NCBI RefSeq assembly: GCF_009392895.1
Contig: NZ_CP045488.1
Location: forward strand, 2,480,001-2,544,000
Reading direction: 5' to 3'
Length of the DNA stretch: 64,000 nucleotides
Origin: Natronorubrum aibiense
Lineage (GTDB): Archaea > Halobacteriota > Halobacteria > Halobacteriales > Natrialbaceae
Numbering within the stretch: the stretch's first letter is position 1; each line of letters opens with the position of its first letter. The notes under the pieces were generated by a model. It was given only the letters and a program-made list of their open reading frames with translations, had not been told where the DNA came from and did not search any database. Shown here one piece after another: positions 1-64,000 of the stretch. The translations under genes were made by a program, and so were the position numbers.

Positions 1-1352
1 GTCTTCGCGTTCACGAACTCGCGAACGCCGTCGCGTGCGAGTTCGCGGCCGTAGCCCGAGTCCTTGACGCCGCCGAAGGGCAGACGCGGATCGGATTTGA
101 CGAGTTCGTTGACGAAGGCAAGTCCGGATTCGAACTGCCGGGCAACCCGTTCGCCGCGCGCTAGATCCGCTGTCCAGACGCTCGCACCGAGTCCGAAACG
201 GGTGTCGTTCGCTTGTTCGATCGCGGCGGCCTCGTCGGGGACGCGAAACACCGACGCCACGGGGCCGAACAGTTCCTCGCTGTCCGCGGGGGAGTCGGCG
301 GGGATGTCCGTGAGCACCGTCGGCGGATAGAACGCTCCCTCACGATCCATCGGCTCACCACCGAGTCGGCACTCTCCGCCCGCCTCGAGGGTCGCCTCGA
401 CCTGTTCGTGGAGGTCGTCCATCAGGTCCGCACGCGCCTGCGGGCCGACGTCGGTCGCGTCGTCCATCGGGTCGCCGACGACCTGACCGTCCATCGCCTC
501 GACGAACCGATCGAGAAACTCGTCGTAGACGTCGTCGACGACGATGAATCGTTTCGCCGCGATACATGACTGCCCGGAGTTGATGAGGCGGGCCTGGACC
601 GCGGTTTCGACGGTGTGTTCCATCGGCGCGTCCTCGAGGACGACGAACGGATCGCTCCCGCCGAGTTCGAGGACGGTCTTTTTGAGTTCGCTGCCGGCTG
701 TTTCGGCGACCGACCGACCCGCGCCGTCGCTGCCGGTGAGGGTGACGCCGGCAATGCGGTCGTCCGCGATCACCTCGTCGACCTCGTCGGAGCCAATCAG
801 CAGCGATTGGAACGCACCTGCCGGGAATCCTGCTTCCCGAAAGACGGCCTCGATCGCTCGGGCACAGCCGGGGACGTTCGAGGCGTGTTTCAACAGACCG
901 ACGTTGCCCGCAGCGAGGTTCGGGGCGGCAAAGCGAAACACCTGCCAGAACGGGAAGTTCCAGGGCATGATCGCGAGGATCGGCCCCAGCGGCTGGTAGG
1001 TAACCAGCGTTCGGGCATTCGGTTCACCCGCGACGACCTCATCGGCGAGGAACTCGGCAGCGTGTTCGGCGTAGTAGTCACAGACCCACGCACACTTCTC
1101 GACCTCGTCGCGGGCCTGTCCGATCGGTTTCCCCATCTCGCGGCTCATCAGTTCCGCGTAGTCATCGCGTCCCTCTCGCAGGACGTCTGCGGCAGCGGAC
1201 AACAGCTGTTGTCGGTGTTCGATCGACGTCTCGCGCCACCCCTCGAAGGTGTCGCTCGCCCGCTCAAGTCGGTCGTCTCGGTCGGTCCCGGAGTCGCTCT
1301 CGAACGTGTCGACGACGGTCCCGGTGGTCGGATTGGTGCTTTCGATCGGCAT
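1..1352 (-). CDS. NAD(P)-dependent aldehyde (succinate-semialdehyde type) dehydrogenase, C-terminus cut by window edge
   Basis: Oxidises an aldehyde to the acid with NAD(P); the closest-looking family is haloarchaeal succinate-semialdehyde dehydrogenase, in the cytoplasm. It starts at the ATG at 1352 and stays open to base 1, giving 450 complete codons, so only a few C-terminal residues should be missing. The PWNFP motif is at residues 130-134, the general-base Glu229 sits in LELGG, and catalytic Cys263 sits in SGQSC. It is divergent from the glutamate dehydrogenase at 1554, and a perfect inverted repeat lies between them, so shared control is possible. The exact substrate cannot be read from sequence. 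Confidence 0.9.
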   Translation of the reverse strand, partial: MPIESTNPTTGTVVDTFESDSGTDRDDRLERASDTFEGWRETSIEHRQQLLSAAADVLREGRDDYAELMSREMGKPIGQARDEVEKCAWVCDYYAEHAAEFLADEVVAGEPNARTLVTYQPLGPILAIMPWNFPFWQVFRFAAPNLAAGNVGLLKHASNVPGCARAIEAVFREAGFPAGAFQSLLIGSDEVDEVIADDRIAGVTLTGSDGAGRSVAETAGSELKKTVLELGGSDPFVVLEDAPMEHTVETAVQARLINSGQSCIAAKRFIVVDDVYDEFLDRFVEAMDGQVVGDPMDDATDVGPQARADLMDDLHEQVEATLEAGGECRLGGEPMDREGAFYPPTVLTDIPADSPADSEELFGPVASVFRVPDEAAAIEQANDTRFGLGASVWTADLARGERVARQFESGLAFVNELVKSDPRLPFGGVKDSGYGRELARDGVREFVNAK

Positions 1353-1400
1353 GGAACGGTCGACAACGACGAGCGGCTTGAAACCGCGGGGCACGTGTGC

Positions 1401-1417
1401 CGTGCAAATATTGCACG
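1401..1417. promoter_or_regulatory. Operator-like inverted repeat between divergent aldehyde dehydrogenase and gdh
   Basis: Seven-base arms CGTGCAA and TTGCACG flank the spacer ATA, a perfect dyad. It lies in the 201-base divergent intergenic region, about 50 bases ahead of the aldehyde dehydrogenase start. Its centre overlaps the AT-rich AATATTT that could be that gene's TATA box. Length and symmetry fit a dimeric regulator such as an Lrp/AsnC protein, which is inference. Confidence 0.5.
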
Positions 1418-1553
1418 AACTCCGACGAAGTAGCAAGGGTTATCTTTTGCGCCGGGAAACAGTTTTTATCAGTACCCGGAGAGAGTCGCCGCTGGGGGCG
1501 GCTAGCAAAAGAGGGGAACGACCCTCTCGCTTCGGGCGATCTACGGCAACACT

Positions 1554-2828
1554 ATGACAACGTCTAAACCTGCGTCGGAACCGGAAGAGGAGAGTGCCGT
1601 CGAAACAGCCCGTCGCCAACTCGAGCGCGCAGCCACTCACCTCGACGTCGACGAGGGGATCGTCGAACGGCTGCGACACCCGACGAGTGTCTACCGCGTA
1701 ACGATCCCGCTCGAACGCGACGACGGCAGTCGAGAGATGTTTACGGGCTATCGCGCCCACCACGACAGCGTTCGCGGACCGTACAAGGGCGGCCTTCGCT
1801 ACCACCCCGGTGTGACCGAGGAGGAATGTGTCGGCCTCTCGATGTGGATGACCTGGAAGTGTGCCGTCATGGACCTCCCCTTCGGCGGGGCGAAAGGCGG
1901 CGTCGTCGTCGATCCGAAAGACCTCAGCGAGACCGAGACCGAGCGACTCACTCGTCGGTTCGCAGAGGAACTGCGCCCCGTTATCGGCCCGATGAAAGAC
2001 ATCCCTGCACCAGACATGGGAACCGGCCCGCAGGAGATGGCGTGGTTCATGGACGCCTACTCGATGCAGCAAGGCGAGACCGAACCCGGCGTCGTCACCG
2101 GCAAACCGCCCGTCATCGGCGGCTCGTACGGCCGCGAGCGTGCACCCGGCCGGAGCGTCGGCATCATCACGCGAGAAGCGATCGACTACTACGACTGGGA
2201 CGTCGAAGACACCACCGTCGCCGTGCAGGGATTCGGGAGTGTCGGCGCTAACGCCGCCCGCTATCTCGACGACCTCGGAGCCTCCATCGTCGCCGTCTCG
2301 GACATCGACGGCGCAATCTACGATCCCGACGGCCTCGACACGACCGACGTCGAAGACCACGACGAGACGCCGGGCATGGTCTCGGGTTACGACGCCCCCG
2401 AAACGCTGTCGAACGACGAACTGCTGGAACTCGACGTCGACGTGCTCATTCCAGCCGCCATCGGGAACGTCCTGACCGGCGAGAACGCACGCGACGTGCA
2501 GGCCGATCTGATCGTCGAAGGCGCGAACGGTCCGACTACCTCGACGGCCGACCAGATCTTCGAGGAGCGCGGCGTGCCCGTCATCCCCGACATCGTCGCC
2601 AACGCCGGCGGGGTGACGGTGAGCTACTTCGAGTGGCTCCAGGACATCAACCGTCGCAAGTGGAGTCTCGAGCGCGTCCACCAAGAACTCGAAGACGAAA
2701 TGCTGCAGGCCTGGAGTGCTATTCGAACGGAGTACGACGCACGCGACGTCACCTGGCGCGATGCAACCTACATCGTCGCGCTGTCGCGGATCGCCGAGGC
2801 CCACGACGTGCGCGGACTCTGGCCATAG
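1554..2828 (+). CDS. gdh: Glutamate dehydrogenase (Glu/Leu/Phe/Val family), paralogue 1
   Basis: Reversible oxidative deamination of glutamate to 2-oxoglutarate with NAD(P), in the cytoplasm. The protein has 424 residues, the usual length for the hexameric family. The substrate-binding region holds GPYKGG (75-80) and catalytic Lys114 in GGAKGG; Asp154 lies in PAPDMGT. The dinucleotide-binding motif GFGSVG is at 226-231. The TATA-like GTTTTTATC near 1460 suggests an untranslated leader of about 60 bases. A second, clearly different paralogue lies at 6565 on the other side of the origin. Cofactor preference and physiological direction of each copy are not determined. Confidence 0.93.
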
Positions 2829-2885
2829 ACACTCACACGCTCTGTAGAGACTCCGATCGTCGTCGCTCGTTTTTGCAGGGGACGT

Positions 2886-2912
2886 CCCACACCCCTCGTT
2901 CAGACTGAAACG
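2886..2912 (-). repeat. Origin recognition box a (distal, downstream of orc1)
   Basis: On the minus strand it reads as the shared core with one change (TTTCAGTCTGAAC), followed by GAGGGGTGTGGG. It sits between the ends of the convergent gdh and orc1 genes, about 1.6 kb from the other boxes. It matches the boxes at 4455, 4823, 4975 and 5254. Confidence 0.75.
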
Positions 2913-3010
2913 CACGAGTGGATACACTGTCGGCTCCGAGATCGAACCGAATCGGCGCAGTCGTCACGAAACGTCAGAAGCGTCAACAACAGCCCGTGAC
3001 GAGCAGGCGA

Positions 3011-4291
3011 TCAGGAAAACGAGGACAGATCGGCGTCGCGGTTATCTGCGGCACCCGTGTCCGCGAGCTGATCGTACGCCGGAAGCTCCTCGAGCGAGTC
3101 GTCCCGGCGAACGGCTTTGATGATGTGTTTCGGATCGGTAACGAGTCGATGGAGCAGGTAACTCCCCTGCGAGCGGCCGCCACCGGTCTTTTCAGACTCG
3201 ATCACGCCGAGGAAGGCCTGCTCTTTGAGCTGGCGATAGAGGCCGTTTTCGGTGATGGGGTCGGTCGTAACCATGTTACAGATGCCGACGTAGCGCTCGT
3301 AGATCTCTCGGGTCTTGTGGGTCTCGCGGTCGCCGGTGATGATCCGACTCGCCAGCGCGTAGAGGGCGAGTTTCGCGTGGACGGTCGCCCCGCTGGTGAG
3401 TTCCTCGATGCGGTTGATCTCGGCGACCTCCTGAGCCTGCTGGATGTGGCTCTCCGAGACGGTCTCCGAGCCAGTTCGACGGGCGAGTTCGCCGGCTTCT
3501 TTCAGGATCTCGATCGCTTTGCGGGCGTCGCCGTGTTTCTTGGCGGCCAGCGCCGCACAGAGTTCGATCGTGCCGTCCTCTAAGACCTCGGGCTGAAACG
3601 CGTCTTCGCGATTTCGCATGATTTCCCGGAGCTGTGAGGCGTCGTACGGGTGAAAGAACAGCTCTCGGTGCCCGAAGCTGCTGTCGATGCGTTCGTCGAG
3701 CGTCTCCCGATACTTGACCTTGTTACTGATGCCGATCACGCCGATGTAGGCGTCCGTCTTCTGAGCCTCGCGAGCCCGCGAGAGTTGCATCAGAATGTTG
3801 CTGTTGTCCAGTTTGTCGATCTCGTCTAAGATGACGATGATCGCGTCGAAAAAGTTCTCGAGGATCCCCCAGATGTGCTGGTAGTACTCCATCGTTCCGA
3901 CGCCCCGCAGCGGGATGTTCTCCTGATAGCCGGTCTGGTCCTTCAGACTGAGCGCCAACTGGCGCGTCGCGCGCGTTTCCGTGTTCGCTTCGGAGCAGTC
4001 GATGTAGAGCACGCCACAGTCGATATCGTTGCTTCGGGCGGCCGTCTGTGCTCGAGTGGCGACGTGTCTCGAGATGAGACTCTTTCCGGTACCGGTTTTG
4101 CCGTAGATCATCACGTTGTTCGGCGGATCGCCTCGCGTGATCGCCCCAACCTCGGCGGCGACGGACTGGATCTCGTCGTCCCGACCGACGATACGGTCTT
4201 CGTCGGGAACGTGACCCACGTGGAGGAGCTCTTTCCGATCGAAGATCGGATCGTGAGATTGGAAAAGCGGGTCCCCTGCCTGTTCAGCCAT
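3011..4291 (-). CDS. orc1: Orc1/Cdc6 replication initiator (AAA+ ATPase)
   Basis: Binds origin recognition boxes and starts chromosome or megaplasmid replication. The ORF extends to 4315, but ATG 4291 is chosen because TATA-like TTTTATTATG lies 22-32 bases ahead of it, right for a leaderless transcript. The result is 426 residues, normal for the family. Walker A GKTGTGKS is at 64-71 and Walker B ILDEID at 154-159; sensor-1 GISN lies near 188. The last 120 or so residues form the winged-helix DNA-binding domain. It is transcribed away from the AT-rich core, the usual haloarchaeal arrangement of initiator next to its own origin. Confidence 0.95.
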   Translation of the reverse strand: MAEQAGDPLFQSHDPIFDRKELLHVGHVPDEDRIVGRDDEIQSVAAEVGAITRGDPPNNVMIYGKTGTGKSLISRHVATRAQTAARSNDIDCGVLYIDCSEANTETRATRQLALSLKDQTGYQENIPLRGVGTMEYYQHIWGILENFFDAIIVILDEIDKLDNSNILMQLSRAREAQKTDAYIGVIGISNKVKYRETLDERIDSSFGHRELFFHPYDASQLREIMRNREDAFQPEVLEDGTIELCAALAAKKHGDARKAIEILKEAGELARRTGSETVSESHIQQAQEVAEINRIEELTSGATVHAKLALYALASRIITGDRETHKTREIYERYVGICNMVTTDPITENGLYRQLKEQAFLGVIESEKTGGGRSQGSYLLHRLVTDPKHIIKAVRRDDSLEELPAYDQLADTGAADNRDADLSSFS

Positions 4292-4310
4292 GTCTCCGTT
4301 CTTGGAGACA
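4291..4310. promoter_or_regulatory. Hairpin/operator at the orc1 initiation region
   Basis: Perfect seven-base arms TGTCTCC and GGAGACA with loop GTTCTT. The repeat occupies exactly the space between the TATA box (4313-4323) and the ATG of orc1. It could be an operator over the transcription start or a hairpin at the 5' end of the mRNA. Confidence 0.45.
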
Positions 4311-4334
4311 CACATAATAAAACTATGGAAGGTA

Positions 4335-4347
4335 GTTCAGACTGATA
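4335..4347 (-). repeat. ORB half-site at the orc1 promoter
   Basis: On the minus strand this reads TATCAGTCTGAAC, one mismatch from the 13-base core of box a; the G-rich half is missing. It lies 12 bases ahead of the orc1 TATA box, where a bound initiator could touch the transcription machinery. This suggests autoregulation, by inference. Confidence 0.5.
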
Positions 4348-4454
4348 ACAGCGGAGGAGACGTATTAATTCGGGGTATTTCACCCGTCTTCGCTTCGAAT
4401 AGGGTTGCCCCGCATGCAGACTGTACCGGACACGGGACACTGAGTGGGTCAGTA

Positions 4455-4482
4455 CCCCCCACACCCCTCGTTCAGAGTGAAA
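4455..4482 (-). repeat. Origin recognition box b
   Basis: On the minus strand: TTTCACTCTGAACGAGGGGT followed by GTGGGGGG. It is the left arm of the inverted ORB pair around the AT-rich core. A second G-rich stretch follows at 4491-4510. Confidence 0.85.
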
Positions 4483-4571
4483 GAGGGTCCGAGGGTGGGG
4501 GTGGTGTGGGACGACTGGTGAAATAGACGAACGTGGTGTAGACTGATCAGTGGAACGTGCAAGATGCGGTG

Positions 4572-4597
4572 TATCGTAACGTTCGGTGGTTACGATA
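4572..4597. repeat. Inverted repeat of a second origin motif (GTTACGATA)
   Basis: Perfect nine-base arms TATCGTAAC (4572-4580) and GTTACGATA (4589-4597), loop of eight. The same motif recurs as TTACGATAG at 4700-4708 and CTATCGTAAC at 5094-5103. It is unrelated to the ORB. Confidence 0.6.
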
Positions 4598-4639
4598 GCC
4601 ACCGTGGCTACAGACCGTCGTTCGTGCCTCCTCTCGATC

Positions 4640-4745
4640 GTTTCTCCTATTAGTTCTCTTCTAGGTTCACCTACCTAGCTAGTATAGTACGATTATATCT
4701 TACGATAGAGGAATATCTTGACAACCTCTTGGGTATGCTACCAAC
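4640..4745. other. AT-rich core, candidate DNA-unwinding element
   Basis: This is the longest AT-rich stretch in the gene-free region. It contains TATTAG, CTAGTATAGTA, TTATATCTTA and GAATATCTTG, and lies between oppositely oriented ORBs b and c. A small inverted repeat, CTAGGT/ACCTAG with a six-base loop, is at 4661-4678. Confidence 0.65.
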
Positions 4746-4822
4746 GATCATAACAACACTCGAGTACAGTCTCCCAGCAAAATTCCCATCGCTGTCAGGG
4801 TGGGGGGGATCGTCGTCTCCCG

Positions 4823-4848
4823 TTTTCACTCTGAACGAGGGGTGGGGG
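4823..4848 (+). repeat. Origin recognition box c
   Basis: Plus strand: full core TTTCACTCTGAACGAGGGGT followed by a G run. It mirrors box b across the AT-rich core. Confidence 0.85.
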
Positions 4849-4974
4849 CCCGATAGCCAGCAACGACGTCAACGGATCGATCAAAACCACTTAGGTACAG
4901 GCTCGTTCTCGAGTTCCCCCTCCTTCAAAGGAAGCCTGCGTCGCACACCGAACGGCGACGATGGCGTCAGCAGC

Positions 4975-4999
4975 GTTTCACTCTGAACGACGGGTCCCT
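4975..4999 (+). repeat. Origin recognition box d (degenerate G end)
   Basis: The core GTTTCACTCTGAACGA is intact, but the G-rich end is altered (CGGGTCCCTC). It is probably a weaker site. Confidence 0.7.
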
Positions 5000-5253
5000 C
5001 CGTTTCGGTGACTGTTCCGTTCCGCTCGAGACGACGTATCCTTTCAGTCGGATGGATTCCACTGACGGAGAGTCGAGGTTCGATTAGGTGCTCCTATCGT
5101 AACAACTGAAACCGATCACACAGCGACCGTGCGAGCAGGTGTGCACCGATTTTCAGCGGCTACTATCGGTGTAGTAAGTATACACTGGCATTCTCTGGCC
5201 GTGTTCGCAGACACTGGGCCTCGGGTCGTCACTGCCGGATCGTATCGAACCAT

Positions 5254-5277
5254 TTTTCACTCTGAATGGGGGGTGTC
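5254..5277 (+). repeat. Origin recognition box e
   Basis: TTTTCACTCTGAA followed by TGGGGGGTGTC. The core changes only after GAA, and the G string is kept. It is the outermost box on the right. Confidence 0.75.
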
Positions 5278-5407
5278 TGTCAATCCCCGTCTCCCGAACG
5301 GGTCATCACAGCTCCGACCGGTGCCGTAGCCGGTCAGTTCGTTTCTCGAGTTGCGTCGGTGTCGTGCTACGACTGTTCCGTGTGGCACGGTTCCGACCGA
5401 CAGTACA

Positions 5408-5416
5408 CCTTTACTC
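5408..5416 (+). promoter_or_regulatory. TATA box for the CitE-type lyase
   Basis: CCTTTACTC lies 23-31 bases ahead of ATG 5439. This supports that start over the upstream in-frame ATG at 5364 and implies a leaderless mRNA. Confidence 0.5.
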
Positions 5417-5438
5417 ATGGGTCGTAGAGACTGTCCGT

Positions 5439-6317
5439 ATGGGACGTCGAAGCGTCATGTTTACACCAGGGGATCGCCCAGAAATGCTTCGGAAATCGCC
5501 CGCTGCAGGGGCTGATGTGATCGTATTCGATCTCGAAGATGCGGTCGCTCCACAGCGAAAGCCCGATGCGCGCGAGACGGTTCGTGAGATACTCGCCGAC
5601 CCGATGTTCGATCCGGACTGTGAGGTCTGTATCCGCGTCAACGCCAGTGAGTCAGCTATCGCAGCCGACCTCGAGACCATCCTCCAATCGATCGATGACA
5701 GCACCGTTCGGTTCGATAGCGTGATGCTCCCGAAAGTCATGTCACCAGCGGACGTGCAGGGACTCGAAGATGAACTCGCAACATATGACGTCTCGAAACC
5801 GATCTTCGCGCTGATCGAGAACGCTGCGGGCGTCCTCGCCGCACCGGAGATCGCCGCTGTTCCGGCGACTGACGCGCTCGTTTTCGGCGCCGAAGATCTC
5901 TCGGCGGATCTCGGAGCAACGCGCACTGCCGACGGAACCGAAGTCCTCTACGCGCGCGAACGTGTCGTCCTCGCTGCCGCCGCACACGACTGTACAGCGA
6001 TCGACACGCTCGTCACCGATTTCAGAGACGAAGACCAACTGTGCGAGGACACCGCGTTTTCGGTCCAACTCGGCTACGACGGAAAACTGGCAATCCACCC
6101 CACACAGGTCGACCCGATCAACGAGGCGTTTACGCCCTCGACGGACGACCGCGAGTGGGCCCGTCGCGTCCTCGAGGCCAAACGGAACGCCGATGCCGAG
6201 GGACGGGGCGTCTTCGAGGTCGACGGCGAGATGATCGACGCTCCGTTGATCGCTCAGGCCGAACGGATCCGCTCACGAGCCGTCGCAGCCGATCAGTGGC
6301 ACGAACCGAGCCACTGA
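5439..6317 (+). CDS. HpcH/HpaI aldolase / citrate lyase beta (CitE)-type lyase
   Basis: The CitE/malyl-CoA lyase superfamily cleaves or forms a C-C bond in an acyl-CoA such as (beta-methyl)malyl-CoA, with Mg2+. This copy has 292 residues, family length. Visible motifs are FTPGDRP near the N-terminus, FDLEDAV with the metal-binding acidic residues, RVN, GAEDL and LAIHPTQV. Haloarchaea use such a lyase in the methylaspartate cycle, where glutamate dehydrogenase also acts, and gdh paralogue 2 follows downstream on the same strand. A role in that cycle is therefore plausible, but other genes of the cycle are absent from the window. The stop codon lies in a tandem 21-base duplication. Confidence 0.85.
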   Translation: MGRRSVMFTPGDRPEMLRKSPAAGADVIVFDLEDAVAPQRKPDARETVREILADPMFDPDCEVCIRVNASESAIAADLETILQSIDDSTVRFDSVMLPKVMSPADVQGLEDELATYDVSKPIFALIENAAGVLAAPEIAAVPATDALVFGAEDLSADLGATRTADGTEVLYARERVVLAAAAHDCTAIDTLVTDFRDEDQLCEDTAFSVQLGYDGKLAIHPTQVDPINEAFTPSTDDREWARRVLEAKRNADAEGRGVFEVDGEMIDAPLIAQAERIRSRAVAADQWHEPSH

Positions 6318-6351
6318 GACGGTTCGGTGTCCCACTGAGACGGATCAGTGT
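6311..6351 (+). repeat. Tandem direct repeat over the stop codon of the CitE-type gene
   Basis: Two 20-base units with period 21 (6311-6330 and 6332-6351) match at 18 of 20 positions, each beginning CCACTGAGACGG. The first contains the TGA stop codon, the second a copy of it. Confidence 0.6.
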
Positions 6352-6498
6352 ACCACCAACCAGCGCGATCGCAGCACGATCGCGGTTGCGACGGAAGCGA
6401 CGTACAGCGACCCGTATGGGGCTGTCGTCCGAACCCGTTTTGGCCACGACTCGGTGTCGACAATCTTCAAGTATATAGTTGAATCTGAACACCTTATA

Positions 6499-6541
6499 TT
6501 GAATATTATGCACTATGAATAGCATTCGTCACGTTTATTTT
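6499..6541 (+). promoter_or_regulatory. Promoter region of gdh paralogue 2
   Basis: TATA-like GTTTATTTT at 6533-6541 lies 24-32 bases ahead of ATG 6565. Just upstream, TTGAATATTATGCAC (6499-6513) matches the dyad at 1401 at 10 of 15 positions. The surrounding 100 bases are unusually AT-rich. Confidence 0.45.
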
Positions 6542-6564
6542 GGTTTCCTTGGAAGGCATACTCA

Positions 6565-7821
6565 ATGTCAGGCGAAGCAAATCCGTTCGAAAGTCTCCAG
6601 TCTCAGATCGACGAGGCTGCTGTCCACCTCGAGATCGGCGACGACGTGATCGAACGGCTCAAACACCCGGAGCGAGTCCTCGAGACGAACCTCACGATCG
6701 AGCGTGACGACGGCGAACTCGAGCGGTTCAAGGCGTTCCGTTCGCAGTTCAACGGTGACCGCGGCCCGTACAAGGGCGGCATTCGCTACCACCCGCAGGT
6801 CTCCCGTGACGAAGTGAAGGCGCTGTCTGGCTGGATGGTCTACAAGTGTGCGACCGTCGGCATCCCCTACGGTGGCGGCAAAGGCGGGATCATCATCGAC
6901 CCCGACGAGTACTCCGAAACCGAACTCGAGCGCGTCACCCGCGCGTTCGCGAAGGAACTGCGCCCGCTGATCGGTGTGGACCGCGACATCCCTGCGCCCG
7001 ACGTGAACACGGGCCAGCGGGAGATGAACTGGATCAAAGACACCTACGAGACACTCGAGAACACCACGGAGCCGGGAGTCATCACGGGCAAAAATATCGC
7101 CAGCGGCGGCAGTGAGGGCCGTGTCGAGGCAACCGGCCGCTCGACCGTGCTGGCCGCCCGCGAGGCGTTCGACTACCTCGACAAGGACCTCGAGGGCGCG
7201 ACCGTCGCCGTGCAGGGCTACGGGAACGCCGGCTGGATCTCCGCGAAACTGATCGACGAGATGGGCGCGACCGTCGTCGCCGCCAGCGACTCGAGCGGCG
7301 GTATCTACAACCCCGACGGCTTCGACCCAGTTGCGGCGAAAGACCACAAAAACGAGACCGGCAGCATCGTCGGCTACGAGGAGGCAACGGAGGAAGTCAC
7401 CAACGAAGATATCCTGACGATGGATGTCGATCTGTTGATCCCTGCCGCCCTCGAGAACGCGATCGACGCCGACCTCGCCGAGGACGTCAAAGCCGGCGTC
7501 ATCTCCGAGGCCGCAAACGGGCCGCTGACGCCCGAGGCAGACGCCGTCCTCGAGGACAAAGACGTCTTCGTGATCCCGGACATCCTCGCCAACGCCGGCG
7601 GCGTCACCGTCAGCTACTTCGAGTGGGTCCAGAACCGCCAGCGCTTCTCCTGGACCGAAGAGCGCGTCAACGAGGAACTCGAGGCGCTCATCGTCGACGC
7701 CTTCGACGCCCTCGTCGAGACGATCGAGGAACACGACCTCGACAACCCACGAACCGCGGCGTACGTGGTGGCGCTCGAACGAGTCGCGAACGCGTTCGAG
7801 GAAGCCGGCACCTTCCCCTGA
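6565..7821 (+). CDS. gdh: Glutamate dehydrogenase, paralogue 2
   Basis: Cytoplasmic glutamate dehydrogenase of 418 residues, clearly homologous to the copy at 1554 but well diverged. Catalytic Lys106 lies in GGGKGG, with GPYKGG at 67-72, PAPDVNTG, and nucleotide-binding GYGNAG. The start is supported by a TATA box at the leaderless distance. It is on the same strand as the CitE-type gene but has its own promoter across a 247-base gap. Two copies with different promoters suggest different cofactors or separate anabolic and catabolic use; sequence alone does not settle this. Confidence 0.93.
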
Positions 7822-8091
7822 TTCGGCGACAGTTCGCCATCGATGGCATCCCGCCGGTGACGTTGGCTCGAGGCCAGTCGCACGAACTCAGCTGACATCG
7901 GGGCGAGACGCCGTCTTCGCTGCCGACCGCATATCGATCTCGACCCGATAAATGTCGACACTCCAGAAGGAGTGTTCCAACTGATAGTTCCATTATCGGT
8001 CGATTGAGGGTCGATGTCAAGAGTAATTGATATTAATCTCGAAGACTCGACATCTTTTTTGCTGGCCGTATGCAACTGGCTGGTAGAGTGA
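7822..8091. other. Intergenic region with a short hairpin
   Basis: No gene seen. It contains ACACTCC-agaa-GGAGTGT (7958-7975), a perfect hairpin, then AT-rich AATTGATATTAATC (about 8026-8039), probably the promoter of the next gene, and a T tract at 8052-8057. Confidence 0.5.
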
Positions 8092-8592
8092 ATGTTAGCG
8101 GAACGACTCGCTCGATATCGGGCGCAAATCCGTGAAAAACTCCTCGCCGCGTTTCGTGAGGACCGAACGCCGCGACAGATCGCAGCGAGCTTTGCGATCG
8201 GGATTTTCATTACTACGCTTCCGACGGGCGGCGTCGGTGTGGGTCTGTTTTTCGTCTTCATTTCGCTGTGGTCGTGGATCAGCAAGCCGGCGATCTTCGC
8301 CTCCGTCGTCGTCTTGAATCCTGCTGTCAAACCGGCAGTCTATCTCGCGAGTTTTCAGGTTGGTGAGATCGTGTTGGGGCCGAACTCGGTTCACACGCAG
8401 GATGCGACGATAACCGAGTCGGCGCTGCTCGGAACACGACAGCTGTTAGTGGGAAACACCGTCCTCGCAGTCGGACTCTCGGTACTCGGCTACGTGCTCC
8501 TCCTGTACCTGACTCGAGCATACCGCCGTCGGTCGACTGAAGACTCCGACCAGTCGCTGCTGTCGGAGATACGACACTTCCTTCGTCGATAG
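8092..8592 (+). CDS. DUF2062 membrane protein
   Basis: The 166-residue protein matches the DUF2062 pattern: a basic amphipathic N-terminus, then TPRQIAASFAIGIFITTLPTGG leading into a first membrane segment at about 38-62. Further hydrophobic segments lie near 72-92 and 118-143, and the tail is basic. The family is found in bacterial and archaeal membranes, sometimes next to glycosyltransferases; its molecular role is unknown. It is a stand-alone gene with an AT-rich promoter about 55-65 bases upstream. Confidence 0.75.
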   Translation: MLAERLARYRAQIREKLLAAFREDRTPRQIAASFAIGIFITTLPTGGVGVGLFFVFISLWSWISKPAIFASVVVLNPAVKPAVYLASFQVGEIVLGPNSVHTQDATITESALLGTRQLLVGNTVLAVGLSVLGYVLLLYLTRAYRRRSTEDSDQSLLSEIRHFLRR

Positions 8593-8669
8593 TCGTTCGT
8601 CTCTCATTGTGCTCTCGCGTATCTCAAACGTGTCGATTCGACAATAATCGATCGAAGATACAATAAACA

Positions 8670-8676
8670 CTTATAG
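8670..8676 (+). promoter_or_regulatory. TATA box for the lipoprotein at 8700
   Basis: CTTATAG sits 24-30 bases ahead of ATG 8700, supporting that start over GTG 8694. Confidence 0.5.
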
Positions 8677-8699
8677 ACTCGACAGAGATTCACGTGGAA

Positions 8700-9482
8700 A
8701 TGAAACGACGAACGGTGCTGGGCGGTCTCGGGAGCGTGGGGCTGGCTACGCTGTCCGGCTGTCTCGGCGCGATCGGCATGGACGAACACGAATCGTCGCC
8801 GGCCGGTGTCGAGGCGAGCGTTCGATCGGAGACGGGGTACGACCAGACCGGCGTCGAGCCGGTCGTTATCGAAGAAACGGTCAGCGCTGGCCCCGTCTCG
8901 GAGACGATCACCGTCACGAACTACCTGACCGAACACGAGAAAGCGGTCGATATGGGACTCCTCGGTCGGCAGCGCGGTGCCGTGTTCATGGTGCTGACGA
9001 CGCCGCAGATCGGCGTGGCCGGCCGAAACTTCAATCCCGTCGAGGAGATGGACGCCCAGGAACTCGTCGAACTCGTCGAGAACAACTACGACGCGATCGG
9101 GTCTATTACCCCCGAGGAAGACGACGAGATCACGATCCTCGAGCAGTCGACGACTCGCTCACGGTTCAGCGCCGAGGCGACGTTCAACGGTCAGGACCTC
9201 GACGTCGATCTCCATGTCAGCGAGGCCATCGAGGCTGGCGACGACCTGCTGGTGACGATCGGCGTCTACCCCCAGCGCGTCCGCAGTATGGAGGAGTCGA
9301 ACATCCTCGATCTCATGCGAAACGTCAGCACGGATGTCGAGACAGACGCGGACTCGAGTGCCGATGGGGATGGGGACGGAGACGACACGGACGGCAGCGA
9401 TGAAACGGACGACGGTAACGACACGGACGGCAGCAGCGACGCGGACAGCGGTGACGACGGCCTACTCGGAACGCTCTCGTAG
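8700..9482 (+). CDS. Tat-exported lipoprotein, DUF6517-like
   Basis: A 260-residue protein with a twin-arginine start (MKRRTVLGG) and lipobox LSGC, lipid-anchored Cys21. It should be exported folded and tethered outside the membrane. The middle resembles the haloarchaeal DUF6517 family, from memory. From about residue 215 it ends in a tail of Asp, Ser, Gly and Thr with repeated DGD and DTDGS units, a likely solvated linker in high salt. It is a single gene and the function is unknown. Confidence 0.75.
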   Translation: MKRRTVLGGLGSVGLATLSGCLGAIGMDEHESSPAGVEASVRSETGYDQTGVEPVVIEETVSAGPVSETITVTNYLTEHEKAVDMGLLGRQRGAVFMVLTTPQIGVAGRNFNPVEEMDAQELVELVENNYDAIGSITPEEDDEITILEQSTTRSRFSAEATFNGQDLDVDLHVSEAIEAGDDLLVTIGVYPQRVRSMEESNILDLMRNVSTDVETDADSSADGDGDGDDTDGSDETDDGNDTDGSSDADSGDDGLLGTLS

Positions 9483-9523
9483 CTGACTTCTCCAGCCGCG
9501 TCCAGCGTTCGATGCTGCCGATC

Positions 9524-9558
9524 TCGTTTGCGTCCGTAGCACTGTCGTTTGCGTCCGT
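9524..9558 (+). repeat. Short tandem repeat, 21-base period
   Basis: TCGTTTGCGTCCGT occurs at 9524-9537 and again at 9545-9558, in the gap between convergent genes. Significance unknown. Confidence 0.5.
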
Positions 9559-9588
9559 GGTTCCGAGTCGGTCAGTCCCTCGAGGCGG

Positions 9589-10731
9589 TCACAGACCGAG
9601 TTCGCGGCCGATCACGAGGTGTTGGATCTCGCTGGTTCCTTCGCCGATCTCCATCAGTTTGGCGTCCCGGTAGAACCGCTGTGGGGCGAAGTCAGTCGTG
9701 TAGCCGTAGCCGCCGAGCACCTGTACGGCGTCTTCGGCGACTTCGCGGGCCGCTTCGCTCGCGTCGAGTTTCGCGAGCGCGGACTCGCGTGTGACTGGCT
9801 CGTCGCTGTCGTACGTGCGGGCAGCACGGTGTGTCAGCAATCGAGCCCGCTCCGTTTTGCGGTGCATGTCGACGATCGTGTCACGCACGGCGTCGAACGA
9901 CGTGATCGGCCGGCCGAACTGCTCGCGCTCCGTACTGTACGCCTTCGCGTGCTCGTAGGCTCCCTGTGCCAATCCCGTCGAGAGCGCGGCGATCGAGATC
10001 CGCCCGCCGTCGAGCGTTCGTTTCGTCTGCGCCCAGCCCTCTCCTTCCGCACCGAGAAGCCGGTCTTCGGGAAGACGAACGTTCTCGAGGCGGATCTCAC
10101 AGGTCGGCGAGGCGTTGAGTCCCAGTTTGTCCCAGACCGTCGTAACCTCGAAGCCGTCGTCATGGCGGGGATCGACGATGAACGTCGAGATGCCGTCGGA
10201 GCCGGCTTCGGGGTCGGTAACTGCTTTAACGAGAACGGAGCCAGCTTCGGAGGCGTTCGTGATGAACTGTTTGGTGCCGGTTAGTACCCACTCGTCGCCG
10301 TCTTTGGTCGCCGTCGTCGACATATGCGATGCGTCCGAGCCGCTTTCGGGTTCGGTCAGCGCCCAGGCACCGAGGGACTCGCCTTCGGCGAGCGGACGCA
10401 ACCAGCGTTCTTTCTGAGCTGTCGTGCCGAACAGTTCGATCGGCTTCGCCCCCAGCGACGTGTGTGCGACGTAGGAGAGACCGATCGCTCCGGACACTTG
10501 ACCGAGCTCTTCGGCGACCAGCGCGTACATGAGCGTATCACCACCGAGACCGCCGTACGTCTCGTCGATGGGGACGCCCATCACGTCGAGTTCGGCGAGC
10601 TGGTCGAAGATCTCGACCGGAAACCGATGCTCGTCTTCGATCTCCTGTGCGATTGGCTCGATTTCGGTCTTACAGAACTCCCTGACCGTTTCCCGAACCA
10701 TTCGGTGCTCGTCGGACAGCGCCGTGTCCAT
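9589..10731 (-). CDS. Acyl-CoA dehydrogenase
   Basis: FAD enzyme making the trans-2,3 double bond in acyl-CoA, in fatty-acid or branched-chain amino-acid breakdown; electrons pass to ETF. Its 380 residues are typical. Visible are the all-alpha N-domain, the flavin/substrate segment ALTEPESGSD and TKQFITN near 125-160, and the C-terminal motif EIGEGTSEIQ with catalytic Glu364. Its start is separated by about 90 bases from the end of the membrane-protein gene upstream on the same strand. Chain-length specificity is not readable here. Confidence 0.92.
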   Translation of the reverse strand: MDTALSDEHRMVRETVREFCKTEIEPIAQEIEDEHRFPVEIFDQLAELDVMGVPIDETYGGLGGDTLMYALVAEELGQVSGAIGLSYVAHTSLGAKPIELFGTTAQKERWLRPLAEGESLGAWALTEPESGSDASHMSTTATKDGDEWVLTGTKQFITNASEAGSVLVKAVTDPEAGSDGISTFIVDPRHDDGFEVTTVWDKLGLNASPTCEIRLENVRLPEDRLLGAEGEGWAQTKRTLDGGRISIAALSTGLAQGAYEHAKAYSTEREQFGRPITSFDAVRDTIVDMHRKTERARLLTHRAARTYDSDEPVTRESALAKLDASEAAREVAEDAVQVLGGYGYTTDFAPQRFYRDAKLMEIGEGTSEIQHLVIGRELGL

Positions 10732-10818
10732 AGTGAACAGTCGACGAGAACCGGAATAAGCACACCGCCGACCCGCTCTCGAGTCGCCGCATCGCCGCGA
10801 CGGCGATCGCTCGAGTCG

Positions 10819-11997
10819 CTACCAGCCGCGATCGTCGTCGCGGTCGTCCTCGTTTGAGTCCTCACGCGAAGAGTCGCTCGAGTCGTCCCATGGGTCGTAC
10901 TCGTCATCCGTGTCGTCCCACGCGGAGTCGTCCGTCGACCAGCCGTTTCGATCCGACGGCTCGCGGTCGCTGCGGCCGTCGTGATCGCCGCCCCAATCGT
11001 CGTCGCGGTCGGCCAGCGTCCCGCCGTCGGATCGAACCGCAGCCCGCTGGTCCGGAATAAGGTCGAAGTCGGCGTTCGTATCGCCGAGCACCAACAGCGC
11101 GTAGTACCGGAAGTAGGTCGCGATCGGCATCCATACGAGTGAAATGAACAGCACCACGCTCGCGAGCGCGAGCAGGCCGACCGGAATCGCCAGATACAGC
11201 CCGATATCGCCGGCGAGCACCAGCAGGCCGATGACGATCGCGAACGGGATCAACAGCGCGACGATCCCGAACGCAATGGCGAACCAGGCGGCGATCGCAA
11301 TAGCGATCGTGAGGATCCAGACCAACAGCACGTAGACCACGTACTCCACCCAGTTGCCCGTCAGCGTCGGCCAGAACCGCCGCCACGCGCCGATCACGCC
11401 GCGTCCCTCTTGGAGCATAATCGGGACGACGAAGTCGGTGGTCAGGCGACTGACGAGCGAGAAGACGAGCCCCAATCCGAGCCCGAACAGCACGTACACC
11501 GCGATGAGTCCGGCCGAAAGCGCACTGAAATCCCCTTGTACGAAGATGACGGCACCGGGTATCGTCACCAGGGCACCAGTGACGAGGATCACCCCCAGAC
11601 GAAACAGAAACAGCCGGACGCCGTTCCCGACGTTCGCCGAAACGTAGCGTCTGAGGTGCACCTCACTCGAGCGAAGCGATTCGACGAAGACGAACTCCAT
11701 GACTGCCCCGATGACCGAATAAAGCAGCCACAACACGACCACGACTGCGCCGATAACGAGCAGTGCCAGGACGAGTTGTTCGACCGGGAACTCCTCTTCG
11801 ACCGACTCGGTCCCCTCGATCGTCGGATCTTCGGCGAACGTTCCGGCGTCACCGCCCGGCACCGTCGGCCCGCCGAAGCCAAACGAGCTAACGAAAAAGA
11901 CGACGATCGCGAGCTTGACCCACAGTCCGAATTGGATCGGTGTCAACAGGTTCCGCGTCGTGGCGAGTGCGTCGCTCAGATCGTCGATCGCGTCCAT
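10819..11997 (-). CDS. Polytopic membrane protein with acidic tail (DUF7544-like)
   Basis: A 392-residue protein with a soluble N-terminal helix, then about six hydrophobic segments between residues 25 and 310: near 27-45, 73-95, 130-185, 218-250, 250-280 and 282-300. A very acidic, Asp/Ser/Trp-rich C-terminal tail of about 80 residues follows. It resembles a haloarchaeal family of uncharacterised membrane proteins. Function unknown; its own promoter region lies in the divergent gap to the kinase gene at 12183. Confidence 0.7.
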   Translation of the reverse strand: MDAIDDLSDALATTRNLLTPIQFGLWVKLAIVVFFVSSFGFGGPTVPGGDAGTFAEDPTIEGTESVEEEFPVEQLVLALLVIGAVVVVLWLLYSVIGAVMEFVFVESLRSSEVHLRRYVSANVGNGVRLFLFRLGVILVTGALVTIPGAVIFVQGDFSALSAGLIAVYVLFGLGLGLVFSLVSRLTTDFVVPIMLQEGRGVIGAWRRFWPTLTGNWVEYVVYVLLVWILTIAIAIAAWFAIAFGIVALLIPFAIVIGLLVLAGDIGLYLAIPVGLLALASVVLFISLVWMPIATYFRYYALLVLGDTNADFDLIPDQRAAVRSDGGTLADRDDDWGGDHDGRSDREPSDRNGWSTDDSAWDDTDDEYDPWDDSSDSSREDSNEDDRDDDRGW

Positions 11998-12151
11998 ACT
12001 CGTCCGAGTATTCCGTTGCAGGATTGATAATAATACTGTTCCGTGAGTGTGACAGTCCCGGAGTTCGAGGAGCAGCCGTCGTTGGGCTGGCGAACCGTGC
12101 GTTCGTTATTGTAAATGGAATTATACGTCTTGCTACCGACAGTTCGAGACG

Positions 12152-12159
12152 CATTTAAC
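12152..12159 (+). promoter_or_regulatory. TATA box for the kinase gene
   Basis: CATTTAAC lies 24-31 bases ahead of ATG 12183, leaderless spacing. Confidence 0.5.
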
Positions 12160-12182
12160 CCTCAGGCACCCACATCCGACGT

Positions 12183-12989
12183 ATGGATATCCGCCGGCTT
12201 GCCCGAGGAACCGTCGAGTGGGGCCGCCTCGAGCGTGTCATGCAGACGCTGGCGGATCGGTACGACCGCGAGTGTATCCGCGTCGAGTTTCTCGAGGCCG
12301 ATAACTGGTTGTCGATCCCCTGTGTCATCGACGAGGAGTGGTTCGTCAAGATCGTCTCGAGACAGAACGCGCTCGTCCACGCTATGCTGACGACCGGGCG
12401 CAACGTCGGCGCGGTGTCGGCGGGCACCGGTGGCTTTTTCGGCCGGTTCGACACCCCGCGGGGGATGGTCGAACACGAGTACGAAGCGACCGAGCGGATG
12501 CGCGAGATCGGCATCAACGCCCCGCGGCCGATCGACGCCTTCGAGGTCAACGGCCTCGGCGTGCTCGTCCTCGAGTACCTGCCCGAGTTTCGATCGTTGG
12601 ACGACGCGCCGGACTGGTTCGTCGCCGAGCGGGCCACGGAACTGTTCGAGATGCTGGGCACGCTGCGCGACCACGGGATGGCTCACGGCGATCTGCGGGG
12701 CGAAAACATCCTGCTGTGTGACGACGAGTTCTACTTCATCGACGCCACCAACGTCCACGACGACCGCGTCGCCGAGACGACCGCCTACGATCTCGCCTGT
12801 GCACTTGCCGTCCTCGAGCCACGAATCGGGGCGTTCGACGCCGTCGCAGCCGCCGAACCCGTCTACGAGCCTTCGGAGTTACTGCTGGCCCGCCGATTTC
12901 TCGATTTCGTTCGGTTGCGACCCGACCACGAGTTCGACGCGGCGACGTTGCGAATCGAACTCGAGCGAGCGGCGAACCGTGGCCAGTAA
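12183..12989 (+). CDS. RIO/Bud32-like protein kinase
   Basis: A small 268-residue kinase-fold protein. Lys56 (WFVKI) is the likely ATP-binding lysine, and the catalytic loop HGDLRGEN (168-175) has Asp170 and Asn175. The metal-binding position is FIDAT with Asp187, in place of DFG. No activation segment is evident, as in RIO and lipopolysaccharide-type kinases. Possible targets are proteins, or small molecules as in aminoglycoside-phosphotransferase relatives. It is a stand-alone gene; the PRC-barrel-like gene follows after 108 bases. Confidence 0.75.
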   Translation: MDIRRLARGTVEWGRLERVMQTLADRYDRECIRVEFLEADNWLSIPCVIDEEWFVKIVSRQNALVHAMLTTGRNVGAVSAGTGGFFGRFDTPRGMVEHEYEATERMREIGINAPRPIDAFEVNGLGVLVLEYLPEFRSLDDAPDWFVAERATELFEMLGTLRDHGMAHGDLRGENILLCDDEFYFIDATNVHDDRVAETTAYDLACALAVLEPRIGAFDAVAAAEPVYEPSELLLARRFLDFVRLRPDHEFDAATLRIELERAANRGQ

Positions 12990-13097
12990 CCGAGCCGATG
13001 TGGCCAAACGGCGGCGAGAGAGTTCCAGTCAGGCGAACCACGACGCTCGGCCAGTGCAGGCACTAGCTGCTTTGAGCGGAGCACACGAGGGACGGAC

Positions 13098-13625
13098 GTG
13101 AGTCCAACGTTCACCGACAACGACGTCGAGAAACCGGTCGAGATCGCAAACGGCGTCAAAATCGGCGTCGTCACGATGACCGAACCCGAGACGGCGTACG
13201 TCGACCTCGAGAACGACCTGCGCGATCCGATCAGTGCTGCGATCGAGCGGGACGTCGACACCGACGACATCGTCTCCATCGGAGACGCCGCCGTCGACGA
13301 AATCACCGCGGAGACGATCCGTCTCGAGGAGACGGCCACGCAGGACGATTCGACCGTGGCACCGATCCCGTTATCGAGCGAAACGAGACGACCGTCCACG
13401 AGGATGAGGGAAGCGAGCAGCGACAGGTCGGTGCGCCGACTGGAAACGAAGGTTCCGAAGATAAGACGCAGGCAGCGGGTTGAGGGTCGCTCGGGAGCTG
13501 GCACCGAACCAGCGACGGAGGAGATGACCGAATCGGGCGCAGAGCGCCACCCCGACAGCGAAGACCACCCGCCACAGGGCGACCAGACGATGACCAAAGA
13601 GCGCGGCGAGGATGAAGACCGGTGA
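13098..13625 (+). CDS. PRC-barrel-like protein, possibly frameshifted
   Basis: GTG start. The first 80 or so residues resemble haloarchaeal PRC-barrel-like proteins (FTDNDVEKPVEIANG, then IGVV, and a closing AVDEITAETIRLEE). After about residue 83 the frame becomes Arg/Ser-rich and unlike a haloarchaeal protein. The +2 frame is open from about 13340 to the TGA at 13481-13483 and reads as an acidic tail (DRGTDPVIERNETTVHED). A one-base change near 13345 would join the two, giving about 128 residues. Either the gene is damaged, there is a sequencing error, or the 175-residue form is real. The role is unknown. Confidence 0.55.
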   Translation: MSPTFTDNDVEKPVEIANGVKIGVVTMTEPETAYVDLENDLRDPISAAIERDVDTDDIVSIGDAAVDEITAETIRLEETATQDDSTVAPIPLSSETRRPSTRMREASSDRSVRRLETKVPKIRRRQRVEGRSGAGTEPATEEMTESGAERHPDSEDHPPQGDQTMTKERGEDEDR

Positions 13626-13682
13626 GTGATACCGCCGGTCGAACCGCAGTCCTCGAGTTCGAGCGTGTGAATCACCATCAGG

Positions 13683-13691
13683 GTTTTCACG
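13683..13691 (+). promoter_or_regulatory. TATA-like box for aldehyde dehydrogenase 2
   Basis: GTTTTCACG lies 22-30 bases ahead of ATG 13713. Confidence 0.4.
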
Positions 13692-13712
13692 CCGCTCGTC
13701 GTTCGGTCGGCT

Positions 13713-15248
13713 ATGAGCCAGCAAGCGACAGAACAGGTATCCGGCCACTACATTGGCGGCGAGTGGACCGAGGGGAACGGCTCCGAGACCTTCGAGAGCG
13801 AAAACCCGGCGACCGGCGAGACGCTGGCGACGTTCCAGCGCGGGACCGAGACCGACGTCGACGCGGCACTCGAGGCCGCCGAGGACGCCTTCGAGGAGTG
13901 GCGTTCTCTGTCGTACATCGACCGCGCCGAGTATCTCTGGGATATCTACCACGAACTGCGCGATCGCCACGAGGAACTGGGCGAAATCGTCTCGAGGGAG
14001 TGTGGGAAGGAGATTTCGGAGGGGAAAGCCGACGTCACCGAGGCCTGGCACATGGTCGAGTGGGCTGCGGGCAACGCCCGCCACCCCCACGGCGACGTCG
14101 TTCCTTCCGAGGTCGCGGGTAAAGACGCCTACATGCGGCGCAAACCGCGCGGGGTCGTCGGCTGTATCACGCCGTGGAACTTCCCCGTCGCGATTCCGTT
14201 CTGGCACATGGCGATCGCGCTCGTCGAGGGCAACACCGTCGTCTGGAAGCCCGCCGAGCAGACGCCGTGGTGTGGCCAGATCATCGCCGAGATGTTCGAG
14301 GACGCCGGCATCCCCGACGGCGTGTTCAACATGGTACAGGGCTACGGCGACGCCGGCGCGGCGATCACCGACGACGACCGCGTCGACACCGTTCTCTTTA
14401 CCGGCTCCGCCGAGGTCGGCCACGAGATCGCCGGCAAAGTCGGCGGCGAACCCGGCAAACTCGCGGCCTGCGAGATGGGCGGCAAAAACGGGATCGTCAT
14501 CACCGAAAACGCGGATCTGGATATCGCCGTCCACTCCGCAGTGATGTCCAGTTTCAAGACCACCGGCCAGCGCTGTGTCTCGAGCGAGCGCCTGATCGTT
14601 CACACCGACGTCTACGACGAGTTCAAAGAGCGATTCGTCGACCTCGCGGAGAATATCGCCGTCGGCGATCCGCTCGAGCCGTCGACGTTCATGGGGCCGG
14701 CGATCGAGGCCGACCACGTCGAGAAGATTCGCAAACACAACGAACTGGCGGTCCAAGAAGGCGCCGACCTGCTGGTTGATCGCTTCGAACTCGAACCCGA
14801 CGAAATCCCCGAGGGCCACGCCGAGGGTCACTGGGTCGGCCCGTTCGTCTACGAGATCGAGTACGACACTGACCTGCGCTGTCTGAAAGAGGAGTGTTTC
14901 GGCCCGCACGTCGCCCTCCTCGAGTACGACGGCGACGTCGACCGCGCCCTCGAGATTCACAACGACACCCCGTACGGACTCGCGGGCGCGATCATCTCCG
15001 AGAACTACCGCCAACTCAACACCTATCGGGATCGCGCGGACGTTGGACTTGCGTACGCGAACCTGCCGTGTATCGGCGCAGAAGTGCAGCTCCCCTTCGG
15101 CGGCGTGAAGAAATCCGGGAACGGCTATCCGAGCGCGCGCGAAGCGATCGAGGCCGTTACGGAACGGACGGCGTGGACGATGAACAACTCGAAAGAGATC
15201 GAGATGGCACAGGGCCTCTCGGCGGATATCACGACCGGCGAGGACTGA
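13713..15248 (+). CDS. Aldehyde dehydrogenase (511 residues)
   Basis: NAD(P)-dependent aldehyde dehydrogenase of the cytoplasm. PWNFP is at 154-158, the general base Glu254 in ACEMGGKNG, and catalytic Cys288 in TGQRCVSSE. The second half contains the ECFGPHVAL and PYGLAGAI segments expected of the family. GGVKKSGNGYPSA near the C-terminus is the usual tail motif. It is only distantly related to the copy at 1-1352. Natural substrate unknown; neighbours do not hint at a pathway. Confidence 0.9.
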   Translation: MSQQATEQVSGHYIGGEWTEGNGSETFESENPATGETLATFQRGTETDVDAALEAAEDAFEEWRSLSYIDRAEYLWDIYHELRDRHEELGEIVSRECGKEISEGKADVTEAWHMVEWAAGNARHPHGDVVPSEVAGKDAYMRRKPRGVVGCITPWNFPVAIPFWHMAIALVEGNTVVWKPAEQTPWCGQIIAEMFEDAGIPDGVFNMVQGYGDAGAAITDDDRVDTVLFTGSAEVGHEIAGKVGGEPGKLAACEMGGKNGIVITENADLDIAVHSAVMSSFKTTGQRCVSSERLIVHTDVYDEFKERFVDLAENIAVGDPLEPSTFMGPAIEADHVEKIRKHNELAVQEGADLLVDRFELEPDEIPEGHAEGHWVGPFVYEIEYDTDLRCLKEECFGPHVALLEYDGDVDRALEIHNDTPYGLAGAIISENYRQLNTYRDRADVGLAYANLPCIGAEVQLPFGGVKKSGNGYPSAREAIEAVTERTAWTMNNSKEIEMAQGLSADITTGED

Positions 15249-15384
15249 CGATCAGTAAGAGCTGATTGCCTTGAGTCGCCGGACTCGAGCGACGGCCGTT
15301 CGCGACACCCGGGCCAACACTCGTATAGTTCGATTTTTGAACGATCACGGCCAGTGACAGCCGACCCTCGGTGACGAACGAATC

Positions 15385-15392
15385 GCTTATCC
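15385..15392 (+). promoter_or_regulatory. TATA box for the glmU-like gene
   Basis: GCTTATCC lies 27-34 bases ahead of ATG 15419, supporting that start over the earlier in-frame codon at 15371. Confidence 0.5.
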
Positions 15393-15418
15393 GATGGTTC
15401 ATGGAAGGGGCCATATAC

Positions 15419-16600
15419 ATGAAAGCAGTCGTCCTTGCCGCGGGCCAGGGCACACGTATTCGACCACTCTCCGATTCGGTCCCGAAACCGATGCTGCCGG
15501 TCGCAGATCGGCCGCTCGTTGCCCACACCATCGACGCGGCGATCGACGCCGGTGCGGACGAAGTCGTTCTCGTAATCGGCTACGAGGCCGACACCGTCCG
15601 TGACTACTTCGGCGCGGAGTACCGTGGCGTCCCCGTCTCGTACGCCGTCCAGACAGAGCAAGCTGGCACGGCTGACGCCGTCAACGCCGCTCGCGACCAC
15701 ATCGAAGGCCCCTTCGCCGTCCTCAATGGCGACAACCTCTACGATCCGGCGGCGATCGACCAGTTGTTCGAGCAGTGTCCCGCCGTCTGTGCGGTCGAAG
15801 TCGACGATCCGCGAAACTACGGCGTCCTCAGCACCGAAGACGGCTCGGTCACCGGTATCGTCGAGAAGCCGGACGAGCCGCCGACGAACCTCGCCAACGC
15901 CGGCGCGTACGCCTTCCCCGCCGAAGCCCGCCAGTGGCTCGAGGTCCCCGCGAGCGAGCGCGGCGAACACGAGATTACCGACGTGCTCGCAACCGTCATC
16001 GACGAGTTCGACGTCACCCCCGTCACGCTCGAGCGCTGGCTCGACGTGGGCCGACCGTGGGAACTCCTCGAGGCCAACGAGTGGAAGGTAAGCGACCTCG
16101 AGCGCCGGATCGACGGTGACGTCAGCGACGACGCCACCCTCGAGGGGGACGTGGTCGTCGAAGCCGGCGCGACGGTAAAGGCCGGCGTCGTCATCGAGGG
16201 GCCAGCGCTGATTCGCTCCGGCGCGACCGTCGGACCGAACGCGTACGTCCGCGGTGCGACGCTGGTCGACGAAGGGGCGAAGATCGGCCACAGCGCCGAG
16301 GTGAAAAACAGCGTGCTCTCCCCCGACGCGTCGGTCAGCCACCTCTCCTACGTCGGTGACAGCGTTCTCGGGCGCGACGTCAACCTCGGCGCGGGGACCA
16401 ACGTCGCGAATCTCCGCCACGACGACGCGGATATCAAATTTACCGTGAAAGGCGAGCGGGTCTCGACCGGCCGACGGAAGTTCGGCGTCGTCGCCGGCGA
16501 CGAGGTCAAGACGGGGATCAACTCGAGTCTGGCGCCCGGCCTCAAACTCGGGACGGGTGCGACCACCCGTCCCGGCGAGACCGTCGACCGGGATCGATAG
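15419..16600 (+). CDS. glmU: Bifunctional sugar-1-phosphate nucleotidyltransferase/acetyltransferase (GlmU-like)
   Basis: A 393-residue protein with two domains. Residues 1-230 form a nucleotidyltransferase: AAGQGTRIRP (7-16), PKPMLPV (22-28), QAGTADA and GDN (104-106). From about 235 there is a left-handed beta-helix of hexapeptide repeats. The pairing is that of archaeal GlmU, making UDP-N-acetylglucosamine from glucosamine-1-phosphate. Some archaeal proteins of this shape act on glucose- or mannose-1-phosphate instead. The start is set by the TATA box. Product use would be in S-layer glycans or exopolysaccharide. Confidence 0.83.
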   Translation: MKAVVLAAGQGTRIRPLSDSVPKPMLPVADRPLVAHTIDAAIDAGADEVVLVIGYEADTVRDYFGAEYRGVPVSYAVQTEQAGTADAVNAARDHIEGPFAVLNGDNLYDPAAIDQLFEQCPAVCAVEVDDPRNYGVLSTEDGSVTGIVEKPDEPPTNLANAGAYAFPAEARQWLEVPASERGEHEITDVLATVIDEFDVTPVTLERWLDVGRPWELLEANEWKVSDLERRIDGDVSDDATLEGDVVVEAGATVKAGVVIEGPALIRSGATVGPNAYVRGATLVDEGAKIGHSAEVKNSVLSPDASVSHLSYVGDSVLGRDVNLGAGTNVANLRHDDADIKFTVKGERVSTGRRKFGVVAGDEVKTGINSSLAPGLKLGTGATTRPGETVDRDR

Positions 16601-16646
16601 CGGGCTCGGTTCGTCGACGGGTCGGTCGAGCCGGAGGGGGTTGCGT

Positions 16647-16829
16647 TCACTTGAGAGTAAAGGTGTGCTCGCGGCTCGCATCGCAACTGGGACAGACGTG
16701 ACGGTAGATGATCTGCTGGCCGTCCGTTCGGCTTTCCCAGTTCCCCTCCTCGTCGACGTACCCACAGTCCGGACACCGCTTGTCGGTACTTTCGTACCGC
16801 TGTCGGATTCGTTCGAACGTTGTTGGCAT
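16647..16829 (-). CDS. Small zinc-finger protein (HVO_0649-like)
   Basis: Sixty residues starting MPTTFERIRQRYE, followed by two Cys pairs: CPDCGY near 18-23 and CPSCDA near 46-51, with DGQQIIYRH between them. One zinc ion is expected. The pattern is that of a haloarchaeal zinc-finger microprotein family. Convergent with glmU, 46 bases apart. It probably acts as a nucleic-acid- or protein-binding regulator, which is inference. Confidence 0.7.
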   Translation of the reverse strand: MPTTFERIRQRYESTDKRCPDCGYVDEEGNWESRTDGQQIIYRHVCPSCDASREHTFTLK

Positions 16830-16947
16830 ACCACATACTACTACTGCACGAGCAAAAAGCGACATGGTCGGTCGGATGTCTCGACCTACCGTCGCGCGAG
16901 AACACAAAGCATTTTCTGTGGCTTGTCCCTTCTCTCGAGCGAACCAT

Positions 16948-17490
16948 ATGCCGTCGCCTCTCGCTGGCCAGCGCAGCCGGCTCCTCGCTGCCGTCGTCCT
17001 CGTCGCCCTCGTAGCCGGCTGTCTTGTCTGGGCGGGTACGACGCCCGATCCACTCGAGAGCCAGTATCCGGACGAAACGTCGGTGACGCCGTCGCCCGAG
17101 GCGTACGTCGGCGAACAGGTCGTCCTCGGCGGGTTCGTCGTCGAGACCGACCCCGTCGTAATCGCGACACGCGCGAGCGGCTACGGACGGTTTACGCTCG
17201 TGGGTGCGAACGACGAACTGCAAAACGCCGACGGGCCGTTGACGATGGGTGATCAGGTCACCGCATTCGGCACTCTGGAGGACGAGTCGACGCTCGTCGT
17301 CGAGCGCACGACGACTCGCGAGTCGTCCGAGACAGCGTATATGCTCCTCGCCTCGGCTGTCGGTGGACTCTGGGTCGCGGGCCGGTTCCTCCGCGGCTGG
17401 CGGTTCGACCGGACGACGTTGGCGTTCGTCCCGCGCGAGCAGTCAGGGGATCACTCGAGCCACGACAGCGACGGTGATCGACGTGCCTGA
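16948..17490 (+). CDS. Membrane-anchored protein of unknown function, possible OB-like fold
   Basis: A 180-residue protein. One N-terminal membrane segment (about 9-28, LLAAVVLVALVAGCLVW) is followed by an external beta-rich domain (GEQVVLGGFVVETDP, RFTLVGANDEL, GDQVTAFGTLEDESTLVVE) that looks like a small barrel. A second membrane segment lies near 133-150, and the tail is basic then polar. Its end overlaps the start of the next gene by eight bases, so the two are co-translated and probably work together. Confidence 0.6.
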   Translation: MPSPLAGQRSRLLAAVVLVALVAGCLVWAGTTPDPLESQYPDETSVTPSPEAYVGEQVVLGGFVVETDPVVIATRASGYGRFTLVGANDELQNADGPLTMGDQVTAFGTLEDESTLVVERTTTRESSETAYMLLASAVGGLWVAGRFLRGWRFDRTTLAFVPREQSGDHSSHDSDGDRRA

Positions 17491-17998
17491 CGTACTCACG
17501 CACGTTCTCGCCGGCTACGTCATCGGCACGCTCCTCTCGATTCGGTACGATGGAGTGGGGCCAGCGCACGTGACGCTGGTGATGATCGGTGCACTTTCGC
17601 CGGATTTCGCCAAGATACAGCTGTTCGTTCCCGATGAGTTCGTCGCTGCAGTCGTTGGCGTGCCCTTCTCGTGGTCGCCGCTGCACACCTTGGTCGGCAC
17701 CGTCATCGTCGCGTGCCTCGGTGCACTCCTGGTTGCACCCGATGGCCGATTGCAGGCGCTCGCACTGATCGCGATCGGGGCCCTGTCACACCACGTGCTC
17801 GATCTGCTGCTCATGACACCGACCGGGGAATCCTACGGCGTCTTCTGGCCGCTGCTCGAGTATCGGTTACCGGCCGGCAGTCTCTATCTAAGCAGCGACC
17901 GCTGGCCGGCGCTGGTGGCCGGACTCGCCGCGCTGGTCGTGTGGGCGGTCGCCAGACACCGCCGTGAGAGAGACGGGGATGGACACGCGCTCGAGTAA
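17483..17998 (+). CDS. YdjM-type metal-dependent hydrolase-like membrane protein, copy 1
   Basis: A 171-residue, four-segment membrane protein of the LexA-binding/YdjM family. THVLAGY at the N-terminus, SPDFAK, SPLHTL and SHHVLDLLL carry the Asp and His residues expected to bind metal in or near the membrane. GTG 17483 is chosen because it overlaps the previous stop codon; GTG 17474 is equally in frame. A second member of the family is at 19094. The substrate is unknown; relatives are linked to phospholipid or cell-envelope work. Confidence 0.72.
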   Translation: MPDVLTHVLAGYVIGTLLSIRYDGVGPAHVTLVMIGALSPDFAKIQLFVPDEFVAAVVGVPFSWSPLHTLVGTVIVACLGALLVAPDGRLQALALIAIGALSHHVLDLLLMTPTGESYGVFWPLLEYRLPAGSLYLSSDRWPALVAGLAALVVWAVARHRRERDGDGHALE

Positions 17999-18047
17999 CT
18001 GCCCGACCATCCGATCGGTGTGTTTATTTGGTCGTCGTCGGTGTACT

Positions 18048-18056
18048 CTATAAAAA
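18048..18056 (+). promoter_or_regulatory. TATA box for the ZIP transporter
   Basis: CTATAAAAA, a near-consensus box, lies about 60 bases ahead of ATG 18112, implying a leader of about 30 bases. Confidence 0.5.
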
Positions 18057-18111
18057 TGCATTCCGGTGAGACACGAAGTGACGGTCGTCCACCGACTCGA
18101 GGACAGAACCT

Positions 18112-18945
18112 ATGGTCTCGGTAGTCGAGTTGTTCGTTCAGATCGCCGGCGACAATCCAGTTATGCAGGGACTCGTCGGCGGTATCGTAATCGCGATGTT
18201 AAATCTGCTCGGCGCGTCGCTGGTGCTCGTCTGGCGAAATCCCTCGGAGCGAGCGCTCGACGGTGCGCTCGGATTCGCGGCCGGCGTGATGCTCGCTGCG
18301 GCTTTCACGAGTCTGATCATCCCCGGAATTGAGCAGTACTCCGGCGGCAATCCGATCCCGACGCTGGTGGGAATCGTGCTCGGTGTTCTCTTTCTCGATC
18401 GAGCCGACATCCTCGTGCCACACGCCCACTACTTACTGACCGGGAACAGACGGCCGGACGAGGCCGACCCGAGCACATCGCTTCCCCTCGATAACGAGCG
18501 GCTGACGCCCGTTATCCTATTTATTTTGGCGATCACGCTCCACAACATGCCCGAGGGATTAGCCGTGGGTGTCGGCTTCGGCTCCGGCGACGTCGAGAAC
18601 GCGATTCCGCTCATGCTCGCGATCGGCATCCAGAACATCCCGGAAGGGCTCGCCGTCTCGGTGGCTGCGATCAACGCCGGCCTCGATCGCCGCTTCTACG
18701 CGGTTTTCGCCGGCCTTCGATCGGGCATCGTCGAAATTCCTCTCGCAGTACTGGGTGCACTGGCGGTGAGCGCCGTCGAGCCGTTGTTGCCGTACGCGAT
18801 GGGATTTGCCGCGGGAGCGATGCTCTTCGTCATCTCCGACGAGATCATTCCGGAAACCCACACCCGCGGATACGAGCGCATCGCGACGCTCGGGGTCATG
18901 GCTGGCGTGGTCGTAATGTTGTATCTCGATATCAGTCTCGGGTGA
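18112..18945 (+). CDS. ZIP-family divalent metal transporter
   Basis: A 277-residue, eight-segment membrane protein that moves Zn2+ or other divalent metals into the cytoplasm. The two signature transmembrane metal sites are HNMPEGL (144-150) and QNIPEGL (174-180); the second lacks the His seen in most relatives. The loop between segments 3 and 4 (about 104-130) is long and charged with HAH. It stands alone, so it gives no hint of the metal. Confidence 0.85.
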   Translation: MVSVVELFVQIAGDNPVMQGLVGGIVIAMLNLLGASLVLVWRNPSERALDGALGFAAGVMLAAAFTSLIIPGIEQYSGGNPIPTLVGIVLGVLFLDRADILVPHAHYLLTGNRRPDEADPSTSLPLDNERLTPVILFILAITLHNMPEGLAVGVGFGSGDVENAIPLMLAIGIQNIPEGLAVSVAAINAGLDRRFYAVFAGLRSGIVEIPLAVLGALAVSAVEPLLPYAMGFAAGAMLFVISDEIIPETHTRGYERIATLGVMAGVVVMLYLDISLG

Positions 18946-19061
18946 CGACGGCCGCCACACGCGCCACGGCCGTTCGACTGTCGCCGCACGGTCTCGAGGC
19001 TCGTTTCGTGACTCCCCTCTGCGCTGACCGTCGTGGATCGCGCTGGGTTCCGATCAGGCCA

Positions 19062-19070
19062 GTTATATCG
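19062..19070 (+). promoter_or_regulatory. TATA box for YdjM-type copy 2
   Basis: GTTATATCG lies 24-32 bases ahead of ATG 19094. Confidence 0.5.
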
Positions 19071-19093
19071 CCGTCGCTCGTCATCCCGTTCGT

Positions 19094-19648
19094 ATGTGGC
19101 CAATCGGACACGTCGCCGTCGCCTATCTCTGTTACACGGTCGCGACTCGAGCCCGATTCGACGCGCCGCCGGCACACGTTCCCGCGCTGGTGCTCGTACT
19201 CGGGAGTCAGTTCTCGGATCTCGTGGACAAACCGTTGGCGTGGTATCTAGCCGTGCTCCCGACGGGACGGACGCTCGCTCACTCGCTGTTCGTCCTGATT
19301 CCGCTTACAACGGCGATTATCGTGCTCGCCAGCCGGTACGACCGCCGGGAGTACGGCATCGCCTTCTCGATCGGCGCACTTTCACACGTTCTCGTCGATG
19401 TCACACCGGCGCTGTGGGGGGTTCGAGAGAGCGCCACGCATCTCCTCTGGCCGGCGATTCCCGTCGAAGAGTACGAACAGGGCCCACCCACCATCCTCGC
19501 GCTCTTGCAGGACTCGCTGGGCCAGCCATTTTTTCTCTCGGAGTTCGTCTTCGCCGCCGTTGCGCTCGTCCTGTGGCGTCGCCACGACTACCCCGGCCTC
19601 GAGCCGATTCGAGCCGCGGCCGGACGCGTGTGGCCAACGCCGAGCTAA
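19094..19648 (+). CDS. YdjM-type metal-dependent hydrolase-like membrane protein, copy 2
   Basis: A 184-residue membrane protein related in pattern to the one at 17483. It carries GHVAVAY near the start, GSQFSDLVDKP, LAHSLFV and SHVLVDV, again with spaced Asp and His residues in or beside membrane segments. It has its own leaderless promoter. Function unknown beyond the family; two members about 1.1 kb apart suggest an old duplication or a shared envelope task. Confidence 0.68.
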   Translation: MWPIGHVAVAYLCYTVATRARFDAPPAHVPALVLVLGSQFSDLVDKPLAWYLAVLPTGRTLAHSLFVLIPLTTAIIVLASRYDRREYGIAFSIGALSHVLVDVTPALWGVRESATHLLWPAIPVEEYEQGPPTILALLQDSLGQPFFLSEFVFAAVALVLWRRHDYPGLEPIRAAAGRVWPTPS

Positions 19649-19692
19649 TTGGCTCACGACGACCGACCGCGTGCTGTCGAAAACAGACCGCG

Positions 19693-19863
19693 TTATCGGA
19701 TTTCTTTCCACTCGGCGTCACAGTCCGGGCAGATGCGTACGGTCTTGATCTGGTCCGGGTCGTTCTCGGTCTTCAACGGCTTTCCACACTCGGCACAGAC
19801 GAGTCGGTCGTACGTGTCTTTCTCGAGATCGCCTTCGCGGAGTGCCTTCCGGACAGATTTCAT
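19693..19863 (-). CDS. HVO_0758-family zinc-finger microprotein
   Basis: Fifty-six residues starting MKSVRKALREGDLEKDTYDR, with pairs CAEC and CPDC. The arrangement and the DPDQIKTVRICPDC-EWKEIR end match the haloarchaeal HVO_0758 zinc-finger family. It is convergent with the membrane protein gene at 19094. A regulatory role through protein or RNA binding is likely, not shown. Confidence 0.78.
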   Translation of the reverse strand: MKSVRKALREGDLEKDTYDRLVCAECGKPLKTENDPDQIKTVRICPDCDAEWKEIR

Positions 19864-20069
19864 GTGCCACCTCTACGAACGTAGGGGAGAAAAAGACCGG
19901 TGCTTCAGTTGAACTGTCGTTTCGTCCGATCGACAGCATTCAACAACAAATATGCTACCGATGGCGGGCCTCGAGCGGTCGGCCACGGGTCGTGGCCCCT
20001 CGAGCACGTCAGCAGCAGCGAGTCGTCTCGAGCGGCGAGGGTCGAGTCCAGTTAGCCGGAGTCGTGGCC

Positions 20070-20077
20070 GTTTTATC
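20070..20077 (+). promoter_or_regulatory. TATA box for the GpgS-like gene
   Basis: GTTTTATC lies 23-30 bases ahead of ATG 20100 and fixes that start within a longer open frame beginning at 19842. Confidence 0.55.
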
Positions 20078-20099
20078 GGTCCGGTCGAACACTCCACCG

Positions 20100-21260
20100 A
20101 TGGAGTACGTACAGGAGCGCATCGCAACGCTCCACGACTTCGGCGAGTCGGGCGACCCGTCGGCCAGTCCCGCCGCCGATGCGGTCGCCGAGACGACCGT
20201 CGTCGTCCCGATGGCCGGCCGCGAACACGGGAGTCCCGCCGCCGAACGCGTGCTCTCGGAACTCGAGACCCTCGAACCTGCCCCTGCAGCTGTCATCGTA
20301 CCGGTCCGTGCCGACGCCGACCGAATCGGCCCGTTTCGGGAGTGGCTCGAGTCGTTTGCCCTGCCGACGGCTGTCCTCTGGTGTAACGCCCCTGCAGTCG
20401 AGGAACTCCTCACCAGTGTCGGACTGGCGAACGGCTTCGGGAAGGGCCAAGACGTCTGGCTCGCGCTCGGTCCCGCCGCCGCGGCCGGCGAGTCCGTCGT
20501 CGTCCACGACGCCGACGCTTGGAGTTACGAGGCCGCCCACGTCACTCGGCTGCTCGCGCCGCTGACGATGGGATATGCGTTTTCGAAAGGCTACTACGCC
20601 CGCGTGGAAGATGGCCGCCTCTACGGCCGGCTCTTTCGGCTGTTCTACGCGCCGCTCATCCGGGCACTCGAGGACACTCACGACGCGCCGATCGTCGACT
20701 ACCTCGCCGCATTCCGGTACGCGCTGGCCGGCGAGTTCGCCGCCACCGCGGACCTTGCCCGAACGCTTCGCGCCCCGCGTGCGTGGGGGCTCGAGGTCGG
20801 CACGCTCGGCGACGCGTTCGACGCTGCCGGTTTCGAGAACTCCGCACAGGTCGATCTCGGCTGTCACGAACACGACCACCGTGCGGTCGCCGGCGAGACC
20901 GGCCTCGAGGGGATGAGCCGAGAAGTCGCCGGGGAACTGCTGCGTGTCGTCGAGGAACGGGGCGTCGACCTCGAGTACGCGGCGCTCAGAGATCGGTATC
21001 TGGCGGCCGGCGATCGGCTGATCGACCAGTATCGCGCCGATGCGACGGTCAACGGGCTCGCGTACGATCCGGCGGCCGAACGGGACCAGCTCACCCGCTA
21101 CGCAGACTCGATCGCACCACCCGGACCTGACAGACGGCTGCCACGATGGTGCGACGCGCCGTTCGAACCGATCGACGTCCTCGAGGCCGCCCGACCGTGG
21201 GCGGACGGACGCGACCACCGGGCCCGGCTGGATCAGTTCGATGCCGGCGCACAAGACTAA
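20100..21260 (+). CDS. GpgS-like glycosyltransferase (glucosyl-3-phosphoglycerate synthase type)
   Basis: A 386-residue retaining glycosyltransferase, GT-A fold. GKGQDVW (114-120) and the metal-binding DAD at 137-139 (VVVHDADAW) are followed by GLEVGTLGDAF near 234-244. This pattern is seen in the GT81 / mannosyl- and glucosyl-3-phosphoglycerate synthases. Such enzymes make a precursor of the compatible solute glucosyl- or mannosylglycerate, or act in glycan priming. No matching phosphatase is adjacent. It is followed by a small unknown gene 26 bases downstream. Confidence 0.68.
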   Translation: MEYVQERIATLHDFGESGDPSASPAADAVAETTVVVPMAGREHGSPAAERVLSELETLEPAPAAVIVPVRADADRIGPFREWLESFALPTAVLWCNAPAVEELLTSVGLANGFGKGQDVWLALGPAAAAGESVVVHDADAWSYEAAHVTRLLAPLTMGYAFSKGYYARVEDGRLYGRLFRLFYAPLIRALEDTHDAPIVDYLAAFRYALAGEFAATADLARTLRAPRAWGLEVGTLGDAFDAAGFENSAQVDLGCHEHDHRAVAGETGLEGMSREVAGELLRVVEERGVDLEYAALRDRYLAAGDRLIDQYRADATVNGLAYDPAAERDQLTRYADSIAPPGPDRRLPRWCDAPFEPIDVLEAARPWADGRDHRARLDQFDAGAQD

Positions 21261-21286
21261 TCTGACCACCCCCCGTTGTGGCGGAT

Positions 21287-21757
21287 ATGGACGCGACCGC
21301 CGACGAACTGGCAGGCGTGGTCGACCTCTTCGGCGGATTGACACGGCCCGAACTCGAGCGAGCACTCTCCGAAGCCGCGTTTCGGGCCGACGGCCAGTCC
21401 GTGGACGAGTCGGCCCTCGAGACGGCGATCGACGACGCGCTCGAGTCGTTCGCCCTTGTTCGATACGAGCGACCGGGCGACGACCCGCTGCTGGTCGCCG
21501 GCCCGACGGCGTTCCCGTCGGTCCCGGCCCACGCGGAGGACGTCCCGCACATCCTCGATATCGACCCGCGCGAGGTGGATCGTGACGCCCTCGGCCGAAC
21601 GGCTCGCGAGACGTTCGTCGAGCGCCTCGAGGCGGCGATCGATGCCGGCGACGACGACCGCATCGAGTCCCTGCTCGACGTCAGCTACGACCTCGAGGCG
21701 TGGGCGCCGCTCGATCTCGCGGCCGAGCGAAAGCGACTGGAGGCGGCGGTAGCGTGA
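21287..21757 (+). CDS. Haloarchaeal conserved protein (DUF7109-like)
   Basis: An acidic, mostly helical protein of 156 residues with no membrane segment and no cysteines. The pattern VVDLFGGLTRPELERALSEAAFR at its N-terminus and VDESALETAIDDALES suggests a small helical-repeat or winged-helix-like domain. It follows the GpgS-like gene by 26 bases and is probably co-transcribed. I recognise it only as a haloarchaeal family without known function. Confidence 0.65.
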   Translation: MDATADELAGVVDLFGGLTRPELERALSEAAFRADGQSVDESALETAIDDALESFALVRYERPGDDPLLVAGPTAFPSVPAHAEDVPHILDIDPREVDRDALGRTARETFVERLEAAIDAGDDDRIESLLDVSYDLEAWAPLDLAAERKRLEAAVA

Positions 21758-21851
21758 ACCCACAGACCGTCCGGCCGCTCGCGGATCGAACCCGGACGAT
21801 ACCGACCACGATCGAATCCACCACTGCACCCGACGACCAGCCTACCAGCGT

Positions 21852-22466
21852 ATGAGAGAGACGTACACCCATATGCCACAGACGACGATGATTCTCGAGC
21901 CGGTTGCGGCCCACGAGCCGGTCGAGATCGACGATCAGGAATACGACGCGGCCGTGCTCGCCCCGATCATCGAGCGCGACGGCGAGGACCACCTGCTGTT
22001 TACCCGTCGCGCCGACCATCTCGGGGAACATCCCGGACAGATGAGTTTCCCCGGCGGCGGTGCCGAGCCGGTCGACGACACGATCCTCGAGACCGCGCTG
22101 CGGGAGGCACACGAAGAGATCGGCCTCGAGCCCCACGAAGCCGAGGTCGTCGGGCAACTCGACGACATTCGGACGATCACGGAGTACGCCGTCACGCCGT
22201 TCGTTGCCCGCGTCCCCGATCGGGAGTACGAGCGCGACGACTCCGAAGTCGCAGAGATCGTCGTCCTTCCGCTGTCGGACCTGCTCGATCCAGCCAACTA
22301 CGAGTACGAACGCCGGGACCACCCCTACTACGGCGACATCGTCATCCACTACTTCCACGTCGACGGCTACACCGTCTGGGGCGCAACTGGTCGCATCCTC
22401 GTCCAGCTGCTCGAGTTAACGACGTCGTTCGAGCCTCCCGAGAGGGTCAATCGCTCCCAGTACTAG
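21852..22466 (+). CDS. Nudix hydrolase, CoA pyrophosphatase type
   Basis: Hydrolyses a nucleoside diphosphate-X bond; the subgroup acts on coenzyme A. GQMSFPGGG (62-70) just before the Nudix box and the box core REAHEEIGL (84-92) match the CoA pyrophosphatase subgroup (UPF0035 signature). It has 204 residues. ATG at 21852 is used, though a second Met at codon 8 is possible. It ends two bases ahead of the convergent DUF502 gene. Confidence 0.8.
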   Translation: MRETYTHMPQTTMILEPVAAHEPVEIDDQEYDAAVLAPIIERDGEDHLLFTRRADHLGEHPGQMSFPGGGAEPVDDTILETALREAHEEIGLEPHEAEVVGQLDDIRTITEYAVTPFVARVPDREYERDDSEVAEIVVLPLSDLLDPANYEYERRDHPYYGDIVIHYFHVDGYTVWGATGRILVQLLELTTSFEPPERVNRSQY

Positions 22467-22467
22467 T

Positions 22468-23145
22468 TCACTGCTTGCGGTTTGGCTGTAGTTCGCCGAC
22501 GACCGAAAGCGACGCCTCCTCGAGGTCTGCTTCCGCGCGGTCTGCATCGCCGAAGCCGGCGCTGACGACGCGCGTGAGCGCTTCCTCGACGGTTTCGTCG
22601 AGTTCGGTCACGTCCTCGGGGGCGACCTCGAGGACGAATCCCGTGGTGATGTTCGGCGATGTCGGCAAAAACAGCGTGACCCGGCCGTCCTGTGTCGTCC
22701 GACCGGTTTTGAACGCCGTCATGCGAAGCCCCTCCCACGTCTCGAGTTTGACCGGCGTCTGGAGGGTCCCCCCGGAACCGAGCGTGGTCTCGGTAGCGGT
22801 TTTCGACGCGTTGTAGACCACCCGAATACCGGGGACGCGGTTGGCCGCGTAGTCGACGACGGCCTCGAGGAGTTCACCGATGGTGGTCTCCGTCAACTGG
22901 CCGATCCCGTACATCGAGAGCGCGACGAATCCCAGAAACGTAATCACGCGGAGAAAGCCGGCGATCCGCTCGCGTGTATACTCTCCGAGGCCGGGCAACA
23001 CGAACTCGAGCGTGTCGGCGTTGAGGACGAGTCCCGGCGTGACACTCGCAAGAAACGAGTAGAGCGCATACAGGAGAAACAGCGTCACGAGAATCGGGCC
23101 GATAACGATGAGCCCACGCCCGAAATCCCCCTTGAACGAACTCAT
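22468..23145 (-). CDS. DUF502 membrane protein
   Basis: A 225-residue protein with two membrane segments near 11-32 and 62-83 and a conserved soluble part (VYNASKTA, GLRMTAFKTG, LFLPTSPNITTGF). This combination defines the DUF502 family found in bacteria, archaea and plants. In plants a member (LIKE COV) affects vascular patterning and trafficking; the archaeal role is unknown. ATG 23145 (MSSFKGDFGRG) is chosen over the longer frame because the family starts there. Confidence 0.78.
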   Translation of the reverse strand: MSSFKGDFGRGLIVIGPILVTLFLLYALYSFLASVTPGLVLNADTLEFVLPGLGEYTRERIAGFLRVITFLGFVALSMYGIGQLTETTIGELLEAVVDYAANRVPGIRVVYNASKTATETTLGSGGTLQTPVKLETWEGLRMTAFKTGRTTQDGRVTLFLPTSPNITTGFVLEVAPEDVTELDETVEEALTRVVSAGFGDADRAEADLEEASLSVVGELQPNRKQ

Positions 23146-23338
23146 AAGACCTGTCTCACACCCTGTGGGAAGTGGCCCTCCTACGAGTAGATTGTGGACT
23201 CGAGCGACGATCGCGAACACCCAGACGTAAGTGCCCGCCACGCCCACGCACAGCTATGACGAGGACTGCCGCGTGTGCGTGCGCCGACATCCAACGACGT
23301 CGGCCACACGCTCGAGTCGTAGTGACGGGTGATCGACG

Positions 23339-24520
23339 ATGACCGCTCCCGACGAGCCGACGCTTGCCGTCGGCGCGGACGCGTTTACCGACGACGGGGC
23401 TGGCCTCGAGGTCGCCGTCGTCGGTGCGGGTGCGATCGGCGCGACGACGGCCTACGACCTCGCCCGCGAGGGGGCGGACGTGACGCTGTACGACCGCGGA
23501 TCGGTCGCAAGCGGTTCGAGCGAGCGGGCTGCGGGCGTCTGCTACGACGCCTTCGCAGACCCGCTCAATGCCGAACTCGGCAGCGATGCGATCGAACGGT
23601 TTCGGGCCCTCTCGGGCGACGAGACGTTCCCGTTCGTCGAGTGTCCCTACGTCTGGCTCGCCCGCGAGGGCGACACGGAACGCGCCGACGCGATTCGCGA
23701 CCAGATCGAGCGCATGCAAGCAAACGGGACGATCGCACTCGAGGCCGACGCCGACGCGCTCGCGGAACGCTTCCCCGCGTTGCGAACCGACGACGTCGCC
23801 GTCGCGGGCATCGCTGGCGCGGCGGGGTACACCGATCCCGCCAGATACACGGCCTGTCTTGCCGCGGCCGCGAACGGGGCTGGCGCGACGCTCGAGCCGA
23901 ACACGCCCGTCGAGGTCCGAGCCGATCCCTCGCACGTCGTCCTCGAGGATGGCACCAAACGCGAGGTCGACGCGGTGGTCGTCGCCGCCGGCGCACACAC
24001 GACGCAACTGCTCGCCGACGCCGGCGTTTCCATCCCGATGAAACCGTACCGAGTGCAGGCGCTCGTCGCGAGCGCCGACGTCGACGAACCGATGTGTTAC
24101 GACGCGAGCGACGGATTCTACCTGCGCCCACATCCCGATGGAGTGCTCGCGGGCGACGGGACGGAACTCGTCGAAGCCGATCCCGACGCGTACGACCGCG
24201 AGGCCGACCCCGAGTTCGTCGACGAGACACTCGAGCGGGTTCGCCATCGCGTCCCCGACGCCGACCTCTCGCTCGAGCGGGCGTGGGCCGGGCTTTGTAC
24301 GGCCACGCCGGACCGGGACCCGCTGGTCGGCGAGTTACGATCGGGGCTGTACGTCGCGACTGGCTTCCAGGGTCACGGCGTCATGCGCGCGCCAGCGATC
24401 GGCGAGCGGCTCGCGGCGGATGTCCTCGGCGGGGAAGGAATCGATGCGTTCGATCCGACCCGTTTCGACGGGGACGAAGCGTTCGAGATCGTCGACGGGA
24501 TGTCGATTGCGAAGCACTGA
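23339..24520 (+). CDS. FAD-dependent amino-acid oxidase/dehydrogenase (DAO family)
   Basis: A 393-residue flavoprotein of the DAO superfamily (glycine/sarcosine/D-amino acid oxidase type). The FAD Rossmann motif GAGAIG is at 29-34. A central substrate domain is followed by the C-terminal FAD contact GLYVATGFQGHGVM. The first 24 residues before the Rossmann strand are an extra acidic extension. It is a single gene; substrate unknown. Cytoplasmic, with electrons to oxygen or the respiratory chain. Confidence 0.82.
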   Translation: MTAPDEPTLAVGADAFTDDGAGLEVAVVGAGAIGATTAYDLAREGADVTLYDRGSVASGSSERAAGVCYDAFADPLNAELGSDAIERFRALSGDETFPFVECPYVWLAREGDTERADAIRDQIERMQANGTIALEADADALAERFPALRTDDVAVAGIAGAAGYTDPARYTACLAAAANGAGATLEPNTPVEVRADPSHVVLEDGTKREVDAVVVAAGAHTTQLLADAGVSIPMKPYRVQALVASADVDEPMCYDASDGFYLRPHPDGVLAGDGTELVEADPDAYDREADPEFVDETLERVRHRVPDADLSLERAWAGLCTATPDRDPLVGELRSGLYVATGFQGHGVMRAPAIGERLAADVLGGEGIDAFDPTRFDGDEAFEIVDGMSIAKH

Positions 24521-24560
24521 GTCGAACCGGCGATACAAACGCTCACAGACGGTGTCGACG

Positions 24561-25016
24561 TTACTCGTCGATGGCTAGCTGGTCCGTTCCAGTCGTGGAG
24601 TCGGTGTCCGTCTCGGCGTCGGAGTCTCCATTCTCGACGGCGGAATCTTTCGGAATGTCGATCCGCAGCGTTCCGGTCTCGGTCAACGTCGCCGTTCCCG
24701 CGTCCGGATCGACGACCGCGTCGGTGGGGAGGTCGGCTTCGCCGTCGAGTTCCATCCCGCGACCGGGAAATCGCATCTCGTAGCGTTCGCGGAACTGGCG
24801 GAACCGCTCGATCCGGATTTTGACAGTCCCCTCGAGGTACCGAACCTGGACGTCGTCGGGTTCGGCACCGGGGGCGTCGAAGACGACCTGATACGTCGTG
24901 TCGTTCTCTAAGATGTCGACGGGAAGGGAGCGATGGTTCTGAACCTGGCTGTGAGCACGGCCAACGTGGCGGTAGAGGGCGTTGCTGACCGACTTGCGGA
25001 GATCACTGAGGCTCAC
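24561..25016 (-). CDS. hsp20: Hsp20/alpha-crystallin small heat-shock protein
   Basis: A 151-residue chaperone that holds unfolding proteins. The alpha-crystallin domain spans about 31-122 (LPVDILENDTTYQVVFDAPG ... GTLRIDIPK). An acidic Asp/Thr/Ser tail follows, without the usual I-X-I motif at the end. The 214 bases upstream contain AT-rich GAGATATGAAT on the minus strand, a candidate promoter element. The next small gene on this strand (25231) is separate. Confidence 0.88.
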   Translation of the reverse strand: MSLSDLRKSVSNALYRHVGRAHSQVQNHRSLPVDILENDTTYQVVFDAPGAEPDDVQVRYLEGTVKIRIERFRQFRERYEMRFPGRGMELDGEADLPTDAVVDPDAGTATLTETGTLRIDIPKDSAVENGDSDAETDTDSTTGTDQLAIDE

Positions 25017-25230
25017 GATGCGTCACCCCTGTGACTGCTGACGGGGCCGTGGTGGGGACCTGGAGGTACGTCGAAGCCATGGCTTGTCAACAGGTTACAC
25101 GATCCCCATTCATATCTCTTTTGATAGAACAAAAGAAACGTCTGACGCGTTTCTCGTTTATGGGCTATTGCCAGTGGCGCCAGTCGTCGCGTCTGGCGGT
25201 TTCCGGACCGGACGAGTGCGTTGCAACGAG

Positions 25231-25389
25231 TCACAGCGACACTTTCTCGAGACAGTCGGTCCCACCACAGACGGGACAGGAGAGATCCGTCACCTCGAGG
25301 TCCTCGGGAACGTCGTACGTGTAGTGGTTTTCGAACAGATCGAGAAAACAGTCCTCAGCAGTACAGACGAACTCTTCGGTCAGTGGCAT
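25231..25389 (-). CDS. Small Cys-rich zinc-finger protein (DUF7559-like)
   Basis: Fifty-two residues beginning MPLTEEFVCTAEDC, then FENHYTYDVPEDLEVTDLSCPVCGG and CLEKVSL. Cysteines at C-x4-C, C-x2-C and one more near the end can bind one zinc. ATG 25389 is chosen; the longer frame adds residues unlike the rest. It is divergent from the radical SAM gene, 112 bases apart. Function unknown. Confidence 0.68.
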   Translation of the reverse strand: MPLTEEFVCTAEDCFLDLFENHYTYDVPEDLEVTDLSCPVCGGTDCLEKVSL

Positions 25390-25471
25390 ACCGACCAGTA
25401 GGGACACGATGATCATCAACGTCGGGGTTTCGGCGGGGTCGTCCGGTGGTGCCCTCGAGCGTGTAGTCACC

Positions 25472-25480
25472 GTTTTACCC
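25472..25480 (+). promoter_or_regulatory. TATA-like box for the radical SAM gene
   Basis: GTTTTACCC lies 22-30 bases ahead of ATG 25502. Confidence 0.45.
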
Positions 25481-25501
25481 CTCGAGGCGCTACCGGGAGC
25501 T

Positions 25502-27229
25502 ATGACTGCCCCCGAGACGCTGTCGGTGACGATCGTCGACGGCTACGTCGACGAGCCCGCTCACTTCGGGGTGCCGCCGTACATCTCGACGTACCCGCGG
25601 TATACGGCCGGAGCGCTCGTCGACGCGGGTGTTCCCCGCGAGCAAATCACGTATCATACGATCGATCGGCTTCGGGACCAGCCCAATCAGTGGCGTGACG
25701 TCGACGAGGCCGACCTGCTGATCTATCTCGGCGGGATGACCGTGCCCGGCAAGTACGTCGGCGGCACGCCCGCCGAACCCGACGAAGTGAGAAAACTCGC
25801 CTGGACCGCGACCGGGACGAGCCTGATGGGTGGCCCTGTCAAGTTCGGTGTTGGCGACGAAAACGCCGGCGCGACGGAGACCGAACGCCAGGATCTGGAC
25901 TTCGATTTCGTCGCCAAAGGCGACGTCGAGGCCGCCGTCTACGACCTCGTCGACAGCGGCCTCGAGGACTTTTCGAATCGGATGCGCGACGTCGAGGAAG
26001 TCTCCCGGTGGGCCCAGGAGGGTGCGTTCATCGTCGACCAACATCCCAACCACCCCGACCACCTCATCGCCGAACTCGAGACCTCGCGGGGCTGTGCGTA
26101 TCGCTGTTCGTTTTGTACGGAACCGCTCTACGGCAATCCCGACTTCCGCCCGCCGCCGTCGGTCGTCGGCGAAGTCGACGCTCTCTCCAATCACGGCGTG
26201 AAACACTTCCGGATCGGGCGGCAGGCCGACATCCTCGCGTACGGCGGCGACGGCGAGGCACCGAACCCAGACGCCCTGCGCCAACTCTACAGCGGTATCC
26301 GCGAGGTCGCGCCCGACCTCGAGACGCTGCATCTGGACAACATGAACCCGATCACGATCGTCAACTGGCCCGAACAGAGCCGGGAGGGGATTCGAATAAT
26401 CGCCGAGTACAACACACCCGGCGACACGGCCGCGTTCGGCCTCGAGTCCGCCGATCCGATCGTGCAGGAGGAGAACAACCTGAACGTCAGCGCCGAGGAG
26501 TGTTTCGAGGCCGTGCGGATCGTCAACGAGGAGGGTGGTTGGAGACCCGGAGAAGATCCCGCCGACGCACCAACCTTCGGCGACGAGGCGCCACGGCGGC
26601 TTCCCAAGTTGCTCCCCGGCATCAACCTCCTTCACGGCCTCAAAGGCGAACGCGAGCAGACCTACGAGCGCAACCTCGAGTTCCTCCAGCGGGTCTACGA
26701 CGAGGGCTACATGCTTCGCCGGGTCAACATCCGGCAGGTGATGTCCTTCGCCGGCACCGACATGTCCGATACGGGTGCCGAGATCGCCAACGAACACAAG
26801 AAACTGTTCAAACGCTACAAACGACAGGTTCGCGAGGAGATCGACAATCCGATGCTCGAGCGCGTCGCTCCGCCGGGAACCGTGCTTCCGGACGTCCACC
26901 TCGAGTACCATCAGGACGGGACGACGTTCGGCCGCCAACTCGGCACCTATCCCCTGTTGGTCGGGGTGCCGGGAGAACGCGATCTCGGGCGGACGACCGA
27001 CATCGCCGTCGTCGACCACGGCTATCGCTCCGTCACTGGCGTGCCGTACCCGCTCGACCTCAACGACGCCTCGATGGACGAACTCACCGCGATCCCCGGA
27101 ATCGGCGACCGGACCGCGGGCGACATCGTCATCAACCGCCCCTACGACTCCGTCGCCGACGCCGACCTCGAGACCGAGTTCGACCTCGCGCAGTTCATGA
27201 CGACGCGGTCGGTCGAACACGCCGACTGA
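25502..27229 (+). CDS. Radical SAM protein with C-terminal helix-hairpin-helix
   Basis: A 575-residue iron-sulfur enzyme. Cys198, Cys202 and Cys205 (GCAYRCSFC) bind the 4Fe-4S cluster that cleaves S-adenosylmethionine. The N-terminal 190 residues look like the cobalamin-domain-like or UPF0313-type leader of such proteins but lack the DxHxxG cobalamin motif. Near the C-terminus, SMDELTAIPGIGDRTAGDIV is a helix-hairpin-helix that could bind nucleic acid. That suggests an RNA- or DNA-modifying role, by inference. The TRAM gene downstream also encodes a nucleic-acid-binding protein. Confidence 0.82.
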   Translation: MTAPETLSVTIVDGYVDEPAHFGVPPYISTYPRYTAGALVDAGVPREQITYHTIDRLRDQPNQWRDVDEADLLIYLGGMTVPGKYVGGTPAEPDEVRKLAWTATGTSLMGGPVKFGVGDENAGATETERQDLDFDFVAKGDVEAAVYDLVDSGLEDFSNRMRDVEEVSRWAQEGAFIVDQHPNHPDHLIAELETSRGCAYRCSFCTEPLYGNPDFRPPPSVVGEVDALSNHGVKHFRIGRQADILAYGGDGEAPNPDALRQLYSGIREVAPDLETLHLDNMNPITIVNWPEQSREGIRIIAEYNTPGDTAAFGLESADPIVQEENNLNVSAEECFEAVRIVNEEGGWRPGEDPADAPTFGDEAPRRLPKLLPGINLLHGLKGEREQTYERNLEFLQRVYDEGYMLRRVNIRQVMSFAGTDMSDTGAEIANEHKKLFKRYKRQVREEIDNPMLERVAPPGTVLPDVHLEYHQDGTTFGRQLGTYPLLVGVPGERDLGRTTDIAVVDHGYRSVTGVPYPLDLNDASMDELTAIPGIGDRTAGDIVINRPYDSVADADLETEFDLAQFMTTRSVEHAD

Positions 27230-27351
27230 CCGAAACTGCGGCAGCACTGTCCTGTTCGAGACGGAATCAGCAACAATTCTGTGAAAATAACGGTTTACAG
27301 TCGGTAGTTCTATTATGGAGGCCCGTCAGAGGTGTGGGTGAGGGTCTACCT

Positions 27352-27756
27352 GTGGAAATATCTGAAAAACTCCTGTGTCTGTTCAGTACGGAGGTCTCGG
27401 CAGAGGAGGACCGATACGTCATCGAAGTACCACGCCAAGAAGTCGAAACTGGGGATATCGACCCGGAGGAAGTCTACCGCGTCGCACTCATCTCCCGTGG
27501 CGAGTCAACCGAAAGCGAAACAACGACGGCACAGCCACAGAGCGCGCCGTCTGAACCACAGCCACCGGTTGACGTTGGCGAAACGCGCTACGTCGAAATC
27601 GAAGACATCGGCAAACAGGGCGACGGGATCGCCCGCGTCGAACGCGGGTACGTCATCATCGTCCCCGGTGCCGACGTCGGCGAACGCGTCAAAGTCGAAG
27701 TCACCGAAGTCAAATCGAATTTCGCCGTCGGCGAAATCATCGAAGAGACGTTTTAA
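27352..27756 (+). CDS. TRAM domain protein
   Basis: A 134-residue protein; GTG start at VEISEKLLCLF. The C-terminal 60 residues form a TRAM RNA-binding barrel (RYVEIEDIGKQGDGIARVERGYVIIVPGA ... EIIEETF). The N-terminal half is a haloarchaeal extension with a Gln/Ser/Pro linker. Small TRAM proteins in archaea act as RNA chaperones in the cold response. It follows the radical SAM gene by 122 bases, with a TATA-like TTCTATTATG about 35 bases ahead of the start. Confidence 0.85.
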   Translation: MEISEKLLCLFSTEVSAEEDRYVIEVPRQEVETGDIDPEEVYRVALISRGESTESETTTAQPQSAPSEPQPPVDVGETRYVEIEDIGKQGDGIARVERGYVIIVPGADVGERVKVEVTEVKSNFAVGEIIEETF

Positions 27757-27986
27757 TCCCGCTGCGGCGCTCGGCGACGTTTTCACCGGGCGCCGACAGC
27801 GCGAGAAGAGGGAGTCGTTATGGACGAACGTTTTCGGAGGTGTCGGCTCACAGTGACGACATCAGCTGTGCGTCTCTCCGCTCCGTTGGCCAGCATCTCG
27901 GTCGCCGGGCCACTGATTCGACGCCACCCGAGCGTCGAGACGGTCCATTGATTGGCCTCGCTCTAATTCAGGCCAAAGTGACAATT

Positions 27987-27995
27987 CTGTTAATG
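27987..27995 (+). promoter_or_regulatory. TATA-like box for the AI-2E family permease
   Basis: CTGTTAATG lies 24-32 bases ahead of ATG 28019, favouring that start over the earlier ATG-equivalent at 27998. Confidence 0.4.
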
Positions 27996-28018
27996 CTGTG
28001 TCTGTGGTACTATACCTC

Positions 28019-29212
28019 ATGGACAGAGCTGAGTCGCCGCTGCGAACCGTTCCGGCAACGCGCGAACGTCTCGGGTGGTGGGTTTTCGGGGCCGCACTGC
28101 TGGCCGTGCTCGCACTCGTCGTCAACCAGTATCTCCCGTGGCTCGTGTTCGGGTTGTTCATTTACTACATTGCGCGGCCGATCACGCGGCGACTCGAGCA
28201 GCGAATCGCCTCGCCGACGCTCGTCGCGGCGATGACGCTGCTGCTGATCGTCGTCCCGATCGTCGCAGCGCTCGTCGCGATATTGCTCGTCGCGCTCGGG
28301 CAACTGGTGACGACGGTCGCGGACCTCCCGGTTGACAGGATCATCGCACAGTTGCCGGTCCAACTCGCGGAGCTTCCGGATACGCCCGCGGAGGTCTACG
28401 ACACGACGGTGCTGCTGATCCAGGAGCCGTCGGTTCAAACCCTGCTCGGCTCCGTCGGCGCGGCGGTCGGCACGATTGCCGCAGTGTTGTTCAACGTGTT
28501 CATCTCGCTGCTGATCGCCTTTTTCCTGCTGATCAGCGACCGCGACCTCACCACCTGGTTCGAAGCGAACGTCTTCGGCGAGAAGAGTTTGGCGAGCACG
28601 TACCTTTCAGCCGTCGACCGCGGGCTCAGTTCGATCTACTTCGGCTACACTGTGACGATTTTCGCGGTTATCATCCTCTCGGCGATCATCTACGCGGTGG
28701 TTAATCTCGTTGCACCCGCTGGACTGGCGATCCCGTCGGCAGTATTGCTCGCCGTCGTCACCGGCCTCTTTACCCTCGTCCCGCTCGTTGGTCGGTCGAT
28801 CGTCTACCTCTGTATCGCCGCGATTCTCGCCGCTCAGGCTGTTACGATCGATCCGCAACTGCTCTGGGTCCCGCTCGTGTTCCTCGCAGTCATGATCGTC
28901 GCATTCGATAACCTCGTCCGGACGTACATTCGGCCGTATCTCTCCGGACGACTGCTCAATACCGGGCTGGTCATGTTCGCGTACCTGTTCGGCCCGCCGC
29001 TGTTCGGCTGGTCGGGGATCTTCCTCGGTCCGTTCCTGATGGTGTTCATCGTGACGTTCGTGCGGCTGATCCTCCCGGTCCTAGCCACTCCGGAGCGCGA
29101 GCGCGCTGCCATCGAACCCGAGCACACGCTCGACGAGTTCATCGAGGGTGTCCCCGACCGAGTGGAGGGCCCTTCGCCCGGGCCGGACCGAACCGATGTT
29201 GGATCGGACTGA
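28019..29212 (+). CDS. AI-2E family (TqsA/YhhQ-like, UPF0118) membrane transporter
   Basis: A 397-residue membrane protein with about seven to eight segments, two near the N-terminus (29-65), a pair at 75-105 and a block from 190 to 350. The family includes exporters of AI-2 and, in alkaliphiles and halophiles, Na+(K+)/H+ antiporters; the latter is attractive for a halophile but unproven. The tail is polar (VEGPSPGPDRTD). It is convergent with the GGGP-synthase-like gene, 46 bases apart. Confidence 0.8.
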   Translation: MDRAESPLRTVPATRERLGWWVFGAALLAVLALVVNQYLPWLVFGLFIYYIARPITRRLEQRIASPTLVAAMTLLLIVVPIVAALVAILLVALGQLVTTVADLPVDRIIAQLPVQLAELPDTPAEVYDTTVLLIQEPSVQTLLGSVGAAVGTIAAVLFNVFISLLIAFFLLISDRDLTTWFEANVFGEKSLASTYLSAVDRGLSSIYFGYTVTIFAVIILSAIIYAVVNLVAPAGLAIPSAVLLAVVTGLFTLVPLVGRSIVYLCIAAILAAQAVTIDPQLLWVPLVFLAVMIVAFDNLVRTYIRPYLSGRLLNTGLVMFAYLFGPPLFGWSGIFLGPFLMVFIVTFVRLILPVLATPERERAAIEPEHTLDEFIEGVPDRVEGPSPGPDRTDVGSD

Positions 29213-29258
29213 GATCGATCCCACCTTGAGGTACGACGCCCGGTGCGTACCGCGGTCG

Positions 29259-29984
29259 TCACGGTTCCGGAATCGTTTCGCGAAAGCGGTCGAAATCGTC
29301 GTGAAAACAGTCACCAACGACGATCGCGTCCGCGCCGGCCGAGAGGATCTCGGTTGCCTTCTCTCGGCTGTCGATCCCGCCGCCGTACAGCAGCGTCGTC
29401 TCCTCGAGTACGCGAGCCGCGGCGGCGACGTCCTCGGGGCCGCCGTAGCGGCCGGCGTATTCGACGTAGAAGATCGGAAAGCCGTAGAACCGCTCCGTCG
29501 CGAGCGCCGCGCCGGCGACTTGCGCGGGCGTGTACGCCGCCTCGACGCCCGCCGTCGCCGCGGCCGTCGACTCGAGGTGCTGGATCACGTACCCCGCAGC
29601 GAGAATCGGCGTCTCGAGGAGGGCGTTCGCCCCGCCGTCAGCCACGGTAGCCGCCTCGCGGCCGAGTTCGGTGAAGATCGCGACGTGGTCGCCGACGAAA
29701 TGCGCACGGTCGCCGTTGTAGACCGCCGGTACCGCGAGCGCGTCGACGGACTCGAGCGTCGCCTGCGAGACGTGGGCGACGTGTCCCGGCTCCTGAACGA
29801 CCGGCGTCGACGGGACTGCGTCCCTGACCGCTTGGATCGTCTCGAGTGCGTTCGTCGTGGTGACACCGTCCGACCCGCCGACGACCACCAGATCGGTGCC
29901 CTCGAGAACGCCGCGGTCGGCCGGCAGCGGCTTCGCCGGATCGACCTTCGTGACGTGGGAGATCCCGTCCCAGTCGAGTTCCAT
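29259..29984 (-). CDS. GGGP synthase / PcrB-like prenyl-glyceryl phosphate synthase
   Basis: TIM-barrel enzyme that would join geranylgeranyl diphosphate (or a relative) to sn-glycerol-1-phosphate, the first ether-lipid step. Visible are HVTKVDPAKPL at the N-terminus, VVGGSDGV, AVPAVYNGD, LLYGGGIDSREKA and ADAIVVGD, all in family order. It has 241 residues from ATG 29984; GTG 30035 would add 17 residues and overlap the previous stop codon by GTGA. It may be a second copy beside the main GGGP synthase elsewhere in the genome; this window cannot tell. Confidence 0.75.
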   Translation of the reverse strand: MELDWDGISHVTKVDPAKPLPADRGVLEGTDLVVVGGSDGVTTTNALETIQAVRDAVPSTPVVQEPGHVAHVSQATLESVDALAVPAVYNGDRAHFVGDHVAIFTELGREAATVADGGANALLETPILAAGYVIQHLESTAAATAGVEAAYTPAQVAGAALATERFYGFPIFYVEYAGRYGGPEDVAAAARVLEETTLLYGGGIDSREKATEILSAGADAIVVGDCFHDDFDRFRETIPEP

Positions 29985-30031
29985 ACCGGGTTCTTCGACA
30001 CCCCGACGCAACTCCCTATCGGTGGGCCCGG

Positions 30032-30748
30032 TCACTGGGTACGGCCGTCCTCGGAGAGCGGCTGTCCGTCGATTCCCTTTGCACCCTCGGAGTCGTGGAC
30101 GACGACCTCGCCCGATTCCGGTGTGGCGGGCTCGTAGTTGTCCCGGACGCCGATCGCTTCCTCGAGTTCGCGGACGGCGCGTTCTTTGAGCGCGCGCGCG
30201 AGTTCTTCGGCGTCGTCGCGGGAGATCTCTCGTCCCAGCCCCTCACACTTGTGGGCGCGCACCGTGGCCTCGTCGTCGGCATCCCGTTGCGCTGGAAGCG
30301 CAACGCTGTCGACGGCCTCGCCCATTGGCTGGCTGGTTCCCGCGAGCGCGACGCTGAACGGATACGTTCGACAGATCAGTGGGCGGTCCTCGTGGACGGC
30401 ACAGGCACCGACGCTGTCAGTCTCGTCGTAGAAGGCACAGTCGCCGCAGCCGTCGGTCTGGAGCGCCCACTCGAACGTCTCGCCCTCGAGGTCGCCGTCG
30501 TCGGTTTCGGACAGGCCATAGGGCATCGGGCGGGCGACGTCGCGCCAGTCGTACTCCTCGTCGCCGGCGCGTTCCTCGAGCGTGCGAACCTCGTCGGGGA
30601 ACACCGTCGCCGTGTGGTCGTCGTCGGCATCGCCCGTACAGCACGCCCCGCAGCGGGTACACTCGAAGCCGATCGATTCGATCGCGTCGGCGATGTCGTC
30701 GACTGCGAGCTGGCGCGCCGTTTCGAGTTCGGCCTCGAGTGAGTGCAC
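30032..30748 (-). CDS. YkgJ-family cysteine cluster protein
   Basis: A 238-residue protein with the cluster C30, C33, C36, C37 (ECTRCGACC) and more cysteines at CGDC, ACAVHEDRPLICRTYPF and HKCEG. This is the YkgJ Fe/S or Zn-binding pattern. A long acidic tail follows. Its stop codon overlaps a possible GTG start of the GGGP-synthase-like gene, so the two are probably translated together. The function of the family is unknown. Confidence 0.8.
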   Translation of the reverse strand: MHSLEAELETARQLAVDDIADAIESIGFECTRCGACCTGDADDDHTATVFPDEVRTLEERAGDEEYDWRDVARPMPYGLSETDDGDLEGETFEWALQTDGCGDCAFYDETDSVGACAVHEDRPLICRTYPFSVALAGTSQPMGEAVDSVALPAQRDADDEATVRAHKCEGLGREISRDDAEELARALKERAVRELEEAIGVRDNYEPATPESGEVVVHDSEGAKGIDGQPLSEDGRTQ

Positions 30749-30880
30749 GCGTAAACCTACGCGTCGACGCGCATAAGTCGGTCGCTACGGGGTCCGTCAG
30801 GCGACGACGAGCCTGTCTCGAAACCGGCACCTCATCTTCGTGGAAGAACCGTTACCTCCCTCTACGACATATGGTACCTG

Positions 30881-31144
30881 ATGGCATCATTGAACGACGA
30901 AATGGCCGACGTTCAAACGGAGATCGACGAGGTGAGAGCGTGTCTTCGGGAAGAGGTTCCGCAACTCTTCGACTTCGACGTCGTCGTCGGCACGATCGAT
31001 TACAATACGAACAACAACAGCGTCACCGTCACCGTCGAACCGAGTTCCGAGGCGCGAACGCAGCTCTCGGAGCGATTCGGCGGCGTCCGGGTGAAAATGG
31101 ACGACCAGATGCGATTCGAGTTCCAGTTCGCGAGCAACGGCTAG
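30881..31144 (+). CDS. Small acidic protein of unknown function
   Basis: An 87-residue protein with an N-terminal helix (MASLNDEMADVQTEIDEVR) and a beta-rich half (FDVVVGTIDYNTNNNSVTVTVEPS ... FGGVRVKMDDQMRFEFQF). Possible TATA GTTACCTC at about 30851 lies 24-31 bases ahead of ATG 30881, supporting it as real. No family recognised. It is divergent from the YkgJ gene. Confidence 0.6.
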   Translation: MASLNDEMADVQTEIDEVRACLREEVPQLFDFDVVVGTIDYNTNNNSVTVTVEPSSEARTQLSERFGGVRVKMDDQMRFEFQFASNG

Positions 31145-31220
31145 CCCCGGTCGGCGGCTGCAGCCGACGGAGTGGTGCCTCTCGAGCATCCCGCGGCGCG
31201 ACCGTCGTGTTCCCACCGGC

Positions 31221-32003
31221 TCAACGGGGCCGCGCCAGCGTGCCGTCCCACACGACCCGTCGTTCGACGTCGAGTTTCTCGAGATGAGCGACGACGGTCG
31301 CGCGTGCGAGGTCACGAACCCCGGTGAGATCTTTTTCGTAGGCCGTTTCGAGTACGTCCTCGAGCGTCGTCACGCCAGCGTCGACCGCGTCGAGGATACG
31401 CTGCTCCCGATGCTGTCGATGGGCGAGCAGTCGCTCGAGGGTGGCCCGGGGCTGCTCGATCGCGGGCCCGTGGCCGGGCCACAGCGTCGGCGGGTCGATC
31501 GCACGGAGTCGCCGCAGGCTCGTCACGTACGCCCGCATGTCACCTTCGGGTGCACCGACGACGACGCTGCCCTCGCGGACGGCGCAGTCGCCACACAGAA
31601 TCGGCCCGCCACGGCCTCCCTCGAGCGCGACGTGGTCGGGTGCGTGGCCGGGCGTCTCGAGGAGACGAACGCGCTCGTCGCCGAGTCGAATCGTCGTCCC
31701 CGGCGTGAACGTTCGGTCGGGTTCGACGTCGGCTGCGTCTCGAAACCGGCCGGTGCGACCGGCTCGAGCCCAGACGGTCGCGTCCGTCTCATCGGCGTAG
31801 GCGGCGACAGCGCCGACGTGGTCGGGGTGGGGGTGGGTGACGAGAATGTGTTCGATCGATCGGCTCCGGACCAGTCGGTCGAGTTCGTCAGTTCGTGCCG
31901 CCGGATCGACGAGAATCGCCGGCCCCGAGCCGAGTAGGTAGGCGTTAGTCGTTCCGGTCGGGGCGCGCGTCGAGACGGGAACCGAACACCGAGTGACGTC
32001 CAT
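31221..32003 (-). CDS. MBL-fold metallo-hydrolase
   Basis: A 260-residue zinc hydrolase of the metallo-beta-lactamase fold. H57, H59, D61 and H62 (THPHPDH) bind metals, with TPGHAPDH and the CGDCA metal ligand further on, then GHGPAI. The C-terminal 60 residues form the small helical domain typical of the LACTB2/RNase-like subgroup. ATG 32003 is chosen because the upstream residues are unlike the family. The substrate is unknown; glyoxalase- or endoribonuclease-like activities are both possible. Confidence 0.82.
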   Translation of the reverse strand: MDVTRCSVPVSTRAPTGTTNAYLLGSGPAILVDPAARTDELDRLVRSRSIEHILVTHPHPDHVGAVAAYADETDATVWARAGRTGRFRDAADVEPDRTFTPGTTIRLGDERVRLLETPGHAPDHVALEGGRGGPILCGDCAVREGSVVVGAPEGDMRAYVTSLRRLRAIDPPTLWPGHGPAIEQPRATLERLLAHRQHREQRILDAVDAGVTTLEDVLETAYEKDLTGVRDLARATVVAHLEKLDVERRVVWDGTLARPR

Positions 32004-32173
32004 CGATCGACTGTCTGTCCTCGAAGAACCGTCAGTGACGCGGTTTGCCGATCGCTCGTTGCGACACCGATCGGCTCCCGCCGATCGAAAATGAAGTTCG
32101 TCGCAGGCTCGAGTCCGTGAAACTCCTTCCCCCATGTGTGTGGACCGGCTGCCGGACGGGAGCGCTGTCTAGT

Positions 32174-32455
32174 TCAGTGGTTGAGGTAGTAGACCTGTTT
32201 GCGTGCGTCGCGGAAACTGTACCGCGAGCCGACCAGTCCGACGTCCTCGAGGCGGTTGAGGGCGTAGCGGACGGTGCGGTCGGGCAGCAGCGATTCCTCG
32301 GCGAGTTGGCCCTGCGAGAGCGGCGAGTCGGTCTCTAACACCTTCGCGACGAGTTTCGCGCTCGGCGGGAGTTCGCGGAGTCGGTTGCGGTATTCGTCCT
32401 CTGAGAGGAGTTCCTCGCCAGCAACACCGCGGTCCTCGGCTGTCGTCGTGCTCAT
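32174..32455 (-). CDS. MarR-like winged-helix transcription regulator
   Basis: Ninety-three residues. A winged helix spans about 27-90 (ELPPSAKLVAKVLETDSPLSQGQLAEESLLPDRTVRYALNRLEDVGLV), the form of small haloarchaeal MarR/TrmB-like regulators. No ligand domain, so it should act as a dimer. The upstream region holds the TATA-like CACATATAGG (minus strand, near 32495) and palindrome GTATTAATAC at 32540. Confidence 0.82.
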   Translation of the reverse strand: MSTTTAEDRGVAGEELLSEDEYRNRLRELPPSAKLVAKVLETDSPLSQGQLAEESLLPDRTVRYALNRLEDVGLVGSRYSFRDARKQVYYLNH

Positions 32456-32860
32456 ACCTACGCTACCGGAATGGCCAATGGTAAAGCTTCCCTATATGTG
32501 GATACGAACAGTCCAGTTTGTATAAGGCACCCCTCTAGAGTATTAATACAGATTGTCGAATTGCGTCGCCGTCTTCCGGTCGCCTCTATATAGTGGCCGA
32601 TCGACGCAGTCGGGGCGGTGGATCAACCGTCAACGGTGGGCCGATGCCAGCATCGTGATGGCATTCCCGAGCCGAGGACGACGAATCAAGCCGTCGACCC
32701 GGCGTCTCACGGTTCGTGGCCCGGTTCAATGGCCGTTCGAGTTCGATCAAACCGGTTAATCGTGTTGATAACCGATGGGTCGCCCGTTGGATTTTCTCGG
32801 TCAATTCGCCGACAGACTCCAGTATCGTTTTATCCTCCCGCTTCTGTAGTTTCGCCCAGT
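32456..32860. other. Gene-free region between the MarR-like and methyltransferase genes
   Basis: No gene seen in 405 bases. It holds promoter-like CACATATAGG (minus), palindrome GTATTAATAC (32540-32549), TATA-like CTCTATATAG (about 32584-32593), and inverted repeat CGGTTA/TAACCG with 10-base spacer (32753-32774). The TATA box of the methyltransferase is at its right end. Confidence 0.55.
32827..32834 (+). promoter_or_regulatory. TATA box for the methyltransferase
   Basis: GTTTTATC lies 27-34 bases ahead of GTG 32861; this supports GTG over the much longer upstream open frame. Confidence 0.55.
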
Positions 32861-33568
32861 GTGAAAGGACAGGAGTGGTACCAAGCCGACGACGTCGCCG
32901 AGGAATACGACGACAAGCGGTTCTCCCAGGGCGGCCAGCTGATCGACCGCCGGGAGAAACAGGCCGTCCTCGAGGCAATTATGCCCGTCGAGGACCGGAA
33001 CATCCTCGAAATCGCCTGTGGTACCGGGCGGTTTACGGTGATGCTTGCCGAACAAGGCGCAGATGTCGTCGGCCTCGATATCTCCGCGGCGATGTTACAA
33101 CAGGGACGCAAGAAAGCACAATACGCGGACCTCGACGGAACGCTCGAGTTCCTCCGCGGCGATGCCGGGCGACTCCCGTTCCCGGACGATCACTTCGATA
33201 CCGTCATCGCGATGCGGTTTTTCCACCTCGCGGACGACCCTGAGGCGTTCCTCGCGGAGATGCGCCGCGTGTCGCGCGAACAGATCGTCTTCGACACGTT
33301 CAATCGGTTCAGCGCCCGCAGCATCTACAACTGGGCGCTGCCGATGGGATCACGGCTCTACTCGAAAAGCGAGGTGAGCATCCTCCTCGCCAAGACGAAC
33401 CTGACGCTGGTCGACGTCGAAGACGATTTCATCGCCCCGTACGGGCTCTATCGTGCGATTCCGAACGAACTCGCGTCACCGATTCGAACGCTCGATAAGG
33501 CGATCGGTAAGATTCCGGTCAGTGACCATCTGGCGTCGGTCTCCTACTGGAACACGCGCGTCCGCTGA
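32861..33568 (+). CDS. Class I SAM-dependent methyltransferase
   Basis: A 235-residue enzyme that moves a methyl group from S-adenosylmethionine. Motif I ILEIACGTGRFT lies at about 48-59. VVGLDISAAML, GDAGRLPFPDDHFDTVIAMRFFHL and RVSREQIVFDT are in family order; the C-terminal third is a haloarchaeal extension. The leaderless GTG start begins MKGQEWYQADDVAEEYDD. The glycosyltransferase gene follows after 148 bases with its own promoter. The acceptor is unknown; quinone, lipid or glycan are options. Confidence 0.82.
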   Translation: MKGQEWYQADDVAEEYDDKRFSQGGQLIDRREKQAVLEAIMPVEDRNILEIACGTGRFTVMLAEQGADVVGLDISAAMLQQGRKKAQYADLDGTLEFLRGDAGRLPFPDDHFDTVIAMRFFHLADDPEAFLAEMRRVSREQIVFDTFNRFSARSIYNWALPMGSRLYSKSEVSILLAKTNLTLVDVEDDFIAPYGLYRAIPNELASPIRTLDKAIGKIPVSDHLASVSYWNTRVR

Positions 33569-33683
33569 CGGTCGCGACCACACTGTTTCCGTTCCGGCTG
33601 TCGTGTGTCACCGTGGTGACGACGCGGACCGAGCGCTGCCGAACGACCAGCAGGGTCCGTCGTCTCTCAGCGACGAACTCCCC

Positions 33684-33692
33684 TAATTTTAC
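33684..33692 (+). promoter_or_regulatory. TATA box for the glycosyltransferase
   Basis: TAATTTTAC lies 25-33 bases ahead of ATG 33717. Confidence 0.5.
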
Positions 33693-33716
33693 TACCGATG
33701 ACTTCTATCACAGCGT

Positions 33717-34616
33717 ATGGAGCTCTCGGTAGTCGTATCGACGCTCAACGACCGGGAGCAGCTACTGTCGTCGCTCGATGCCCTCGCAGCGCGAACGCCG
33801 CCCTCGACGGAACTGATCGTGGTCAACGGCCCCTCCTCGGACGGAACGACCGGTGTCATTCGCGAGCGTCCCGACGTCGACGTGTTGGTCGAAATTTCCG
33901 AACGAAACCCGAACGTCTCGCGCAACGCCGGGTTGCGGGCTGCGACGGGCGATGTCATCGCCTTCCTCGACGGCGAATACGCCATCGAACATAGCTGGTA
34001 TGACGCCATCGAACGCTCGATCGCCGACGGCACCGACGTGGTTACCGGCCCGGTGACCGGAAGCGAAACCGACTACGATTTCCAAACACCGCGGACCATC
34101 GCCGGTCGCAGCGTCGTCCACTTCGATGGCGACAACGTCGCGTTCGACCGGACCGTCCTCGAGGCGCTCGACGGCTTCGACGAGTACCTCGAGGTCGGCG
34201 GCGAGCGCGACTGCGCCCACCGCGTTGCTGGCCTCGGGTTCGACACCGACTGGGATGCGGAGATGGCCGCCCGCTGTGAGGTCGGGACCGACGGCGGGCA
34301 GACGGACCGCGACTGGGGGCAGGCGTATCGCTCGCTATCCTATCGTCTCGCGAAAAACTACGGACTGCGACCGACCGTCCTCACACGGACAATCGGGAGT
34401 GCGCTTCGCGACGGTATCTCTGGCATTCGCGGCGTGCTCGCCGGCAACGAAACGCCAACGGGCTGGCTCTCCGACGGGACCGACGTCGTCACGAACGCCG
34501 CGTGTGGCCTCCGCGACGGGCTTCGCGCTCGCTACACTGACCGCTCGAGTCAGCGCAACCCGAATGGTCTGTCGGTGCGCCACGACCGCGCGGTTCGCGT
34601 CTACGATCGCCGATAG
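33717..34616 (+). CDS. Family 2 glycosyltransferase
   Basis: A 299-residue GT-A enzyme. The N-terminal strand LSVVVSTLNDREQL is followed by LIVVNGPSSDGT; RNAGLRAATGDVIAFLDGEYAI carries a modified DXD, and DGFDEYLEVGGERDCAHRV lies beyond it. No membrane segment, so it should be cytoplasmic. It could build S-layer or lipid-linked glycans. The DXD is DGE (LDGEYA), unusual but seen in some GT2 members. Confidence 0.8.
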   Translation: MELSVVVSTLNDREQLLSSLDALAARTPPSTELIVVNGPSSDGTTGVIRERPDVDVLVEISERNPNVSRNAGLRAATGDVIAFLDGEYAIEHSWYDAIERSIADGTDVVTGPVTGSETDYDFQTPRTIAGRSVVHFDGDNVAFDRTVLEALDGFDEYLEVGGERDCAHRVAGLGFDTDWDAEMAARCEVGTDGGQTDRDWGQAYRSLSYRLAKNYGLRPTVLTRTIGSALRDGISGIRGVLAGNETPTGWLSDGTDVVTNAACGLRDGLRARYTDRSSQRNPNGLSVRHDRAVRVYDRR

Positions 34617-34730
34617 GGCGTATACTGTTGGACAACAGTCAGTAAACGCCCGACCGCGTCTCACGGCTCGTCGGCGAAGGCGACGAGCGTTCGCGTTCGA
34701 TCGGTGCGTGAATCGTTTTGACCGGCAGTA

Positions 34731-35519
34731 TTACTCCCCGCGGAATTCCGGCTTTCGATCCTCGAGGCGCGCCTCGAACCCTTCGCGGTAGTCGCGAGTG
34801 TCGTCGAGTTCGTAGCCCAGTTGCCGTTCGTAGGCCAGTCCCTGCTCGAGAGGCATTTCGAGGGCCGCGTTGAGCGCGTCTTTGGCGTTTCGAAGGCCGA
34901 GCGGGGCGTTCTCACCGAGCTCGTCGGCGACGGCTTTCGCTCGCTCGTCGACGGTGTCGGTGTCGACCACTTCGTGGACGAGTCCCATGTCGGCGGCCGC
35001 CTCGGGGTCGATGAACTCGCCAGTGAGGACGATCTCTTTCGCCTTCGACAGCCCGACCAGCCGGGGCAGCCGCTGGGTGCCACCACCGTGTGGGAACGTC
35101 CCGAGTTTGGTCTCGAGCAGTCCGTATTTCGCCCTGCGGCCGATTACGCGGAGGTCACAGGGTAGCGTCAGTTCGAACGCGCCCGCGGGGGCGGCGCGTT
35201 TGATCCCGGCGACGACCGGCTGGCGCGTCTCCTCGATGGCCTCGAGCAGCCTCGGGAAAACGTCCCGGTCGATTTCGGCGTCGGGTTCGACCCGATTGCG
35301 CATCATGGTGAGGTCCATTCCGGCGGAGAAGACCGGTCCCTCGCCGAGCAGCGTCACCGATCGAACGTCTTCGTCGGCGTCGACCCGCTCGAACGCCGTG
35401 ATCAGGTCGTTCATGAGGGGAACGGTCATCGCGTTCCGTTTCTCGGGCCGAGAGAGATAGACGTCCGCGCGTCGGTCGTGCCAGTCGATCGCCGCAAGCC
35501 CTGTGCCAATCGAGTTCAT
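34731..35519 (-). CDS. Enoyl-CoA hydratase/isomerase (crotonase family)
   Basis: A 262-residue crotonase-fold enzyme; hydrates or isomerises a double bond in an acyl-CoA. The oxyanion-hole segments are FSAGMDLTMM and KRAAPAGAFELTLPCDLRV. ATG 35519 (MNSIGTGLAAIDW) is chosen, as the upstream frame is unlike the family. It is likely part of fatty-acid breakdown, along with the acyl-CoA dehydrogenase at 9589, although the two are far apart. Confidence 0.88.
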   Translation of the reverse strand: MNSIGTGLAAIDWHDRRADVYLSRPEKRNAMTVPLMNDLITAFERVDADEDVRSVTLLGEGPVFSAGMDLTMMRNRVEPDAEIDRDVFPRLLEAIEETRQPVVAGIKRAAPAGAFELTLPCDLRVIGRRAKYGLLETKLGTFPHGGGTQRLPRLVGLSKAKEIVLTGEFIDPEAAADMGLVHEVVDTDTVDERAKAVADELGENAPLGLRNAKDALNAALEMPLEQGLAYERQLGYELDDTRDYREGFEARLEDRKPEFRGE

Positions 35520-35654
35520 GATACAGGTGACCGTATCAACCACTGTAAGTTTCAGGGACCGAGACGGAACGTTCGAGTCGAACGGGTTCGAAATACGAGC
35601 GAAACGACGACGGCGCTCGTCGTGCGCTTCGAACGGCCACAGACCGTCCACCGC

Positions 35655-36434
35655 TCACCCCTCGAGCACTTCGTAGGCGATGTCGGCGTCGCGCAACGTG
35701 TCGGTGACGCGGCCGACCTCGTTGGTCGTCGCGACCGCCGTGACCTCGAGGCCCCGTTCGGCGCCTTCGGCGGCGACGTCACCGGTGGCGAACGCCACGG
35801 TCGGCTCGGTGCCGGCCTGTCGACAGGCCACGACGGCTTCGACGCCGGCTGCAACGACCAGATCGGCGTCGTCGCAGCGGTCGGCGACGAGGTCCGAATC
35901 GATCGCTCGACTGCCACCGGAGCGGACTGAGGGGACCTGCAAGACGGTGACGGAGCCGGGATCTAAGTCCATGACACCCTCGAAGCTCGTAACGCCGACG
36001 TCGGTGCCGGCTTCGGCGTCGGTCGTCGCGACGCCAGTTGCCGGCCCCTCGTCGCCGGGGCTCGCATGAAGCAAGCCGTTTTTCACGGAGAGCGTGACAG
36101 TGTCGCCTTCGTCGATGTCGTCGGTCGCGATGTAGGCGGCCTCGCTCATCGCACCCAGAATGTCGCCGGTGACGTGGTCGGCGAATCGACGGATGTCGTC
36201 GGCGGTCCGGAAGAGCCGGTCGACGCCTTCGTTCGTGACACGATACCGTGAACGACCTTCCTTTTCGACGAGTCCGTCGTCGACGAGTTCGCGGATGTAC
36301 TCGCTGACGGCCTGACTCGTCACGCCGACTTCCTCGGCGATCTCTCCCTGACTGACAGCGGGCTGACGTTCGGCGATCTGGACGAGAATCCGAAAGCGCG
36401 TCGCGACCCGTTTGTTATCGAGGACGTCGACCAT
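35655..36434 (-). CDS. Winged-helix transcription regulator with C-terminal effector domain
   Basis: A 259-residue protein. Residues 5-75 are a winged helix (NKRVATRFRILVQIAERQPAVSQGEIAEEVGVTSQAVSEYIRELVDDGLV). Residues 100-259 form an alternating alpha/beta domain (DTVTLSVKNGLLHASPG, GVTSFEGVMDLDPGSVTVLQVPSV) that may sense a ligand. On the minus strand, TAGCTTTTTG sits about 28 bases ahead of ATG 36434. It is divergent from archaeosortase and could control it. Confidence 0.75.
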   Translation of the reverse strand: MVDVLDNKRVATRFRILVQIAERQPAVSQGEIAEEVGVTSQAVSEYIRELVDDGLVEKEGRSRYRVTNEGVDRLFRTADDIRRFADHVTGDILGAMSEAAYIATDDIDEGDTVTLSVKNGLLHASPGDEGPATGVATTDAEAGTDVGVTSFEGVMDLDPGSVTVLQVPSVRSGGSRAIDSDLVADRCDDADLVVAAGVEAVVACRQAGTEPTVAFATGDVAAEGAERGLEVTAVATTNEVGRVTDTLRDADIAYEVLEG

Positions 36435-36572
36435 ACGCCTACTCTTTCCCGACCGCGGCAAAAAGCTACACGGTCAGCGATCCGTGCTCTCTCCGTCGTT
36501 CCTGTCTGATTTGCTCGGTCAGACACGAGGCGTCAAGTTGATACCGCGAGCGTCCTTCAGTATTTCACGAAT

Positions 36573-37589
36573 ATGCCGCCCCTCTCTGCTGGAACCGACA
36601 CGGTGTCGGTCGTCGGCCTCGAATATGCAGGCGCGACCACGCTGACACCGGCGATTCTCGAATCGATTCAAACGACTGATATGTTAGCTTGGATCTCGAT
36701 CGCTGCGTTTTTCGTGGCATTAGTACTCCGGTGGCAGGGGGCACTCGAGCCGGCGCGATACCTCGCGACGGGTGCGTGGGTCGCGTTCGGGAGTTTCTGG
36801 GTGACGATGGTGCCGTACTACTACTACGAGGTCCAGAGCCCGCTACAGACGGTGCTGGCGCTCGCTGCGCTGCCGCTGTGTGCGTACACGGGCTATCTCC
36901 TGTGGGGTGGCCGTGATTCGCTGTTCGTGCTCACGAAAGCCATCGCGTTCATGGGGCTGATCTACCTCCCGGCGGAGATGATTCCCGTCGTCCGGACGTG
37001 GCTGATCGAGACGACCGCAGCCCAGACCCACTACGGGATGGAACTGCTCGGGCACAGTCCCGGACTCGTCGAGGGAAGCAACGGCTACCGGAGCAAGTTC
37101 GACTTCGATCCCAACGAGACGGTGACGGGCCGGACGACCTACATCATTCTCGCCTGCACGGGCATCGGAAGTATGGCCATCTTCGGCGGTCTGATCGCCG
37201 CGGTGAAGGCGCCGCTTAAGCGGAAAGCCACGGCCTTCGCGCTGGCGATCGGCGTCATCTGGTTCCTCAACCTCGTTCGAAACGTCTTCATCGGACTGGC
37301 CTCCCCGTGGGGCTGGTTCCAGCAGGATTGGCTCGTGTCGTTCATGACCACCTACATGGGTGCGGAAGCAAATCGCGTCTCCTTTCTCGTCTCCCACAAC
37401 TACATCGCCCAGTCGCTGTCCGTCGTCGCGCTCGTCGGCATCACCTACCTCGTGGTCAAGATCGTGCCGGAGGCCCTCAAGCCCTTAGAGGACGTTCTCT
37501 TTATTCTCACCGGCAACGAGTACGACCTCTTCGACGCGCTCGCCGATGACCACGTCCGCGCCGACGGTGGCTCGGACCGCGACCGGTAA
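36573..37589 (+). CDS. artA: Archaeosortase A
   Basis: Membrane transpeptidase that cuts PGF-CTERM proteins such as the S-layer glycoprotein and helps attach a lipid anchor. It has 338 residues and about eight membrane segments. The catalytic Cys195 is in ACTGIGS; Arg236 in NLVRNVF is 41 residues on, as in the Haloferax enzyme (C173 and R214). The third catalytic residue would be His275 or Arg268. A shorter start at 36681 is possible. It is followed after only six bases by the metallophosphoesterase gene. No PGF-CTERM substrate is seen in the window. Confidence 0.9.
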   Translation: MPPLSAGTDTVSVVGLEYAGATTLTPAILESIQTTDMLAWISIAAFFVALVLRWQGALEPARYLATGAWVAFGSFWVTMVPYYYYEVQSPLQTVLALAALPLCAYTGYLLWGGRDSLFVLTKAIAFMGLIYLPAEMIPVVRTWLIETTAAQTHYGMELLGHSPGLVEGSNGYRSKFDFDPNETVTGRTTYIILACTGIGSMAIFGGLIAAVKAPLKRKATAFALAIGVIWFLNLVRNVFIGLASPWGWFQQDWLVSFMTTYMGAEANRVSFLVSHNYIAQSLSVVALVGITYLVVKIVPEALKPLEDVLFILTGNEYDLFDALADDHVRADGGSDRDR

Positions 37590-37595
37590 GCCGCG

Positions 37596-38303
37596 ATGGC
37601 TCGCGTCGACCTTCCCATTTCGCCGATCGAACGCGCACTTTTCGTTCCCGCCGCTGACGCCCTCGTTGTCGCCGACGTCCATCTCGGCCGCGGGGCCGAC
37701 TCGAGCGTCGCCGCGCCGATCGACGACGGCGGGGCCGTCCGCGACCGCCTCGAGTCGCTGCTCGTTCGCACCGACCCGGAGACGGTCGTCGTCGCCGGCG
37801 ATCTACTCCACGCCTTCGACGGCGTCCCGCGCGGCCTCAAGCGCGATCTGACCGCCTTCGAAGCGTGTATCGAGGCGGCTGGCGCGGCGCTCGTCGTCAC
37901 GCCGGGTAACCACGATCCGATGCTCGAGACGGTCTTCGACGGAGCCACGACGAGCGAGTATCGGCTCGCGGACGGCGAGACGGTCGTCTGTCACGGCCAC
38001 GAGCCCCCGGAGACCGCGGCGACCCGGTACGTCATCGGGCACGACCACCCCGCACTCGACGTCGAGGGGCGCAAACACCCCTGTTTTCTCTACGGACCAG
38101 CCGTCTACGAGGGCGCTGACGTGATCGTCTGTCCCGCGTTCTCGCCGCTCGCCGCGGGTGCCACCGTCAACGGAATGGGCGGTCCGGATTTTCAGTCGCC
38201 GCTGATCACCGACGTGGATGCGTTCCATCCCGGCGTCTGGGACGACTCGAGCGAGAAAGTGCTGTGGTTTCCGCCGCTGGGGGAGTGTCGGCGACTGTTG
38301 TAG
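37596..38303 (+). CDS. Metallophosphoesterase (COG1407-like)
   Basis: A 235-residue calcineurin-fold phosphoesterase. D27-x-H29 (DVHLGRG), GD 68-69, GNHD 104-107 and IGHDHP near 146-151 give the metal site. It begins six bases after artA, so it is almost certainly in the same operon. The archaeal family is sometimes annotated as a DEAD-helicase-linked phosphoesterase; its substrate is unknown. A role with artA in surface-protein lipidation or phospholipid turnover is speculation. Confidence 0.82.
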   Translation: MARVDLPISPIERALFVPAADALVVADVHLGRGADSSVAAPIDDGGAVRDRLESLLVRTDPETVVVAGDLLHAFDGVPRGLKRDLTAFEACIEAAGAALVVTPGNHDPMLETVFDGATTSEYRLADGETVVCHGHEPPETAATRYVIGHDHPALDVEGRKHPCFLYGPAVYEGADVIVCPAFSPLAAGATVNGMGGPDFQSPLITDVDAFHPGVWDDSSEKVLWFPPLGECRRLL

Positions 38304-38333
38304 TGGCGTGCTGGCGGCACCGAACCGAGCGGG

Positions 38334-38813
38334 CTACTCGCCTTCCCAGTAATCGACGTCGGCGTCGATGGGATAGTAGCCGTGGAGCGACCGATCCGAT
38401 CGCGTTCCGGGCGGTGCGCCGACGAACACGCCCAGTTTCTCCGAATCCGGGTAGACTGTAACGTCCGGCTCGTTCATCGTCGAGACCACGAGATAGCGAA
38501 GCGTCTCGTCTGAATCGTTGATCACCTTGTGGCCGCCCGTTTCGTCGGCTGGAAAAGACACGTAGTCGCCCGCGGTAAGCGAGTGGGGTTCGTCGGCCAG
38601 CCGTAGCATTCCCGTGCCCGCGAGCACGTACATCGCCTCCTCGTTCGCGGTGTGGTAGTGATAGGGCCACGATTCGTGGCCCGCTGGCAGTTCGTAGAGA
38701 CTACAGCCGAGTTCGTCGCCGTCCGTGTGCTCTCCCAACTGCTTTCGCCGAACCCGCATCTCGCCGTGTTCCAGTTCGGTCCACTCGAGGTCGCCCTCGT
38801 TTACGAGACCCAT
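38334..38813 (-). CDS. Cupin-domain protein
   Basis: A 159-residue protein with a single cupin barrel: ESWPYHYHTANEEAMYVLAGTG (first motif with metal-binding His) and LTAGDYVSFPADETGGHKV (second motif). The ATG is set by the TATA-like AAATAATATG (minus strand, 38838-38846) at 25-33 bases. Members include sugar isomerases, dioxygenases and storage-like binders; no substrate is evident. Confidence 0.75.
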   Translation of the reverse strand: MGLVNEGDLEWTELEHGEMRVRRKQLGEHTDGDELGCSLYELPAGHESWPYHYHTANEEAMYVLAGTGMLRLADEPHSLTAGDYVSFPADETGGHKVINDSDETLRYLVVSTMNEPDVTVYPDSEKLGVFVGAPPGTRSDRSLHGYYPIDADVDYWEGE

Positions 38814-38837
38814 GGCTGTTCTTCTCAACCAATGACC

Positions 38838-38846
38838 ATATTATTT
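38838..38846 (-). promoter_or_regulatory. TATA box for the cupin gene
   Basis: Minus strand AAATAATATG, 25-33 bases ahead of the start at 38813. Confidence 0.5.
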
Positions 38847-38885
38847 CGTCCGAGAGCGCTCGATCCCTGTCACTTCAGATAAGTA

Positions 38886-40178
38886 TTACTGCGACACGTC
38901 CTCGAGCACCGCCTGTGCCGCCTCGCGCCCGCTTTCCATCGCGCCCTGAATCGACGACCAGCGGGTGTAGTCGCCGGCGAGGTAGACCGAGCCCTCGAGA
39001 TCGCGGGCGTCGGGCAGTCGGTCGTGGATCCCCGGCGGCTGGTCGAACTGGGCGAACTCGATCCGGTCGGTCCGCAGCATCTCGAGGCCATCGAGCCGCT
39101 GGTCGGGATACCATGCCTCGAGTGCCAGCCGTGTGCGCTCGGCCAGTTGCGTCTCGTCGTGGTCGGGTTCGCCAAGGTAGGTCGCACTGATGAGCGTCGA
39201 CCCGTCGGGGGCGTACGCCGGAGCGACCGCGCTGTGGGGAACGACGTGGTTCGGCGCGTCGTCGTCGACCGCGTTGAGTAAGAGCCGTTTCCCGGTCTCG
39301 AGGTCCACCGCGTCCGGCAGCGCATAGTACTGGGTCACGCAGGCTCGCGCGCCGGTCGGGATCGACTCGAGACCCGTAAGCTCGCGCGCGGTCGGCGGAT
39401 CGGCCGCGACGACGACGGCGTCGGCTGCGAGCGTCTCGCCGTCGGCCGTCGTCACCGTTGCCGACCGGTCGGTACTCGAGACGTCGGTGACAGTGACGCC
39501 GGTCTCGAGTGCTCCGCCGGCTGTCCACACGCGGTCTGCGAGCTGGGCCGGAATCGCGCCCATCCCCGCGGCTGGAACCGCGGCTCCGCCTTCAGCGAGA
39601 GTCCGAAACGTGTACTCGAAGACTCGACTCGAGGTCGACAGCGACCGGTCGAGGGTGATCCCGCCGTAAAACGGAGCGAAAAAGCGCTCGATAAATCGAT
39701 CGGAGAACCCACGCTGGCGGAGATAACGATCGATCGAGGTGTCCGGCCGGCGCTCGTCGTCGAAAAATTCGGCCGGGTCCGTTCGTCGAAGCTCCCACCA
39801 GAGCCAAGCGAGACGGAGTTGGTCACCCAGCGTCACGTCGCTGTTCGCCAGCGTTGCGGGGAGCAGCTCCGGCCGCTGGCGCGGGTCAGCGAGCACCGTC
39901 CGGTGGTCGGTCCCGACGATGGTCGCCCCCGAAGTGAACCGTTGCAGGTCGAGTGCCTCGAGGTCCAGTTCGCGCCGGACCGCGGGATAGGCGGGAAAAA
40001 GCACCTGAAAGCCGCGGTCGAAACGATAGCCGTCCTGTTCGTGGGTTCGAACGCGGCCACCCACGGTGTCACGACGTTCCAGCAGCGTTACGTCTGCTCC
40101 GTCGTCTGCGAGGTGGCGCGCCGCGACGAGGCCGGCGAGCCCACCACCGACGACGATCACACGCGGAGTCGACTGCAT
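38886..40178 (-). CDS. FAD-dependent oxidoreductase (phytoene desaturase / amine oxidase family)
   Basis: A 430-residue flavoprotein. The FAD motif VVGGGLAG (9-16) is followed by the GG-doublet region ERRDTVGGRVRT (34-45). The C-terminus SVYLAGDYTRWSSIQGAMESG is the second FAD contact of amine-oxidase and carotenoid-desaturase families. The start at ATG 40178 (MQSTPRVIVV) is clear by family. Reactions range from carotenoid desaturation to amine oxidation; nothing nearby indicates a pigment cluster. Confidence 0.82.
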   Translation of the reverse strand: MQSTPRVIVVGGGLAGLVAARHLADDGADVTLLERRDTVGGRVRTHEQDGYRFDRGFQVLFPAYPAVRRELDLEALDLQRFTSGATIVGTDHRTVLADPRQRPELLPATLANSDVTLGDQLRLAWLWWELRRTDPAEFFDDERRPDTSIDRYLRQRGFSDRFIERFFAPFYGGITLDRSLSTSSRVFEYTFRTLAEGGAAVPAAGMGAIPAQLADRVWTAGGALETGVTVTDVSSTDRSATVTTADGETLAADAVVVAADPPTARELTGLESIPTGARACVTQYYALPDAVDLETGKRLLLNAVDDDAPNHVVPHSAVAPAYAPDGSTLISATYLGEPDHDETQLAERTRLALEAWYPDQRLDGLEMLRTDRIEFAQFDQPPGIHDRLPDARDLEGSVYLAGDYTRWSSIQGAMESGREAAQAVLEDVSQ

Positions 40179-40415
40179 ACCCCGTCGTTCGAAGACGAGA
40201 CACAAAACCGTGAACCCAACGGCAAACGGCTGGTCCGTCGCGCCCAGGCATGATTCGAACCGTCCTCGCGTGACCGTTCGAAAGAGATCCCTCCAGCTGT
40301 CCGGAATTGGGGTCCGTTCGTCGCCCGTCGAAAGCCGCCACCGTGATCGAGAGTGTACTGCAATCATCTGCAGGGCGACGTGTTAACTCTCGTTTCGGGG
40401 TCCATTGGATGCTGC

Positions 40416-41468
40416 ATGAGAGACACTAGCAAATCGAAACTGGATTTTACGCGTGACCTCTCGCGTCGGAAGATGATGCGAGTCGGGGGCGGACTGGCTG
40501 TCTTCGGGATCGCCGCGCCGGCCGAGGGCACGTTCGATCCGGAGGACTTCGACGTCGCGTCGATGCAAGAGATCGAAGAAGTCGAGGTCGAAGAACAGGG
40601 GCTCGAGTACTTCACGATCCAACAGGCGCGGGTGGTCCACGATCTGACGGCGCGGATCTATCCGTCGGACGACAACGGGCCGGGCGCGCCGGAGGCCGGC
40701 GTCGTCTACTTCATCGACGGACAGTTGAACTCCGCTTGGGGGCGAGGCGAGCGGTGGTACATGCAAGGGCCGTTCGCCGGAAAAGACCCAACTAGCCCGT
40801 TCGAAGACGATCCGGACGAACCGGAAGACGTCGACCCGGAGACGGAAGTGCCCTGGGCGGAGCAGAACCCGTCCGAAACGCAGGGGTGGCAGTACGCGCT
40901 CACTCCGAACGAGGCCTACGATCAGGCCATCTGGGCGATCGAGGAGCACACGCAGTCGGCGTACGACGCGGACTCCTTTGCGGACCTGGAGGCGGATCAG
41001 CAGGAAGAAATCGTCGCCGCGCTCGAGAACGGTGCGGTCGAATCGTTCGACAGGGTCGACATCGACGCGAGCGGCTTCTTCTTACTGGTCCGCCAGAACA
41101 CCCTCGAAGGGATGTTCTCCGATCCGATGTACGGTGGCAACCGGGAGATGATCGGCTGGCGTCTGAAGGGATTCCCGGGAACGCCCGGCGCGCTCGGGAG
41201 TTACCGAAGCCTGATCGAGGACGACGAGTACATCGAACTCGAGGAGGGGGATTATCGGCGGCTGGCGGACGACATCGACTCGTTGGGGATCGACGGCGAC
41301 AACGAGGTGCCGGCCAACGAGCAGAGCGAAGAAGGACACGCCCACGTGCACGACGCCGCCGAAGCGGACTACCCGAACGTCGTCGACGAGGCCGCCGCTC
41401 GCGGCGAGACTGAAATCGAGGCGACTAGCATCGATCTCGACGACGCGGACGACGGAGGTGACCAGTAA
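40416..41468 (+). CDS. Gluconate 2-dehydrogenase subunit 3-like, Tat-exported
   Basis: The 350-residue partner of the GMC dehydrogenase at 41468. A Tat signal (LSRRKMMRVGGGLAVFGIAAPA, Arg17-Arg18) leads to export. The conserved domain of the gluconate dehydrogenase subunit 3 family occupies about 60-300 (VHDLTARIYPSDDNGPGAPEAGVVYFID, FFLLVRQNTLEGMFSDPMYGGN). The last 30 residues are acidic. Its stop codon and the next start overlap (TAATG). It probably carries the flavin subunit through the Tat pore. Confidence 0.82.
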   Translation: MRDTSKSKLDFTRDLSRRKMMRVGGGLAVFGIAAPAEGTFDPEDFDVASMQEIEEVEVEEQGLEYFTIQQARVVHDLTARIYPSDDNGPGAPEAGVVYFIDGQLNSAWGRGERWYMQGPFAGKDPTSPFEDDPDEPEDVDPETEVPWAEQNPSETQGWQYALTPNEAYDQAIWAIEEHTQSAYDADSFADLEADQQEEIVAALENGAVESFDRVDIDASGFFLLVRQNTLEGMFSDPMYGGNREMIGWRLKGFPGTPGALGSYRSLIEDDEYIELEEGDYRRLADDIDSLGIDGDNEVPANEQSEEGHAHVHDAAEADYPNVVDEAAARGETEIEATSIDLDDADDGGDQ

Positions 41469-43237
41469 TGGTCCAGCAACTCGAGCCCGTCGACGTGGTC
41501 ACGATCGGTGCGGGCTGGACCGGCGGTATCGTCGCCAAGGAACTCGCCCAGGAGGAGTACCAGGTGGTGAGCCTAGAGCGCGGCGGCGAGCGGGAGACGG
41601 AGAACTTCTTTACCGTCCACGACGAGCTGGGCTACGCGCTCCGGTACAAACTGATGCAGGATCTCTCGAAGGAGACGATTACCTTCCGGAACACCGTCGA
41701 CGAACCCGCGCTGCCGATGCGCCGGTACGGCGCGTTCCTCCCCGGCAGCGGCGAGGGCGGCGCGGGCGTCCACTGGAACGGCCAGACATGGCGGTTTCTC
41801 CCCTACGACTTCGAGATCCGATCGCGGACGATCGACGAGTACGGCGAGGAGAAGATTCCCGAGAACATGCAACTCCAGGACTGGGGAATCAGCTACGAGG
41901 AACTCGAGCCCTACTTCGACCAGTTCGAGTACACCGCCGGAATCGCGGGCGAGGCGGGGAACGTCGAGGGCGAGATCCAAGAGGCCGGCAACCCCTACGA
42001 AGGGCCGCGATCGCGGGAGTATCCGCTGCCGCCGATGGTCGAAACGCCCGTGCTCGAACGGTTCAAGGAGACTGCGGACGATCTCGGGTTCGAGCCGTTT
42101 CAGGCCCCCTCCGCGAACCTGACGGAGTCGTACACGAACCCGGACGGGGTCCAGCAGGGCCAATGCGAGTACTGCGGCTACTGCGAACGGTTCGGCTGCG
42201 AGTGGGGTGCGAAAGCCTCGCCCATCACCACTGTGTTGCCCGCCGCCCAGGAGACCGGAAACTTCGAACTACGGACGCACGCGGACGTCGTCGAACTCCT
42301 CTACGACGAGGAAGAGGACGTCGTCGAGGGCGTCCGCTACGTCGATCGACGGACCGACGAGGTGTACGAACAGCCGGCGGACGTCGTCGCGCTGACCGCC
42401 TACGTTCTTAACAACGTTCGCCTCCTGTTGTTATCGGGGATCGGCGAACCGTACGATCCCGAGACGGGCGAGGGTGTCGTCGGAAAGAACTACTGCTACC
42501 AGAACTTCGGCGCCAGCGCGCGCGGTTTCTTCGACGACGAGAACTGGAACCTCTACATGGGCGCCGGCGCGCTCGGCGCCTCGTTCGACGACCTGAACGG
42601 CGACAACTTCGACCACTCGGACCTCGACTTTCTCCACGGCGGGAACGTCGCGCTCAACCAGACCGGCGATCGGCCGATCGCCAACAATCCGGTCCCCGAG
42701 GGGACGCCGTCGTGGGGATCGGAGTTCAAAGCCCAGAGCCTCGAGTACTACCACAGTTCGATCAGCGTTTCAGCACAGGGTGCCGTGCTCCCCTTCCGGG
42801 AGAACTACCTCGATCTCGATCCGAACTACACCGACCAGTACGGCCAGCCCCTGTTGCGGATGACCTTCGACTGGCGCGAGCAGGATCGCAACCTCGTCGA
42901 ACACATCGGCCCGCAACTCGAGGAACTGATGGCGGAGATGGGCGCCGATCGCGTCGACGCCACCACGACGCTCGAGGGGAGTTTCGACATCACGCCGTAT
43001 CAGTCGACCCACAACACCGGCGGCGCCATCATGGGCGCCGATCCGAACGAGTCGGTCGTCAACAACTACCTGCAGTGTTGGGACGCACACAACCTCTTTA
43101 TCCCCGGTGCGTCGGCATTCGCCCACAACAGCGGCTACAACCCGACGGGCACCGTCGGTGCGCTGGCGTTTCGCGCCGCCGAGGGGATTCAGGAGTATCT
43201 CGACAGCCCCGATATGCTGGCGGATGCGGAGTCCTGA
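41468..43237 (+). CDS. GMC-family FAD dehydrogenase, large subunit with Cys cluster
   Basis: A 589-residue flavoprotein. GAGWTGG (14-20) binds FAD, and the C-terminal catalytic region has His515 in HNTGG and Asn558 in NPTG. C233, C236, C239 and C244 (C-x2-C-x2-C-x4-C) could bind an iron-sulfur cluster, as known for the glucose dehydrogenase of Burkholderia. It has no signal peptide, so it must ride with the Tat-bearing subunit encoded immediately upstream (start and stop codons overlap). An extracellular or periplasmic-side sugar, polyol or sugar-acid oxidation is expected; the electron acceptor is not encoded nearby. Confidence 0.85.
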   Translation: MVQQLEPVDVVTIGAGWTGGIVAKELAQEEYQVVSLERGGERETENFFTVHDELGYALRYKLMQDLSKETITFRNTVDEPALPMRRYGAFLPGSGEGGAGVHWNGQTWRFLPYDFEIRSRTIDEYGEEKIPENMQLQDWGISYEELEPYFDQFEYTAGIAGEAGNVEGEIQEAGNPYEGPRSREYPLPPMVETPVLERFKETADDLGFEPFQAPSANLTESYTNPDGVQQGQCEYCGYCERFGCEWGAKASPITTVLPAAQETGNFELRTHADVVELLYDEEEDVVEGVRYVDRRTDEVYEQPADVVALTAYVLNNVRLLLLSGIGEPYDPETGEGVVGKNYCYQNFGASARGFFDDENWNLYMGAGALGASFDDLNGDNFDHSDLDFLHGGNVALNQTGDRPIANNPVPEGTPSWGSEFKAQSLEYYHSSISVSAQGAVLPFRENYLDLDPNYTDQYGQPLLRMTFDWREQDRNLVEHIGPQLEELMAEMGADRVDATTTLEGSFDITPYQSTHNTGGAIMGADPNESVVNNYLQCWDAHNLFIPGASAFAHNSGYNPTGTVGALAFRAAEGIQEYLDSPDMLADAES

Positions 43238-43287
43238 GAAACGGCCTCGAGACGCCTTTCAGGCGCACCGCCACCTCAAACTGGCGG

Positions 43288-43422
43288 CTATAGATCCGTT
43301 ACCAGCCTGAGGACGATCCCGAGCAGAATCACGAGAATCCCGAGGATCGTCGCGACTGGTGGAATCGGGATCAGTAGCAGGCCGATACCGGCGAGGATCA
43401 CGATCGTCGAAACTCTGACCAT
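43288..43422 (-). CDS. 44-residue membrane microprotein
   Basis: A hydrophobic protein starting MVRVSTIVILAGIGLLLIPIPPV and continuing in one or two membrane segments with a Pro-Ile-Pro-Pro break. The last residues are LRLVTDL. Small Val/Ile/Leu-rich proteins of this layout are common in haloarchaea. It is convergent with the GMC gene. Function unknown. Confidence 0.62.
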   Translation of the reverse strand: MVRVSTIVILAGIGLLLIPIPPVATILGILVILLGIVLRLVTDL

Positions 43423-43570
43423 GAGGCGTTGTCGATGCGGCAACAGGTACCGTTATGGCCGGCATTGACAGCGCGACAGATGCCCCTCGAGTGTCGCCCG
43501 CCGTGGGGGGACACCCCACACCGTTGCCGAGGCCGGTACGGCTTTGATGATCGCAGCGGCGGTATGACGT

Positions 43571-44026
43571 ATGGGAACCACCGACAATACCGGACAGTCC
43601 GACTTTCAACCCGTCTTCGAAAACCGCGTCCGCTTCGCCGAAACCGACCAGCAGGGAATCGTCTTCTACGGCGAGTACTTCACGTTTCAGGACGAGGCCG
43701 TCTCCCAACTCTTTCGGGATATCGACTACGACTACGACCGGATGCACGAGGATGGCTGGCAGGTCCACGTCGCCAACACGGAACTGAACTACCGCAACGC
43801 GGCCGAGTTCGGCGACGTCATCGTCAACGAACTGCGGGTCGCCGAGATCGGCACGGCGAGTTTCACCGTCGACTACCGGGCCAAACGGGCGGCCGACGAC
43901 CAGCTTCTCGTCGACGGCAGCGTCACGCACGTCGCCGTCGACCTCGAGACCGAGCGACCGACTCGCGTTCCCGATGCGTTCCGAGAAGGCGTCACGGCGT
44001 TTCAGGGTGGCCTCCCCGACAGCTGA
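43571..44026 (+). CDS. Hotdog-fold acyl-CoA thioesterase
   Basis: A 151-residue 4-hydroxybenzoyl-CoA thioesterase-type protein. RVRFAETDQQGIVFYGEYF holds the catalytic Asp in the family position; VHVANTELNYRNAAEFGDVI and a hotdog helix are present. Releases a free acid from an acyl-CoA. It is next to, but convergent with, the ABC importer cluster. Confidence 0.85.
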   Translation: MGTTDNTGQSDFQPVFENRVRFAETDQQGIVFYGEYFTFQDEAVSQLFRDIDYDYDRMHEDGWQVHVANTELNYRNAAEFGDVIVNELRVAEIGTASFTVDYRAKRAADDQLLVDGSVTHVAVDLETERPTRVPDAFREGVTAFQGGLPDS

Positions 44027-44167
44027 GGCTGCCGATCAAAAACAACGCGACGTAGTCCGTCTCGAGTCGCGAAAAACCGTTCCGCGCATACGGATTCGTG
44101 TCCGTCAGTGCCGGTGCAACCGCAAGGCGGTCGCGGGTGAACCGCGAATTCGGTGCAGCAGACCGTC

Positions 44168-44878
44168 TCAGTGCACGCCAACGTACGCCTCGCGAACGTA
44201 CTCGTTGTCGTGGAACTCGTCGGCCGTCCCCTCGAGTTCGATCTCGCCGGTTTCGATCAGCGAGAGCCGTTCGGCGTGGCGCAACGCGAACGTGGAGTTC
44301 TGTTCGGCCAGCAGGATCGTCAGCCCCTCGTCTTGCAGGCGCTCGATCGCCGCGCTGATGTCCTGGATGATGACCGGCGCGAGGCCGATCGTCGGCTCGT
44401 CGAGCATCAGCATGTCGGGATCGCTCAGCAGCGCCCGGCCGATGGCGAGCATCTGTTGTTCGCCGCCGCTCATCGTCTCGGCTTCCTGTTCGCGGCGTTC
44501 GTCGAGCCGCGGGAACAGGTCGTACACCATCTCGAGGTCGTCTTCGACCGCAGCGCGGTCGTCGCGGAACTGGGCCCCCATCAGCAGATTCTCGTGAACG
44601 GAAAAGAACGGGAACAGGTCCCGGTCTTCGGTACAGTACACCAGTCCGTCTCGAACGACCTGCTGTGAGGAAACTCCGGCCAGATCGGTGCCGTCGTAGG
44701 TGATCTGCCCCTCGTAGTCGACGAAGCCGGCGATCGCGTTCAACATGGTCGTTTTTCCGGCCCCGTTGGGCCCGATCACACCGTAGATTTCGCCTTCTTC
44801 GACCGACAGTGAGATGCCTTTCAGTGCTTGGGATTTGCCGTAGCGGACGTGAACGTCCTGTAATTCGAGGTGTGCCAT
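44168..44878 (-). CDS. livF: Branched-chain amino-acid-type ABC transporter ATPase LivF
   Basis: 236 residues. Walker A GPNGAGKT is at 36-43, signature MSGGEQQ, Walker B MLMLDEP with TIGLAP, and the downstream H-loop region. It is the last gene in the livK-H-M-G-F order. It abuts livG with no gap, so they are co-translated. Energises import of a branched-chain amino acid or another small molecule that such systems carry (urea, amides, aromatic acids); the ligand depends on livK. Confidence 0.92.
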   Translation of the reverse strand: MAHLELQDVHVRYGKSQALKGISLSVEEGEIYGVIGPNGAGKTTMLNAIAGFVDYEGQITYDGTDLAGVSSQQVVRDGLVYCTEDRDLFPFFSVHENLLMGAQFRDDRAAVEDDLEMVYDLFPRLDERREQEAETMSGGEQQMLAIGRALLSDPDMLMLDEPTIGLAPVIIQDISAAIERLQDEGLTILLAEQNSTFALRHAERLSLIETGEIELEGTADEFHDNEYVREAYVGVH

Positions 44879-45610
44879 CTACGCTTCCTCCGCGGTCCCG
44901 AGGTATGCTTTCTGGACGCGCGTGTCTTCCGTTACCTGTGTCGGTGTGCCTTCCATGAGTTTGTCGCCGTTGTTGAGGACGACCGCCCGGTCGACCAGGT
45001 CCATCAGCCCGCCCATGTTGTGGTCGACGATGACGATCGTGATACCCGCCTCGCGGAACCGTTCGAACGTCGCCGCGAGGTCGGTGATCTCGGCCTGATT
45101 CATGCCTGCGAACGGCTCGTCGAGCAACAACAGCTCCGGCTCGGTCGCGAGCGCTTTCGCGACCTCGAGGCGACGAACGTCGGCGTGTGGCAGTTCGTCG
45201 GGCATCTCCTCGAGTTTGTTTTCGATGTCGACGCGGGCCGCGTACTCGTAGATCTCGCCGTCACTCGCGCCGCCGCCGAACGAGACGATGCTGTTGGGCA
45301 GCGTAAACAGCTGAATGTTGCCCGCGACGGGCATCGATTTGATCGGGTTCGATTCCTGTGAGACACGCGAGACACCGCTGTTGACCACCTCGTGAGTTCG
45401 GTGGTCGGTGATGTCGGTCCCGTCGAAGGTGATCGACCCTTCGGTGACGTCGTAGATGCTCATGATGCAGTTGAACACCGTCGACTTGCCCGAGCCGTTT
45501 GGTCCGATCAGGCCGACGATCTCGCCGCGGTCGACCCCGAAGGAGACGTCGTTGACCGCGACGAGGCCGCCGAAGCGCTTTGTGACACCGTCGATCTCGA
45601 GCAGGCTCAC
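44879..45610 (-). CDS. livG: ABC transporter ATPase LivG
   Basis: 243 residues. GTG start at 45610 overlaps the livM stop (GTGA), so translation is coupled. GPNGSGKS and LLLLDEPFAG are Walker A and B; the family insert is between them. Signature LEVAKAL is degenerate (lacks the usual LSGGQ), which is typical of some LivG proteins. Pairs with LivF. Confidence 0.92.
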   Translation of the reverse strand: MSLLEIDGVTKRFGGLVAVNDVSFGVDRGEIVGLIGPNGSGKSTVFNCIMSIYDVTEGSITFDGTDITDHRTHEVVNSGVSRVSQESNPIKSMPVAGNIQLFTLPNSIVSFGGGASDGEIYEYAARVDIENKLEEMPDELPHADVRRLEVAKALATEPELLLLDEPFAGMNQAEITDLAATFERFREAGITIVIVDHNMGGLMDLVDRAVVLNNGDKLMEGTPTQVTEDTRVQKAYLGTAEEA

Positions 45611-46671
45611 GGCCGACCACCTCCGCCGCCGTAGCGCTCGAGGCCGTGCCAGAGTTTTCGGAACAGGCCATCTCGGGCGAACACTAGCACGACCAACACG
45701 AGCGACCAGAAGATCGTCCACCGAGCCGGCGACGAGAGGCCTGCGAGGTCGGTGAGGACGTAATCTCGCAACACGATGAGGAAGAACGCGCCACCCAGCG
45801 GGCCGAGAACCGAACTCATGCCGCCGAGGACGGCCATCGCGATCATCTCGATGCTGCGGTCGACGGCGATGAACGTCGTCGGATCGACGCCGCCGGTGAA
45901 GTGAACCAGCAAGACGCCACCGATCCCCATCGGGAGCGAACTCAGCGCGAACGCGAAGATCTTGAACTTCGTCGCGTCGATACCGGCTGCGTTGACCGCG
46001 GCTTCGTTCTCGCGGATCGACACGAGGATCAGGCCGATATTCGACCGCGCGATGAGCGTAAGCACGACGGCGATCACGAGCATCGGCACGATCATGTAGT
46101 AGTAGCGGACGATCGGGTCGTAGGTGAAGACCTCGACGGATTGAATCCCCGTTTCGCCGCCCGTGTAGGAACTGAACGAGGGGATCAGCCGGTAGAAGAT
46201 CAACACCGCGACGAACGTGATCAACGAGAAGTACGGCCCGGAGAGGCGAAGCGACGGCAGCGAGATAAGCAGCCCAACCACGAGTGCGGCCAGAATGGAC
46301 AGCGGAATCGTGATCGCCATCGGAAGCCCCGGATCGACGTTGTGGATCAACATCGCTGTCGTGTACGCCGCTGCCCCAGAGAGCACGGAGTGTCCGAAGC
46401 TGATGTAGCCGGTGTAGCCGCTCTGGATATCCCAGCTCATCGCGAAGATCGCCCAGATCGCTGCGACCGTCATCGCTCTGACGAGCCCGAACGTGCCCCA
46501 GAACGGTGCCGTCACCACGGCGGCGAGCGAGCCGAAGACGAACACGAACTGTAGCCCGTTGAGTTCGCCGACGTAGGAACCGAACAGTCGGTTGAAGCCG
46601 TTCGCCAGCGGCTGCAGCGATTGATCGAGTCGTCCCGTTACCGTACTGAGGCGATCGGTTGCGCTACTCAT
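45607..46671 (-). CDS. livM: ABC transporter permease LivM
   Basis: A 354-residue membrane protein with an N-terminal extension of about 40 residues and about ten segments. GYTGYISFGHSVLSGAAAY and SIRENEAAVNAAGIDATKFK are conserved LivM loops. Start overlaps livH by eight bases, end overlaps livG. Forms the channel with LivH. Confidence 0.92.
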   Translation of the reverse strand: MSSATDRLSTVTGRLDQSLQPLANGFNRLFGSYVGELNGLQFVFVFGSLAAVVTAPFWGTFGLVRAMTVAAIWAIFAMSWDIQSGYTGYISFGHSVLSGAAAYTTAMLIHNVDPGLPMAITIPLSILAALVVGLLISLPSLRLSGPYFSLITFVAVLIFYRLIPSFSSYTGGETGIQSVEVFTYDPIVRYYYMIVPMLVIAVVLTLIARSNIGLILVSIRENEAAVNAAGIDATKFKIFAFALSSLPMGIGGVLLVHFTGGVDPTTFIAVDRSIEMIAMAVLGGMSSVLGPLGGAFFLIVLRDYVLTDLAGLSSPARWTIFWSLVLVVLVFARDGLFRKLWHGLERYGGGGGRP

Positions 46672-47548
46672 GGACGAGCTCCCTCCCGTAGAGACCCTGC
46701 GGTAAGACGAGCAAGACGGCGGCCAGAACGATCAGTGAGAGGACGCCCTGAAAGCTCGGCCCGAGGATCTCGATCGAGGCCGTCTCGAGGTAGCCGATCA
46801 GGTACGCGGCGACGACCGAGCCCTTGATGCTGCCGATGCCGCCGATCACGACGATGATAAAGGCGAGCGCCAGCGGATTGAGCCACATCTCCGGGGCCGT
46901 CGACTGCAACGTCCCAATGAAGACGCCGGCGATCCCGGCGAACGCGCCGGCGATCAGCCAGGTTCGGGATTTGACCGTCTCGAGGTCGACGCCCGTGAGC
47001 TCCGCCCCGCGCCTGCTCATCGACGTGGCAAGGATCGACCGTCCTTCGTCGGTTTTCGTCACGTAGTACCAGAGCAACCCGATCGCGATCCACGAGACGA
47101 CGAAGGCAACCAGTTCCACGTACCGAATCCGGGTGCCAACGACCTCGAGGGTAATCGAGCCGGCCACGACCGGAATCAGCTGTGAGGGGGAAGCCCCGAA
47201 GCGGATGATGATCACTTCGGTCACCAAGAGCGCGACGACGACCGTCGCGAGAAACGTGATGACGATGTTGTCTTCGATGTACGAGACGAGGCCCGCGTAC
47301 AGCACGTACGACGCACCGGCCGTAATCGCGACTGCGAGGACGAAGCCGACGATCGGCGGTAGCGAGATTGTCCCGGCAGTCGACGTAAGCGCGAGGTACG
47401 CGAAGGCACCGATCATGATCAACGCGCCGTGTGCGAGGTTCAACACGCCGCCGACACCGAAGATCATCGTAAAGCCGATGGCGACCAGCGCGTAGACGGC
47501 GCTGATCATGGCCCCTAACACCAGAATCGAGAGTAATTGTCCTATCAT
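46664..47548 (-). CDS. livH: ABC transporter permease LivH
   Basis: A 294-residue membrane protein. FGVGGVLNLAHGALIMIGAF and SRRGAELTGVDLETVKSRTW are LivH signatures. Fifteen bases separate it from livK upstream. It overlaps livM. Confidence 0.92.
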   Translation of the reverse strand: MIGQLLSILVLGAMISAVYALVAIGFTMIFGVGGVLNLAHGALIMIGAFAYLALTSTAGTISLPPIVGFVLAVAITAGASYVLYAGLVSYIEDNIVITFLATVVVALLVTEVIIIRFGASPSQLIPVVAGSITLEVVGTRIRYVELVAFVVSWIAIGLLWYYVTKTDEGRSILATSMSRRGAELTGVDLETVKSRTWLIAGAFAGIAGVFIGTLQSTAPEMWLNPLALAFIIVVIGGIGSIKGSVVAAYLIGYLETASIEILGPSFQGVLSLIVLAAVLLVLPQGLYGRELVHE

Positions 47549-47563
47549 GCGTTCCTACGGCGA

Positions 47564-48913
47564 TTAGAGCCACTCGGGTTCGACGTGATCTGCAGTCGCG
47601 TCCGCTTGCGGGTAGACACATTCGACGACGCCGTCGTCCCCGTCCGGTTGCCACTGTGTGATCGGGAAGTTCGAAATGATCCCGTCCTCGGTTCTGGTCT
47701 CTCTGACGTCGTGTGGGTATTCCGAGTCCGGCCCGTAGAGCGAAACCGAACCGGCAGCACCGGTGAACTCGAGGTCGAGCATCGCGTCGACGATAGCGTC
47801 GAGATCGCTCTCGTAGTCGACCGTGTCGGCGGCTTCGGCCGCCTCGGCGTAGAACAACACCGCGTCGTAGGAATTGAAACCCATGTACATCGGCTTGCTC
47901 GGCGGCTCTTCGTCGCCGTACTCGGCTTCGTACGCGTCGACGAAGTCCATCGAGCGCTCGGTCAGCGGGGCGACGCCGCCGGCCCCAGACTGGGACGTCG
48001 TTTCGTACAGACAGGCCCCCTCGGTCGCGTCCCAGAACTCGGGGGACATGCCCGGCACGCTGACGCCCTCGAGTGCGAACGGGTACTCGTTTTGGGCCCA
48101 GGTGCTGGTAAACGCCGCTGCCCCGCCGTGAGCGATAAATCGGAAGACGACGTCGGCATCCGCGCTGTCGGCGGCGTCGAGGAAGGGTGTGAAGTTGTCC
48201 GTCTCGACGGACATGCGATCCTCGTGTACGACCGAGAGCCCGTCGGTCTCTTCGATCTGGGTGGGAAGGATGTCCCGGAACGACGTGGTCCAGGCGGCGT
48301 CGTCGGCCAGAATGGAGAAGTTCTCCCAGCCGTACTCCTCGTTGAGATAGGTCGCGTAGCCGGCCATGCCTTCGGCCTGGAGATCGGAGTTGATCGGGCC
48401 GGTCCGGAAGACGTTCTTGTAGTGGTCGTAATCTTCGCCGTGGTTCTCGGTAATCGTGTCCGGGTCCGCGGAGCCGGTGATCAGGAACGGGACGTCCATC
48501 TCCGCGACGAAATCGATGATTCCCTGTGTGACTTCGCTGACGAACGTCCCGACAAGCAGGTCGACGTTGTCCTGCTGGATCAGGTTCTCGGTGACGCGCT
48601 CCCCTTCGGTCGGTGCGCCGCCGGTGTCTTCCGAGAGCAACTCGACGTCTTGGCCGAGTATCCCGCCGTTGTCGTTCAGTTCGTCGACCGCAAGCTGTGC
48701 GCTTCGCTCGGCACCGCGCCCCATCTCGAGTTCCGTCGGGCCGAGATGCCCGATCCGGAACACGTCGTCGCCGCCACCGCTGATACCACCGAGACAGCCG
48801 GCCAGTGACGTCGTCACTGTCGCCGCTCCCGTCGCAGCCAGAAACGTCCGCCGCCCGACCGTTTCGTTACCAGTACTATTGTATTCTGCCGTATTATTAT
48901 CTTCGTTAGTCAT
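47564..48913 (-). CDS. livK: ABC transporter substrate-binding Tat lipoprotein (LivK type)
   Basis: 449 residues. The Tat motif Arg21-Arg22 (GRRTFLAATG) and lipobox LAGC with lipid-bound Cys40 anchor it outside. The two-lobe leucine-binding fold follows (FRIGHLGPTELEMGRGAERSAQLAVDELNDNGGILGQDVELL). ATG 48913 is used; an earlier ATG at 48922 would add three residues. It is the first gene of the operon and sets specificity, which cannot be read. Confidence 0.9.
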   Translation of the reverse strand: MTNEDNNTAEYNSTGNETVGRRTFLAATGAATVTTSLAGCLGGISGGGDDVFRIGHLGPTELEMGRGAERSAQLAVDELNDNGGILGQDVELLSEDTGGAPTEGERVTENLIQQDNVDLLVGTFVSEVTQGIIDFVAEMDVPFLITGSADPDTITENHGEDYDHYKNVFRTGPINSDLQAEGMAGYATYLNEEYGWENFSILADDAAWTTSFRDILPTQIEETDGLSVVHEDRMSVETDNFTPFLDAADSADADVVFRFIAHGGAAAFTSTWAQNEYPFALEGVSVPGMSPEFWDATEGACLYETTSQSGAGGVAPLTERSMDFVDAYEAEYGDEEPPSKPMYMGFNSYDAVLFYAEAAEAADTVDYESDLDAIVDAMLDLEFTGAAGSVSLYGPDSEYPHDVRETRTEDGIISNFPITQWQPDGDDGVVECVYPQADATADHVEPEWL

Positions 48914-48980
48914 TATAACCAATTGAGTTACCGATGCTCTTTCACCTCTTTTGATCCATCCATAATAAATATGAGGGACG

Positions 48981-49130
48981 TTAGCAATCGTCGCAAAACG
49001 CGACCGCCTCGCTTTCGCCGTGATCGCCGGGGTCGATCCGCGGTCGAACTCGGCAGTTCTCGCACGGATAAGTGAACCGAAAATGGGGAGCGACCCCCGT
49101 ACCGACTGCGCCGCACCGTTTTCGGATCAC
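48981..49130 (-). CDS. Hidden zinc-finger microprotein (49 residues)
   Basis: A short frame from GTG 49130 to TAA 48981: a basic start (VIRKRCG), HFRFTYPCENCRVRPR, IDPGDHGES, and end AVAFCDDC. Two C-x2-C pairs 20 or so residues apart, plus an extra Cys, fit one zinc. The acidic-to-basic balance and the terminal Cys pair are those of a haloarchaeal zinc-finger microprotein. The frame is open further upstream to a TGA near 49200, so the start is uncertain. It lies between livK and gatB in what would otherwise be a 459-base gap. Confidence 0.45.
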   Translation of the reverse strand: MIRKRCGAVGTGVAPHFRFTYPCENCRVRPRIDPGDHGESEAVAFCDDC

Positions 49131-49158
49131 CGCTGTCTCTTCGGACCGACCGCAGCAT

Positions 49159-49171
49159 GTGACTACGTCAC
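49159..49171. repeat. Short dyad GTGAC-tac-GTCAC
   Basis: Perfect five-base arms upstream of the hidden zinc-finger frame. It may be an operator. The rest of 48914-49372 holds only the livK promoter and this small gene. Confidence 0.3.
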
Positions 49172-49372
49172 TTGATAGTAACGAGCCAGCGGCTGCGGCT
49201 CAGTCGATTAGGGAAAATCAGACGCGTCCCTCGAGTTCGTGGGTGAGACGGACTGCTATCGTCACGTACCGTCGATCTCCGACCCCACCGCTGTGATCGG
49301 CAGCACATCGGTGGGATCGCAGGACCGATCGCGGTCCCACCGGAAATGACTTACAGCAGACAGTATGAGCCG

Positions 49373-50869
49373 TTACGCCTCGAGTTCGGCTCGCAGCAAT
49401 TGATTGACGTCGCCGGGGTCGGCGCTGCCACCGGTCTTTTGCATCACCTGTCCGACGAGGAAGTTGATCGCGCCGTCGTCGCCGGACTCGTAATCAGCGA
49501 CGGCGTCGGGGTTCTCGTCGATCGCCTCGATGACCGCTTGCTGGACCTCGTCCTCGCCGGTCTTGCCCAGTCCTTCTCGGTCGACGATCTCGTCGGGGGC
49601 GTCCCCGTCGTCGAGCATCGATCGCAACACCGTCTCGTGGGCGTTTTTCGCCGTAATCTCGTCGTCGGCGACGAGTTCGACGAGTCGGTTGACGTCCTCA
49701 AGGCGGCCCTCGAGGTCCGTAATTTCCATATCGCGGTAGTTGAGTTCGCCCAGCAGGTTGTCCGCGACCCACGTCGCCGCCAGATCGGGGTCGAACTCGC
49801 CGGCGACGTCCTCGTAGAAGTCCGCGACCTGCTTCGTCGAGGTGAGTTTCGAGGCGGCCTCCTCGCTCAGCCCGTACTCGTCTTGGAATCGCTCGCGGCG
49901 CGCCGTCGGGAGTTCGGGGATCGCGATCTCGTCTTTCCAGCCCGAGACGCGAAGCGGCGGGAGATCGGCCTCCTCGAAGTAGCGGTAATCCTTTTCCTCT
50001 TCTTTCGAGCGCATCGAGACCGTGATTCCCCGAGACTCGTCCCAGTGGCGGGTCTCCTGTTCGACCGCGCGCCCGCGCTGGATCGCGTTTTTCTGGCGAG
50101 TCTCCTCGTAAGCCAGCGCCTTCTCGGCACCCTTGTGACTCGAGATGTTCTTGACCTCCGTCCGATTTGCGGCGGCGAGCGCCTCGTCACTGATCTCGGT
50201 GACGTCGTCGCTTTGGATCTCGTCTTCGGGGATGATCGAGAGGTTGGCATCGATCCGCAGGCTGCCGTCGCGCTCGGCGTCGAAGACGCCCAGATACTCG
50301 AGCACCTCCTCGAGTTCGGCCAAGAAGGCCCGCACCTCGCTCGGACTGCGGAAGTCCGGTGCTGTGACGATCTCCATCAGCGGCGTGCCCGCGCGGTTGT
50401 AGTCGACGAGCGTGTAGTCGGCCGAATCGATGCCGCCACCGCCGCCGACGTGCTGGAGGCTGCCCGGGTCCTCCTCTAAGTGGGCGCGTTCGATCGTGAC
50501 GGTTCGGCGCTGTCCCTCGACGCTGATTTCGAGGTCGCCTTCCTGACAGATCGGTTCGTCGTACTGGGTGATCTGGAAGTTCTTGGGCAAGTCGGGGTAG
50601 TAGTAGTTCTTCCGGTGGAAGCGGGTCTCCTCGGGGATGTCGGCGTCGATCGCCTTGCCGATCTTGACGGCGGCCTCGACGGCAGCCTCGTTCAGCACCG
50701 GCAGCGCCCCCGGCAGGCCGAGACAGACCGGACAGACGTTCTCGTTTGGCTCGTCAGTCTGGTCGGTCGAACACCCACAGAAGATCTTCGTGTCGGTCTC
50801 CAGCTGAACGTGGACCTCGAGGCCGATGACGGTTACGAGGTCGCCCTGCTGGACGGTCTGGGCAGTCAT
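49373..50869 (-). CDS. gatB: Asp/Glu-tRNA(Asn/Gln) amidotransferase subunit B
   Basis: 498 residues. Converts Asp-tRNA(Asn) or Glu-tRNA(Gln) to the amide with GatA and GatC. IGLEVHVQLET, CPVCLGLPGALPVLN, RKNYYYPDLPKNFQITQYD are the GatB signature; the C-terminal YqeY-like tail ends MQKTGGSADPGDVNQLLRAELE. The minus-strand TATA-like GTTTTACCC (50893-50901) is 24-32 bases ahead of the start. Confidence 0.96.
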   Translation of the reverse strand: MTAQTVQQGDLVTVIGLEVHVQLETDTKIFCGCSTDQTDEPNENVCPVCLGLPGALPVLNEAAVEAAVKIGKAIDADIPEETRFHRKNYYYPDLPKNFQITQYDEPICQEGDLEISVEGQRRTVTIERAHLEEDPGSLQHVGGGGGIDSADYTLVDYNRAGTPLMEIVTAPDFRSPSEVRAFLAELEEVLEYLGVFDAERDGSLRIDANLSIIPEDEIQSDDVTEISDEALAAANRTEVKNISSHKGAEKALAYEETRQKNAIQRGRAVEQETRHWDESRGITVSMRSKEEEKDYRYFEEADLPPLRVSGWKDEIAIPELPTARRERFQDEYGLSEEAASKLTSTKQVADFYEDVAGEFDPDLAATWVADNLLGELNYRDMEITDLEGRLEDVNRLVELVADDEITAKNAHETVLRSMLDDGDAPDEIVDREGLGKTGEDEVQQAVIEAIDENPDAVADYESGDDGAINFLVGQVMQKTGGSADPGDVNQLLRAELEA

Positions 50870-50956
50870 TGCGCCACGATTCGGGCCGGGCCGGGTAAAA
50901 CGTAACGGGACGCCCTCACCAGCGCTCGACCTCGAATCCGTCGCCGGTCTCCTCGG

Positions 50957-51583
50957 TCACAGTATCGCATCGAGCACGCCGAGGGCCACCAACAGCGGAT
51001 AGAGGACGTACGCCGAGTGAAAACCAACCCCGGATGCGAACGGCGCACCGAAGTAGAAGCCGCCGGCGAGTGCTATCGCGTACAGTGCGATCCGACGGCC
51101 GCGCGCCCGACGCTTGAGGCCGACGAGTTCCGGAAAGACCCGGACGCCGGCAACTACGCTGGCGAGGGCGACGGCGGCGGGTGCAAGCGCCGTCGTCGTC
51201 ACCGTTCCGACGGCGGCCGCCCCGTAGGCGGCGATGCCGATGATGGCAGAGAGAAGGACGCCGCGTGCGAGACACCGCCGGTAGCCGTCGCCGATTCCGA
51301 GCGTCACGTCGTCGATTTTCGGCCACGACACGGTGCCGACGGCGGCTCGTTGCCGACGAAGGCCGATCCCGAGTGGCAGACAGCTCAGCGCGACGATCGT
51401 CCCGAGAACGACATCTCCTCGGCGAAACGGCGACTGGTAGACGTACCAGAGCCACAGCGTGGTGAGGACGAGCACCTGGCCGAGGCCGTAGAAGACGACC
51501 GAATCAATGACGTGCTCGCGCCTGTCGGCGGTCGACCGAAGTCGACGACGTTCGCTGCCGTGCGAGTCGGACGGTGGAGACAT
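50957..51583 (-). CDS. Membrane protein of unknown function
   Basis: A 208-residue protein with a charged N-terminus and about six hydrophobic segments: near 27-45, 53-70, 96-120, 120-140, 162-182 and 186-206. ATG 51583 is preferred over the longer frame. It lies 87 bases upstream of gatB on the same strand. No family recognised. Confidence 0.6.
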   Translation of the reverse strand: MSPPSDSHGSERRRLRSTADRREHVIDSVVFYGLGQVLVLTTLWLWYVYQSPFRRGDVVLGTIVALSCLPLGIGLRRQRAAVGTVSWPKIDDVTLGIGDGYRRCLARGVLLSAIIGIAAYGAAAVGTVTTTALAPAAVALASVVAGVRVFPELVGLKRRARGRRIALYAIALAGGFYFGAPFASGVGFHSAYVLYPLLVALGVLDAIL

Positions 51584-51721
51584 GCGATAGCATGACGAGT
51601 TATCGAAACAAAAGTGTTCGCCGAGTGCCAACTCCAGTCGGAGTGTCGGAAGACGGCCTCGAGCGGCCCGAGCGCGGGCCGTCGGCGACCTTACCACCCA
51701 GTTACGAGGCAGAGACGGCCG

Positions 51722-54700
51722 TTACTCGAGCGCCGCGGCGACGACTTCGATCGGTGTCGGCGGTTCTTCGGTCGCGCCGGGACGCTCCTCGAGTTGGGTC
51801 CGACAAGACGCGCCGGGGGCGACGACGCGCTCGCCCGTGCTGTCGTCGACCTGTTCGTAGAGGACCTCACCGATTGCCTTACTCATCGAGTAGTGTTCGA
51901 CCTCGTAGCCGAAACTGCCGGCCATCCCACAGCACGTCGAGTCGAGCGGATCGACCGCGTAGCCGGCCCGCCGGAGGACGCCGACCGCATGATGGTCTTT
52001 CGCGTGAGCTTTCTGGTGGCAGTGGCCGTGGTAGGCGAGGTGCTCGTCGGGCGCGTCGAACTCGATCTCGGCGTCGAGACCGAACCGGTCGATGTACTCA
52101 CAGATGCCGTAGGTATTCTCGGCGACCGCCTCGACCTCCGGGTGATCGAACAGGTCGAGGTAGTCCGACTGGACCATAACGGCGTCAGAGGGCTCGATCA
52201 GCACGACGTCGTAGCCGTCCTCGACGTACGGCAGGAGTTCGTGGACGGTGTCGGTCGCGTTTTCGGCGGCCTGATCGAGCAGCCCTTTCGAGTACGCCGG
52301 TCGACCAACGTCGCGCGGGTCGGCAATTTCGACGTGGACGCCCGCGGCCTCGAGCACTGCGAGGGCGGCCTCTCCGGCCTCGGGATACTCGTGGTTGGTG
52401 TAGACGTCGGGAACGAGGACGACGCGACGGTCGGCCTCGCGGGCGGCTACGGCGGGTCGGTGGTCCGCGACGCGTTTCGCGAACGTGTTGCGCCGGAACG
52501 TCGGCAGGTCACGCTCCCGGGAGATCCCCAGTAGTTTCTCGGTGAGCAGACCGCTGCCGGGCAGATTCGCTGCCCAGTTCGAGACGGGAGCGGTGGCGGA
52601 GCCGACTTTCGCGAGCGTATCGAAGTTCGTAAAGAACCGGTCGCGAAGCGATGTCCCGTTTCGCTTGTGGTGTTCGTAGGTGAGTTCGGCCTTCATTTTG
52701 GCCATGTCGACCCCGCTCGGGCAGTCGTGTTTACAGCCCTTACAGCCGATACAGAGGTCGAGTACCTCCTCGACGAACTCGTCGTCGAACTGCTCGTCGG
52801 GATCCAACTCGCCGCTCATCGCCGCCCGGAGCATGTTCGCGCGGCCGCGCGTTGAGAGGATCTCCTCGTCTTCGGCCCGGAACGTCGGGCACATCACGCC
52901 GCCGGTCGTGGACTGTTCGCCGCGACAGCCGCCACAGCCGTGACAGAGTTCGGCCATCCCCTGAAAGCCCTGGTCGTTGTCCCACTCGAGCACTGGGTCG
53001 AAGCCGGCGTTGAACTCGTAGTCGGGGCCGAAGCGGTGATTTTCGGTCATGTCCGTCGGATCATCGTCGCGGAAGACGACCTGCCCAGGGTTGAGCAGCC
53101 AGTCGGGGTCGAACGCCGTCTTGAGTTCCTGAAAAGTCCCCCAGAGTTCCTCGCCGTAGAGCTTGCGGTTCCACTGGGTTCGGGCGCGCCCGTCGCCGTG
53201 TTCGCCCGAAACGGAGCCGTCGTACTCGACGACGAGATTGGTGACGGCATCGGTGATCGACTCCATGTCCTCGAGCCCCGCCTCAGTCTTCGTGTTCACG
53301 AGCGGGCGGATGTGGAGGACGCCCGGTCCGGCGTGGGCGTAGAAGCTGGCGTAGGTGTTGTGGTCCTCGAGAACCTCCTGAAAGTCGGCGACGAACGCCC
53401 GGAGATTCTCCGGCGGGATGCCGGTGTCCTCGATGAAGGCGACGTGTTTCTCGTCGGTCGTCCGCGAGAGCAAGATCGGGAGGCCGGACTTGCGCAGCTT
53501 CCAGATCTTCGCACGACTGTCGGCGTCGTAGGCCTCGATGGCGTCGAACGCGAGCACCTCGCTTGCGGTGGTCGTTCGCTCGTCCTCGTCGTCGGCCTCG
53601 CCTTCGGGGTCGACGGTCGGACAGCGATCCGCGAGCAGGTTCGCCACCTTCCGTTTGCCGTCGGCGACGTCGTCGGCGTAGAACTCGACGATCAGGACCG
53701 CGGCCGTTCCGTCCGGAAGCATCTCGGTGACGGGCGCGAACTCGGGGGTGTCCCGGGCGAGGTCGATCATCACGTCGTCGAGCACCTCGACCGCCGCCGG
53801 GTCGTGGTCGACGATCGGCTCGACGTCGTCCATCGCCTCGAGGACGCTGTCGTAAGCGAGCAAGGCCATGCTCTTTTCTTCCGGAATGGGCTCGAGCGAG
53901 ACAGTCGCCTCGGTGACGATCGCGAGCGTCCCCTCGCTGCCACAGAGCAGTTTCGCGAGGTTGACCGTCCCACCCTCGGCGTCGGGTTCGCCGATGCCGC
54001 GCTCGCCGCCGTAGGCGTCCTCGACGAGCCAGTCCAGATTGTACCCCGAGACGTTACGTTTCAGGTCGGGGTACTGCTCGTCGATCAGCTCGCCCTGTTC
54101 GTCGAGAATCCGGGCGACTTCGGCGTAGATCGCCGACTCGAGGTCGTCACCGTCGGCGAGTTCGGGCAACTCCTCGAGGGCGACTTCGCCGAAGGTGGTG
54201 ACGGTGCCGTCCGCGAGGACGACCTCGACTTCCTCGACGTAGGCGTCGGTCTTGCCGTACTGCAGCGAGTGTGCGCCGGTCGAGTTGTTGCCGATCGCGC
54301 CGCCAAGTGCGCTCTTGTCGCCCCAGGCGGGGTCGGGTGCGAACTTCAGGTCGTGGGGGACAAGCGCCTCGTTGAGCGAGCCGAGGTAGATTCCCGACTG
54401 GGCGGTCGCCCGCCGCTCGTCGGGATCGATGTTCACGACACCGTCCATGTACGTCGTGAAATCGAGGACAACGGCCTCGTTGACCGTCTGCCCGGCGAGA
54501 CTCGTCCCACCACCGCGCGGGAGAACGGGAATTCCCTGCTCGGCACAGTAGGAGACGACGCTCGCGACGTCGTCGGTCGACGTCGGGAAGACGACACCGA
54601 CCGGCGTCACGTCGTAGATACTCGCGTCGGTCGCGTACATCCGCCTCGAGTAGCTATCGAAACGAACGTCGCCATCGACGCGGGCCTCTAAGGCCGCGAG

Positions 54701-54793
54701 CAGGTCGGGCCGGTCGACGTCGTCGCTCCGGTAGTCGTAGTTCGCTTCGGGGTCAGTCGCTGGATCGAGTTGGTTCGGTGGTGTGATTGTCAT
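51722..54793 (-). CDS. FAD/Fe-S fusion dehydrogenase, D-lactate/glycolate type (GlcD-GlcF-like)
   Basis: A 1023-residue fusion. An FAD-binding PCMH/FAD-oxidase C half (about 40-560; PRGGGTSLAGQTVNEAV, NNSTGAHSLQYGK) is followed by two Fe-S motifs (CHGCGGCRGEQ near 615; CIGCKGCKHDCP near 685) and two CCG-type motifs (HGHCHQKAH; TCCGMAGSFGYEVEHYS). It oxidises D-lactate or another 2-hydroxy acid and passes electrons to the quinone pool. It follows the lactate permease by 86 bases on the same strand, so lactate is the likely substrate. Confidence 0.88.
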   Translation of the reverse strand: MTITPPNQLDPATDPEANYDYRSDDVDRPDLLAALEARVDGDVRFDSYSRRMYATDASIYDVTPVGVVFPTSTDDVASVVSYCAEQGIPVLPRGGGTSLAGQTVNEAVVLDFTTYMDGVVNIDPDERRATAQSGIYLGSLNEALVPHDLKFAPDPAWGDKSALGGAIGNNSTGAHSLQYGKTDAYVEEVEVVLADGTVTTFGEVALEELPELADGDDLESAIYAEVARILDEQGELIDEQYPDLKRNVSGYNLDWLVEDAYGGERGIGEPDAEGGTVNLAKLLCGSEGTLAIVTEATVSLEPIPEEKSMALLAYDSVLEAMDDVEPIVDHDPAAVEVLDDVMIDLARDTPEFAPVTEMLPDGTAAVLIVEFYADDVADGKRKVANLLADRCPTVDPEGEADDEDERTTTASEVLAFDAIEAYDADSRAKIWKLRKSGLPILLSRTTDEKHVAFIEDTGIPPENLRAFVADFQEVLEDHNTYASFYAHAGPGVLHIRPLVNTKTEAGLEDMESITDAVTNLVVEYDGSVSGEHGDGRARTQWNRKLYGEELWGTFQELKTAFDPDWLLNPGQVVFRDDDPTDMTENHRFGPDYEFNAGFDPVLEWDNDQGFQGMAELCHGCGGCRGEQSTTGGVMCPTFRAEDEEILSTRGRANMLRAAMSGELDPDEQFDDEFVEEVLDLCIGCKGCKHDCPSGVDMAKMKAELTYEHHKRNGTSLRDRFFTNFDTLAKVGSATAPVSNWAANLPGSGLLTEKLLGISRERDLPTFRRNTFAKRVADHRPAVAAREADRRVVLVPDVYTNHEYPEAGEAALAVLEAAGVHVEIADPRDVGRPAYSKGLLDQAAENATDTVHELLPYVEDGYDVVLIEPSDAVMVQSDYLDLFDHPEVEAVAENTYGICEYIDRFGLDAEIEFDAPDEHLAYHGHCHQKAHAKDHHAVGVLRRAGYAVDPLDSTCCGMAGSFGYEVEHYSMSKAIGEVLYEQVDDSTGERVVAPGASCRTQLEERPGATEEPPTPIEVVAAALE

Positions 54794-54879
54794 TGGATTT
54801 ACGTCAGGGCTTCGTTGCCGTCGGTCGAACGCTTCGTGAGAGGGTATTGGAGGTCGATACGTATACTGCCAGCGACGGC

Positions 54880-56583
54880 TCAGAACACCGCCGGGAAGAC
54901 GACGTAGGCGGCAATCGTCGTCAGGAGGCCGCCAACGATCAGATAGTAGGTAACGGGGATGAGATTAAGTCGAACGACGCGGCCGGTCTTGCCGACGAGT
55001 CCGACCGTCGCGAGGGCGGCGATGACGTTGTGGATCGCGATTACGTTCCCGATCGCTGCGCCGGCGGCCTGTGCGCCGAGCATCAACTGGGTCGGTAGCC
55101 CGAGACTCTGTGCGACTTCGAACTGGAACGCGCTAAACGTGATATTGCTGACCGTGATCGACCCAGCGATGAACGCGCCGAGTGTACCAACGGCCGGTGC
55201 AAACATCGGGTAAGCAGGGCCGATCGCCGCGGCGGTCGCCTCCGCCAGCACGACGATCATGCTCCCGTCGGGGGCTCCCGGATGGGTCGCGGTCTCGAGC
55301 ATGATCTCGACCATCGCGATGACGAACACGAGCGCGATCAGCGGCGAGATGATCTTGCTGCCGGCTTCGCGCCACGCGCCGACGACCTCGTCGGAGTTCA
55401 TGCCGAACAGCGGGATGGCAAGTAGCGCACTGAGGACGAGCCACGTACCGGGGACGTACGCCCAGCCGATCGATTGGCCGATTTCGGTGCCGAAGATCGC
55501 GGACCACTCGATCGCCATGCCGGGACCGTTCTGCAGGAACGCCGCGACCGGCTCGATCACGCGGGTTCCGATCAACAATACGACGAGGATCAGGTACGGC
55601 GACCACGCACGCAGCAGCGACATCGACTCTGCCGTTTCGTCGATGTTCGAATCGACCTCGCTGCTGCCCGGTTCGATGGAGCCAACCCAGTGGTCGGGCC
55701 ACGTCTCTTGTGGTGGGAACTCCCAGACGGACTCCGGCTCGAAGTAACCCGCTTTGAGCGCCCCGACAACGAGTGCGCCACCGACCATCGAGCCAACGAG
55801 CGACGGCAGCTCGGGACCGATGAACCACGCCGACGCCCAGTAGGGAACCGAAAAGGCGACGCCGGCGAACAGACACAGCGGCGCGACCTCCCACAGCGAG
55901 GCGAGCGATCGCTCCTCGGGGTCGCCGAAGAAGTAGACGACCATGCCGACGGCGAACGTCGGCATCAATACGCCGAGCAGCCCGTTTAACAGTGCCGCCC
56001 AGCCGCCAGCGGCGGTGGCGTACGCCCCGACGGTGAGCCCTTCGCCCGCGAGGATCGCTTCGACGCTTGCAAGCGGCGCCTCGAAGCCGACGATGATCGG
56101 CGTGCCGACCGCACCGAACACCGTCGCGACCGCGTGGCCGACCAACGCGGCGACGACCGCCGCAAGCGCCGGGAAGCCGAGCGCGAGCATCAGCGGTGCG
56201 ACGACGGCAGCCGGCGTCCCGAAGCCGGCGACGCCCTCGATGAACGTCGCGAGGAAAAAGGCGAGCAGGACGACCTGGACGCGTCGGTCCTCGCTGATCG
56301 AGGCGAAGCCGTCGTTGATCTGATCGACCGCCCCGGAGCGCATCAGCGTATACAACAGGACGAGCGCCCCGAAGACGATCCAGAGAATCTCGAGGGCAGT
56401 CATCAGGCCGCTGATCGTGGCGGCCGCGATCCACTCGGGAGGCATCTCCCAGGCGACGTAGCTGACGCCGACGGCGACGAGCCAGGCGGCTGGCATCGCT
56501 CGAGCGGCAGGCCACAGCAGGGCAACGAGTAGGACGGCGACGACGACGAGCGGTAAGACCGCCAGTAGCGCGCTACTTGCCAT
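54880..56583 (-). CDS. lctP: L-lactate permease
   Basis: A 567-residue protein with about 13-14 membrane segments of the LctP family. Family motifs such as [22 protein letters not shown] and [17 protein letters not shown] are present. Imports lactate or glycolate with protons (or Na+). The minus-strand TATA-like TTATATATAA near 56672-56683 lies about 90 bases ahead of the start, leaving a leader of roughly 65 bases. Operon partner of the FAD/Fe-S dehydrogenase. Confidence 0.93.
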
Positions 56584-56795
56584 CGAACACGCCTCCGGTT
56601 GGGTGTCGGACAGTACAGCTCCTGGTTCGATCGTGGATTCGTTCTGGCATCGTCAGAGCATGAGCAGATCCATTATATATAACTATCGAACAGGCGTATT
56701 TCTGGCCGAGATTTATCACGATCGTTGGTGTGCAACACCCGAACTTCGACCGAATTGAGTGTCCCTCAGTCGTCTAAACTGCTGAATACGGCTGA

Positions 56796-56894
56796 TACAG
56801 CCAATTGTGGACCAATTTCGAAGAAGTCGGTATCACGGTTCGACTGCCGTCTCTGGCCACTTCATTCAACTACATTGGCTATCCAACCGTGTGA
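56796..56894 (+). pseudogene. Possible gene remnant (C-terminal end only)
   Basis: A short frame without start, bounded by stop codons, reads as QLWTNFEEVGITVRLPSLA and ends GYPTV. It looks protein-like (WT, FEE, RLPSL) and could be the tail of a transposase or other lost gene. Upstream frames are interrupted. It could equally be chance. Confidence 0.25.
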
Positions 56895-56921
56895 TGCCCT
56901 GAAAACACGGTTTTGAACCTA

Positions 56922-57002
56922 TACACTCAACTACCGTTTTTGCCGGGTACGCTTTCGTCATACCTATTCAGTTGTGTGTATTGGCCAGCCCAGTTGTGTG
57001 TA
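56922..57002. promoter_or_regulatory. Three operator-like sites ahead of the regulator gene
   Basis: CAGTTGTGTGTA occurs at 56969-56980 and 56991-57002, a 22-base period that places both on the same DNA face. A reversed relative, TAGTTGAGTGTA (10 of 12), lies at 56922-56933. The second direct copy touches the TATA box of the regulator, so binding there should repress transcription. Confidence 0.55.
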
Positions 57003-57004
57003 AA

Positions 57005-57013
57005 GGTTTATGC
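57005..57013 (+). promoter_or_regulatory. TATA box for the regulator gene
   Basis: GGTTTATGC lies 24-32 bases ahead of ATG 57037 and sets the start over the in-frame ATG at 57010. Confidence 0.55.
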
Positions 57014-57036
57014 GGTCCCCGACGCGGCAGTTCGGT

Positions 57037-57600
57037 ATGGCGCGCGAACGCGAACGGAACGAAGACGGCCAGTACGTGGGGCGCATTCCGCCCGAAGACG
57101 TGCTAGCGGTGTTCGACTCACGGACGGATCGTGCGCGCCCGCTGACTGCCAGCGACGTGATGGACGCCCTCGAGTGCTCGCGTCGAACGGCACACAACAA
57201 GCTGAACGCGCTCGTCGACGACGGCGCGCTCGAGACGCGGAAAGTCGGCGCGCGCGGACGCGTCTGGTGGGTTCCACTCGACGGCGAGCCGACCGTCCCG
57301 CCCGAGCGCGACGACCACGTTCCGGACACCGTCAGGAACGCGATGGCCGACGTGGAGTTGCCCGGAACCGGCGAGACGCTCGAGAATCGACGCGAGGCGC
57401 TGCGTGCGGCCTACGACTACCTCACCGAAAACCCGAGCGCGAAGAAGTCGGACTTCTTGCAGGACGTCTTCCCGCAGCATCCAGCGGGATTCGAGACGGC
57501 CGACGGCTGGTGGAACGCGATTCAGCCCGCGCTGAAGGAACTTCCGGGCGTCGACCCGCCACAGGAGCGTGGCCACATCTGGCACTTCCTCGGCGGGTAG
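57037..57600 (+). CDS. Winged-helix regulator of the lactate locus
   Basis: 187 residues. A winged helix at about 15-75 (PEDVLAVFDSRTDRARPLTASDVMDALECSRRTAHNKLNALVDDGALE) is followed by a C-terminal helical domain (NRREALRAAYDYLTENPSAKKSDFLQDVF, WWNAIQPALKELPGVD). Haloarchaeal proteins with this architecture are common and uncharacterised. Its place between lctP and the Lut genes, and the direct repeats at its promoter, suggest autoregulation and control of lactate use. Confidence 0.78.
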   Translation: MARERERNEDGQYVGRIPPEDVLAVFDSRTDRARPLTASDVMDALECSRRTAHNKLNALVDDGALETRKVGARGRVWWVPLDGEPTVPPERDDHVPDTVRNAMADVELPGTGETLENRREALRAAYDYLTENPSAKKSDFLQDVFPQHPAGFETADGWWNAIQPALKELPGVDPPQERGHIWHFLGG

Positions 57601-57760
57601 CACGGCTATTCCCGATCACAGCCACCGAGCAATACGTTTACTATGATTGTCTACAAGATTCCCAGCGTGAACCGACGCGGTCGTCCCCATGGCTTGTCGA
57701 CACCGGCACGTCCACACCTCGGTCGGCAGTCGGACCGCCGGCGGCTCGAGGTGACGGTCC

Positions 57761-59524
57761 GTGGCTGATCGAGCGACGGCTGATCGGGCCGACAGCGATG
57801 CGGGCGGCGACGCGGACGACGTCTACGTCGACGAAGACGACGGCGAGCGTTATCGCGCGTCGGCGTACGTCCCCGTCGCGTACGACAACCTCGAGCCCGC
57901 ACCGACGGACGAGTCGTCGCCGGAGCGCGGAACCGGGGGACGGTTTCGGCTGCTCGATCTGCCGAAAGTGCCGAAGCTCGGCCACCTCATCGGGCCGAGT
58001 GCAATCATGCTCGGGGCCTCGCTCGGCAGCGGCGAGACGCTGTTCTGGCCCGGACTGATCGCCCAGTACGGCTGGGCGCTCTACTGGGCGTTCTGGATCG
58101 GCGTTTTCACGCAGTTCGTCATCAACACGGAGATTCAGCGCTGGACGCTGTTGACCGGCGAGAGCGTCTTTCGAGCGCTCGACCGCGTCCACCCCGTGTG
58201 GCCGATTGTCGTGTTGGCGCTCGGCCTCGTTAGCCTCGGCTGGCCGGGGTGGGCAGCGAGTGCTGCACAGGTCGGCGCGACTGGTGTCGGCCTCGGCGAC
58301 TACGCGCTTTCCGTCGGCAGCTACCGGCTTCCCGGCTGGCGTGCGTTCGGTATCGGGCTGATGGTCGTCATCTGGCTCACTTACCAGCTGACGCCGCTGG
58401 TCTACAACGTCGTCGAGCGCATTCAACTCGTCCTCGTCGCACTGACGTCCGTGCTTGCGGTCGTCCTCTTCTTCGTCGCGGGCTCGGTCGGCGAACTCGG
58501 ATCGGTTCCCGCCGGCGCGATGAGCATCGGGAGCCTGCCGCCGGAGACCGAGATCGCCGCGTTCCTCGGCGGCGTCGCCTTCGCCGGCGCTGGCGGCTAT
58601 CTCAACCTCTCCCAGAGTCTCTGGGTTCGCGAGAAGGGCTACGGCATGGGTCGTTATCAGGGTCGGATCAAGAACCCGCTCATCGGTGACGAGCCGGAGC
58701 CGGTCCAGCGCGACGGCTTCGCGCCGCGGAACACGGAGTCGAACCAAAAGCGGTGGACCGCTTGGTGGCGCGTCGCCCGACTCGAGCACTTCCTGACGTT
58801 CGTCGTCGGGCTGCTCGCCGTCTCGACCGCGCTGATGGCTGTCACGGCGCAGTACGCCTCAGGAACCGACCGCGACGCGGTGAGCATGTGGCTGTACGAG
58901 GTCGCCCCACAACTCGGCCACTTCGGCGGCGTCCTCGTCTACGTCGTGCTCTTTATCGCGTTGTTTACAACCCAGTACGCGATCATCGAGTCCTTCGTTC
59001 GCAACAGCGCCGACGTAATCTACGAAGCCTACGGCCGCGAGGCCGGCTGGGACCTCTCACGGATCTTCTGGGGCCTGCTCACTGCCTTCGTCCTGTGGGG
59101 GATCGCGATTCTCGCCCTGCCAGTCCCCGTCGAGAACCCGTTCGGACTACTCGTCGTCGGCGCTGCGATGTCGGGACTGCTGATGTGGCCGTACACCGCG
59201 CTGATCTTGCTGATCAACAGTCGCCGACTGCCGGCTTACGCCGCCCCCGGCTGGGGACGGGTCGTCGCCATGTGGTGGGCCTCCAGCTTCTTCGGCTATC
59301 TCAGCGTCCTCCTGCTCGGACTGACCCTCGAGCGCGATTTCGGGTTGGCGCTCTTTCGAACCGAGGTCGGTATCCTCGGCAGCGCGCCCGGTGGCTCCCT
59401 CCTCTGGGTGCTGTTCGGTGTCGTACAGGGGTACGTGATCGTCAACAGCGCGATCGCGACGTATCGTCGACGCGGACGGGAACCCAACGGGCTCGAGGCG
59501 GACGACAGCGACTGGCCGCAGTGA
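57761..59524 (+). CDS. Nramp-like membrane transporter without the canonical metal-binding motif
   Basis: A 587-residue protein with a 70-residue acidic soluble N-terminus and about 11 membrane segments. The first segment reads GPSAIMLGASLGSGETLFWPG: GSGE (89-92) replaces the DPGN that binds metal in true Nramp proteins. The sixth-segment MPH motif is replaced by GAGGYLNLSQS. So transport of a different substrate, perhaps an organic acid, is possible. It lies between the regulator and the Lut genes. GTG start at 57761. Confidence 0.72.
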   Translation: MADRATADRADSDAGGDADDVYVDEDDGERYRASAYVPVAYDNLEPAPTDESSPERGTGGRFRLLDLPKVPKLGHLIGPSAIMLGASLGSGETLFWPGLIAQYGWALYWAFWIGVFTQFVINTEIQRWTLLTGESVFRALDRVHPVWPIVVLALGLVSLGWPGWAASAAQVGATGVGLGDYALSVGSYRLPGWRAFGIGLMVVIWLTYQLTPLVYNVVERIQLVLVALTSVLAVVLFFVAGSVGELGSVPAGAMSIGSLPPETEIAAFLGGVAFAGAGGYLNLSQSLWVREKGYGMGRYQGRIKNPLIGDEPEPVQRDGFAPRNTESNQKRWTAWWRVARLEHFLTFVVGLLAVSTALMAVTAQYASGTDRDAVSMWLYEVAPQLGHFGGVLVYVVLFIALFTTQYAIIESFVRNSADVIYEAYGREAGWDLSRIFWGLLTAFVLWGIAILALPVPVENPFGLLVVGAAMSGLLMWPYTALILLINSRRLPAYAAPGWGRVVAMWWASSFFGYLSVLLLGLTLERDFGLALFRTEVGILGSAPGGSLLWVLFGVVQGYVIVNSAIATYRRRGREPNGLEADDSDWPQ

Positions 59525-59563
59525 TCGCGAGACCTATCTGTCCACAGCGACGAGAGAAACCGA

Positions 59564-59971
59564 ATGGCGTCCGGGCTCGATATCGCACGACGGCTCGCCG
59601 CCCGTCGGCTGGCAATCTACGGCGGTGGGCTGGCGGTGATCGTCGCCGTTCGGATGGGACCGAGCGTGGGGAGCTGGGAGCCGCCCGCCTCGCTCGAGAC
59701 GGCGCTCGTCGGATTCGTCCTCGCGATCATGGTCGGAACCTATCTGGCAGAGCGCGTGGCTCGAGCCTCGCCGCCAGACTGCGGAAAGCCGGACCGACCG
59801 TCGTATACCTCGCCACAGCGGGCTGGCGTCGCGATCGCTCTCGGAGGATTCGTCTTCGGACTGTACTTCGCGCTGACCGACCGCCTCGTCACCGCCGCCC
59901 CCTTCTTGATCGGCGCGGTGTTGCTCGTCCGCTGGGTGTTCGCCACCGACCCGACTCTCGATCATGAGTGA
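59564..59971 (+). CDS. Small membrane protein of unknown function
   Basis: 135 residues with about four hydrophobic segments near 14-30, 44-62, 88-104 and 108-126. It follows the Nramp-like gene by 39 bases and overlaps the next by eight, so all three are probably co-transcribed. No family recognised. Confidence 0.6.
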   Translation: MASGLDIARRLAARRLAIYGGGLAVIVAVRMGPSVGSWEPPASLETALVGFVLAIMVGTYLAERVARASPPDCGKPDRPSYTSPQRAGVAIALGGFVFGLYFALTDRLVTAAPFLIGAVLLVRWVFATDPTLDHE

Positions 59972-60464
59972 CAGTTCACACCCTGCAGAGCCGGTCGTCG
60001 GCGTCCACGTCCACTTCGGGATGACCGGCACGGTGCCGCTGCGGCTCGCCGATCTGTTCTTTACCGCCGACGGCCTGCTCGTCGTCGAGTACGGCACGAT
60101 TACGCCCGTCGTCGGCTTGCTGACCGGCACGCCACAGCAGGAAGCGGTCAGCTTCGCGCGCACCTACCGCGAGGGCGGTCTCGAGGCCGTTCGAGCGGCG
60201 GCGACCCGAACGATCGACGTCGCCTACGACGACATAGAGCGGGTCGTCTGTTACGACGGGCAATCGATCGCCCGCGAAAAGATCGCGATCCACGTCGCGT
60301 CGGGGCCACCCTACGCCTATCGTATCCACGCCCCGATCGACCTCGAGGGGGTCGTCGACGGACTCGCGTCGTTCGTCCCGACGGCGTCGCTGTCGGTGGA
60401 GCGCCGATCGGGGATCGGGTTCGACCCGCGCGAGAGTTTTGGGCGGTTTCGCCACCATAGATGA
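59964..60464 (+). CDS. Unknown soluble protein in the lactate cluster
   Basis: 166 residues, beta-rich at the N-terminus (VVGVHVHFGMTGTVPLRLADLFFTADGLLVVEYGTITPVVGLL) with a helical middle and a Cys at about 92. It overlaps the upstream membrane protein by eight bases, so they are translationally coupled. It resembles small PH-like domains of unknown function in haloarchaea, by shape only. Confidence 0.58.
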   Translation: MSDSSHPAEPVVGVHVHFGMTGTVPLRLADLFFTADGLLVVEYGTITPVVGLLTGTPQQEAVSFARTYREGGLEAVRAAATRTIDVAYDDIERVVCYDGQSIAREKIAIHVASGPPYAYRIHAPIDLEGVVDGLASFVPTASLSVERRSGIGFDPRESFGRFRHHR

Positions 60465-60543
60465 CACGAACGATCATCCAGAACCATGTCAGTGAGTCAC
60501 GTATAGCAGAACAGTGATGATGGTGGGGCCAAAGCCTCGAGAC

Positions 60544-61068
60544 ATGAGCGCCGAGACAGGGGCCGTCTGGCAACGATTCGAGGCGTCGCTTGCCGACCTC
60601 GACGTCCCCGTGACCAGGACGACTCCCACTGCGTTCGAGTCGACACTCGAGACAATCGTTTCCGACCCCGTCGTCGGAACGACACTGCCCTTCGAGGGCG
60701 TGTCGTTACCGTCGTGGGTCGACGACGAACCTACCCCGGCGACGCTCGAGGCCGCGACGACGAGCGTTACCGCCGCCACGCTCGGGATCGCGGACTACGG
60801 CAGCGTCGTGTTGCCGTCGACGCCCGAGGGCAGCGAGCAGGTGAGCCTCTTTCCGGACCTCCACGTCCCCGTTCTCCGAGAGGCGGATCTCGTCGCCGAC
60901 ATGCCGACGGCGATCGAACGGCTCGGCCCCCAACTTCGCGACGGCGGAAGCGCCATCGTCGCGACCGGTCCCAGCGCGACCGCCGACATGGGCGCACTCG
61001 TCAGAGGGGCCCACGGGCCAAAAACCGTCCACGTGCTCGTCCTCGAGTCCGAGGGTGATGCCCAATGA
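60544..61068 (+). CDS. lutC: LUD domain protein LutC
   Basis: 174 residues. LUD fold: EATTTSVTAATLGIADYGSVVLPSTPEGSEQVSLFPDLHVPVLREADLV and GPSATADMGALVRGAHGPKTVHVLVLE. A subunit of the L-lactate oxidation complex. ATG 60544 is chosen; the frame is open to 60514. TATA-like CGTATAGC (60500-60507) lies about 40 bases upstream. It overlaps the next gene by four bases (ATGA). Confidence 0.85.
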   Translation: MSAETGAVWQRFEASLADLDVPVTRTTPTAFESTLETIVSDPVVGTTLPFEGVSLPSWVDDEPTPATLEAATTSVTAATLGIADYGSVVLPSTPEGSEQVSLFPDLHVPVLREADLVADMPTAIERLGPQLRDGGSAIVATGPSATADMGALVRGAHGPKTVHVLVLESEGDAQ

Positions 61069-63293
61069 GCGGGAAAACGCGCGAGGGGAAAGCCGCCCAC
61101 ATTCGCCACCTCCTCGAGACCGAAGGCGACGCCGTCGAGGCGAACACGCTCGGCTTCAACGATGGCCGCTACGAGTCAGTTGCGGACCTCGAGGATTACG
61201 AGGAACTGAAACACGAGGCCCGGACGATCAAAGAGGACGCCATCGAACGGCTGCCGGCGCTGATCGACCAGCTTACCGAGACCGTCGAGGCAAACGGCGG
61301 CACGGTCTACATCGCCGACGACGCCGCCGACGCCAACCGCTACATTCGCGACGTCGCGAGCGAGAAGGAGGCCGAGCGACTCGTCAAATCGAAGTCGATG
61401 ACCAGCGAGGAACTCGAGGTCAACGAGGCTCTCGAGGCCGACGGCGTCGACGTCGTCGAGACCGACCTTGGCGAGTGGGTGTTGCAGGTCGCAGACGAAG
61501 CGCCCTCCCACATCGTCGCCCCGGCGATCCACAAGTCCCGCGAGGAGATCGCCCGACTGTTCAACGAGCAGTTCGACCCCGACGAGCCGCTCGAGACCGC
61601 CGAGGAGCTGACGATGTTCGCTCGCGACCGGCTCGGCGACTTAATCGACGACGCCGACATCGGAATGACTGGCGCGAACTTCATCACGGCCGATTCGGGC
61701 TCGCTCATGCTCGTGACGAGCGAGGGCAACGCCCGAAAGTCGGCCGTCGTCCCCGACACGCACGTCGCGGTCGCAGGCGTCGAGAAGATCGTCCCATCCG
61801 TCGAAGACCTCGCGCCGTTTATCGAACTGATCGGCCGCTCGGGAACGGGACAGGACATCACCTCCTATATCTCGTTGCTGACGCCGCCGGTCGACTCGCC
61901 GGTCGTCGATCCCGACGACCCCGACGTCGCCTTCGCCGACCGCGACGACGACCGCGACTTTCACCTCGTCCTGATCGATAACGGCCGTATGTCGATGCGC
62001 GAGGACGATCAGCTCAAGGAGACGCTGTACTGCATCCGGTGTTCGGCCTGTGCGAACACGTGCGGGAACTTCCAGTCCGTCGGCGGCCACGCCTTCGGCG
62101 GCGAGACCTATACGGGCGGCATCGCGACCGGGTGGGAGGCCGGCGTTCACGGCCAGGACAGCGCCGCCGAGTTCAACGACCTCTGTACGGGCTGTTCGCG
62201 CTGTGTCGAGGCCTGTCCGGTCGAGATCGACATTCCGTGGATCAATACCGTCGTCAGGGATCGGATCAACCGCGAGGGCAACGCCAGCCGCTTCGAGTTC
62301 GTCTACGATGAACTGGTGCCCGACGAGGAAGACACGGGGAGCATCGACCTCCAGAAACGGCTCTTTGGTAACTACGAGACGCTGGCGAAACTCGGCTCGG
62401 CGACCGCGCCACTGTCGAACTGGACTGCCGGCCTCGAGCCCGTCAGATCCCTTCTCGAGCGCACTGCCGGCATCGATCGCCGCCGCTCGCTGCCCGCGTT
62501 CGAACGCGAGACGCTCGTCGACTGGTTCGAGGCGCGCGGCCCGCGCGTGTCCGCCGCCGATGCCGAGCGCGAAGCCGTCCTCTACCCCGATACCTACACG
62601 AACTACATCGACGTCGACCGCGGGAAGGCAGCCGTCCGCGTCCTCGAGGCCATGGACGTTCACGTCCGGATTCCGTCGGTCGGCGAAAGCGGCCGTGCAC
62701 CGCTCTCACAGGGGATGATCGCGACCGCCGACGAGAAGGCCAGCCGCGTCTACGCCGCGCTAGCCGAACACCTCGACGCTGGCCGAGACGTCGTCGTCAT
62801 CGAACCATCCGATCTGGCGATGTTCCACCGCGAGTACGAGAAGTTCCTCCCCGAGGCCTCGTTCGAGCGCCTGCGGGAGGGCAGCTACGAAGTCATCGAG
62901 TACGTCTACGGCTGTCTCGAGAACGGGGCCGACGGCGCGCGACTGCGAACCGGCGACGAGGGGCCGGAGATTGCCTACCACTCCCACTGCCAGCAGCGGA
63001 CGCTGGGCGTCGACCGCTACACGCGAGCTGTCTTCGAAGCCCTCGAGTACGACGTCGTCGAGAGCGACGTCGAGTGCTGTGGGATGGCCGGGAGTTTCGG
63101 CTACAAACAGGAGTACTACGAGCTGAGCATGGACGTCGGCGACCGACTGGCCGAGCAGTTCACCGAACCCGAGACGCAGGATCGACTGGTCGTCGCCAGC
63201 GGCACCTCGTGTGAAGACCAACTCGAGGACTTGCTCGACCGCGACGCGTCCCACCCGGTCGAGGTGCTCGATCCGCGCTCGCGGCTTCGCTGA
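61065..63293 (+). CDS. lutB: LutB-like Fe-S protein fused to a LutA-like CCG domain
   Basis: 742 residues. Residues about 60-300 are a LUD domain; then two Fe-S motifs (CIRCSACANTCG near 324; CTGCSRCVEACP near 373), then CCG-domain parts (HSHCQQRTLG; ECCGMAGSFGYKQEYYEL near 670). In bacteria LutA (CCG), LutB (LUD + Fe-S) and LutC are separate; here A and B appear joined. It would oxidise L-lactate to pyruvate with LutC. Coupled to lutC by an ATGA overlap. Confidence 0.87.
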   Translation: MSGKTREGKAAHIRHLLETEGDAVEANTLGFNDGRYESVADLEDYEELKHEARTIKEDAIERLPALIDQLTETVEANGGTVYIADDAADANRYIRDVASEKEAERLVKSKSMTSEELEVNEALEADGVDVVETDLGEWVLQVADEAPSHIVAPAIHKSREEIARLFNEQFDPDEPLETAEELTMFARDRLGDLIDDADIGMTGANFITADSGSLMLVTSEGNARKSAVVPDTHVAVAGVEKIVPSVEDLAPFIELIGRSGTGQDITSYISLLTPPVDSPVVDPDDPDVAFADRDDDRDFHLVLIDNGRMSMREDDQLKETLYCIRCSACANTCGNFQSVGGHAFGGETYTGGIATGWEAGVHGQDSAAEFNDLCTGCSRCVEACPVEIDIPWINTVVRDRINREGNASRFEFVYDELVPDEEDTGSIDLQKRLFGNYETLAKLGSATAPLSNWTAGLEPVRSLLERTAGIDRRRSLPAFERETLVDWFEARGPRVSAADAEREAVLYPDTYTNYIDVDRGKAAVRVLEAMDVHVRIPSVGESGRAPLSQGMIATADEKASRVYAALAEHLDAGRDVVVIEPSDLAMFHREYEKFLPEASFERLREGSYEVIEYVYGCLENGADGARLRTGDEGPEIAYHSHCQQRTLGVDRYTRAVFEALEYDVVESDVECCGMAGSFGYKQEYYELSMDVGDRLAEQFTEPETQDRLVVASGTSCEDQLEDLLDRDASHPVEVLDPRSRLR

Positions 63294-63351
63294 GAGCCGT
63301 CGACGGCAGCAACAAAAACGGAGTTGATCGGCGGACGAGCGGACCGACTCG

Positions 63352-63840
63352 CTACTCGTCCCGTGGCTCATCGGTCGCAGCGGGTTCGATCGTTATCTCC
63401 GCCGTTCCGAACGGCTCGAGTGGCGCTTCGAACGTGGCTGTCAGTTCGGTATTCGGGAAGAACCCGATGATATGGGCGGTTTCGTCGCCGGTGTTCTCGA
63501 GCCCGTGCGGTTCCATCTTGGGGACGACGGCACACTGGCCCGCCTCGAGGGAAATCGTTTCGTCACCGACCGTCGCCTCGACCCGTCCCGAGGTCGCGAC
63601 GAGGAGTTCTTCGTTGCTATCCCGGTGGCTGGGAAGGTAGTTGCCGGGCTCGAGTTCGATACAGACGAGCATCGTCTCCGTCGCGCCGGCGTCGGTTCCG
63701 TTCGGCATCCCGGGCGTCAGCGGGAAGTACGCGCGCAACCGGGCGCGGTCGTCATCTACCTGAGATACGTCCATCCCCTCGAACTGGTCGAGGTCGACGG
63801 CTCGAGTTGCTTCTGGGTGCTTTTTCGATGTGGCTGCCAT
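63352..63840 (-). CDS. Cupin-domain protein
   Basis: 162 residues. Single cupin: LPSHRDSNEELLVATSGRVEATVGDETISLEAGQCAVVPKMEPHGLENTG. The His and Glu positions for metal are HRDSNEE and PHGLEN. It is convergent with the Lut gene, 58 bases apart. Substrate unknown. The right-hand 160 bases (63841-64000) hold its promoter and nothing else I can recognise. Confidence 0.75.
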   Translation of the reverse strand: MAATSKKHPEATRAVDLDQFEGMDVSQVDDDRARLRAYFPLTPGMPNGTDAGATETMLVCIELEPGNYLPSHRDSNEELLVATSGRVEATVGDETISLEAGQCAVVPKMEPHGLENTGDETAHIIGFFPNTELTATFEAPLEPFGTAEITIEPAATDEPRDE

Positions 63841-64000
63841 GATCGTTCACCGTAGTGATTACGGGCCGTCTCACGACGACGTGAAAAGTGCCGATTCTAT
63901 GGGGCGACCTGAATCACGTACTCCAACGCGCACTCGAATTATAATGGTTTTTCACGGCGCTGGGAGACACCGTCCCGGCGACAGGACGACGAGACCGGTC

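What the first reader, a model, noticed from the sequence alone, without database searches (positions are those of the whole stretch)
2886..5277. Haloarchaeal replication origin with an ORB core that differs from the classical oriC1 box
Seen: orc1 next to 1.1 kb without genes; five boxes sharing TTTCACTCTGAACGAGGGGT, the ones left of an AT-rich core on the minus strand and the ones right of it on the plus strand. Known: haloarchaeal origins have inverted ORBs with a G string around an unwinding element beside orc1/cdc6. Inference: this is an active or once active origin of a non-oriC1 type, possibly specific to this Orc1.
Basis: partly seen in the sequence, partly recalled or inferred. Interest (0 to 1): 0.75.

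Follow-up and report, generated by a model that had tools for sequence, protein, structure and literature searches.

The report
Second chromosomal replication origin, haloarchaeon
This is very probably a real starting point for DNA copying in a salt-loving archaeon, of a family-specific type that is a known kind, and comparing relatives shows that the initiator gene carries a truncated copy of its own DNA recognition site in its promoter, which suggests that it controls itself.

Summary
Observation confirmed. The five boxes are at the stated places and orientations. In the whole 4.35-Mb genome the motif recurs only beside one other orc gene: on contig C3, next to a 55%-identical paralogue, with a one-base variant (TGGACG for TGAACG). 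The locus is orc + AT-rich core + outward-facing inverted ORBs with G-strings, i.e. a haloarchaeal orc/cdc6-adjacent origin. It is not oriC1, which lies at 1.256 Mb with its own Orc1 and box. The Orc occurs in 60 of 125 Natrialbaceae genomes; motif and Orc co-occur almost without exception. Two genomes lack the orc but keep two box relics at the same gdhB/lyase site. Boxes are 92% identical between species against 37% for the rest of the intergenic region.

I infer initiation at the core, autoregulation at the half-ORB, titration by the downstream ORB. Skew is inconclusive; no activity data exist. New member of a known kind.

The parts
3011..4315 (-). orc1/cdc6 initiator gene (434-aa ORF; likely start ATG at 4291, 426 aa, probably leaderless mRNA)
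   Evidence: TIGR02928 390 bits; PDB 2qby_A match over residues 23-406; RefSeq start of the N. bangense orthologue corresponds to 4291
4316..5438 (.). gene-free origin region upstream of orc
   Evidence: region-wide alignment
2891..2910 (-). downstream ORB, between orc and gdhB
   Evidence: a downstream box is present in 35 of 38 related loci
4315..4322 (-). TATA element TTTTATTA of orc, 24 nt before ATG 4291
4335..4346 (-). half-ORB ATCAGTCTGAAC (no G-string), fixed 16-17 nt from TATA
   Evidence: conserved in 38 of 39 loci
4408..4425 (-). degenerate ORB TACAGTCTGCATGCGGGG
   Evidence: core conserved in the 6-species alignment and, within 1-2 mismatches, in most Natrialbaceae loci
4463..4482 (-). 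proximal ORB, exact core, G-string outward (to about 4453)
   Evidence: the orc-nearest box has gene orientation in 36 of 37 loci
4641..4740 (.). AT-rich core / putative duplex unwinding element; conserved stretch 4674-4705
   Evidence: 63% AT, highest in the region; conserved stretch alignment, mainly within Natronorubrum and near relatives
4824..4843 (+). inner distal ORB, exact core, G-string outward
4976..4995 (+). middle distal ORB
5255..5274 (+). outer distal ORB
1554..2828 (+). gdhB (glutamate dehydrogenase), left flanking gene, convergent with orc
   Evidence: NF041398 774 bits; synteny
5439..6317 (+). CoA ester lyase (CitE/HpcH type), right flanking gene
   Evidence: synteny
6565..7821 (+). 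second Glu/Leu dehydrogenase, conserved neighbour
   Evidence: synteny

Best explanation
The locus is a chromosomal replication origin of a family-specific, non-oriC1 haloarchaeal type. The Orc encoded at 3011-4315 binds the outward-facing inverted ORBs that flank the AT-rich core at 4641-4740 and loads MCM there (inferred from known archaeal origins). The same Orc probably also binds the half-ORB upstream of its own TATA box. Because the G-string side of an ORB in this orientation would fall on the BRE/TATA, the likely effect is autorepression (inferred; activation not excluded). The single ORB downstream of the gene probably lowers origin efficiency by titrating Orc, as shown for the ORB cluster downstream of Haloarcula hispanica cdc6E. 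Shown here: sequence, conservation, Orc-ORB linkage, relics. Inferred: binding, firing, regulation.
For: Motif unique to this locus and its sister on C3. Orc in 60 of 125 family genomes; boxes within 1 mismatch in 66 of 125. Of the 7 with boxes but without the Orc, five (G055, G056, G070, G071, G122) show TGGACG boxes, and G055, G070 and G122 were shown to carry a 53-54% C3-type Orc; G016 and G094 are orc-deleted scars at the same gdhB/lyase site. Box columns 92% identical against 37% outside in 6 species. Layout kept in 37 related loci. Orc tree: window clade 100/100, sister to C3-type 97/98, as the boxes are. Half-ORB 16-17 nt from TATA in 38 of 39 loci; in the Halobellus ramosii plasmid it stays at the promoter although the inverted ORB pair lies 2.7 kb away, with 5 tandem ORBs in 53-bp repeats downstream of orc. 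Across 13 orc genes of this genome, promoters match their own family's distal repeats (mean 3.4) better than other families' (0.67), 0 of 20,000 permutations.
Against: No marker-frequency, 2D-gel or ARS data. No GC-skew signal; AT-skew minimum at 2.37 Mb in a broad basin, 110 kb from the locus, with a local maximum near the locus itself. The Orc is absent from about half of the family, so the origin is dispensable. H. hispanica and Haloferax examples show that ORB-bearing origins can be dormant (PMC3528665, PMC4595724).
Confidence: 0.8

Rival explanations
1. Dormant origin: all parts intact and bound by Orc, but it fires only when oriC1 or other origins fail.
For: Dormant origins with intact ORBs are documented (H. 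mediterranei oriC4, PMC4595724; H. hispanica oriC4/oriC5, PMC3528665). Many orc loci coexist in this genome; the Orc is absent from half of the family; no sharp skew change.
Against: Strong purifying conservation of boxes, Orc and promoter element across dozens of species, stronger than expected for a spare part, though not excluded.
Confidence: 0.25
2. Not an origin now: Orc acts mainly as a transcription regulator and the boxes are its operators (compare Sulfolobus Orc1-2).
For: Half-ORB at the orc promoter; Orc1-2 of S. islandicus is a non-initiator that binds its own promoter (PMC9738581).
Against: Inverted ORBs with G-strings around an AT-rich core, up to 1 kb from the orc promoter, in the same layout in 37 loci; sister Orc with the same architecture on a separate replicon, C3; plasmid-borne member in Halobellus ramosii.
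Confidence: 0.08
3. Relic of an integrated plasmid whose origin is decaying.
For: Haloferacaceae members include a plasmid-borne copy; orc-less scars with two boxes exist in G016 and G094.
Against: Orc intact and 83-97% identical across the family, boxes near-identical, position syntenic with housekeeping genes in many genera; decay is seen only in a few genomes, not here.
Confidence: 0.05

Closest known systems
orc/cdc6-adjacent haloarchaeal replication origins with family-specific ORBs (Wu et al. 2012, PMC3528665)
   Same: orc gene next to an intergenic region with inverted ORBs, G-strings and an AT-rich element; ORB sequence specific to the Orc family.
   Different: A family found almost only in Natrialbaceae, plus a 72-74% branch in Haloferacaceae. 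Probably among the origins predicted there for Haloterrigena turkmenica and relatives (not verifiable here: supplements closed). The promoter half-ORB was not seen in the parts of that paper that I read.
Haloarcula hispanica oriC2-cdc6E with oriC2D (PMC3936714)
   Same: Non-oriC1 chromosomal origin with ORBs on both sides of the cdc6 gene; the downstream ORBs there act negatively, likely by titration.
   Different: Here usually one downstream ORB in Natrialbaceae (11 in oriC2D); tandem arrays of 3-5 were seen only in Haloferacaceae relatives. Different Orc family by distribution.
haloarchaeal oriC1 (this genome: C1 about 1,256,200-1,256,600)
   Same: Same plan: inverted ORBs with outward G-strings around an AT-rich core; boxes share the theme CTGAA(A)CGArGGGG.
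   Different: oriC1 box TTCCACCTGAAACGAAGGGGTGGGGG next to a 544-aa Orc1 (367 bits to Sulfolobus Cdc6-1, against 188 for the window Orc).
Origin on contig C3 of the same genome
   Same: Sister Orc (55%), same layout, box TTTCACTCTGGACGAGGGGT.
   Different: A to G at box position 11, plus a second box type close to TACACTCTTGAyGAGGGG.

Membership tests
haloarchaeal orc/cdc6-adjacent origin | Full-length Orc1/Cdc6 (over 300 aa, AAA+ and winged helix) | tested here: met
   434 aa; TIGR02928 390 bits; PDB 2qby_A over residues 23-406
haloarchaeal orc/cdc6-adjacent origin | At least two inverted ORBs with G-string in the intergenic region directly adjacent to orc | tested here: met
   4463-4482 (-) against 4824-4843, 4976-4995, 5255-5274 (+)
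haloarchaeal orc/cdc6-adjacent origin | AT-rich element between the inverted ORBs | tested here: met
   4641-4740, 63% AT, the most AT-rich 100-mer of the region
haloarchaeal orc/cdc6-adjacent origin | ORB sequence linked to the Orc family | tested here: met
   co-occurrence over 125 genomes and sister pairs
haloarchaeal orc/cdc6-adjacent origin | Autonomous replication or marker-frequency peak | not testable with these tools
   skew only: GC none, AT broad; no published test of this family found; J7 ARS primers do not match six Natrinema members
oriC1 | Initiator is the archaea-wide Orc1 (Cdc6-1 orthologue) | tested here: not met
   That protein is at C1 about 1.257 Mb; window Orc is in 48 of 392 genomes of the order, all but one in Natrialbaceae
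oriC1 | oriC1 ORB sequence | tested here: not met
   TTCCACCTGAAACGAAGGGGTGGGGG at oriC1 against TTTCACTCTGAACGAGGGGTGTGGGGG here
oriC2/oriC2D type control (H. hispanica) | ORB-rich region downstream of cdc6 that represses the origin | tested here: inconclusive
   A downstream ORB in 35 of 38 loci, usually one: present, not rich; effect not testable

The most novel reading that the evidence does not exclude
Haloarchaeal initiators are generally self-regulated through their own recognition box: each orc gene keeps a copy of its cognate ORB, often without the G-string, at its core promoter, so that Orc level, origin firing and titration by a downstream ORB form a DnaA-like feedback loop for each origin separately.
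Probability: 0.45. Interest if true: 0.65.

Novelty: new member of a known kind. Interest (0 to 1): 0.45.

Why it matters
How archaea with many origins keep each one in step is open. This locus offers a compact, well-conserved case with testable parts: a cognate Orc-ORB pair, a sister pair in the same cell that differs at one box position (A or G), natural orc-deletion scars, a half-ORB fixed at the initiator's own promoter, and one downstream ORB. The own-ORB-at-own-promoter pattern across 13 orc genes, if it holds in other genomes, would make autoregulation of archaeal initiators directly testable.

Tried and rejected
1) Cumulative GC skew over 73% of C1: no signal (permutation 0.92). AT skew: range significant (0.008), minimum at 2.37 Mb, but a local maximum near the locus; kept as inconclusive. 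2) First took the orc at 3.017 Mb (L020) for oriC1; rejected because its close orthologue (71-97%) was found only in Natrialbaceae and one other family. The true oriC1 is at 1.256 Mb. 3) Guessed that Natrinema J7 ARS-3 (5+1 ORBs, PMC5350488) is this family; none of the J7 primers matches the Natrinema loci convincingly and the gene-sized gap (1,207 bp) is too short; rejected. 5) Boxes with up to 4 mismatches missed the degenerate and half boxes; found by alignment instead.

Full report
CHECK. The five boxes are present at the stated places and strands. The orc ORF is 3011-4315 (-); the gap to the next gene is 4316-5438. The most AT-rich 100 bases of the gap are 4641-4740, between the inner inverted pair. 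In the whole genome (C1 3.35 Mb plus three smaller contigs) the pattern within 3 mismatches occurs at these five sites, at four sites on C3 as TTTCACTCTGGACGAGGGGT or near variants beside a 55% identical Orc, and at three scattered weak places; the reversed pattern gives none. Chance is excluded.

WHAT IT IS. The protein is a full Orc1/Cdc6. The genome encodes about 14 Orc-like loci, most with their own repeat family alongside. The archaea-wide Orc1 of oriC1 is a 544-aa protein at about 1.257 Mb of C1, the best of those tested against Sulfolobus Cdc6-1 (367 bits), with box TTCCACCTGAAACGAAGGGGTGGGGG in inverted copies around a CTAGT-rich AT core. The window origin is therefore a second, non-oriC1 chromosomal origin whose box keeps the same theme (CTGAA-CGAGGGG).

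COMPARISON. The Orc is found in 60 of 125 Natrialbaceae genomes at 83-97% identity and in 48 of 392 genomes sampled from the order, all but one of them in the family; Haloferacaceae relatives are 72-74% identical. Boxes within one mismatch occur in 66 of 125 genomes, the reversed control in none. One Orc-positive genome (G048) has only more divergent boxes. The seven genomes with boxes but no such Orc are five with the C3-type variant box TGGACG (C3-type Orc shown in G055, G070, G122) and two, G016 and G094, in which the same gdhB/lyase/gdh2 neighbourhood lacks orc and the origin core but keeps two boxes, one beside each flanking gene: deletion scars. The tree puts the window clade (100/100) next to the C3-type clade (97/98), so Orc and box are sister pairs.

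ANATOMY UNDER SELECTION. In an alignment of six species, the four upstream boxes are 92% identical to the window, the rest of the region 37%. In 38 loci: 2-5 upstream boxes in all but one (H. pallidum), the nearest to orc in gene orientation in 36 of 37 at about -140 to -240 in most, and a downstream box in 35 of 38. Two further elements emerged: a degenerate box (4408-4425) and an element at the orc promoter, TATCAGTCTGAACTACCTTCCATAGTTTTATTA, i.e. the first half of the ORB 16-17 nt before the TATA box. It is present in 38 of 39 loci, including three Haloferacaceae, where the half-box reads TTCACTCTGA or TTCACTTTGA like their own boxes. In the Halobellus ramosii plasmid the inverted ORB pair lies 2.7 kb upstream of orc, beyond a toxin-antitoxin pair, yet the half-ORB is still at the promoter, and five ORBs in tandem at 53-bp spacing follow orc; that plasmid has a second orc, so it does not prove self-sufficiency.

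GENERALITY. For 13 orc genes of this genome, 12-mers of the 110 bases before the start were compared with the distal flanks of every orc locus. Own-locus matches average 3.4 against 0.67 for other loci; the own locus is strictly best in 8 and best or tied in 10; 0 of 20,000 permutations reach the observed sum. Initiator promoters thus tend to carry their own family's box. The window orc itself scored only 1 on this strict test; its evidence is the cross-species conservation.

MECHANISM. Shown: sequence, linkage, conservation, relics. From established work: one Orc binds one ORB with polarity, the AAA+ part contacting the G-string, and inverted ORBs around an AT-rich region direct MCM loading (PMC7776575, PMC12141716); H. 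hispanica origins depend on their own cdc6, and ORBs downstream of cdc6E lower oriC2 activity, likely by titration (PMC3936714). Inferred: this Orc initiates at 4641-4740; it represses its own gene through the half-ORB, since in that orientation its body would cover BRE and TATA; the single downstream ORB is a mild titrator. An Orc paralogue binding its own promoter has a precedent in Sulfolobus Orc1-2 (PMC9738581).

LIMITS. No replication data. GC skew is uninformative; AT skew has a broad minimum basin (about 2.3-2.65 Mb) that includes the locus but no turn at it. The Natrinema J7 ARS tests do not appear to cover this family. Whether the 2012 survey listed this family could not be checked (supplements closed), but its genus set (Haloterrigena, Natrialba, Halopiger) makes that likely.

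VERDICT. Real origin module, new member of a known kind, with a conserved promoter half-ORB as the feature most worth testing.

Noticed in passing
L057 and L058 (Natronorubrum bangense chromosome NZ_CP031305.1 and plasmid NZ_CP031306.1): The whole 17.3-kb origin neighbourhood is letter-for-letter identical on chromosome and 828-kb plasmid; a genome with the same two-copy pattern (G101) is listed with 13% contamination. Either a large recent duplication or a mis-assembly.
   Followed up: partly
L269 7331-7567 (Halobellus ramosii plasmid): Iteron-like array of 4.5 units of 53 bp, each holding one ORB, directly downstream of orc; Halogeometricum pallidum (L094) has three ORBs at 58-bp spacing downstream and none found upstream.
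   Followed up: partly
L235 and L237 (genomes G016, G094): Natural deletion of orc and origin core between lyase and gdhB that left two boxes; in G094 both are still exact 20/20 copies, so the loss is recent or the boxes still matter.
   Followed up: partly
C3 55191-56436 (L205): The C3 origin mixes two box types, TTTCACTCTGGACGAGGGGT and one close to TACACTCTTGAyGAGGGG, one of the latter kind sitting at the orc promoter; possibly two Orc specificities or two binding modes.
   Followed up: partly
window 4291-4310: Inverted repeat TGTCTCC-GTTCTT-GGAGACA right at the orc start codon, between TATA and ATG; possible operator, only partly conserved in other Natronorubrum.
   Followed up: no
window 4674-4705 and L193 18519-18590: The AT-rich cores of different origins in this genome share CTAGT/ACTAG-rich sequence, perhaps a common origin motif comparable in role to the Sulfolobus ucm.
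   Followed up: no
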